Shown here: in pieces, positions 1-31,803 of the stretch
Layout: each line of letters opens with the position of its first letter
Position numbering within the stretch: position 1 is the first letter of the stretch
Virus record (IMG/VR): IMGVR_UViG_3300025280_000106
Coordinates: 1 to 31,803 of that record
Length of the DNA: 31,803 bases
From: a virus
Direction: 5' to 3' (one strand)
The notes under the pieces: model-generated
What the model was told of the DNA's origin: nothing
Databases searched by the model: none
The model's input: only the letters and a program-made list of their open reading frames with translations
Made by a program: the position numbers and the translations under genes

Positions 1-1
1 A

Positions 2-190
2 ATGTCTCCCAAGGAACGAATACGTTATGAACAAGCAAGGAGAGCAGAAACAATTAAAACGATTTTATATGAAGAATGGTTAAAAGATGAGAAGCGTGTA
101 AGCTTCAAGATTAAAGATATGTACGGTGCCGAAAAGAACGCTGTGATGAGGATACAGGAGTTAGAGAGTGCCGACTTAAGTGAAATATAA
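2..190 (+). CDS. Small hypothetical phage protein, possibly 5'-truncated
   Basis: The reading frame opens at an ATG on base 2 and encodes 62 residues rich in Arg, Lys and Glu. The frame is open to the window edge, so the true start may lie upstream. Its stop (TAA) overlaps the next start as TAATG, which supports a real, translationally coupled gene. The charged helical composition would fit a small regulatory or nucleic-acid-associated protein, but I recognise no family. Confidence 0.55.
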   Translation: MSPKERIRYEQARRAETIKTILYEEWLKDEKRVSFKIKDMYGAEKNAVMRIQELESADLSEI

Positions 191-429
191 TGATTAAGAG
201 ATGTAAATGTGGTTACCTGTGGGAAACAACATGGCAAGATATATTTCCGCATCCGCACAGGAGACTCCGGAAGGACGAAGGCCCTTGGGAAGATAACATC
301 TCTAAGTTTGATGCGGAGAAGCAGATCGTTAGATCGTATTTATATAAAAGAATGAGAAGCCAAAAGATATCAAAAGGTTCTAAAGCTACTGTTAAATTCT
401 TACAACAGGAGATAGATCGTGTCAGCTAA
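190..429 (+). CDS. Small CxC-containing hypothetical protein
   Basis: Encodes 79 residues beginning MIKRCKCGYLW, so a CxC pair lies at the N-terminus. A basic C-terminal half (RSYLYKRMRSQK) follows. The start is fixed by the TAATG overlap with the gene before it, and the end overlaps the next gene by 11 bases. No family is recognised. A single Cys pair is too little to claim a zinc finger, although several neighbours also carry Cys pairs. Confidence 0.6.
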   Translation: MIKRCKCGYLWETTWQDIFPHPHRRLRKDEGPWEDNISKFDAEKQIVRSYLYKRMRSQKISKGSKATVKFLQQEIDRVS

Positions 430-778
430 GAAAAAGAAAAACCAAAAACGTGGTCGGCGTAACCGCCAGCGTGGTAGTGAGTTACAGCGAGAGGCGGTAA
501 ACATTGCCAAGTCTTTTGGGCTATTGTCCTACAACAGGGACAGGGGTGGTGCTCAACACGAGATGGGTGATGTTGAGATCGCTGGTAAGTACTATGGCTG
601 TAAGAGGCGTAAGAGCATACCTAAATACCTCATGCCAGAGAAGGAAGAGGTCGGAGTGGTCTTCCGGGGTGACCGGATAGAGCCACAGATCGCCATCCCC
701 TTTGACCTGTATTGCTTTATTCTTAGCGAATGGATCAAGGCTATCAATGGGAAGGTTGAGGAAGAGGTTGACTTGTAA
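419..778 (+). CDS. PDDEXK-like (resolvase/Hjc-type) nuclease candidate
   Basis: Encodes 119 residues from a GTG start with GGAG seven bases upstream (408-411). The N-terminus is strongly basic. The core then reads RGSELQREAVNIAK, RDRGGAQHEMGDVEIAG and KYYGCKRRKS. This order (helix, Gly-rich turn, D, then a beta strand ending in a CK pair) matches small phage PDDEXK nucleases related to Holliday-junction resolvases, where the last motif is normally ECK. Here the Glu is replaced by Gly (GCK), so activity is uncertain unless the Glu of GDVE substitutes. The family call is by eye. The next gene looks like a second member of the same fold. Confidence 0.55.
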   Translation: MSAKKKKNQKRGRRNRQRGSELQREAVNIAKSFGLLSYNRDRGGAQHEMGDVEIAGKYYGCKRRKSIPKYLMPEKEEVGVVFRGDRIEPQIAIPFDLYCFILSEWIKAINGKVEEEVDL

Positions 779-787
779 TAGGCTGAT

Positions 788-1240
788 ATGGCACGACCTC
801 GATACGAAACAGAAGAACATCTTGAAGCGGAGAGGGCTGTAGTAGAGACCCTTGAGGATATCTGGCAACCCCTGAAGGCTCATAAGCTTCCGATTAAATA
901 TGTCGCTGACTATGCCTTTGTTGATCCCAGTCACACAAAGTCCATCCGTACCTTTGTAGAGATCAGGTGCCGGAACCATAGGTCTACTACCTATAACACT
1001 TATATGATAAGTCTTTATAAATTCATGAGGATGGTAGAGTTAAGAAAAAGAACAGAAGTCAACACGGTACTGGTTGTTGATTTTCAGGACGGGCTTTATC
1101 GGTATACATTTTTGTCGGAAAGGATTTATCAACCTCATTGGGGTGGAATGGGAGAACTGAGAGACTGGCAAGACAAAGAGCCAGTGGTCTACATACCCTT
1201 ATCTGAATTTGCACTATTGAGGGAAAAGTATTATGCTTAG
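788..1240 (+). CDS. PDDEXK-like phage protein
   Basis: Encodes 150 residues. The core region VDPSHTKSIRTFVEIRCRNH is followed by an aromatic and Ser/Thr stretch (TTYNTYMISLYKF), a helix, then VLVVDFQDGLYRY. Many phage proteins share this plan: a strand with an E-x-K-x-R type motif, then a long helix and a VVxFxDG strand. They are usually assigned to the PDDEXK fold. Here the key Lys position reads Arg (EIRCR). It follows the previous gene by nine bases with no strong ribosome-binding site. It probably handles DNA, but catalysis is unproven. Confidence 0.55.
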   Translation: MARPRYETEEHLEAERAVVETLEDIWQPLKAHKLPIKYVADYAFVDPSHTKSIRTFVEIRCRNHRSTTYNTYMISLYKFMRMVELRKRTEVNTVLVVDFQDGLYRYTFLSERIYQPHWGGMGELRDWQDKEPVVYIPLSEFALLREKYYA

Positions 1241-1490
1241 TAGCATGTCTGAACACTGTCCAATGATCAGTAGGGTGTGTGCCATGTGTGGGAAGAGTAA
1301 GTGGAACCCCCCTACACGGTCATACACTGAAGACTCTCGCCTGTTCTGCGGACAGGCACCACCTTCCTTTGATGTTACAGTAGAGAGCCTGCCACAGTGT
1401 CCGCTAGAGATGACAAAAACACAGAAGACAGCTTACTCAAAAAAGATGAAATCCATAGAAAAGAAATTATTCCCAAGGAGATTTACATGA
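1233..1490 (+). CDS. Small Cys-rich, probably zinc-binding protein
   Basis: Encodes 85 residues containing SRVCAMCGKSKW followed by further Cys residues in LFCGQ and LPQCPLE. A CxxC pair plus two spaced Cys is the usual pattern of a small zinc-binding domain. The ATG at 1233 has GAGGG at 1219-1223 and overlaps the end of the gene before it. The C-terminus is Lys-rich. Its TGA overlaps the next ATG as ATGA. The family is not recognised. Confidence 0.6.
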   Translation: MLSSMSEHCPMISRVCAMCGKSKWNPPTRSYTEDSRLFCGQAPPSFDVTVESLPQCPLEMTKTQKTAYSKKMKSIEKKLFPRRFT

Positions 1491-1990
1491 TACAACTGGA
1501 TACAAGAGCAGTAGTATATAGGGCTTACATGGCCGCTATCAAGTCTATTAAGTCAAAGGGTGGAGATGCAAGAAGACCTATAGAAAGATATCATCAACTC
1601 AAAACAAGAGCCAAGGACAACTATCAAATGAAACTATCAGAACAAGACGTAACGCTTTTAAGCAAGATATATCAACTGGCTATACTGCATGCCGATAAGA
1701 AACTCCATGATGATAAGCTGGCTAACCAGATAAGAGCATTAAGAGACAGGTACAATGAGGCCGCTATTAAAGAGAGCACGCCGAAAAAACCCTCTTCCAT
1801 AGTACGATGTCCAGAGCATGACGATCAAGATACTTCATGCCCAGTGTGCTATCCACCAGCGAACGCACTGTCCAATGTACTGGACAAGGAAACACGTGAG
1901 CAAAGGAGCAAGGATATGCAAGAGGCTATTGATAGGGAAACCAATTCTCGTATTGGACAGGCAGGATGTGTAGGTGGTGAGTGTGATTAA
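1487..1990 (+). CDS. Hypothetical protein with C-terminal Cys/His cluster
   Basis: Encodes 167 residues. A longer frame opens at 1397, but the ATG at 1487 is preferred because AAGGAG (1475-1480) lies six bases upstream and the start overlaps the preceding stop as ATGA. The first two thirds are helical and basic. Towards the end, RCPEHDDQDTSCPVCYPP provides three Cys and one His that could bind a metal, and the protein ends GGECD. No family is recognised. It is the last gene before the structured intergenic element. Confidence 0.6.
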   Translation: MIQLDTRAVVYRAYMAAIKSIKSKGGDARRPIERYHQLKTRAKDNYQMKLSEQDVTLLSKIYQLAILHADKKLHDDKLANQIRALRDRYNEAAIKESTPKKPSSIVRCPEHDDQDTSCPVCYPPANALSNVLDKETREQRSKDMQEAIDRETNSRIGQAGCVGGECD

Positions 1991-1993
1991 TTC

Positions 1994-2083
1994 GCAGGGG
2001 TTTCCCCCGCTACCTTATCCTCGATCATTAGTAGATCGGGGTTCGTCTGCCCGCCAAGCAGACATGGCGGGTCTTGCCCCTGC
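1994..2083 (+). other. Highly structured GC-rich element (candidate RNA or terminator)
   Basis: A perfect 7-bp outer stem pairs 1994-2000 (GCAGGGG) with 2077-2083 (CCCCTGC). Inside it, 2019-2026 pairs with 2034-2041 (8 bp with one G-T, 7-base loop). A further stem pairs 2050-2055 with 2066-2071 (CCCGCC/GGCGGG). An alternative stem, 2045-2050 with 2058-2063 (GTCTGC/GCAGAC), excludes that one or could form a pseudoknot with it. ATTATTTTT follows directly. This could be a structured RNA, a terminator or an RNA-processing site. It resembles a cloverleaf but lacks tRNA D- and T-arm sequences. Confidence 0.45.
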
Positions 2084-2092
2084 ATTATTTTT

Positions 2093-2326
2093 GTGAAGTG
2101 TGAACTCTGTAATAAGAACCCCTGTCAATGTGTTGACAGAATACGAAGGAGTATTAAAAAAATGGGCTGGAAAATAGATTTAGAGAATGACTTTGAGAAA
2201 TTGAAGAGTAGGGTAACCAAGCTTGAAAAGATTCTAGAGAGTTTGAATGAAGCGGTTAAGGCTCCCAAGAAAAAGCCTGTAAAAAAGAGGAGACCTAAAG
2301 ACTTAAAGGTAATAGCCGAAGCTTAG
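2093..2326 (+). CDS. Small Cys-knuckle/coiled-coil protein
   Basis: Encodes 77 residues from a GTG start: MKCELCNKNPCQC gives a CxxC-x4-CxC cluster. A helical region (FEKLKSRVTKLEKILESLNEAV), probably a short coiled coil, follows, and then a very basic tail (KKKPVKKRRPK). The GTG has no clear ribosome-binding site. An in-frame ATG at 2162 has AAGGAG at 2146-2151 and would yield a version without the Cys cluster. I favour the longer form because the cluster looks like real protein. It is the last plus-strand gene before the convergent junction. Confidence 0.55.
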   Translation: MKCELCNKNPCQCVDRIRRSIKKMGWKIDLENDFEKLKSRVTKLEKILESLNEAVKAPKKKPVKKRRPKDLKVIAEA

Positions 2327-2337
2327 GGGTCAGGTAT

Positions 2338-2610
2338 CTAATTAGGGGTCGTATACGTCTGGGTCTGGACGCTTAATTCGCCCGTAGAGACGTTCTTTTG
2401 AAAGATGCGACCAGCTAGTCGCCTGAGACTTCTCCTCGCCTCCTGAGACGTATTAAAAGGTCTTCTATATATTCGTAAGGGGGAGTTCATAGAGAAGCCA
2501 CAAATCTTCCATTTTGAGTGGCGCCGGAGCTTTCTGGCCATGGCTGGGTCTTCTGTCTGTATCCTCCAGTCAGGGTAGCCCTCAAGTTCTTTCCACATAT
2601 AGGTTGTCAC
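2338..2610 (-). CDS. Small basic hypothetical late protein
   Basis: Encodes 90 residues from a GTG that overlaps the preceding stop as GTGA. A possible alternative start is the ATG four codons later. The sequence has a WKELEGYPDWRIQTEDPAMA region and a very Arg-rich centre (RKLRRHSKW, RRSLRRLAGR). It is the last gene of the long minus-strand late block and ends 11 bases from the convergent plus-strand gene. The function is unknown. Confidence 0.6.
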   Translation of the reverse strand: MTTYMWKELEGYPDWRIQTEDPAMARKLRRHSKWKICGFSMNSPLRIYRRPFNTSQEARRSLRRLAGRIFQKNVSTGELSVQTQTYTTPN

Positions 2611-3605
2611 TTTGCCTTTAAGGCTTCACCTATAGAAGAATATGTGCCTTCAGGCATCGGGGATAATAAGTGTGCAAGTTCGTCTTGCCATGCGAGCCTC
2701 GAAGCGACAACTCGTTCCCTGTGTTCCAGTTCCATTTGCAGGTCTGTCTCAGGGATATAGTATCGGTCATAGATTGCAAAGGGCTGACCTACCGCTTCCA
2801 TCAGTGGTGCCTGCATTTGTTGCAAGAAAGAACTGCCCTTAAGGTATTTTTCAACATACCCTTTTCCAAAATCCCAGACATCAAAGAGGCTGATGTAGGT
2901 ACCCTGATCATCTTTACCGGCGGACAATGTATAGCTACCTATATCTAATTTTGGACGTATGCCGACACCACCCGCACGCACTCCATCAACAGACACATTC
3001 TCACCGGCTTTAGGAAATTTAATAATCTCTCCCTTTTTTAAATTTTTTAATGCTTTGAGTACCTCATTAGACCACACCGATTTATTAGATACAGGCAAAA
3101 CTCTGGTGTGTTCTTTGATGGTGACGGTTGGAAGGTCTTTAAATCTTTGACTGATCTCGGTTGGTCTTGCGGTCTGTGGTTTTAGATTTGCTTGTTGCAT
3201 GGTTTTTTGCTTTAGGAAGAATCCAAGAAGATCAGGTTGTTGTTTCATTCTTTCTAGCATGTCCATTGTTTCTTCTTCACTCAGGTCTGGATAAGAAACA
3301 TCCTCTATTTCTCGACCCTTCTGGTATTTGCTTGTGGTCAAACCAATAAATCCCAGCGCACCGGTGTAAGGCACTTCTTTTTCATGTATTGGTGTAGTAG
3401 CCATTGTAATTAATTCACCTAGGCCATGTTGACCGCCACCCAGCATTCCCGGCGCCCCATGAGATCGAGAGGCTACATTATAAGCCGCCTTCCGCATCCA
3501 ATCAGATCGAGAGGCTACATTATAAGTCGCCTTACGCATCCAACCCATGAAGGCTTCTGACGCTTTACTGGCGAGTGATTGTCCGGCTGGGATACCTACG
3601 GCCAT
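2607..3605 (-). CDS. Hypothetical structural-type protein with N-terminal 14-residue duplication
   Basis: Encodes 332 residues. Near the N-terminus a 14-residue unit (WMRKAAYNVASRS plus one linking residue) is present twice in tandem. The C-terminal half has KLDIGSYTLSAGKDDQGTY, SLFDVWDFGKGY and FAIYDRYYIPE. This DxWDF...YDRY pattern resembles conserved domains seen beside large virion proteins of marine phages, but I can attach no function. It lies directly downstream of the 1370-residue gene (gap of nine bases), so it may work with that protein in the virion. Confidence 0.65.
   Translation of the reverse strand: MAVGIPAGQSLASKASEAFMGWMRKATYNVASRSDWMRKAAYNVASRSHGAPGMLGGGQHGLGELITMATTPIHEKEVPYTGALGFIGLTTSKYQKGREIEDVSYPDLSEEETMDMLERMKQQPDLLGFFLKQKTMQQANLKPQTARPTEISQRFKDLPTVTIKEHTRVLPVSNKSVWSNEVLKALKNLKKGEIIKFPKAGENVSVDGVRAGGVGIRPKLDIGSYTLSAGKDDQGTYISLFDVWDFGKGYVEKYLKGSSFLQQMQAPLMEAVGQPFAIYDRYYIPETDLQMELEHRERVVASRLAWQDELAHLLSPMPEGTYSSIGEALKAK
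3462..3545 (-). repeat. 42-bp in-frame tandem duplication
   Basis: Two adjacent 42-bp units, 3462-3503 and 3504-3545, are identical at about 39 of 42 positions. They keep the reading frame of the 332-residue protein and double a 14-residue segment near its N-terminus. The few differences include one synonymous-looking change, so the duplication is not a fresh assembly slip. Confidence 0.9.
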
Positions 3606-3614
3606 TATCTTACC

Positions 3615-6600
3615 CTACCAATGCCTATCTTCTGGTGCTTTACCGATCTCAGCTCGAACCCTAGTTGCGTCTTTGGGGTGGTTTTTTCTTAACCACTTGA
3701 GGAACTCAGCCCTTCTTTCACGGCTTAACATGACTGTCCACTTGTAATGAAGTGGGTCTCTGTATCTTAAAAGACGATCACGGATAGCATCGAGAGTCTT
3801 ATATCTTTTAGACTGAACCATTTCAGTAATGGCACCGGAAATGTCTCCCTCTTGAATCATCTCATCAAGAACAACATCAATCTCATCACGCTCAAATTTT
3901 ATATCAGAGAGATATTCATTGATCAACTCTCCGGGGCGACCACCAGCGGCACCGTGACGTATCCACGTTCCAAGAAGTGGTGTATATTTTTCATACCAAT
4001 TCCTAACCTCTCCCGGTCTTTCACTAACCTTGAACGGCATTTGTGCTAAGGGAGTAAAGCCTTCCGCCAAGTATCTTAATCTTTTTGCAGACTTAGAATA
4101 CTTCTGCCAGTTAGCTATGGTCAATGGGCGATCTTTTAGTCCTGCGGCCCTAGGAGCAATAGGACGCCTTGACCAGAAAGAATAATTTAAACCCTGCTCT
4201 AGTAATTGCTTTCCAATGGGTGATATCTTATTCCAGAATGTCTGCATAGGCTCTCCGAACCAGCCAAAGTAATCTCGCATGTATCGGAAGAGTGGCATAA
4301 CTATGTATATCTGACGACCTTTATTGTCTTTCATCCCAAGGTCTACATCCAACCTGTGTCCTTCTGGGTTTTCCATAGCCCACCTAGCTTTGTCTGGATC
4401 ATAAGCGTGTTGAAAGCTGGAAGTGCCGGTAGCCAACGCATTTAATCCGTTAGTAAATAGCGCTAATCCCATCACACCCTTTACCAAGTGCTTTATATAC
4501 TCGCCCTGTAGTGCCTTCATTTCAACCTTGCTAAGGCCCTTGTGCCCTAGAAATAAAGCATGCTCGCTCCGGACACCAGCGGCACCAGAAACAAGACGGA
4601 GGTTACTGATCGTCCAGTTTCTTGCAAAAAATAAGCCATTTAAAAAGGCACCGTCTTTGGGAACAAAAACCTCCGCACCAGTGGTACCAAGAAGATCATT
4701 AGTATAGTGACCAGCCATTACCCCTGCACGGTCTGGAGTATGCCCTTTTGCCATCATTTCTGAATACTTCAATGCAAACACAGTTTCCTGTGCACTCTGA
4801 ACGATCCTTCCCCATAAAGCCTTGTCGGCTAACTGTTTAACCGTTTTGACGGGGTGCTTGCCCAAGTTAACCATGGGATTAGCCGTAAGGTCTGGCATAT
4901 TCTCTCTCATATACTCATCTATTTCTGAACCACGTCGTCCAGTAATCTCTTGGTTGACCCCACCCTTAGCCATTGCTCTTTGTAGGTCTTCCAGTGTACC
5001 ATCAAACCCCATCTTCTCATACATCTTCAATTGTTTTTTTGGGCTGTATTTAATACCGGGAAATAACCCTGTCAGCCTAGCGGTTTTAATAAGGGGAAAA
5101 GCATTAGACCAACTGCTGAACCACAGCTCATCAAAGGCATCAGAATAAATGTTCCACCCGTGGATCAGTGGGTTATACATAATAACTCGTTTTATATTGC
5201 CAGACCACTTTTTAAACCATCTGGAACCCACTCTAACTGCCTTTCGTGGAGATTCAGCGGGCGTGATGATGTGTTCAAGCTCTCCCGCTACACGGGGGTC
5301 TACCCAAACTGTACCACCACGTTTTTTACCAGTGACAGTTCTTGCAAAATGGGGGTCGTCCATGCGAGCATATCCCTCCACATACGATTCAGAGATCAAG
5401 CGCTCTCCGGTAGTGTTGTTGGGAAGGTCTTTTATTCTTTGTACAAACCTCTTAGCAGAAGCCGCCTTTCCAATAGAACCCCACCATGTGTCAACCAGAT
5501 AGGGAATGTCATAGATGACCTCAAGATTTGCCTCCTTGGCAAAAGCTTCAGCTTCTGTAGGTGTCTTGAACTTCTTTTCCTTGGCAAACTGAGATTCTGG
5601 ATTGGCGTCTATGTACTTATTGATCGCTTTCCGGATTTCTTTTGGTTCTCCTTTAAACAGACCGGGCCAGTAATGATCTATGGCGTTGTCAATAACACCT
5701 GATTGTTCAGCAAATATTCTCCCAGTTTCAAAAGACTCCTTCCACATATCTAATATTTGCGTTTCTTTTGCAGAGAGGGACTCAGCCACTCCCTTTTCTC
5801 CAGCCGCCGCACGAATGATATCCCTATATCTATCGGGTGTAATTTTTAGCTCTTTGACTTTTTTTCTAAACCGCTCACTCTCATGGAACGAATCTACTAA
5901 GGCAAGCTGATCTCCACGCATTTTTGACCTGATAGTATCCTGCACAGAAAACATTATGTTTTCTGGGACAATGTGAACTTTTGTGCCAGTCTCGTTAGGT
6001 CTGTACACCCCCTGTCGAATATCTTGTTCAACATTGATCTTAGTCTCTTGCTTTCTAAGACGTTCATGTATGTTGTAAAGCTGTTCAGGGGTAGCCTCAG
6101 CAAGAGAAAGTCTTCGTCCGGGCTGGCGTGGAATTTTTTTGTTAATATTCTTTGCCATCTCAGCCCTGTTCATCTTCCTCATTTCAGCCGGGTCAATGCC
6201 ATATCTTTTACCAATCTCAAAAAGCTCTTCTTTTGTCCGGCGTGAGAGGTATTCATAATAAGGAATCTCACCTTCCTTCCTTTCCTGCATGGGTTCTTCC
6301 CTTGCACCCATTTCCTCTCTTTTGAGCTGTTGCTCCTTCTCTGTATTGGATATCTTCATACGCTTCATACGTTGATGAATCTTACCCAGACGATTGGTTC
6401 TTATGGTTTCAGAGTCTTGCGGATTACGACGACGTGTAAAATTCTTATAGAAAGCACCAGCGCTAACTTTAGTTTTTTTCTTCTTGGGTGAGTTTTGATC
6501 CTCCAATACAACAAATCGTTTATTACCCTTGCCAGTTTCTTTGACAACCTGTACACGCCCTCGACCATTACCGTCAGCCTCTAGACCGTATTTAGCGGGG

Positions 6601-7727
6601 TCTTGAACACGCCAGAAAGGCTTAGTCTTATCATATCTTTCTTCTACGACCATGTCGGCATACCGTGATACATCTTCGTCAGACATATGGTTTTTCTTGC
6701 CCCAGTTCTTAAAGGCAAGTTTGCCTGCACGTGTACCTAGTGCATTGGTAAAATGCATAGCCGACAGGAGTGTTCCACTCTTAAAAGCTTCCCTGTGATC
6801 TGCGCCTTCTACCAGTGCGGAGCCATAACCAGCCGCAAACACACCGCCATATTGCTTTATTACACCTTTTGCCCCACCCAGTGCACCAAACAGGGAGCCA
6901 CTAATTGTCGCCTTTGGAAAGGTCATTACCATGGAATGAATCTTTTCTTCTAGTGGAATACCTTCTTTTGTAAGCTCTGGGTAGAGATGAGAATAAGCAT
7001 CAATGTTGAAGTCCACCGCCGCCTTGGCGGCTCTTGCACCCGCTCGTTTCCAACCATTGGTGTTGGTCATTAAGCTCATATATTTGCCACCTTTAAACAT
7101 GGGGAGCTTTTGAAGGGCGTATGTGGTACCACTACCAATCCCTATAAAGCGAGCAAGACCAACTGTTAACTCGCTAGCGTCTCTCAAGTTGATGCTCTGA
7201 CCAAATCCAATGGGAATGCCCTCCATTGTAGAGTCATAGACAGGAGTGGAAGAATCTCTAAGAGCTTCTAATTCAACTGGGGTAAAGTCTACCTCTGAAA
7301 GATCAAAGACCTTTTCAGCAAGGTTGGGGCCAAACACAGGAACAGCGGAGGCAAGCCTTGCAACGGTTTGCCGAACCATATTCTCCCTGCGTTTTTTCTT
7401 TTCTACGTTAGCATATATCTCTTTGGCTTTTTCGGGATGCTGATCTCGAATAGTTTTCCAGACAGATGTATCAATGTTTTTATCAAAGGCAATGGATCGT
7501 GCGAATTCAGTAGTATAATCTTCACGTGGCTCTTCTTTGGGGATATCATACTGGTTAGCCAGCCCAAGTCTTTGCACAGACCTGCGCCATTGCATCAAAT
7601 CTGATTCGGTATCGTAGTATGTTGGTTGTGGCTTTTCAGCGTCAGAGGGCAATGGGATATTGGCAACTCTACCCTCTCTAATTTTCTGAAGCCAGTCTTC
7701 GTATGATGTTTGGGGCCCGTTAGGCAT
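3615..7727 (-). CDS. Giant virion/polyvalent-type protein (ejection protein candidate)
   Basis: Encodes 1370 residues, the largest product here. Visible parts include Gly/Ala-rich hydrophobic stretches around residues 275-315, a Lys-rich linker, and, near residues 490-537, a segment reading LSRRTKEELFEIGKRYGID...MNRAEMAKNI. That segment resembles a Rho-N/SAP-type nucleic-acid-binding helix-extension-helix. Further on there are a long charged helical part, a hydrophobic stretch (GVMGLALFTNGLNALATG) near residue 1085, and an Arg-rich C-terminus. Podoviruses often encode very large internal proteins that are injected with the DNA, and this size, late position and mixed membrane/nucleic-acid character fit that role. 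The family is not firmly recognised; a polyvalent protein domain is the main alternative. Confidence 0.65.
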   Translation of the reverse strand: MPNGPQTSYEDWLQKIREGRVANIPLPSDAEKPQPTYYDTESDLMQWRRSVQRLGLANQYDIPKEEPREDYTTEFARSIAFDKNIDTSVWKTIRDQHPEKAKEIYANVEKKKRRENMVRQTVARLASAVPVFGPNLAEKVFDLSEVDFTPVELEALRDSSTPVYDSTMEGIPIGFGQSINLRDASELTVGLARFIGIGSGTTYALQKLPMFKGGKYMSLMTNTNGWKRAGARAAKAAVDFNIDAYSHLYPELTKEGIPLEEKIHSMVMTFPKATISGSLFGALGGAKGVIKQYGGVFAAGYGSALVEGADHREAFKSGTLLSAMHFTNALGTRAGKLAFKNWGKKNHMSDEDVSRYADMVVEERYDKTKPFWRVQDPAKYGLEADGNGRGRVQVVKETGKGNKRFVVLEDQNSPKKKKTKVSAGAFYKNFTRRRNPQDSETIRTNRLGKIHQRMKRMKISNTEKEQQLKREEMGAREEPMQERKEGEIPYYEYLSRRTKEELFEIGKRYGIDPAEMRKMNRAEMAKNINKKIPRQPGRRLSLAEATPEQLYNIHERLRKQETKINVEQDIRQGVYRPNETGTKVHIVPENIMFSVQDTIRSKMRGDQLALVDSFHESERFRKKVKELKITPDRYRDIIRAAAGEKGVAESLSAKETQILDMWKESFETGRIFAEQSGVIDNAIDHYWPGLFKGEPKEIRKAINKYIDANPESQFAKEKKFKTPTEAEAFAKEANLEVIYDIPYLVDTWWGSIGKAASAKRFVQRIKDLPNNTTGERLISESYVEGYARMDDPHFARTVTGKKRGGTVWVDPRVAGELEHIITPAESPRKAVRVGSRWFKKWSGNIKRVIMYNPLIHGWNIYSDAFDELWFSSWSNAFPLIKTARLTGLFPGIKYSPKKQLKMYEKMGFDGTLEDLQRAMAKGGVNQEITGRRGSEIDEYMRENMPDLTANPMVNLGKHPVKTVKQLADKALWGRIVQSAQETVFALKYSEMMAKGHTPDRAGVMAGHYTNDLLGTTGAEVFVPKDGAFLNGLFFARNWTISNLRLVSGAAGVRSEHALFLGHKGLSKVEMKALQGEYIKHLVKGVMGLALFTNGLNALATGTSSFQHAYDPDKARWAMENPEGHRLDVDLGMKDNKGRQIYIVMPLFRYMRDYFGWFGEPMQTFWNKISPIGKQLLEQGLNYSFWSRRPIAPRAAGLKDRPLTIANWQKYSKSAKRLRYLAEGFTPLAQMPFKVSERPGEVRNWYEKYTPLLGTWIRHGAAGGRPGELINEYLSDIKFERDEIDVVLDEMIQEGDISGAITEMVQSKRYKTLDAIRDRLLRYRDPLHYKWTVMLSRERRAEFLKWLRKNHPKDATRVRAEIGKAPEDRHW

Positions 7728-7733
7728 GAACTA

Positions 7734-9314
7734 TTACTGGGATGCTAACAATGTAGCTACGATTTGATTAAATAATTCCTCATCACCCTTTGTAATCCGA
7801 ACTTTTTTCCCAGCACTGGTCTTTGGGATGTTTAATACATCTGAAAGAGCAAAATTATTAGATGGATATATATTGAGTCCCGTAACTCTTCCAAAAGATT
7901 TGGTTGGTTCAACCCTGATCTCTTTTCCCTGTATTGTATAAGTACCAGATGGGATATCCACTTCAGGCTCTTTGGCTTGGGCCTTGGTTTCACGAGACAC
8001 CCACAGAGTATCTCGACCCGCCTTGTACTGCATCAGTCGATCTGGCGACCACCCTGCTTCGCTATACTCTCTCAATTGCTGTTCAGTTATGGCATCAAAC
8101 TCCTTGCGTTCCTTTGAGACTAAATCGTCGTCCTCCGGTGGTGTGGGATCGTCGGGGTCTTTTGGTGGTTCAGGTGGTGTGGGATCGTCGGGGTCTTTTG
8201 GTGGTTCAGGTAGCCCTTGTTTTGTAAGTGCATTATATAATGTTTCTAACTCACCTAGTGGGATACCATAGAGATCATGAGCCTCCTTTTGGGCCTTAGC
8301 TATGTCTTCTGGATTCCTCATGTTGGCTCCTGAGACTTCTCTATTAAAATGAGTTTCCGCTTCGATATCCTCATAACCGTGTATGTCTTTTAGCTCTTGG
8401 ATTCTCCCTAAAAAAGTGGGCTTTTTCTCACCCCGTTCAGCCGCCAGTTGTGCTCTTATATTGACATTTGCTATTCTAATGTTTTGCTCGTCTAGCTTGT
8501 TGATAGCAATGTCTGCATCAATCTGTTTAACCATCTCTTCATTACCCTGATTGAGGGTTTTAAGTGATAGTAACTTTTCCCTAGCTTCCCCAAGTCTAAA
8601 TACGGCCGTCATATTGGACGTTAATCTTTTCTGTAGATTAATATCACCAGAAATACCTCTCTGAGTTGTGGTAAGGGAGTTTACTGAATTTATTTGCTGT
8701 GCATCAGTAAGTATATATTGTCCAGCTCTCGGGTGACCGGGTTCAAACTTTGCAAAGATGAGTGCTCTGGCTGTGTCACCACTATTTTCCTCCGTTGCTA
8801 GAAAATTTGGATCGGAAGCGTTGGCTATTTGAGAACGCTGGTCAGCCCTTGTCTTATTAACTTCTATTGCTTTGTCATTTGTTAGTATTAAAGCATCAAG
8901 TCTTGTGTTGAAGCGTGCGTACTCATCAACATCCTTCATAGCCTTCAATCGGTTATTTAATTGTGGAAGGTCTTTACCCGCAATAATCCGATATTCAGTA
9001 AGATCATCATCAAACCTCTTTTGAATGCGCTCACTTTCTTTTCGATCCCATTCTTCAGTCCCTTCCCGTATACGCTGATTATACTCTGTTTCAAGGAGGG
9101 TCTTAGCATTTTCCAAATCAGTAACACTTTTCCTACCAGCACGCTCTTCTGCACGTTCTTCCCGTGCAATCTCTTGGGAGTTGAGTGTCTGCATTTTTAA
9201 TAAGTCCAATGAATCGGACACTAATGTTTCCAACATCTGGCTCCTACGTGTGTCTTGTATGATCGGTCTCGATTCAGCTACATAGTCCCGACTTAAAATA
9301 TCATCTCTTGCCAT
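7734..9314 (-). CDS. Helical internal virion protein candidate
   Basis: Encodes 526 residues, starting MARDDILSRDY. A frame open five codons further upstream is not preferred, because the ATG at 9314 overlaps the preceding TAA as TAATG and has GGAG seven bases upstream. Roughly the first 370 residues are charged and helical, likely coiled-coil. A Pro/Asp-rich linker with an exact 12-residue tandem repeat (PEPPKDPDDPTP) follows. A C-terminal domain then contains SGTYTIQGKEIRVEP, reminiscent of a small beta fold. It lies between the Cys-rich virion protein and the 1370-residue giant, so a role as internal or ejection protein is likely but inferred. Confidence 0.65.
   Translation of the reverse strand: MARDDILSRDYVAESRPIIQDTRRSQMLETLVSDSLDLLKMQTLNSQEIAREERAEERAGRKSVTDLENAKTLLETEYNQRIREGTEEWDRKESERIQKRFDDDLTEYRIIAGKDLPQLNNRLKAMKDVDEYARFNTRLDALILTNDKAIEVNKTRADQRSQIANASDPNFLATEENSGDTARALIFAKFEPGHPRAGQYILTDAQQINSVNSLTTTQRGISGDINLQKRLTSNMTAVFRLGEAREKLLSLKTLNQGNEEMVKQIDADIAINKLDEQNIRIANVNIRAQLAAERGEKKPTFLGRIQELKDIHGYEDIEAETHFNREVSGANMRNPEDIAKAQKEAHDLYGIPLGELETLYNALTKQGLPEPPKDPDDPTPPEPPKDPDDPTPPEDDDLVSKERKEFDAITEQQLREYSEAGWSPDRLMQYKAGRDTLWVSRETKAQAKEPEVDIPSGTYTIQGKEIRVEPTKSFGRVTGLNIYPSNNFALSDVLNIPKTSAGKKVRITKGDEELFNQIVATLLASQ
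8137..8208 (-). repeat. 36-bp exact tandem repeat (Pro-rich linker)
   Basis: The units 8137-8172 and 8173-8208 are identical. They stay in frame and encode a doubled PEPPKDPDDPTP linker in the 526-residue protein. Exact identity points to a recent duplication and to possible copy-number variation between relatives. Confidence 0.92.
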
Positions 9315-9514
9315 TATTTTTCTCCCCAAAGCATATCTAACAGGTCTTTGACTTCACCGCTTTGTTGTGCTTGATTCTCTAAAAACTTTGGTGCCTGTTG
9401 TAAAGATTTAACATTATTTTTCACTGACTTCCATCGTTGCTGGCACTTGCCACAGCCACGGTGTTTGTCTTTATACTTGTCGAGTACGAACTGTTTAAAA
9501 CTATTTGTGTTCAT
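9314..9514 (-). CDS. Small basic CGKC protein
   Basis: Encodes 66 residues: a Lys-rich N-terminus, HRGCGKCQQRWKS with one CxxC pair, then a helical Gln-rich part. The start overlaps the stop of the 724-residue gene as ATGA, and the end carries the GGAG ribosome-binding site for the next gene. This tight coupling supports expression. The function is unknown; it may be a small virion-assembly factor for the large proteins around it. Confidence 0.65.
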   Translation of the reverse strand: MNTNSFKQFVLDKYKDKHRGCGKCQQRWKSVKNNVKSLQQAPKFLENQAQQSGEVKDLLDMLWGEK

Positions 9515-11685
9515 CGCGGTCTTGCGTTACGCATATCATCTAAAAATGTGGTGCCTCCGTTACCAGTGCCTCCGTTACCATTGCCACCATTAACAATGTC
9601 TTGCGTACCAGTCGTTCCTACAGCGGCTCTTTGGTCGGCACATCTCTTTAGACATGCCTGATAGCGGACTGAATTCCCCCGAAATGCTTTGCACTTATCT
9701 TCACAGCTTGGCCCACCAACACCAGCACCATTACCATTACCGTTACCATTACCATTGCCACCCACTGGTTGACAATCCATAGTGAAATCGCCCGGAGCTC
9801 CAGAAGTACCCTCTACTCTCACACACTGTTCATTCGCTCCGCATGGGGGGTCACACACATTAACTCCATCACCATCATCACCATCAATTGGGGGACAATC
9901 ACCTAGGTCTCCCACACAGGTTCCATCCTCACATTCCAGTAATCCCTGTTCTGTACATGATAAGGGAACGGTGGTGCCACAGCTCGCACCTACTGCGGTA
10001 CATTCATCTGCTCCCATACCAGCGACAGAAATACATGTGTCAGTGTTGGGATCACATACCAAGTGTGTTTCACCATCACCATCCCCGCCAGTACATGCTT
10101 CACCTATTGTAGAACACGTATCTATGCCTTCACCCGCCGTCTCAGTGCATACACCATTTTGACACGATAAGTGTGTTGCTGTTTGACCACAGGGGCCACC
10201 TACTTCATAACAATCGTCTCGACCCTCATCAAGACATTCTTGACATGTTTTGGAAGGGCCAAAACATAAATCTGAACTATCAGCACAGGTGCCATCAGGA
10301 CAGGTAACCTTGTCCTGTTCTTCACATGTCTTTATAGTACTACCTTCTTCTGGCTTAAATCCAGCTTGATACAGGCGGAGGGATTCTCTTCCAATGCCAC
10401 TTAAATATTGTTGCATAATGTCTTCTGGGGCGAGTGCCTTCTTAAATCTTGCTTCCTCAAAGCCGATGAGGGCTTGCTCCCGTTCCATCTTAGCCTTTAT
10501 GTCAGCTAGCTCTACATCGGAATAGCCAGCATCTTTGGCCGCTTGTAATTGTGCTTCTATTACATCTTCATTAGCCTGTGCCTGTTGCTGGGACTCAAAA
10601 TTCTTGAGGACTTGTTGCACAAGGTCTTCTTGGCTTGCACGTCTGGCTTCTTCTGCCTCGGTTTCTGAGGCTTCAAGTTCACCGGCACGACCTAAAAATT
10701 TTTCTTGGAGCTGTGTGTATGCTTCTCCGGGCTGTCTACCAGCTTGTTGTAGAAATGGAGAGGTTGCCCCTGCTATAAAGCCCCGTGTTTGAGCGCCGCC
10801 GAGGCGTTCTTGAGCATACTGTTGCATAAGGCTCCCACGAAGACCTTCCTTCCCACTTACAAATTCTGTTCTAGATGCCTTTCTGCCAAGTCTTATTCTC
10901 TCAGCCGCTTCACCACCGAGAATCTCGGGAGCATCAATAATTTCCCCTGTCTCTGGGTCTTTTGTGGTAAACTCACCATACTTGGCTTCCAGCCGGTTGA
11001 TCTCCTCATTGATCTGTTTACCTGTAAGGCCACCAATAACACTTCCGTGTTTAATGGTAGTGAATTGTAGATCATCTGGAAGCTTGTCATAATCTTCCTT
11101 GGACATGTCCTCACCGAACATGACCTTGCGCTGTCTACCCATTTCATCGATCTTCTGCTTGGCAATGCCGCCAAGTTCTTCAGCACCTTCTACACCATAT
11201 TGAGCCTGAAGCTCGGCTTCTTTTTTTGTTTTCTGTGAAACTGAGAAGTTCCAGTCATCAACGATATTCTTGATCTGGGCTTTTTCCCAGTCGGGGAGTC
11301 GATCAAGGATAGCGTTGAACTGTTCACGCTGGAAAGGAATAATATATTTCTTAGCCGCATCAAGCGTAATACCATATTTATCGGCAATAGCTTTATGGGC
11401 GGCGTCCTGATCGTAGGTATTATTTTCCGGATCATACCCAAAAAGCTCGGCATACTGGCTAAAATCACTAAAGCCAGCGTCTTCTAAGAGAGAGGCTAGG
11501 TCAGTAGGTAAGTCTGCATCTGTAAGGCCACCGAGGAACTCCTGCATCCAAGGCGGATTTTCTTCACTCGGGGCTTGTGTATCTACACAACCATAAACCA
11601 GATCACCGGCAGAGCCCGTTTCCCCACCACCTATGACTACACATTCTTGCCCCTCTGGGCATCCATCTGTTCTACAATCAGCCAT
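9511..11685 (-). CDS. Large virion protein with Cys-rich repeat region
   Basis: Encodes 724 residues. A short Cys-containing N-terminus (CRTDGCPEGQEC) precedes a long helical region with Gln/Glu/Ala-rich segments. From about residue 450 the protein becomes Cys-rich. Two clear modules, about residues 502-532 and 540-571, share the pattern H-L-x-C...C-x-x-x-A-G-x-G-x-D-x-C-x-x-x-G-x-x-C. Further Cys pairs sit in CDPPCGANEQC and in CEDKCKAF...CLKRC. Gly-Asn runs (GNGNGNGNG) link the parts. Such Cys modules are typical of extracellular disulfide-rich domains, which is unusual for a phage protein made in the cytoplasm. The ribosome-binding site is AGGA. Its place among the virion-type genes suggests a tail or internal structural protein. 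Confidence 0.7.
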   Translation of the reverse strand: MADCRTDGCPEGQECVVIGGGETGSAGDLVYGCVDTQAPSEENPPWMQEFLGGLTDADLPTDLASLLEDAGFSDFSQYAELFGYDPENNTYDQDAAHKAIADKYGITLDAAKKYIIPFQREQFNAILDRLPDWEKAQIKNIVDDWNFSVSQKTKKEAELQAQYGVEGAEELGGIAKQKIDEMGRQRKVMFGEDMSKEDYDKLPDDLQFTTIKHGSVIGGLTGKQINEEINRLEAKYGEFTTKDPETGEIIDAPEILGGEAAERIRLGRKASRTEFVSGKEGLRGSLMQQYAQERLGGAQTRGFIAGATSPFLQQAGRQPGEAYTQLQEKFLGRAGELEASETEAEEARRASQEDLVQQVLKNFESQQQAQANEDVIEAQLQAAKDAGYSDVELADIKAKMEREQALIGFEEARFKKALAPEDIMQQYLSGIGRESLRLYQAGFKPEEGSTIKTCEEQDKVTCPDGTCADSSDLCFGPSKTCQECLDEGRDDCYEVGGPCGQTATHLSCQNGVCTETAGEGIDTCSTIGEACTGGDGDGETHLVCDPNTDTCISVAGMGADECTAVGASCGTTVPLSCTEQGLLECEDGTCVGDLGDCPPIDGDDGDGVNVCDPPCGANEQCVRVEGTSGAPGDFTMDCQPVGGNGNGNGNGNGAGVGGPSCEDKCKAFRGNSVRYQACLKRCADQRAAVGTTGTQDIVNGGNGNGGTGNGGTTFLDDMRNARPR

Positions 11686-11694
11686 AATTAATTC

Positions 11695-12435
11695 CTAAGC
11701 AAAAATATCATAAATTTTATCTGGTCGAATCTCACCACCACCACCACCGAGTCCTTTCGTAAAGTCCATACTACCAAGTAGAGCCATGATTGGATAAGCT
11801 AACTGCCTAGCATAAGCAATAGATTCTGGGCCCACTTCCATTCCTAATCCCTCCGCTGTCGGGGTATATTCTTGCTCCAGCATACTTTTGAGTGTTCTTG
11901 TTTCTGTCTCTATTGCTCCAGCCTCTCTTCTAGCCGCCAATCTTTCGTCCCGTGCGGCTTCACCATTCTCTGGCTCCCTGTATTGAGCAATGGGGACTTC
12001 ACCTGCACGCTCTTGTACAACCTCACGACCTGCTTTCTGAGCTTTGCCACCGGCGAATAAACTACCCGCTATAGTGGTGCCATACCTAGCCGCTTTACTT
12101 CCTTTCATAAGAGCATGAAAGGCTTTGAGACCCTTACCACCTAACCCCAAAGCACCACCACCATATGCCATAAGAGCAAGGCTTGCAAGTCCAATTGTCC
12201 AGTCTAATAATTTTTTATCTGCGGCTCCCCTTGCCTCCGTTGCGACCTGAACAGTTTTTTGTTTGGCAGTTTTGGCCACTTCTCCAACCCTGCCAAGCTC
12301 GGCTTCTATATCACCAGTCTCTTTTAAATATTGAAGTGTTGCCTGACCGCCACGTTCTTCCCGCTCCATTTCCATACTACGGACGAAGTGTTGCATCATT
12401 TCTTCTGTAATATCTTCTCCACCGTATATAGCCAT
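11695..12435 (-). CDS. Membrane-interacting virion protein candidate
   Basis: Encodes 246 residues with AAGGGAG upstream of the ATG. A charged N-terminal helix (RSMEMEREERGG) is followed by a hydrophobic, Gly/Ala-rich stretch around residues 78-102 (WTIGLASLALMAYGGGALGLGG). A basic segment, a Glu/Arg-rich helix and a C-terminus with GGGGG complete it. The alternation of amphipathic helices and a membrane-prone stretch resembles short podovirus internal proteins that help form the ejection channel. I infer this role from context; no family is recognised. Confidence 0.6.
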   Translation of the reverse strand: MAIYGGEDITEEMMQHFVRSMEMEREERGGQATLQYLKETGDIEAELGRVGEVAKTAKQKTVQVATEARGAADKKLLDWTIGLASLALMAYGGGALGLGGKGLKAFHALMKGSKAARYGTTIAGSLFAGGKAQKAGREVVQERAGEVPIAQYREPENGEAARDERLAARREAGAIETETRTLKSMLEQEYTPTAEGLGMEVGPESIAYARQLAYPIMALLGSMDFTKGLGGGGGEIRPDKIYDIFA

Positions 12436-12447
12436 AATAAAACTCCC

Positions 12448-12675
12448 TTACGTTAAACTTTCCCAATTATTGGATGTCTCTTCCTCAACAGGAAAGAACT
12501 CCGTGTAATACAACTTAGACCCCAGACGAAGGTACAGTCTGAGGTTCTTGCCCGGCACCCGTGAATATCGCCTCTCACCGTCAGCCATCTGGCTCACAGA
12601 TGGTGGATGAGGAGAAATAGCAATGGGTGGCTGGGTACTATTCCTTAATTTTCTTTCTTCTCGTGTCAGTGGCAT
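12448..12675 (-). CDS. Small conserved-looking virion accessory protein
   Basis: Encodes 75 residues. The first half is Pro- and Ser-rich (STQPPIAISPHPPSVSQMADGER). The second reads YSRVPGKNLRLYLRLGSKLYYTEF, a pattern that recurs in short proteins beside tail genes of marine phages (G-K-x-L-R-L-Y, L-Y-Y-x-E-F). The start overlaps the stop of the 947-residue gene as TAATG. The likely role is in the tail or fibre, but this is unproven. Confidence 0.65.
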   Translation of the reverse strand: MPLTREERKLRNSTQPPIAISPHPPSVSQMADGERRYSRVPGKNLRLYLRLGSKLYYTEFFPVEEETSNNWESLT

Positions 12676-15518
12676 TAGCTTACCCTCTGGTATATTGGTC
12701 TGTATTCCACTGCCACATCATTGATCTGGACACCTTCTGAACTTCCAGTATCATTCGTAGCGTTCACGATCTTAAATCTTATACTCTGGCAGGATATAGG
12801 ACTACTGGGCTTTGCCCGAACCTGTTTCCAGCCAGAACCCCCGCCAGCGAAGTCACCTGTAAGCTGGTTTGAAAAGCTAGTACCGCCGTCAGTATCATAA
12901 AATATGGGTTGTGTCTGGTCATTATCACTCTTATATGTTAGTGTTACACCATATATTTTCTTTTTCCTACCCGGTTCACCAAAGTCAATATCCTTTGTAG
13001 TGACTACGAACTTGTCCTCTCCCACAGAACGCATGGAATCTGTCCATTCTTTAATCTCGTAGGCATCAGATGTGGAGTTCCAAGTATTGCTTGTCTGTCC
13101 TTCCCATGCTGTGTCAGATGACCAATACAGGTCACCAGTAAGCAATGTCTGGTATACAGATGTAGTATTACTGTTCCAATCTACTACCATGTTGGCCCTA
13201 TTATAGTTATCATCAAATGCTGATTGACCCTTGATCCACGACTGCGTCCTGAAATCATATATATATACATCTCCCGCATCAGCAAAGGCGTTCTTCAGGA
13301 CAATGAGATAATAGCGCCTTGGGTTATACCCGATCAATGTATCACGTCTAAAGTAGGTCTGCCATGTAGATTCCTTGATCCTGTTGAATAAAAGATTTGT
13401 CACGTTTTGACCATCATATAGGTATACACCGAACTTGTTAACCCAGCACACACCAAACTCTGTCTTGGTAGAGGCATAAGGATGTTCAATCCCTACCAAG
13501 TCCTTAATATCCTCAACATACCAGTTGGATGGTGACGGAGAAGCGATATTAATGATATAGAGTTTCCGGTTCTTAAAGGCTAGTAATCGGTCTGAGAACT
13601 CTTCCAGCTTGGTAAACTCCTCAGCATCGCCCTTTACCACATCAATGAAGTAGCTTCTAGGGAACGTATCAAACTTACCGATAGGCGTATACATGATCCG
13701 GTCACGCATCTGAACAGTCTCACTGTCCTCATTTACCGTCTTCATGTTTGCCACAAAGGCACGTCTATTAGCCACTATGGCAGTTTTAAAGCCTTCACCA
13801 GTACCGGAAATGGTTAATTGTTCATTAGCGTCTTTATTAGCCGGGAAGCTATTAAGAATTTCATAAGTCTCAAGGGCTGGGGAAGGAACGATGACTGTAT
13901 CCACTTTCATATTAATACCAGAGTCCACTACCCACGGAGAATATTCACCGCTTAGACTTCCCCTGACGCCATCTCGAAGGCTAATGTCCAACAGCAAAGC
14001 CCACGGATCAGAGGTGGTATTTATTCTAGTATAAATACGAGCACCGGATATCCTTGGATTAAAAGAACCTGCGGAATTAGCATCAGTTAAAGCGGCTCTT
14101 ACATCTATATCAAGAGAATCCAGTGATGTGGCGGCAAAAGTATTGTTAGATGATGGTATGAAAAGGAATGATTCCTGATGGCCATCATATATAAAACTTG
14201 CGGCAATCTGATATGTCTCACTTGCCCACGTACCGGCTGGAGATGTGGGACTTTCAACCTTTAACTTGAATCCAGCTCCAGCTTCAGGATAATTTGAAGC
14301 GTGTATGTCACATTCCGTAGGTGGGGATAGAGTATTATTATCATCGTGCCAATCGTCAAAACCGTAAAATGTCAGAGATACATTATCAAGGTTGAATGCG
14401 GCATTGGTTGACGAGCCTGTAATTCCTATAGTAAAAGCACCAGCCGATGACTTGGTCTTGTAATATATACTTGTCGTAGCGTCTGACATGGTCAAATCTG
14501 TTGAAGTAGCGGCATGGGCTGTTGTGATAGAAGCCTGTAAAGTCGCCGAACTACCAAGATTTAATCCTGACATTGTATATGTAAACTTGTAGATGGCGTT
14601 GGGAATGGTCTCACCTATAGTCATCTCAGCCACTGCCTGAACTAAAGTGGCGGGGCTTGCATGGTGAGCATAGCTTGCATCTGTTGCATCCAGAGTCCAC
14701 CCATTACCTCCTGTCCAATTAGAACTAAAATTGCCCGTATTGGCTAGGTGTTCCATTGATCCGGAGATGTCCTGAAAGGGACGACGATTGATGTAACCGT
14801 ACCACTTATTCTGGATACTGGAACCGAATGCGGCGTCTGAGACCCTGAGAGCTTCATCGGCGAAATAAAATACACCCTGTGTCAATCTGGTAATTGTAAC
14901 ATCACCATCTTCATCGTCCTCGTCAGTAAGTACCCCGCTGTGATCCAAGGTTAATACAAGTTCGGAGACAGTTCTTACACGCAGACCGTTGAAATTGTTA
15001 TTGGTCACATCAGTACAACCCGAGATTCCTATGATGTCACCTTTTCTAAACCCCTGAGTTATAAAATTAACTGAGCCGGCATCTGCTGTAATGGTGTCAT
15101 AACCATCAGCATTGCCAGCAAAAGCCAGTTCATCTGAACTAAAAGCTCCCGAGGTGGATGCCGCACCCATATCAAATATCCCAGACTGAAAAGAATCACT
15201 ACCAAGATCATAAAGATCAACCTCTCCAGTTTTAGAATCAATGACTCCCAACCAGTTCTCACCAGTATCTAGAGCCCTAGGGCCACGTTCATGATCGGAC
15301 TCAAAAATAAAGGCGCCATAGCCGGGACAGATATGTCCAGCCGTCCCACTGGGAACATCAGTATGTGCGGTATCCCCACCCATGGGACGTATAGACTTCC
15401 TATCTTCCAGTATGATATTCTCTACGTCAGACATCTCGTTCTCACCAATGTCACGTGGATCGAGAGCTGAGTTTAGACCACCGGAGAAATCATTAATGTT
15501 ATAAAACGCTTTAGGCAT
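12675..15518 (-). CDS. Large neck/tail structural protein (tail tubular B/beta-propeller type)
   Basis: Encodes 947 residues. The N-terminus, NDFSGGLNSALDPRDIGENE followed by a segment ending RPMGG, matches the FxGGxN...xxxxEx..N...RP(M/G)GG start common to phage neck and tail-tube proteins (T7 gp12, P22 gp10 and relatives). The rest is beta-rich, with many Thr/Ser/Gly strands and repeated YLYDG/VYIYDF-type blades that suggest a propeller. Its start overlaps the endolysin stop by eight bases. It probably forms the tail tube or nozzle. The length is more than that of T7 gp12, so extra domains are likely around residues 250-450. Confidence 0.7.
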   Translation of the reverse strand: MPKAFYNINDFSGGLNSALDPRDIGENEMSDVENIILEDRKSIRPMGGDTAHTDVPSGTAGHICPGYGAFIFESDHERGPRALDTGENWLGVIDSKTGEVDLYDLGSDSFQSGIFDMGAASTSGAFSSDELAFAGNADGYDTITADAGSVNFITQGFRKGDIIGISGCTDVTNNNFNGLRVRTVSELVLTLDHSGVLTDEDDEDGDVTITRLTQGVFYFADEALRVSDAAFGSSIQNKWYGYINRRPFQDISGSMEHLANTGNFSSNWTGGNGWTLDATDASYAHHASPATLVQAVAEMTIGETIPNAIYKFTYTMSGLNLGSSATLQASITTAHAATSTDLTMSDATTSIYYKTKSSAGAFTIGITGSSTNAAFNLDNVSLTFYGFDDWHDDNNTLSPPTECDIHASNYPEAGAGFKLKVESPTSPAGTWASETYQIAASFIYDGHQESFLFIPSSNNTFAATSLDSLDIDVRAALTDANSAGSFNPRISGARIYTRINTTSDPWALLLDISLRDGVRGSLSGEYSPWVVDSGINMKVDTVIVPSPALETYEILNSFPANKDANEQLTISGTGEGFKTAIVANRRAFVANMKTVNEDSETVQMRDRIMYTPIGKFDTFPRSYFIDVVKGDAEEFTKLEEFSDRLLAFKNRKLYIINIASPSPSNWYVEDIKDLVGIEHPYASTKTEFGVCWVNKFGVYLYDGQNVTNLLFNRIKESTWQTYFRRDTLIGYNPRRYYLIVLKNAFADAGDVYIYDFRTQSWIKGQSAFDDNYNRANMVVDWNSNTTSVYQTLLTGDLYWSSDTAWEGQTSNTWNSTSDAYEIKEWTDSMRSVGEDKFVVTTKDIDFGEPGRKKKIYGVTLTYKSDNDQTQPIFYDTDGGTSFSNQLTGDFAGGGSGWKQVRAKPSSPISCQSIRFKIVNATNDTGSSEGVQINDVAVEYRPIYQRVS

Positions 15519-15984
15519 GCATTGCTCTCTTTACCCAACCATAATAATATTTTTCCAGCTCAGGCCTTGTAAGAGCCAGTCTGGCGTACTCCATGATCCG
15601 GTAAGCCCTTAACCTATCAGACTCCAGCCTAGCAGTCGCCTTGATGGTGTTAGGGCCTACCTTCCCATCTACTTTTATCTTGTCCTTATTCTTCCCGTTA
15701 CAGGCACGTTGAAGTATCTTGGAGGACTTGGCTATACCCTGATTGACCACCATGTCAAAGTACTGGCCCTGTAGTTTGTCGGGCAACCTCTCAATCTTGG
15801 CGGGTAACCAGTAATCATCTTTGTACAGTTCCACAGCGTCATCCACTGTCAGGTTCTCAATGTCAACATTCGGATACGCCTTCTTGGAAATACCGTACTT
15901 GGTCTCCCCGCCGGGATCATCAGGGTCATTTACATAACCACCTTCCCGTTCAATAACTTTCTTTATCTCTTGATAAAACGGCAT
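15511..15984 (-). CDS. GH108-type endolysin (N-acetylmuramidase)
   Basis: Encodes 157 residues. The ATG at 15984 is chosen because it overlaps the preceding TAA as TAATG; the frame is open further upstream, but that part is another gene in a different frame. IEREGGYVNDPDDPGGETKY at residues 11-30 is the GH108 signature, with Glu14 of EGGY the expected catalytic acid. A C-terminal region, KIKVDGKVGPNTIKA, matches the peptidoglycan-binding part usual in this family. Length and domain order are normal. There is no signal peptide, so release should depend on a holin; several small membrane proteins lie immediately upstream. Confidence 0.92.
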   Translation of the reverse strand: MPFYQEIKKVIEREGGYVNDPDDPGGETKYGISKKAYPNVDIENLTVDDAVELYKDDYWLPAKIERLPDKLQGQYFDMVVNQGIAKSSKILQRACNGKNKDKIKVDGKVGPNTIKATARLESDRLRAYRIMEYARLALTRPELEKYYYGWVKRAMHA

Positions 15985-16136
15985 TATTTTTTCTTCATTA
16001 CCTTTATGCCTGTCAAAACTTTCTTCACAGACGCCCAAATTAAGTCGTCCATTTTGCTCGGTGACATGGCGACGACTTTGTCTACCACCATCACGCCGAT
16101 TGTAACTATTTGCCAATTCTCTACTACCCAGTCCAT
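15984..16136 (-). CDS. 50-residue single-helix membrane protein (holin-like)
   Basis: Found by translating a short frame. The ATG at 16136 has GGGAGG six bases upstream. The product starts MDWVVENWQIVTIGVMVVDK and ends KVLTGIKVMKKK. One hydrophobic helix (about residues 9-24) is followed by an amphipathic part and a basic tail. Its stop overlaps the lysozyme start as TAATG. Similar short W-N-W..V-D-K proteins recur beside phage lysis genes, so a holin or lysis-accessory role is likely. Confidence 0.8.
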   Translation of the reverse strand: MDWVVENWQIVTIGVMVVDKVVAMSPSKMDDLIWASVKKVLTGIKVMKKK

Positions 16137-16153
16137 TATAGACCTCCCATTGT

Positions 16154-16366
16154 TTATTTATATAATATCCAAGCTGAAGGATCAGCGGTATTATCTTCCG
16201 GCTCTTTCGGGCTGACAATTTTGTCATTTTTATCATATCCTTCCCAACTGCATCCCTCATAGAAGAACATCACAAAAGCACAAACGAAACACATCCCAAG
16301 CACCGTTGCAAAAGTGTTCCCGAACTTCTGATTCCAATTCTCCATATCCTTAATATCTTTATTCAT
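16154..16366 (-). CDS. Small single-span membrane protein
   Basis: Encodes 70 residues. After a short polar N-terminus, residues of about 18-37 form a hydrophobic span (FATVLGMCFVCAFVMFF) followed by YEGCSWEGYD and an acidic tail. The start overlaps the Cys-rich mini-protein as ATGA. Two Cys in the membrane span and one just after it are unusual. The position inside the lysis block suggests a holin, antiholin or spanin-associated part, but the family is not recognised. Confidence 0.6.
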   Translation of the reverse strand: MNKDIKDMENWNQKFGNTFATVLGMCFVCAFVMFFYEGCSWEGYDKNDKIVSPKEPEDNTADPSAWILYK

Positions 16367-16419
16367 TTACACTCGCAATTCTCACATTCACAATTTTCAC
16401 AATCACATTCATTAGTCAT
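16363..16419 (-). CDS. 18-residue Cys-rich mini-protein (six Cys)
   Basis: A very short frame with the sequence MTNECDCENCECENCECK. The Cys residues at positions 5, 7, 10, 12, 15 and 17 form a CxCEN unit repeated with a five-residue period. The stop of the upstream gene overlaps an AGGAAG motif about ten bases before the ATG, and the TGA overlaps the next ATG as ATGA. That arrangement is the same as for the larger genes around it and supports translation. The Cys/Glu pattern resembles metallothionein-type metal binding. It could also be a low-complexity leader peptide that couples translation of the next gene. Confidence 0.5.
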   Translation of the reverse strand: MTNECDCENCECENCECK

Positions 16420-16433
16420 TTTAATTACACTTC

Positions 16434-16715
16434 CTATCGTTTTCTTATTCCAATTTTTTCCAATAAAGATTTATTCTCTTGTATAAGCTCTTCGTTATGA
16501 TGCTCAATCTCTTCTACATGCTCTTTTTCCATCTGGTCTAGCCTCATCTGTATCCCTACTATCTCATCGTGTATCTGCGTTATCCTAGCCCCGTGGTCAT
16601 CAAGTGTGCTACTGACTTTAAAATAAGAAGCCGTAAGCAAAACAGAAGCTGTGATAATCTGTATAAGCCACTTGATATTGATGTTGACATGAAGGCTATC
16701 ATTGAGACTAGTCAT
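16434..16715 (-). CDS. Spanin/Rz-like protein: membrane helix plus coiled coil
   Basis: Encodes 93 residues. A hydrophobic helix at about residues 15-33 (IKWLIQIITASVLLTASYF) is followed by a long, highly charged helical domain of coiled-coil type (RITQIHDEIVGIQMRLDQMEKEH...). This is the architecture of inner-membrane spanin subunits that link membrane and envelope during lysis. The start overlaps the previous stop as ATGA. The nearby lipoprotein at 18184-18657 could be its outer-membrane partner, but it is not adjacent or embedded as in lambda, so this remains an inference. Confidence 0.6.
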   Translation of the reverse strand: MTSLNDSLHVNINIKWLIQIITASVLLTASYFKVSSTLDDHGARITQIHDEIVGIQMRLDQMEKEHVEEIEHHNEELIQENKSLLEKIGIRKR

Positions 16716-16963
16716 TTCCCAAATACTACACTGCTAACCAGAGCAAGAACAGAGCCAAGAATAACACCAACAATCGAACCAAGCCCCCGAAGCCACGATA
16801 CCTGCTTCGCAAGTTCAGATTGACGCACATCCATTCGTCCAAGATTTTCCTTAATCCATTCGACATCATTACGTACGACGGATAAATCAGATTTTAAACT
16901 TTCTCTCCACTCAGTCAATTCAGCATTGTTCATCAGTATCTTGCCCAACATAAGTCCAACCAT
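16712..16963 (-). CDS. XhlA-like haemolysin/holin-associated protein
   Basis: Encodes 83 residues from the ATG at 16963; in-frame ATGs at 16951 and 16933 are also possible, and none has a strong ribosome-binding site. A coiled-coil segment (LKSDLSVVRNDVEWIKENLGRMDVRQSEL) leads into a C-terminal hydrophobic helix of about 22 residues (GLGSIVGVILGSVLALVSSVVF). The layout of a coiled coil then one C-terminal span with a short basic end is that of XhlA-type lysis proteins. It lies between a two-span protein and an Rz-like protein, as expected in a lysis cassette. Confidence 0.65.
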   Translation of the reverse strand: MVGLMLGKILMNNAELTEWRESLKSDLSVVRNDVEWIKENLGRMDVRQSELAKQVSWLRGLGSIVGVILGSVLALVSSVVFGK

Positions 16964-16978
16964 CTGGAAAACTAGTTT

Positions 16979-17155
16979 TCACTTCTTGCTCCACGTCGTC
17001 CACGAAAATCCATTTTGTTTTAGGTGGCGTTGACACGTATAAATCAATAGAGTTATGAGTACTCCCCAGAACACGTGTGGTGCTACCTGTTTTACCGATA
17101 CCAGTATCATGGCACCGACAACTGCAATCGCACACGCTGTCACTGGGTCTTTCAT
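16979..17155 (-). CDS. 58-residue two-span membrane protein (class II holin candidate)
   Basis: Starts MKDPVTACAIAVVGAMILVS and continues through VFWGVLITLLIYTC to a basic end (RHLKQNG...TTWSKK). The two hydrophobic stretches are separated by a short turn (VKQVAPH), the usual topology of class II holins. The ATG at 17155 overlaps the preceding TAA as TAATG. A longer frame exists over the same bases (16920-17162, 80 residues) with no membrane segments. I prefer this frame because of its hydrophobic periodicity and its fit to the operon pattern. Confidence 0.7.
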   Translation of the reverse strand: MKDPVTACAIAVVGAMILVSVKQVAPHVFWGVLITLLIYTCQRHLKQNGFSWTTWSKK

Positions 17156-17643
17156 TAATCATTGCTTCTTAATCTCTCTACTTCTTTTTCAAGAGTATCA
17201 ATTCTAAACACATTAGCCTGTATATCAGCCTGTAGTGCATACCACATACCTAGCAGGGATATAAGACCAGTCACAGCCGCCACCATAGTTTGGATTGACA
17301 ACGTGAATTTTTTTTTAAGTATCTCCTCATCAGGCACAGGTAGTGTAGTAGGTAGTGGTGCTACCTTAGCCACAACCGGCTTAGGAGTAATCTTCTTCTG
17401 TAAAATTTGTTTCTGTAATAACCTGTCACGCTTTGACTTTTCTCTTTCAGACTGTGCTTCCTTAGCTTCCTCTAGCATGACCCCTGTTAAATCTTCTACT
17501 GTGACATACCCAGCGGCAACTAGAATCTCTCCCAACTTTCTATCATCACCATTAGACTGCTTATTAATAGCCTCATTAAGCTGTCGCTTAGTGATAATGT
17601 CAGCATCCATTAATAGACTGCCGAGCTTAGTCTTATGACCCAT
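17155..17643 (-). CDS. MshEN-like domain fused to a membrane helix and coiled coil
   Basis: Encodes 162 residues from the ATG at 17643, which lies inside the end of the H-NOX gene (11-base overlap). Residues about 6-29 read KLGSLLMDADIITKRQLNEA plus INKQ. After a six-residue spacer a second unit begins KLGEILVAAGYVTVEDL. This double (R/K)LGxxL...L...Q motif is the MshEN fold found at the N-terminus of type II secretion and MSHA ATPases, which binds cyclic di-GMP in some members. The first unit has Asp where Gly is usual, so ligand binding is not assured. A Lys/Pro-rich linker, a membrane span (about 114-136) and a short coiled coil follow. A phage protein of this shape next to an H-NOX is unexpected. 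Confidence 0.7.
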   Translation of the reverse strand: MGHKTKLGSLLMDADIITKRQLNEAINKQSNGDDRKLGEILVAAGYVTVEDLTGVMLEEAKEAQSEREKSKRDRLLQKQILQKKITPKPVVAKVAPLPTTLPVPDEEILKKKFTLSIQTMVAAVTGLISLLGMWYALQADIQANVFRIDTLEKEVERLRSND

Positions 17644-18184
17644 CGGTAAACTTGACCTCAAATACATCATGGTCATCAGTTCCTTTATACTCTATCTGAG
17701 TAATATCTGCTTCGCCACCGAAATGTTGAGCGATACCCTTTAGTGTGCCTATAGCCAAAGGAGCTAATCCATCCCTTGGGGACTCATAATGAATTTCAAA
17801 ATGATTGTCTCCAAGCTTCTTTATTTCAAACGAGGGTGGAGCTAAGTTGGGTAACATCTCTGCTATCCTAACATGCATCTCATCCAGTCCCTCTACAAAG
17901 GTTTCAAAGTCGTGCCCAAATGCATTGAAGTAATCTCCATAACCTTTTGGCGCTACATCCGTTGCCCAATACACGCCAAACATCTCTAAGACGTCTGATG
18001 CCGGCACCCCCAATATCTCTGACGTAGCCCCAACAAGTGAGTATGTAACGGAATCATCATACCCTTCCATACTATCAAATACATCCTCTCCTACTCCAGA
18101 GGTTTCAAGTACTTGTTCCCATACCTCATCGCCAGCCTCTCTTGTGACTAAGGTTCGGATAGCTTCGTTAATCATTCCGTACAT
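17633..18184 (-). CDS. Stand-alone H-NOX (HNOB) haem protein, predicted nitric-oxide sensor
   Basis: Encodes 183 residues, the length of a complete H-NOX domain, starting MYGMINEAI as family members do. A 17-codon upstream extension is rejected because the ATG at 18184 overlaps the preceding TAA as TAATG. Diagnostic features: VTYSLVGATSEILGVPASDV; GYGDYF; His104 in LDEMHVR, the expected proximal haem ligand; LAPPSFE with the conserved Pro; and YESPR at 133-137, the YxSxR haem-propionate motif. The distal pocket region reads DGLAPLAIG with no Tyr where oxygen-binding members have one, which suggests NO selectivity. H-NOX proteins normally belong to bacteria and animals and signal to kinases or cyclic-di-GMP enzymes. 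Here the gene sits among phage lysis and structural genes with no sign of decay. Confidence 0.93.
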   Translation of the reverse strand: MYGMINEAIRTLVTREAGDEVWEQVLETSGVGEDVFDSMEGYDDSVTYSLVGATSEILGVPASDVLEMFGVYWATDVAPKGYGDYFNAFGHDFETFVEGLDEMHVRIAEMLPNLAPPSFEIKKLGDNHFEIHYESPRDGLAPLAIGTLKGIAQHFGGEADITQIEYKGTDDHDVFEVKFTDGS

Positions 18185-18657
18185 TACTTGTATTCCAATT
18201 CCATTGTGTATGATACTACAACATCTGTGGGCCAATCATCTGTTGCCCATCTCTGTTTAGAAAAAAACTCTCCATGACTATAGCTAAATGGAAGAATCCA
18301 ATCTCTAGCATTATCAGGCCAAGGAACATAATATGTCTTATCCATTACATCACCCCCATTCATATCATCGTTCCACTTAATGATGTGACCAGTAAGAAAA
18401 ACAGAATCAACAAAAGATGAATCCAGTTTCGTGACAGCATACCAGTAGCCGAGTTCCAAGCTGTCTGTACCATACGGGTAGAGTGTAGCATCTGATGTTA
18501 TCCCAAAAGATGCTTCGCTTTCAACATATGAAGTATCATGGACTTGAACATAGAGCGTATCCCTTATCTCATAGATTTCGGGAATGTATACTATCTCTGG
18601 CTCTAATTGACATCCGAGAAGTATGAGTGGAAGAATCCATTTAAGCGGCTTTAGCAA
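18184..18657 (-). CDS. Phage-encoded lipoprotein
   Basis: Encodes 157 residues from a TTG start; no in-frame ATG would keep the signal peptide. MLKPLKWILPLILLGCQ is a complete lipoprotein signal with lipobox LLGC and Cys16 as the lipidated residue. Gln at the next position favours the outer membrane. The mature part is beta-like and rich in Asp, Tyr and Trp (IRDTLYVQVHDTSYVE; WPDNARDWILPFSYSHG). It overlaps the gene before it by 17 bases and the H-NOX gene by TAATG. It could be an outer-membrane spanin, a superinfection-exclusion protein or a partner of the sensor. Confidence 0.75.
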   Translation of the reverse strand: MLKPLKWILPLILLGCQLEPEIVYIPEIYEIRDTLYVQVHDTSYVESEASFGITSDATLYPYGTDSLELGYWYAVTKLDSSFVDSVFLTGHIIKWNDDMNGGDVMDKTYYVPWPDNARDWILPFSYSHGEFFSKQRWATDDWPTDVVVSYTMELEYK

Positions 18658-18841
18658 CTTTGGATTTTTTCTCTTTCTTCGGAGGAGGCATTACCTCACC
18701 GTTCTTAGGTGTGGCTTCAGCCTCAACATCTTCCAGTGCTCTTTTATATCCCATCAACTGATGTTGTTCAGCAGTTATCTCTGCCATCTGTTGAGGAATC
18801 TCTGCAAGTCTTGCATCTACCTGTTCTAGTGTTAGTACCAT
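18641..18841 (-). CDS. Small coiled-coil protein with basic tail
   Basis: Encodes 66 residues, with GGAG six bases before the ATG. The first 45 residues form a helix (LTLEQVDARLAEIPQQMAEI...QLMGYKRALEDVE). The end is Pro/Lys-rich (MPPPKKEKKSKVAKAA). It lies just after the fibre gene, where other phages place short fibre- or lysis-related coiled-coil proteins. The function is unknown. Confidence 0.65.
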   Translation of the reverse strand: MVLTLEQVDARLAEIPQQMAEITAEQHQLMGYKRALEDVEAEATPKNGEVMPPPKKEKKSKVAKAA

Positions 18842-18856
18842 GTTATCTCCTATGAA

Positions 18857-20830
18857 TTAAGCATTTTCCAATGCGGTTACTTTGGCTGAAAGTTCTTGGA
18901 TTGCTTTGATAACGGGAGTCATAAAATTACCCTTAGACAAACTCTGTTCTCCTGTCTTACTATTGCTACAACCCCAAGCTGGAAACTTCGAATGATTATG
19001 AGAATCCATCGTAGTTTTTACTTCTTGTGCAACAAATCCATAGTTTAGTTTTTCTGTGTTTATACCCGTCTTTGTCATTCCTTCTTCCTTTAATTCCTCA
19101 TCCCAATCTTCGTAGGCTCTCCACTTAAAAGTTACAGGACGAAGGTCATTAACAAAGGCAAGTCCCAAATCACAATCCTCAATATCTTTTTTTATCCTTT
19201 CATCTGAAGCATTTGCCCAAGAAGTGCTGTCGTTAGCAACATAAATTTTAGAAGTGTTGCTTGACCCTAAGTTAATTGTATTGCTGTCTCCAGACATTCC
19301 ATATCCCAGACAAACAACATCAACTTTGTTCTCCGCATCCATGCTGGTACCCGTACCAATCAGAGTATTACGTGAACCAGTTTGTATTACATCACCTGCT
19401 TGATAACCAACACAGGTATTATTACGTCCCGATGTCTGGGCACTTAAAGCCTGATGTCCGATTGCTACATTTCTGATAGAATTATTTAGTGCGGCATCCA
19501 TAGCATAATTACCAATACCAATATTTTCACTGGTCGCATCATTTGCCCAATCGCCACCACCTGAATTTCTACCAATAAATATATTGTTGCCTGAACCAGC
19601 GGAGGTAGTTTGTGTTCCAGCCGCCTGAGTAGCAGTCATAGCATTAACACCAATGGCAATATTATTAGAACCCGTGGTATGTTCATCCATCGCCCCTCTT
19701 CCGATGGCGATATTCTGCCCACCAGATGTGAGAACCGCAGCTGCACCTTCTCCGATGGCTACAATCTCATTTGCTGTTGTTACACCAGAACTCATAGCAC
19801 CCGAACCTATTGCTACAATAGATGCACCTGTACTAATGGTCTTTCCTGCTTGATAACCAACGGCTGTATTTTTTCCAGAACCATCTGCCCCTTCATAATC
19901 TTCCAACGCCTGATAACCGATTGCAGTATTAAAATCTCCATCAACGCTACCCAATAAAGCACCATTACCAAATGATGTATTATAGTTACCAATAGTAATG
20001 GCAGTCCCAGAATTGTATCCAACAAAAGTATTTCCTGCCCCCTCTGTAAGGGCCGCTCCTGCCGACTTGCCAATTGCAACTGTGCCAGAAGCCTCATCAG
20101 CTCCATCCGTACTATCTAAAGCACCAGCTAAAGCACCACTACCAATAGCAACACAATCGTTTACTTGTTCTGTTCCAATAGCACCGCTCATAGCATTGTA
20201 ACCAATCGCCACGTTATCGTCCGATTCGGTGGTACCTTGATATAATGCGTTATAACCTATGGCTACATTATTATCCGAAGTTGTAAGTGCCGTACCAGCC
20301 CCAAAGCCCAGCGCTGTATTTTTAGCTCCAGAAGTAACTGCGGCTCCTGCGGCCTTACCTACTGCTGTTAGACCAGAAGCACCGCCAACTAAAGCTCCGG
20401 CACCTGCTCCGCTACCTATTACAACACAATCAATAACTGAGGCTGTAGTCCAAGCACCACTCATAGCATTAAAACCTACTGCTACATTGTCGTTTGTTTC
20501 AGTCGTACCCTGATATAGTGCACGATAACCAACTGCTGTATTATGCTCTCCTGTAGTCACATCAGCACCAGCACCTTCTCCAAATAAAGAATTACCAGTA
20601 CCTGCGGCTAAATCAACACCACAATCTTTACCAAATGCGGTATGTGATGTTCCCGTACCACTACCTACAGCATAAACCTCTGTAGCTGATACAAATAATG
20701 GAATGGTATTACCAGCACCGTCTGAGCACTGGTCAGGGGTAGCGCCGTCTGCCGCCCTTGCACCATTATCATTCGTCTTGAGCAAGCCTGTAAAAGTACT
20801 TGCTATTGTATTTCCTGATAAACTCGCCAT
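18857..20830 (-). CDS. Tail fibre with YadA-like repeats and S74 self-cleaving chaperone
   Basis: Encodes 657 residues with AGGAG before the ATG. The N-terminal 60 or so residues would attach to the virion. The central part is a long series of short Gly-rich repeats of the form N-x-A-(V/I)-G-x-x-A (e.g. HNTAVGYRALYQG, DNVAIGYNALYQG), like the left-handed head repeats of YadA-type adhesins, implying a trimeric beta-solenoid. The C-terminus begins ANASDERIKKDIED and runs to KAIQELSAKVTALENA. It is an intramolecular chaperone of endosialidase (peptidase S74) with Ser542 and Lys547 as the expected cleavage dyad, releasing the chaperone after trimer assembly. It is the host-recognition candidate. 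Confidence 0.88.
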   Translation of the reverse strand: MASLSGNTIASTFTGLLKTNDNGARAADGATPDQCSDGAGNTIPLFVSATEVYAVGSGTGTSHTAFGKDCGVDLAAGTGNSLFGEGAGADVTTGEHNTAVGYRALYQGTTETNDNVAVGFNAMSGAWTTASVIDCVVIGSGAGAGALVGGASGLTAVGKAAGAAVTSGAKNTALGFGAGTALTTSDNNVAIGYNALYQGTTESDDNVAIGYNAMSGAIGTEQVNDCVAIGSGALAGALDSTDGADEASGTVAIGKSAGAALTEGAGNTFVGYNSGTAITIGNYNTSFGNGALLGSVDGDFNTAIGYQALEDYEGADGSGKNTAVGYQAGKTISTGASIVAIGSGAMSSGVTTANEIVAIGEGAAAVLTSGGQNIAIGRGAMDEHTTGSNNIAIGVNAMTATQAAGTQTTSAGSGNNIFIGRNSGGGDWANDATSENIGIGNYAMDAALNNSIRNVAIGHQALSAQTSGRNNTCVGYQAGDVIQTGSRNTLIGTGTSMDAENKVDVVCLGYGMSGDSNTINLGSSNTSKIYVANDSTSWANASDERIKKDIEDCDLGLAFVNDLRPVTFKWRAYEDWDEELKEEGMTKTGINTEKLNYGFVAQEVKTTMDSHNHSKFPAWGCSNSKTGEQSLSKGNFMTPVIKAIQELSAKVTALENA

Positions 20831-20841
20831 AATTTAATCTC

Positions 20842-20928
20842 CTAAAGTTTCCTTGTTAAAACTCGCAACTTACCGCCCGAAACTATTTGACATGGTTGCG
20901 ATAAAATCTTTAAACAATCTTTTGCCAT
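20842..20928 (-). CDS. 28-codon leader ORF before the fibre gene (weak call)
   Basis: Encodes 28 residues starting MAKDCLKILSQPCQIVSGGK. It begins inside the end of the 45-residue gene and ends 12 bases before the fibre start. The VSGGK segment is shared, at about the same distance from the next gene, with a 17-codon frame at 21396-21449. This supports either translation of both or a shared DNA element. No ribosome-binding site is obvious, so the coding call is tentative. Confidence 0.3.
   Translation of the reverse strand: MAKDCLKILSQPCQIVSGGKLRVLTRKL
20869..20894 (-). repeat. Shared leader element, copy upstream of the fibre
   Basis: Read on the minus strand, it starts CATGTCA and contains TCGGGCGG and AAG. 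It matches 21420-21444 at most positions with one indel. Both copies lie about 40-65 bases before the AGGAGATTAAATTATGGC start region that the two downstream genes share exactly. This could be a duplicated leader or a regulatory site. Confidence 0.6.
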
Positions 20929-21047
20929 TCACGTTGTTCATTATCCCATGTATCGTTAAGAGATATAGAGTTCCATAAATCTCTTGCGAGACGTGCCATT
21001 TGATGCACTGTCTGTGTGATACCTAATCTTGTACCTAAACGTGACAT
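20910..21047 (-). CDS. 45-residue conserved-looking small protein
   Basis: Found by direct translation: MSRLGTRLGITQTVHQMARL, then RDLWNSISLNDTWDNEQREW and IV. The start lies three bases after the stop of the 113-residue gene. The mixed polar, Trp-containing composition looks like real protein rather than a shadow. The function is unknown; the position between two virion genes suggests a structural accessory role. Confidence 0.6.
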   Translation of the reverse strand: MSRLGTRLGITQTVHQMARLARDLWNSISLNDTWDNEQREWQKIV

Positions 21048-21050
21048 GAC

Positions 21051-21392
21051 TTAAGGCCCTAAGTACAGGAATGCAGAACCAGAATCCAAAGCTACTGCTT
21101 TCCACCTACCATAGATCGTCATACCTTGTGGCATAGTTGTTCCATCAATAGCAACGCTACCTGATCCAGCTCCACCTTGAACATCCGTAGGCCAATCCGA
21201 TTCAGCCGTTGTCGCATCACTGGAATCAAATACACTATCTTCTGAAAACTGTATTGCCACTACCACCATATTGTCCGGTGGTGTATATGTGCCTGTGCTA
21301 GATAAAAATGCAACACCTGCCTGACCCAGTGTGATGTTGCCCTGTTCTACAACAGTATATTTATGAGTATCCGCTGAAGAATCTGTTGCCAT
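21051..21392 (-). CDS. Small beta-rich structural protein
   Basis: Encodes 113 residues, with AGGAG before the ATG. The composition is beta-rich (YTVVEQGNITLGQAGVAFLS; MTIYGRWKAVALDSGSAFLY). The G-M-T-I-Y-G-R-W-K-A-V end is a pattern recurring in short structural proteins of marine phages, possibly capsid decoration or fibre-base proteins. The 5' leader resembles that of the fibre gene. The exact role is unknown. Confidence 0.65.
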   Translation of the reverse strand: MATDSSADTHKYTVVEQGNITLGQAGVAFLSSTGTYTPPDNMVVVAIQFSEDSVFDSSDATTAESDWPTDVQGGAGSGSVAIDGTTMPQGMTIYGRWKAVALDSGSAFLYLGP

Positions 21393-21419
21393 AATTTAAT
21401 CTCCTTGTATTGTGTATGC

Positions 21420-21444
21420 CTTTCCGCCCGAGACCTCTGACATG
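21420..21444 (-). repeat. Shared leader element, copy upstream of the 113-residue gene
   Basis: Second copy of the element at 20869-20894. On the minus strand it lies within a 17-codon frame (21396-21449, starting MPMSEVSGGK) that ends just before the ribosome-binding site of the 113-residue gene. The frame is too short for a firm coding call. Confidence 0.55.
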
Positions 21445-21451
21445 GGCATAT

Positions 21452-21829
21452 CTATCTAAACGTAAATGGGACGATGGCTCTCTGGCCACCTACCTTATCC
21501 CTGCCGGCTTCCTGACGGACTTTGGTTTCCCAAAGCCTCTGATACTTAACAGCCGATGCGGCACTAACCTCGTCCAATCTATCTTCAAAAAGTTTCCAGT
21601 TTACATAATTGACCAATGTTGGATGTAACGTGTCATCGATCTCTGGCACGTCTGAAAGGTTTTCAATCTTTCTTGGCTGGGCACTGTATTCAATGAGCAA
21701 TCCATTACTCGTAGACTCGTCTATTGATTCAAGGGCATTCTTACTAGAAGTATTCTTGCTGGTAACAAGAGCGATCCTGTCACCCACAACATACCAAGAC
21801 AGATAGTCCTCTGGATAGTTATAAGCCAT
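21452..21829 (-). CDS. Head-tail/neck region protein
   Basis: Encodes 125 residues. The middle reads GLLIEYSAQPRKIENLSDVPEI, then LHPTLVNYVNWKLFEDRLDE and a helical, basic end with GGQRAIVPF. This ordering of LLIEY, LHxxLVxY and a basic C-terminus recurs in a small protein family next to the neck genes of marine podo- and siphoviruses. The start overlaps the preceding stop as TAATG. It probably functions in the connector, but has no assigned activity. Confidence 0.65.
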   Translation of the reverse strand: MAYNYPEDYLSWYVVGDRIALVTSKNTSSKNALESIDESTSNGLLIEYSAQPRKIENLSDVPEIDDTLHPTLVNYVNWKLFEDRLDEVSAASAVKYQRLWETKVRQEAGRDKVGGQRAIVPFTFR

Positions 21830-22125
21830 TATTTTTCATCCACATTTACAATATTATAATAATTGGTCACTCTGGGAATATATCTGTAACTCCCGTCCGA
21901 GTCCTTATAGGACACGGAATAAATCTTATCTATCTGAAGGTCAGAGTTCCGATCTCCAATGTTGTACCAACGCTGATCCTCAACTGTGTCAATCTTCATA
22001 CGTCTTCTTACGACCTTATACTTGCGTAGATCAAGGAGCGCATCATTAACAAGCGCTTTGACGTATGTTTCACCAGCATCGGGATGAACCATTCTAACCC
22101 TTGATAGTATTTCTTTAAATGTCAT
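21829..22125 (-). CDS. Small connector-region protein
   Basis: Encodes 98 residues. A helical N-terminus (EILSRVRMVHPDAGETYVKALVNDALLDLRKYK) precedes a strand-rich part (QRWYNIGDRNSDLQIDKIYSV). It is joined to its neighbours by ATGA and TAATG overlaps. Position and size suit a head-to-tail adaptor, but the sequence gives no firm family. Confidence 0.65.
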   Translation of the reverse strand: MTFKEILSRVRMVHPDAGETYVKALVNDALLDLRKYKVVRRRMKIDTVEDQRWYNIGDRNSDLQIDKIYSVSYKDSDGSYRYIPRVTNYYNIVNVDEK

Positions 22126-22766
22126 TGCGCTCTGGCTCCTCCCTGTTGACCATAAAGAGCGGTTAAACCCATCTGATAATCATTTTTCAAATTTGCTATA
22201 ATGGGCGAGAGGAGCTCAATATCCTCATTGTTAGCCAGTAAGTACTCACCAGCCTTAACAGCTCCATAGAGCATCACAAGGTATTCAGCCTCATCAGGAA
22301 AGCCTGCAATCGAACCCCCGCTACTGGCGTCCACAGTGGGTGGGCTAGCATATACAACCTTCCCTACACTGGAACTGGAAACCGGTAGGATGATAACCTT
22401 CATAGTACCATCAGTCTGCGGCTCCGTGTAATATACGGGGTCTGTAGCCGTTGCATAGTTCATATCGTCCGGATCGGTAGCACGACCCCTTAATGCCGCA
22501 GGAATACGCCTACACGGCTGATCTATGGTACCATCGTTCCTATAGACCTTTAAAATCTTAAATGTGGTTAATGTGGTACCGCTATCAGGATCAAACGCTG
22601 AGGTCTCAGTTGCCACACTGTTAAGCATGTCCCGAGGCATGAGGTTTGTGATCTCCTTTGCCCCATTAGTCATCCACGTGTCCAGAAGTCCCTGAATACT
22701 AGCCAGTGTAGTACTGTCTATAGCCAGTAAGTTCTGAATCTGTACATCAAAGTTCTGGTATGCCAT
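22122..22766 (-). CDS. Head-tail adaptor-type structural protein
   Basis: Encodes 214 residues. The N-terminal part is helical (FDVQIQNLLAID; TWMTNGAKEITNLMPRDML). The middle is strand-rich (PVYYTEPQTDGTMKVIILPV). A C-terminal helical region reads FPDEAEYLVMLYGAVKAGEY and then has NDYQMGLTAL. This helix-strand-helix plan is common in phage adaptor and tail-tube-A proteins and fits the gene order between capsid and tail. The start overlaps the preceding stop as TAATG. The exact homologue is not recognised. Confidence 0.65.
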   Translation of the reverse strand: MAYQNFDVQIQNLLAIDSTTLASIQGLLDTWMTNGAKEITNLMPRDMLNSVATETSAFDPDSGTTLTTFKILKVYRNDGTIDQPCRRIPAALRGRATDPDDMNYATATDPVYYTEPQTDGTMKVIILPVSSSSVGKVVYASPPTVDASSGGSIAGFPDEAEYLVMLYGAVKAGEYLLANNEDIELLSPIIANLKNDYQMGLTALYGQQGGARAQ

Positions 22767-23125
22767 TAGTCTTCAATAATTAGAATTTCTAAGTCTACAG
22801 CCGCAGTATTAGCTCTTCCCCAATAATCACTATCAGCGGCACGAAACATAGCAAACTCACCGGCTTTCAACTTGCAGAAGTAATTAGTATCATTTTCGTC
22901 CGCAATCTCAACATAATTGCTTGAATCTAAATTTTTGATAAACATATATCCATAGGTTCCAATTGTAGCAACGGCAGTAATCTGTGTATTACTAGTAGCA
23001 ATCTCTTGAATAGTTTTGTTAAGCGAATCTCCTGACACATCCACAAAAGTAGAAGTGTGCATACTCTCCTTAACACCACTCTTGCCGTACTCCAGTTGAG
23101 CTTCAATTCTTAGTTCGTTAGCCAT
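22766..23125 (-). CDS. Small beta-rich virion protein
   Basis: Encodes 119 residues from the ATG at 23125, preferred over an upstream ATG at 23143 because it forms TAATG with the preceding stop. The sequence starts MANELRIEAQLEYGKSGVKE. It contains YMFIKNLDSSNYVEIADEND and KLKAGEFAMFRA, a jelly-roll-like pattern known from phage decoration or fibre-base proteins (F-x-K-N-L-D-x-x-N-Y-V). Its role in the virion is inferred. Confidence 0.65.
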   Translation of the reverse strand: MANELRIEAQLEYGKSGVKESMHTSTFVDVSGDSLNKTIQEIATSNTQITAVATIGTYGYMFIKNLDSSNYVEIADENDTNYFCKLKAGEFAMFRAADSDYWGRANTAAVDLEILIIED

Positions 23126-23547
23126 TATTCTTGTTGCCCCCAATAATCTTTATAATGTTTAGAGAACCAAAGAGCCTCTTCATCATTATTCATTTGTATA
23201 TATTCTCCGGTTTGTAGTGCGAAATCATAAGCATCATCCACTGTAAGAAGGGAAAGCATTGGTTGACCATTCACCTCTTCTCCCCTATCAACCACCCTAG
23301 GAATAACCAGATTATCAACCTGCATCATAAAATGAGACATGGGGCTAGGATCACCCTCTATAAATACTTCTTTGCCAAAGTTCAATGAACGATCTAAAAT
23401 GCGCTGAACAAAGTTCTTATCTTTGTTTGCAAGAAGGATATTTTCAATAGATGGTTGCTTGGTCTGACCATTTTCCTGATGTAATTGCAAAGATGCCGAA
23501 GCCAAGAGGCTATCTATTCCTGAATGAACTCCTAAGCCATTAGCCAT
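23125..23547 (-). CDS. Conserved-looking structural-region protein
   Basis: Encodes 140 residues. Notable segments are NKDKNFVQRILDRSLNFG, MSHFMMQVDNLVIPRVV and LQTGEYIQMNNDEEALWFSK followed by HYKDYW. The combination K-N-F-V-x-R-I-L and A-x-x-x-G-E-Y-I...A-x-W-F-S...Y-K-x-x-W recurs in a small phage protein family found with capsid genes. The function is unknown. It overlaps both neighbours by TAATG. Confidence 0.68.
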   Translation of the reverse strand: MANGLGVHSGIDSLLASASLQLHQENGQTKQPSIENILLANKDKNFVQRILDRSLNFGKEVFIEGDPSPMSHFMMQVDNLVIPRVVDRGEEVNGQPMLSLLTVDDAYDFALQTGEYIQMNNDEEALWFSKHYKDYWGQQE

Positions 23548-23660
23548 TATTTCTTCCTCGACATCCTTTTACGTCTCACAGGCTTGGCTTTTTTTCTCTT
23601 TTTTGTCTTTAGTGGCGGTCTTCCAACCTTCCTACCGTATGTTCCGGGGCCTTTTGGCAT
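23547..23660 (-). CDS. 37-residue very basic GRPP protein
   Basis: Found by direct translation. It starts MPKGPGTYGRKVGRPPLKTK and continues Lys/Arg-rich to its end. GGAG lies eight bases upstream and the stop overlaps the next ATG as TAATG. Tiny proteins beginning MPKGxGTYGxKVGRPP are common in the virion gene blocks of phages. The GRPP core resembles an AT-hook, suggesting DNA binding within the capsid, but this is an inference. Confidence 0.78.
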   Translation of the reverse strand: MPKGPGTYGRKVGRPPLKTKKRKKAKPVRRKRMSRKK

Positions 23661-23662
23661 AG

Positions 23663-23851
23663 CTATTTCTCCTTATCTTTAACTACCTGATACCGCTTAC
23701 TGGATATATCTTCAATATTCTCCAAGCGCTCATCTATGACTTTCAATTTCTCTAGAACCTGTTGATACTTATCCATAAAGTTTTGAGGATCATGAGCCAT
23801 CTTCTCAAGTTTCTTTATCCTAGACGCTAGCTCGGCTTTTTTTAAAGCCAT
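23663..23851 (-). CDS. Short coiled-coil protein
   Basis: Encodes 62 residues that are almost entirely helical and charged (ELASRIKKLEKMAHD; DKYQQVLEKLKVIDERLENI). GAGG lies seven bases before the ATG, and the gene overlaps the one before it by 32 bases. The role is unknown, probably virion assembly. Confidence 0.62.
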   Translation of the reverse strand: MALKKAELASRIKKLEKMAHDPQNFMDKYQQVLEKLKVIDERLENIEDISSKRYQVVKDKEK

Positions 23852-24083
23852 CTACAATCCTCTTATGGAACTTATCAGCCTTTGTCTTAGCCATAGCATT
23901 AACAGACTGTTCTATAGTTGTATGTTTGAAATCAATAAGGTCTCGTCTTATGGCTGGTGCCCAAGACGACTCCCTTACTACAGCATTAACTGTATATAGC
24001 CGAGGAGCGGCCCGTTGACCACACTCCTTGCAATAAAACCATCCTTCTGGATTGGGTTTCTCACAATGCATACATGTTTTCAT
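23820..24083 (-). CDS. Small zinc-ribbon protein
   Basis: Encodes 87 residues. MKTCMHCEKPNPEGWFYCKE continues to CGQRA, so two CxxC pairs sit 11 residues apart, a clear zinc ribbon. A helical basic domain follows. No ribosome-binding site is visible because a strong hairpin ends just before the ATG. It sits in the late virion block; zinc ribbons of this type often bind nucleic acid or proteins. Confidence 0.7.
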   Translation of the reverse strand: MKTCMHCEKPNPEGWFYCKECGQRAAPRLYTVNAVVRESSWAPAIRRDLIDFKHTTIEQSVNAMAKTKADKFHKRIVDGFKKSRASV

Positions 24084-24085
24084 AG

Positions 24086-24145
24086 AGGTGGAAGGGGGTT
24101 TGACCCCCCAGCCACCTGATCCTTATATCGGGATTCTAACCCCGA
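24086..24145 (-). other. Two adjacent hairpins in the 79-bp gap after the head genes
   Basis: One stem pairs 24086-24091 with 24112-24117 (AGGTGG/CCACCT) and continues through a small internal loop into 24094-24099 paired with 24103-24108 (GGGGGT/ACCCCC, 3-base loop). A second stem pairs 24128-24132 with 24141-24145. On the minus strand the loops read GGTCAAACC and GGTTAGAATCC, which resemble tRNA T-arms, but no acceptor or D-arm partner exists. It could be an RNA-processing or translation-control element. Confidence 0.5.
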
Positions 24146-24162
24146 ACTTCAGATTTTTTTCG

Positions 24163-25059
24163 TTAAGCTACGCTATGTCCCGCAACACTCGGTGAACGAG
24201 TGATCTTTAGGGCTTTCAAATAGACAGCACTATCGGCATTTTTACCTTGCACTATCATATAGGGCACAAGCACATCACCACTATCAAAAGTGAATGCCGC
24301 AGTTGTGGTAGGAGCCGCTAATGCTCCCGTCTTCATTGGCTGTGCAGAAATATGCTTATATGTAACTGCACCATCTGAATCTAGGTTAATTACGAACCTA
24401 TGATTATGATTCGCCGCTGGATTGTCACCGGTATCCGTATAAGTACGTCCACCATCATTCAAAGCACTAGCGATAGATATCATATCAGCTTGCATGTTAC
24501 CAAAAGCTACATAGTCAGTATACAGGGGGTCGCCACTAGCCGCCGCTAGAATACCACCATGTCCTGTTTCAAACTCTATACCCTTTCTCAGTCCCACTGC
24601 ACAAGCGTCGTAATCAGTCCAGTCTACATTATTCCATGTTACATCAATAGTAGCGGTATGTGTACCAGCAACAATCTTGTTGCTTTTACTACCAAACTGA
24701 CTACCACTGAAGACTATTTCAACTCCAGTGTTATCAGCAGTCTCGGCATCCATTTGCAGGTTTAATCCTGCTACTGTAGCGTTTGTATCTGTTGCAGGTA
24801 CAGTTCCATCAACATTGGGAATAGTTCCCACTGCTGTGAAAGCACCTACGCAAGATGCTACACTTGGATATAAGTCGCCATCTGGCCCCGGCCAGAGAGC
24901 ACCGAACTTATCTCCATCCGCATAAACATCAGTTGCTGAATTGCCAAAAGATGATAACACAGGTGGAGCACAGTTAATGTAGTCCCATTCGAAAATAGTT
25001 TCAGCTCTAGTTTTTCCATCATAGGAAGAACTATTTTGGTTTAATACATCAGCTCTCAT
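24163..25059 (-). CDS. Head structural protein adjacent to the capsid gene
   Basis: Encodes 298 residues with AGGAG six bases before the ATG. It is beta-rich, with Ala/Thr/Asp-rich strands and motifs such as FEWDYINCAPP, TATIDVTWNNVDWTDYDACA and TYKHISAQPMKTG. It follows the major capsid gene by 12 bases, where decoration or head-fibre genes usually sit. No family is recognised, so the head-decoration role is inferred from position and fold character. Confidence 0.68.
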   Translation of the reverse strand: MRADVLNQNSSSYDGKTRAETIFEWDYINCAPPVLSSFGNSATDVYADGDKFGALWPGPDGDLYPSVASCVGAFTAVGTIPNVDGTVPATDTNATVAGLNLQMDAETADNTGVEIVFSGSQFGSKSNKIVAGTHTATIDVTWNNVDWTDYDACAVGLRKGIEFETGHGGILAAASGDPLYTDYVAFGNMQADMISIASALNDGGRTYTDTGDNPAANHNHRFVINLDSDGAVTYKHISAQPMKTGALAAPTTTAAFTFDSGDVLVPYMIVQGKNADSAVYLKALKITRSPSVAGHSVA

Positions 25060-25071
25060 AACAATCTCCTA

Positions 25072-26454
25072 TTAAAGATCGGTAAAAGCATAAAGAGCAT
25101 GAGTTTCAGGAATAGTGACCTCTAAACCGGCTTCGGTCATGATCATATCCTTTCTCAGGTCTTCATCTGCTTGTTGTACGTTCGTAATAACATGAGTGTC
25201 ACGATTAACGCCATTACCAACCAAGGGTCGGTAGGCGCACTGACTCATATCAACCATGAGCAAGAAACCACTTGCAATACCTCTAAACAAAGGTTCTTTC
25301 ACCAGTGACAATGAACCGTGAATGGTATCAATCTGCATCACACTGTGACCGAAAGACCCCTCACGTTGAATAACATCCATATTGTATCTCAATGGATAAT
25401 CTTCGGAAGCACCAGCAGATTTTGTTACAAACCCTGTGGCCCCCATTTTATTCATATAAGTCACAACCGGCAAGCTGGCAAGGGCAAGTTTATCTGACTG
25501 TCCGCCACGAGCGGGGTCAAAAACAACCTGCAAGTCACCAAGTAACTGATCGTAGGTAAAAGATGTGCTAGCAAGCGTCATATGGTAAGGAGCACCTGAA
25601 GTATATGAAGCGGAACTAGCCGCCGTGGCATTCTTTAGAATGTGACCCACAATACCTTCAGTATACTGATAACCATCGACACGAGCACGGTGTGAGAAGA
25701 GCATAGCCCTCTCAATATCCACCTTATGTTCTCTGAGTTTCATTGCCCAGACTCGTTGCCATTCATCAGCATAACCACGATAATTCGTGGCTCTAGCTGT
25801 ATTGGTTAACTCAGCGGCAGTCTTAAAGATTTGGGTGTACCCAAAATCGTCTTCTACTTCACTTGACCAAACATCAGGAGAACCGGAGCCCTCTTGAAAC
25901 GATGTACCGATAACTTGACATTCGTCATTATCTTCCACATCGTTATAGTTTGTTCCGTCATTAGCGGAGTTAGAAAGAGCGACACACTTGGCTTCAATGC
26001 TAGTATTCGTACTACCATGCGAAACAGTCTCAACTCTAAAAATGATATGAGACTGTGCGGTTTGATCTGCTTCAAGTGCAAAGACCATGCCCTTGACCAA
26101 CCATTTGATCGGTGAGCTTGAACCGTCATCTACGTTAAGATCATGTTTTGATCCCACTGTCACATCACTGGCAGTAGTAGTCTGAATGTTAAAGTTCCGA
26201 CTCGTCCAATCAATCCTTGACCTGTCTTCCAAAAATCGGAATACAGAATCATCGGTTGGTACCTTGGACATTTTGCTGAGGTAAACAAAGAATGGAGATT
26301 CCTCTGGGGACAATTCCGCTACCCGGTCGCTAAAATCGTATAGTCGTCTGGTATCTGGGGCAGTTCCTACACTTGTAAGAGTACCTGAACCAGCGGCTGA
26401 CGTTGAAGCTTTACCCGGATCGAAAGACCTTGTTTGGCCTACGTTTATTGCCAT
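25072..26454 (-). CDS. Major capsid protein, SU10-like (HK97 fold)
   Basis: Encodes 460 residues, with CGGAG before the ATG. The N-terminal part has YDFSDRVAELSPEESPFFVY and then KMSKVPTDDSVFRFLED. The middle has EWQRVWAMKLREHKVDIERA. The C-terminal part has MNKMG, MDVIQREGSFGHSVMQIDTI and a domain ending with FRGIASGFLLMVDM and CAYRPL. These match the SU10 major capsid family of the HK97 fold. It lies between scaffold and head-structural genes, in the expected order, so the call is firm at the fold level. Confidence 0.85.
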   Translation of the reverse strand: MAINVGQTRSFDPGKASTSAAGSGTLTSVGTAPDTRRLYDFSDRVAELSPEESPFFVYLSKMSKVPTDDSVFRFLEDRSRIDWTSRNFNIQTTTASDVTVGSKHDLNVDDGSSSPIKWLVKGMVFALEADQTAQSHIIFRVETVSHGSTNTSIEAKCVALSNSANDGTNYNDVEDNDECQVIGTSFQEGSGSPDVWSSEVEDDFGYTQIFKTAAELTNTARATNYRGYADEWQRVWAMKLREHKVDIERAMLFSHRARVDGYQYTEGIVGHILKNATAASSASYTSGAPYHMTLASTSFTYDQLLGDLQVVFDPARGGQSDKLALASLPVVTYMNKMGATGFVTKSAGASEDYPLRYNMDVIQREGSFGHSVMQIDTIHGSLSLVKEPLFRGIASGFLLMVDMSQCAYRPLVGNGVNRDTHVITNVQQADEDLRKDMIMTEAGLEVTIPETHALYAFTDL

Positions 26455-26473
26455 TATTTATCTCCGTATTACA

Positions 26474-27235
26474 TTAAGGCAATCTCCGTGCGTTTGATGC
26501 GTTCATGATCCCGTCCCATACCTGATCCTTTTCGGACTTCGGTCTTGGGGCTTGACCCTGAACAATACCAGCACTTCTTGGAGATTGCTTGTTTGCTCGA
26601 ACAATATCTAAAGACGAAGAAGGCTTCGACCTATCCTCACTTCCATTTGTCTTTAAATACACATCAACAAGCGCCTCGAATGGTAAATCCTCTTTAGGAG
26701 TAGAATAAAACTGTACAAAATCATCAACCATATTGTCGTTGAAATTATAGTTCTCTTTCAAATCCCTTTTAAGGTCATTCATAAACACTTGTTCTTTAAC
26801 AGCACCCATCTGCTGTTGAACCCCACGATTCACCGCTTTCTGCATCTCCTTCTGGACATGCTGATAAGACTCGGAACGGGGGTCGAAAAAGGCCTTCCAA
26901 GGGCTAAACTCGTCTTCAGATATCTTTTTCTGCTGTGCCGTTGCTGGCTGTCCACCGACAATCGCTGTCTGGAGCGTTTGCACCAGATCAGGTCTGCTCT
27001 CCAACAGTTCTATGAGTGGCTCATATTTTCCCATTTCCTTGTTTTTAGCGACCTCACGGTCGTACATGGACTGGAACTTTCTGGCCTCTGTGTCATAGTC
27101 TGAACTTGAAAAGTCAGTTTCTCCTGTCTCATCACCAGCGTACTGATAATCAGAACCTGTGTCGGCAACCTGCCCGGCATTCACGTCTGTGATTCCCGAA
27201 TACTCAGTTGCTTCTTGTGTAGTTGCCTCTGCCAT
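26474..27235 (-). CDS. Scaffolding protein
   Basis: Encodes 253 residues directly before the major capsid gene. It is acidic at the N-terminus (Thr/Asp/Glu-rich) with a helical, charged middle (RKFQSMYDREVAKNKEMGKY; YQHVQKEMQKAVNRGVQQQM) and a Pro/Ser-rich C-terminus. These properties and the position between portal and capsid are typical of a scaffold, although such proteins have little sequence conservation. GGAGG overlaps the stop of a tiny preceding gene. Confidence 0.78.
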   Translation of the reverse strand: MAEATTQEATEYSGITDVNAGQVADTGSDYQYAGDETGETDFSSSDYDTEARKFQSMYDREVAKNKEMGKYEPLIELLESRPDLVQTLQTAIVGGQPATAQQKKISEDEFSPWKAFFDPRSESYQHVQKEMQKAVNRGVQQQMGAVKEQVFMNDLKRDLKENYNFNDNMVDDFVQFYSTPKEDLPFEALVDVYLKTNGSEDRSKPSSSLDIVRANKQSPRSAGIVQGQAPRPKSEKDQVWDGIMNASNARRLP

Positions 27236-27245
27236 AATTCACCTC

Positions 27246-27329
27246 CTAGATGTTTTTGGACTTTGGGCGGAACCCCTTACGGATTTCCCACACCAAAACG
27301 TCACCTTTAGTGACCGGCTCGGCGCCCAT
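27246..27329 (-). CDS. 27-residue ORF between portal and scaffold
   Basis: Found by direct translation: MGAEPVTKGDVLVWEIRKGF and RPKSKNI. GGGAG lies about nine bases upstream of the ATG, and its TAG overlaps the GGAGG site of the scaffold gene. It is in the same frame as the portal gene, nine sense codons after the portal TAA, so stop-codon readthrough would extend the portal by 36 residues. It is most simply an independent small gene that couples translation. The function is unknown. Confidence 0.5.
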   Translation of the reverse strand: MGAEPVTKGDVLVWEIRKGFRPKSKNI

Positions 27330-27356
27330 TTTGAGGGCTCCCTTTCTTGCCTGTTG

Positions 27357-29366
27357 TTAATCTCCGCCAATACTTTTTACCGCATCTTTAATGTCACGCT
27401 CACCGAGCTTGACAGCGGTATCCATTTTGGCAGATTTTACTTTCCTGTCTGCTTCACCTCTGGAAGAAATGTCAGACAGCTTACTCTTAAGTTTTGCTAC
27501 TTCAACACGCATACGGTCATGTACAGACTCACGTCTAGCGGTCTGTAGGTCTCCTTCAAGTTCTTGAACCTGACCTTGTAGACCCTGTATCTGCGCCTCG
27601 TAGCGATCATAATCATTTAATCTTTGCATAATTCCAGCCTTGTCAAATATTTCTGGGTTCTTGGCTAGTACTTCCATCCTGTCAACGAGACCAAGTTGAA
27701 AGGCCTGTAGATATACATCGTAGATAGCCCACTTACTTTCGGGAAGTGTAGAGCCGGGCTGTATGCGTACATCATGCTGACCTATATTCAATCTGTCTTT
27801 ATAGATATCATTGACCGCATTGCCCACATCATCATACAAGTTGACAGAGATACCCGGTTCATCATTGTTTGGTTGAGCAAGGGTAAAAACTTTTTTATAG
27901 GTATAGTGGCCTTTAGCAAGACCATACAGTACCCGTCCCAACCTGTTAATACTAAATTCTATGTCCCTGAGCTTTGATTTTGGTCTTTCTGACCCTAGGG
28001 CAATCATACGTTCTGTGCCCCGTACTGTTTCCGGTGCCTTGTCCGGTACCCCATGCATCATCTCCGGAACTCCAAATGAAAAGTCTATATAGAACTCACA
28101 TTGCTGGATCAACCGGTAGAACTCTCCCGCAAGAGGTTGTGGTGCCGGATAGTGTGGCTCTCCCTGTGTGGTATCCACTTCAATGACAGCATTGGGGTTT
28201 GACCAGTCCCGCTCAAGGTCTTCTATGTTAGGAACTGATCCCATAGGTACAATAAGCTTCAATCCGGCTGACGCCTGTGCATGTGACAGTGCCAGAGACC
28301 AGAGCTTATTCAAAAGCCTTTGCATGGGTCTCGCACGAGAAACATCTGATTTGGGATAGGGTGTCTCAGTCCAGATATTGGGGACTGGAACGATAGGATA
28401 CATGTCTATGTTGAGTACTTTTTCATATAGTACCACCTCTCCAAGGGACGCTGATACAGCTACTCTAGGCTGTTGTATCTCCTCAAATTCCAAAAACCCA
28501 CGCTCAAAAGCACCGGGGTTCTCTTCCAGTAATACTGAAAAAGCCTCTTCATCCATAATACTCTCTTGACCTGTCTGTGAATCCACCACACGATAAAAAG
28601 GTACTGTAATAGGATAAAACCGCTCTAGAATCTGGTATTTTTCCTGTCCCCACCAGTTCTTATCCTTGGTCTCTGCCGGAGTAAACGCACGAATAGAATT
28701 TTGCAAGGTAGATTCTGGATAGTCTTCTTCCAGAACAGTGGAAAGGTCATGAATAAGACCGGGTATCATCTCACCAGTCTCTGGATCAACCTGATCGCCT
28801 AATTGCGGGTAGAGGTTAACGACTTGCTCACCAGTCAGTATAGTAGATAATATGATGCCATCAGCATCAGTAAACCACCTGTCCCGACAATCAGGTGGAA
28901 CATAAACACGAAACGGATTGACGTATGTGAACTTGACGTCACCTCTACCAAAATCTGCGTTGTTATCAACATAAGCATACAAATACCCAAGACCTGTGAC
29001 AGTATAGTCATGGATAGCCTGTTTCATCTGAGCATCACCATCAGAGACATCCCAGACATAACCCAGTATTGTTCGCCATATCTGAGATACTTGAGAATCT
29101 GAGTCTTCACGTGGAATAACTGTAAACACTGGAGGTTTAGCTGTGAGCATACTTTTAAACTTCTCAACAGCCGGTGCAACCCTGTCCATAGGAATATCAG
29201 CTTGATTACGACTTGACAAGTCTGAGGACTCACCAGCGGTAAAATGATTACCAAGAAAGAAATCCACGTCCTTTCTGGCTTCATCTTCCCAGTCTTTGCG
29301 AGCATCACGCCACCGGCGATAAAGCTCCTGATTTTCCTTTGCTCTTGGGTCTAGCTCTATGGGCAT
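27357..29366 (-). CDS. Portal protein
   Basis: Encodes 669 residues, in the normal place between terminase and scaffold. The early part (RAKENQELYRRWRDARKDWE; FFLGNHFTAGESSD; MDRVAPAVEKFKSMLTAKPP) and the central region (VTGLGYLYAYVDNN; KFTYVNPFRVYVPPD) are typical of P22-like portals. Later segments include SFGVPEMMHGVPDKAPETVR and the C-terminal coiled-coil (QIQGLQGQVQELEGDLQTARR). It forms the dodecameric ring through which DNA enters and leaves. The call is strong in context. Confidence 0.85.
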   Translation of the reverse strand: MPIELDPRAKENQELYRRWRDARKDWEDEARKDVDFFLGNHFTAGESSDLSSRNQADIPMDRVAPAVEKFKSMLTAKPPVFTVIPREDSDSQVSQIWRTILGYVWDVSDGDAQMKQAIHDYTVTGLGYLYAYVDNNADFGRGDVKFTYVNPFRVYVPPDCRDRWFTDADGIILSTILTGEQVVNLYPQLGDQVDPETGEMIPGLIHDLSTVLEEDYPESTLQNSIRAFTPAETKDKNWWGQEKYQILERFYPITVPFYRVVDSQTGQESIMDEEAFSVLLEENPGAFERGFLEFEEIQQPRVAVSASLGEVVLYEKVLNIDMYPIVPVPNIWTETPYPKSDVSRARPMQRLLNKLWSLALSHAQASAGLKLIVPMGSVPNIEDLERDWSNPNAVIEVDTTQGEPHYPAPQPLAGEFYRLIQQCEFYIDFSFGVPEMMHGVPDKAPETVRGTERMIALGSERPKSKLRDIEFSINRLGRVLYGLAKGHYTYKKVFTLAQPNNDEPGISVNLYDDVGNAVNDIYKDRLNIGQHDVRIQPGSTLPESKWAIYDVYLQAFQLGLVDRMEVLAKNPEIFDKAGIMQRLNDYDRYEAQIQGLQGQVQELEGDLQTARRESVHDRMRVEVAKLKSKLSDISSRGEADRKVKSAKMDTAVKLGERDIKDAVKSIGGD

Positions 29367-29992
29367 TAATAAGTTTTGTTCATATCCCCGAAGGACTGAT
29401 AACGAAGAGGTAGGTTAGATTGAGAAATATTTGACTGTTTCTTGGCCCCTTGTATTTGCGGGTTTTGAGGAAAGTTTCCCTTGGGGAGCTTATTCTTGTT
29501 CATTTCCAGTATGACATCCAATATGATATTCATCTTTTCTTGCTTGTCACCAGTAAAACTAATATCATATTCCTTTTCCAACATATCCATGGTATCCTCT
29601 GGTTCCGTGTCCCGAACCTCAGATACACATTGCACAATTTCTCTGGGTGTCTTATTCCCTTCCAAACACCCCTCAGTTCGTGCTATCTGTAAAAGTTTTG
29701 ATTTTCCTTCGGGGGTTTCCACATTCACGCCTGATGGCTGTGGAATACTGAGCGGTACCTGTGTCTCTTGTTGGGTAAACCCCATTAAGGGTTCAGCGAA
29801 GGGACTTGTCTTACGAGGGTCTCCAAGCATGGCCTTAGATAATTTTCTAACATCCTGAACAACATCCGTTGGAGCTTCATATTGATCCACATCCAGAAAA
29901 CTCCGGCTCAGACCCATAGGAGACACCATTGTCTCTAATTCGTCACGCTTAGGAATACGCCCTCCTTGAAGGCCGTAGACCTGTTCTGCCAT
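29366..29992 (-). CDS. Hypothetical protein between terminase and portal
   Basis: Encodes 208 residues from the ATG at 29992 (MAEQVYGLQGGRI...). A GTG 11 codons earlier (30025) is also possible; neither has a clear ribosome-binding site. The protein has Pro/Gln-rich stretches (VPLSIPQPSGVN) and a helical segment (ILDVILEMNKNKLPKG). It is the first gene after the promoter at 30094-30123. It may help with packaging, but no family is recognised. Confidence 0.62.
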   Translation of the reverse strand: MAEQVYGLQGGRIPKRDELETMVSPMGLSRSFLDVDQYEAPTDVVQDVRKLSKAMLGDPRKTSPFAEPLMGFTQQETQVPLSIPQPSGVNVETPEGKSKLLQIARTEGCLEGNKTPREIVQCVSEVRDTEPEDTMDMLEKEYDISFTGDKQEKMNIILDVILEMNKNKLPKGNFPQNPQIQGAKKQSNISQSNLPLRYQSFGDMNKTY

Positions 29993-30051
29993 TCTTATTT
30001 TTGAGCTAAAATTCCCAATAGCCACTTCGTATACTTAGAGTCCTATAAACT

Positions 30052-30077
30052 AAAAAAAGTTAAATAAAATATTAAAC
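30052..30077 (-). terminator. Weak AT-rich hairpin with T-run (attenuator candidate)
   Basis: On the minus strand, bases 30077-30059 can fold into an AT-rich stem with one mismatch and a 3-base loop, followed by seven T (30058-30052). It lies about 20 bases downstream of the promoter's -10 box, so it would act as an attenuator rather than an end-of-operon terminator. The stem is weak. Confidence 0.25.
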
Positions 30078-30093
30078 AGTAAGTAGCGGCGTA

Positions 30094-30123
30094 AATATAC
30101 ACCGCTCGTCGCTAAAATGTCAA
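30094..30123 (-). promoter_or_regulatory. Sigma70-type promoter for the late head genes
   Basis: On the minus strand, a perfect TTGACA -35 box (30118-30123) overlaps the terL stop. It is followed after 18 bases by TATATT (30094-30099), a one-mismatch -10 box. It lies in one of the longest gaps of the block, ahead of the gene preceding portal. Host sigma70-type transcription of the head operon is likely. Confidence 0.65.
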
Positions 30124-31751
30124 GAAGTAATTCTTGCGCCGGTAAGCCAGTTATAAGCTTTAGTAAACTTAAAATCCCGCCCTGACTCTTCCGGCGAAAG
30201 GTCAGATACGTCCATAGCCCCGCTTCTTGGGGCTTGTGAGAAATAGTCGGCGTAGTACAGGGCATCCATGATATCATCATGCTTGGGTACAGGATGCTCA
30301 AAGAACTCATCCACTATCTCAGTCATGTCTCTCCGAATGTACAGCTTCCCACTATTGACCACTGGCCCTAGTGCTGTTTCCAGCCTGTCAGCTTTTTTAA
30401 TGCCGGGAGGCGGCTTTGCACCCTTAAATATGCCGGGGATAAGCCTTCTATCCTTTGCGCTTATCCTCGTAACCATATCCCTCACCATCTCCTGTGCCGC
30501 TACCGTCTCGATTGTTACCCTTCTCATAGGGCGATATTTTTGTGCCATAGCTAGAATCCGCTCTGGCATATCAAATGTAGGTATGCGATCCCTGAAATAC
30601 TCTATAACATAACGATTTTTATCAGAGTCCACACCCAGTACCAGTATAACCTGATAATCAGAAGTCTTCGTGGCTGTGTGTGCAAGGTCTACACCCATAT
30701 AGGTATGTATGGGAATAGCCTTATTGCCATCCATTAAATAGCCGAAGTTGCCATGACACTCAAATTTTAAGCTGTGATGCTTGATCTTGTCGGTTTTGAA
30801 AGAGGCGTTGGAGATATCACGAGCATCGTTCATATACTCCTGAGCAAACTTGTTGACAAGTCCAGCCTCTATAAACTCCTGACGCTTCCTCTCCAGCTTC
30901 TTGTAAGAGAACTGATCCTTCCAGATAGGCTTTCCCTCTTCCATGGCTCGCTTGAATGTTACATCCCATGGATACTTACGTCCTGTCTTCAATGCTTCCT
31001 CAGAACCTTCGTATATCATCTGTAGAAACGAGTCATAGTGCACAATAGTACCAGAGAGCCATATCCAACCTTCATTGCCCGGAGACTCCTCAAGTGCTGG
31101 ATATACCGTAGATACCACCCATTTCTTGATCTCGGCTCTACGTTCTGGTGTCTTAGTGTTAAGCTCGGACTCGAAGTCATCAAGGACGACACCAGTATAC
31201 CTTACATCCACCTCAGTACGACCCCTGAGCCTCTGGCTGGTACCTTTGGCTATGATCCTGTCTCCCTTGGCTGTGACGATATCCTTCTCCGTCCACCGCT
31301 TACCGGCTGAATCGCCAGCCATATTGCCAAAATAGTATCTAAGCTTCTTATTTATCTCGATGTGGTTCTTCAGGTATTTCAGATGATCTATAGCCTGACC
31401 CTGTTCCTCACCTACCCATGCAATGAATTGATGGCTGTCCTTCTCCCCGAAGCATATCTTATGCATAATAGCCGCTTTGGCCAGAATACTCTTACCAAAC
31501 CCACGAGGTAGGATATTACACAATCTTCCACCGGGCTTGGTGGAAATTAGTTTTTGGGCTACGTTCCTGTGGAACTCAGGCGTAACACTCTTATTTAGAA
31601 AGTCACGAGGTAGGAATGCACGTCCAAAGAAGATAAGGTCGTTATACGCCTCTTTGTACACCTCATCTTTTTCAGTGAGGTCACTAATGACGTTTATATC
31701 TTTTACCGCTTCTTCTTTTTGTGTCGGTTTGCTTTTTGTCTTTTTTTCCAA
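30120..31751 (-). CDS. terL: Large terminase subunit
   Basis: Encodes 543 residues from a TTG start with AGAGG upstream; no in-frame ATG lies near. Walker A is at residues 82-88 (PRGFGKS), Walker B at 187-194 (GVVLDDFE), and the ATPase coupling motif is probably SGTI at 233-236. The nuclease domain shows Asp355 (MGVDLAHT), Glu415 (VTIETVAA) and Asp492-493 (HDDIMDAL), the usual acidic triad. It pumps DNA into the prohead and cuts it. All key residues are present and the length is normal. The small subunit would lie upstream, outside the window. Confidence 0.93.
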   Translation of the reverse strand: MEKKTKSKPTQKEEAVKDINVISDLTEKDEVYKEAYNDLIFFGRAFLPRDFLNKSVTPEFHRNVAQKLISTKPGGRLCNILPRGFGKSILAKAAIMHKICFGEKDSHQFIAWVGEEQGQAIDHLKYLKNHIEINKKLRYYFGNMAGDSAGKRWTEKDIVTAKGDRIIAKGTSQRLRGRTEVDVRYTGVVLDDFESELNTKTPERRAEIKKWVVSTVYPALEESPGNEGWIWLSGTIVHYDSFLQMIYEGSEEALKTGRKYPWDVTFKRAMEEGKPIWKDQFSYKKLERKRQEFIEAGLVNKFAQEYMNDARDISNASFKTDKIKHHSLKFECHGNFGYLMDGNKAIPIHTYMGVDLAHTATKTSDYQVILVLGVDSDKNRYVIEYFRDRIPTFDMPERILAMAQKYRPMRRVTIETVAAQEMVRDMVTRISAKDRRLIPGIFKGAKPPPGIKKADRLETALGPVVNSGKLYIRRDMTEIVDEFFEHPVPKHDDIMDALYYADYFSQAPRSGAMDVSDLSPEESGRDFKFTKAYNWLTGARITS

Positions 31752-31761
31752 CGATGCCTCT

Positions 31762-31803
31762 TTATCTTCCTTCTTCGCTTTTTAAGTATGCTTCCCACGT
31801 CAT
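31762..31803 (-). CDS. C-terminal end of an upstream gene (partial)
   Basis: The last 42 bases of the window, read on the minus strand, give MTWEAYLKSEEGR and a stop just before the terL ribosome-binding site. The ATG sits exactly on the window edge, so this may be an internal Met of a longer gene, for example the small terminase. Nothing more can be said from 13 codons. Confidence 0.4.
   Translation of the reverse strand: MTWEAYLKSEEGR

Follow-up and report, generated by a model that had tools for sequence, protein, structure and literature searches.

The window analysed here, the whole of one virus record (31,803 bases), is an uncultured tailed-phage contig whose leftward genes match phage families for the terminase large subunit, portal, major head protein, tail spike and endolysin, and whose rightward genes (1-2326) include one for a putative phage PD-(D/E)XK endonuclease (788-1240; Pfam PF24579, E 5.6e-31). 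The rightward and leftward modules converge at ~2326/2338, and the nuclease-containing rightward transcript is probably early. Within the rightward module a structured element lies between two genes (Table 1), for neither of which a relative was found among 50,697 named phage records. The ATG of the upstream gene is a likelier start than its GTG; it forms an ATGA overlap with the stop of the 1233-1490 gene, has a GGAG upstream, and its counterpart is where the homologue in a relative, G011, begins. For the downstream ORF, GTG 2093 is uncertain as a start codon, and ATG 2162 is the alternative. Between these two codons are 69 bases with four differences between the window and G011, three of them at third positions, which mildly favours coding there. 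A perfect 7-bp hairpin (CTGTCAA-TGTG-TTGACAG, 2122-2139), also kept in G011, sits just 5' of the Shine-Dalgarno of ATG 2162. The end of the downstream gene is only 11 nt from the oncoming gene, and no terminator-like site was flagged there.

On the plus strand, positions 1991-2092 fold into a closed three-way junction made of P1 (8 bp), a 4x4 internal loop, P2 (5-7 bp; ensemble probability 0.77-1.0) and the hairpins P3 (8 bp) and P4 (6 bp), followed by a U-run whose DNA form at 2084-2092 is ATTATTTTT. P1 pairs GCAGGGG (1994-2000) with CCCCTGC (2077-2083) over 7 bp, or 8 bp counting U2001-G2076. An earlier note on this DNA had placed all of its listed stems, the 102-nt gap (1991-2092) and the tail correctly, and had missed the inner stem P2. 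The minimum-energy fold of 1984-2100 reached -48.2 kcal/mol (z -5.07), with none of 200 shuffles equally stable. Folding stability alone does not single the element out in the window, its nearest frame ranking fifth of 1586 (110-nt frames, step 40, both strands, 30 shuffles each), and conservation of the fold in diverged relatives is stronger evidence than stability. Two frames had a lower z than the element's own frame (about -5.6, 30 shuffles), 15041-15150 (+) and 26481-26590 (-), the latter just upstream of the major head protein gene.

Table 1. Coordinates of the element, its parts and the flanking genes in the window.
Feature	Position	Strand	Evidence and remarks
Upstream gene	1487..1990	+	ATG 1487, GGAG before (sequence reading); mechanical ORF listing starts from GTG 1397
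Whole element, branched RNA and U-run	1991..2092	+	Fold, model matches in relatives, pair counts
P1 5' arm, GCAGGGGU (segment A, 1994-2000)	1994..2001	+	Partner 2076-2083; identical in all three alleles
P2 5' arm, CCCGCUA (overlaps segment B, 2004-2010)	2006..2012	+	Fold; in G002 2/5 core pairs changed on both sides
Hairpin P3 (2019-2026/2034-2041, one G-U)	2019..2041	+	5/8 pairs changed on both sides
Hairpin P4 (2045-2050/2058-2063; GTCTGC/GCAGAC)	2045..2063	+	4/6 pairs changed on both sides
P2 3' arm, UGGCGGG (segment C, 2067-2071)	2065..2071	+	Fold; two distal (inner) pairs lost in G011
P1 3' arm, GCCCCUGC (segment D, 2077-2083)	2076..2083	+	Sole P1 change: U-G to U-A in G011
U-run, AUUAUUUUU	2084..2092	+	Sequence reading; no gap after P1; AUUUUUUU in G002
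Downstream ORF	2093..2326	+	Start GTG 2093 (no Shine-Dalgarno seen) or ATG 2162 (GAAGGAG at 2145-2151, sequence reading)

IMG/VR protein searches led to 12 records, each of which was searched whole with a model of the element, and four of them carry it (G012, G011, G001 and G002). Over 5,987 bases G012 matches the window at 99.98% identity, and in G001 the element is cut by the contig end, the 69 bases present being identical to G011 (70.2 bits as a cut-off match; 13.5-16.1 bits in whole-record searches). Counting the window, five records hold three distinct alleles, those of the window, G011 and G002. A model (R1) derived from the window and G011 alleles alone detected the G002 copy, which it had not seen, with 48.0 bits (E 3e-11). 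Comparison of G001 with G011 (contigs L014 and L003) showed the element and some neighbours to be 93-100% identical, with strong differences in the large neighbouring protein and the small-ORF end, a mosaicism that suggests recent exchange of the element block. Whole-record searches of the other eight records (G003-G010) with R1 or R2 gave no match; these are more distant (28-38% identity in the leading protein, or reached via a small piece or another gene), many are fragments, and only G008 clearly retains part of the gene neighbourhood, with plain terminator-like hairpins in place of the element.

Exact pattern scans of viral contigs returned seven stretches, one of them the element (L007, the contig of G012), and in a second scan 13, two of them the element (L007, and L045 from G002), and the remaining stretches folded differently; the first scan missed the contig of G011 despite the pattern being there. 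Genome contigs yielded nothing in the pattern scan and no relatives among 305 candidate stretches in the protein scan. Using blastn, one search of phages gave six short matches at E 6, judged to be chance, another gave none, and plasmids gave none. The 202-kb virus contig L050 matched R1 with 29.9 and 24.0 bits and was dropped, these matches falling on both strands of tandem GGGG..CCCC palindromes (2771-2870), and L043 (15.3 bits, E 0.084) was dropped likewise. The Rfam comparison proposed by the earlier note (Rfam 15, 4227 families) gave no match in the window at curated/gathering thresholds, and at E up to 10 only far sub-threshold matches in the window and the G002 copy. ARAGORN detected no tRNA or tmRNA genes, and a literature search returned no description that we recognised as the element in those parts of the sources that were accessible.

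Folded separately, the three alleles gave the same topology (z -5.96, -6.56 and -4.85), with none of 500 shuffles equally stable in each. Complement-strand folds were weaker (z -4.12, -5.07 and -3.19), and we assigned the element to the plus strand because of this and because of the G-U pairs in the plus-strand fold. The interiors alone, between segments B and C, were less striking, with 15, 3 and 38 per 1000 shuffles as stable. Pairs were counted on a model-fitted alignment (A7), chosen because the MAFFT alignments A4 and A8 misplace P3 by one base in some alleles; the counts use three of the five records, G012 being left out as a copy of the window and G001 as cut off. Compensatory change, on whose absence in relatives the earlier note would have given up the stems, is present, with 96.3% of 81 cells pairing and 11 of 27 pairs changed on both sides, numbers that lean upward as the alignment was fitted to the structure and has three rows only. 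None of 500 shuffles reached any of five pairing measures on this alignment, and sliding the partner by 1-3 columns lowered pairing to 33-49%. A hand count, for which P3 was moved by -1 in the G011 allele and by +1 in that of G002, classed 58 cells as 36 the same, seven changed on one side, ten changed on both sides and five broken, all five at inner helix ends. P1 and the flanks of the internal loop are nearly invariant, and P3 and P4 hold most of the double changes. The bases at P2's inner end and on into the junction that precedes P3 (window 2010-2016; L003 4593-4598; L035 3362-3357 (-)) are CUCCUU in G011 and G002 and CUACCUU in the window; CUCCUU is anti-Shine-Dalgarno-like, with its first C paired in P2. 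The element is a real conserved structured RNA with no Rfam family, and its structure and strand are well supported.

Two other pairings were evaluated. The earlier note had taken 2050-2055 (CCCGCC)/2066-2071 (GGCGGG) and 2045-2050/2058-2063, which overlap at 2050, for mutually exclusive GC stems resembling a switch or pseudoknot. As a switch they are not supported: the second of these stems is P4, kept with double changes in all alleles, and the first is disfavoured. It competes with P2 for one 3' strand, forcing it in the window costs 6.8 kcal/mol, and in G011, which could still form five of its six pairs, two of them G-U, forcing these five costs 16 kcal/mol; its pair probability is 4e-5 at most. 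It does form on the predicted folding path of the window sequence, as an intermediate at 82 nt. Segment A (GCAGGGG) can also pair with segment B (CCCCCGC) nearby downstream, and for the first 20 to 75 bases of every allele this A-B hairpin is what folding predicts. Forced in whole molecules, A-B is 9.4 to 12.9 kcal/mol less stable, and would therefore be only a folding intermediate, or be held by, for example, a ribosome. P1 may not drift because A has to fit both B and D.

The element travels with the gene before it. This upstream gene is kept beside it both in G011, with 75% identity, and in G002, with 64% over residues 77-155, and each lineage with a sequenced upstream side has one copy behind that same gene. 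The next gene is the 2093-2326 ORF in the window, G011 and G001. In G002 a 72-aa ORF and others come next, and the 2093-2326 homologue lies about 1 kb further along. With the upstream gene kept and the downstream one replaced in G002, the element is more plausibly the end of the upstream transcript than a leader for the gene that follows.

We therefore favour, at about even confidence, a branched, terminator-like 3' element that would end a rightward phage transcript, a reading that draws directly on the fold, its strand, its conservation, its position behind the upstream gene and the U-run. In different lineages the G/C-rich P1 is directly followed by a U-run of one or the other sequence. As polymerase leaves the upstream gene, P3 and P4 would fold, then P2 and P1 would zip, and the G/C-rich 8-bp P1 would close as the U-run is made, acting as the hairpin of an intrinsic terminator, with the P2-P4 cap in place of the usual short loop; released transcripts would get a very stable 3' end. 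If not a terminator, the structure would at least form and protect that end. On the plus strand the sole terminator-like site flagged between 508 and 2533 overlaps the element (2067-2083), and the G011 copy was also flagged (4649-4667). A weak hairpin at 2067-2083 (5 bp, 7-nt loop, -5.2 kcal/mol alone) is an alternative in the window and G011 and is unflagged in G002, where the scan flagged a hairpin with a U-rich tail just downstream of the element (3264-3241). The U-run is modest: 6.5% of all window positions reach its score there of 2.19, and for the 2.85 of the G002 copy the share is 2.2%. The scan also showed no general enrichment of terminator-like sites (18 against 14.0 +/- 4.3 expected). 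Same-strand genes follow the element, one in the window and four in G002, and termination would thus be only partial at most. Furthermore, a plain terminator does not need the invariant sequence of P1, which counts against this reading. The short distance from the stop codon to P1 (3 or 12 nt) counts against it too, given the ribosomal repression of such nearby terminators in E. coli described below. The earlier note had proposed a multi-stem element that could be a terminator, and this is supported by covariation on the plus strand, the lack of an Rfam match and the U-run right after P1, with termination itself as an inference.

Comparison with known systems gives partial likenesses. As in intrinsic (Rho-independent) terminators, a G/C-rich stem is followed immediately by a U-run at a gene end; unlike in these, the stem of the stable fold closes a branched 74-85 nt cap where a short loop (3-8 nt) is usual, although the weak alternative hairpin at 2067-2083 would have such a loop, the U-run is modest, and the P1 sequence is nearly invariant across lineages. 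The phage lambda sib/tI retroregulator, downstream of int, is similarly a structured 3' element behind a phage gene and tied to the upstream and not the downstream gene; it differs in being a hairpin that RNase III cuts in readthrough transcripts, which lowers the upstream mRNA. Phi29-type packaging RNA shares a three-way junction and an end-joining helix, but the present element has no loop-loop complementarity by eye and no Rfam match. The L17 downstream element (Rfam RF01708) is, in the accessible text of PMC2864571, likewise a conserved structured RNA of a presumed 3' UTR with its strand taken from G-U pairs; it differs in that its gene encodes a ribosomal protein, in Lactobacillales and Listeria, and in having an Rfam family.

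Two alternatives, a small RNA in its own right and a leader for the downstream gene, are less likely than a terminator-like 3' element. The first, which we consider rather unlikely, would be a discrete phage RNA of about 95 nt that ends by cleavage or termination at the U-run and either targets host or phage RNA in trans or binds a protein via the invariant P1 and internal loop. The closed stable fold with its U-run would suit such an RNA, as would a P1 and internal-loop flanks that hardly change while P3 and P4 drift freely, but the constancy of P1 is also explained by its dual pairing. Furthermore, no exposed loop sequence is common to the three alleles by eye, and no sigma-70-like promoter was flagged on the plus strand from 191 to 2998, in a scan for that promoter class only.

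A 5' leader or attenuator of the downstream ORF, the regulator of the GTG gene that the earlier note had suggested, is disfavoured and in our view improbable. The nine nt of the U-run separate P1 from GTG 2093 in the window, G011 and the partly sequenced G001, and the CUCCUU or CUACCUU between P2 and P3 could, as read from the sequence, meet a Shine-Dalgarno; however, a riboswitch or leader would be kept with the same downstream gene, and G002 keeps the element before a different one.

About as doubtful, and the boldest of the readings, is a translation-sensing branched terminator, which would account for a P1 that stays frozen while P3 and P4 drift and in which the stable fold (A-D with B-C) would compete with the first-forming A-B hairpin and a ribosome at the stop codon would decide between them. 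P1 starts 3 nt after the stop codon in the window and G011 and 12 nt after it in G002. In E. coli, according to the accessible text of PMC4824070, a ribosome represses a terminator that starts within about 27 nt of the stop codon, and termination at the element might therefore depend on translation of the upstream gene. A ribosome finishing this gene would hold A and block P1, so that polymerase continues; without translation P1 would form and transcription would stop. With the cap in between, the U-run would lie some 93-113 nt beyond the stop codon.

A purely translational element, whose fold would bring the stop codon near the GTG for re-initiation or allow ribosome bypass or readthrough of the stop, is very unlikely. 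The 102-nt gap is in frame and stop-free in the window and G011, and P1 would put stop and GTG within about 12 nt, but a second of the three frames is open as well in both alleles, so that openness is weak evidence; the translated gap is also unlike a conserved protein, no matching take-off and landing codons are seen by eye, and G002 has no following GTG and a 12-nt spacer. Finally, a chance stable fold or functionless mobile palindrome, which the modest stability rank and the GGGG...CCCC palindromes found elsewhere would allow, is scarcely credible against the double-sided pair changes and the single copy behind the same gene per lineage.

Regulation by structured RNA domains in 3' UTRs is described as highly unusual in bacteria (PMC2864571, accessible text). 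If the element stops transcription, it would be an intrinsic terminator whose loop became a branched domain, and it would offer a small testable case of a possible link between translation of the last codon and termination in a phage. For this uncultured phage group the element is an additional small RNA family, one not present in Rfam 15 as searched.
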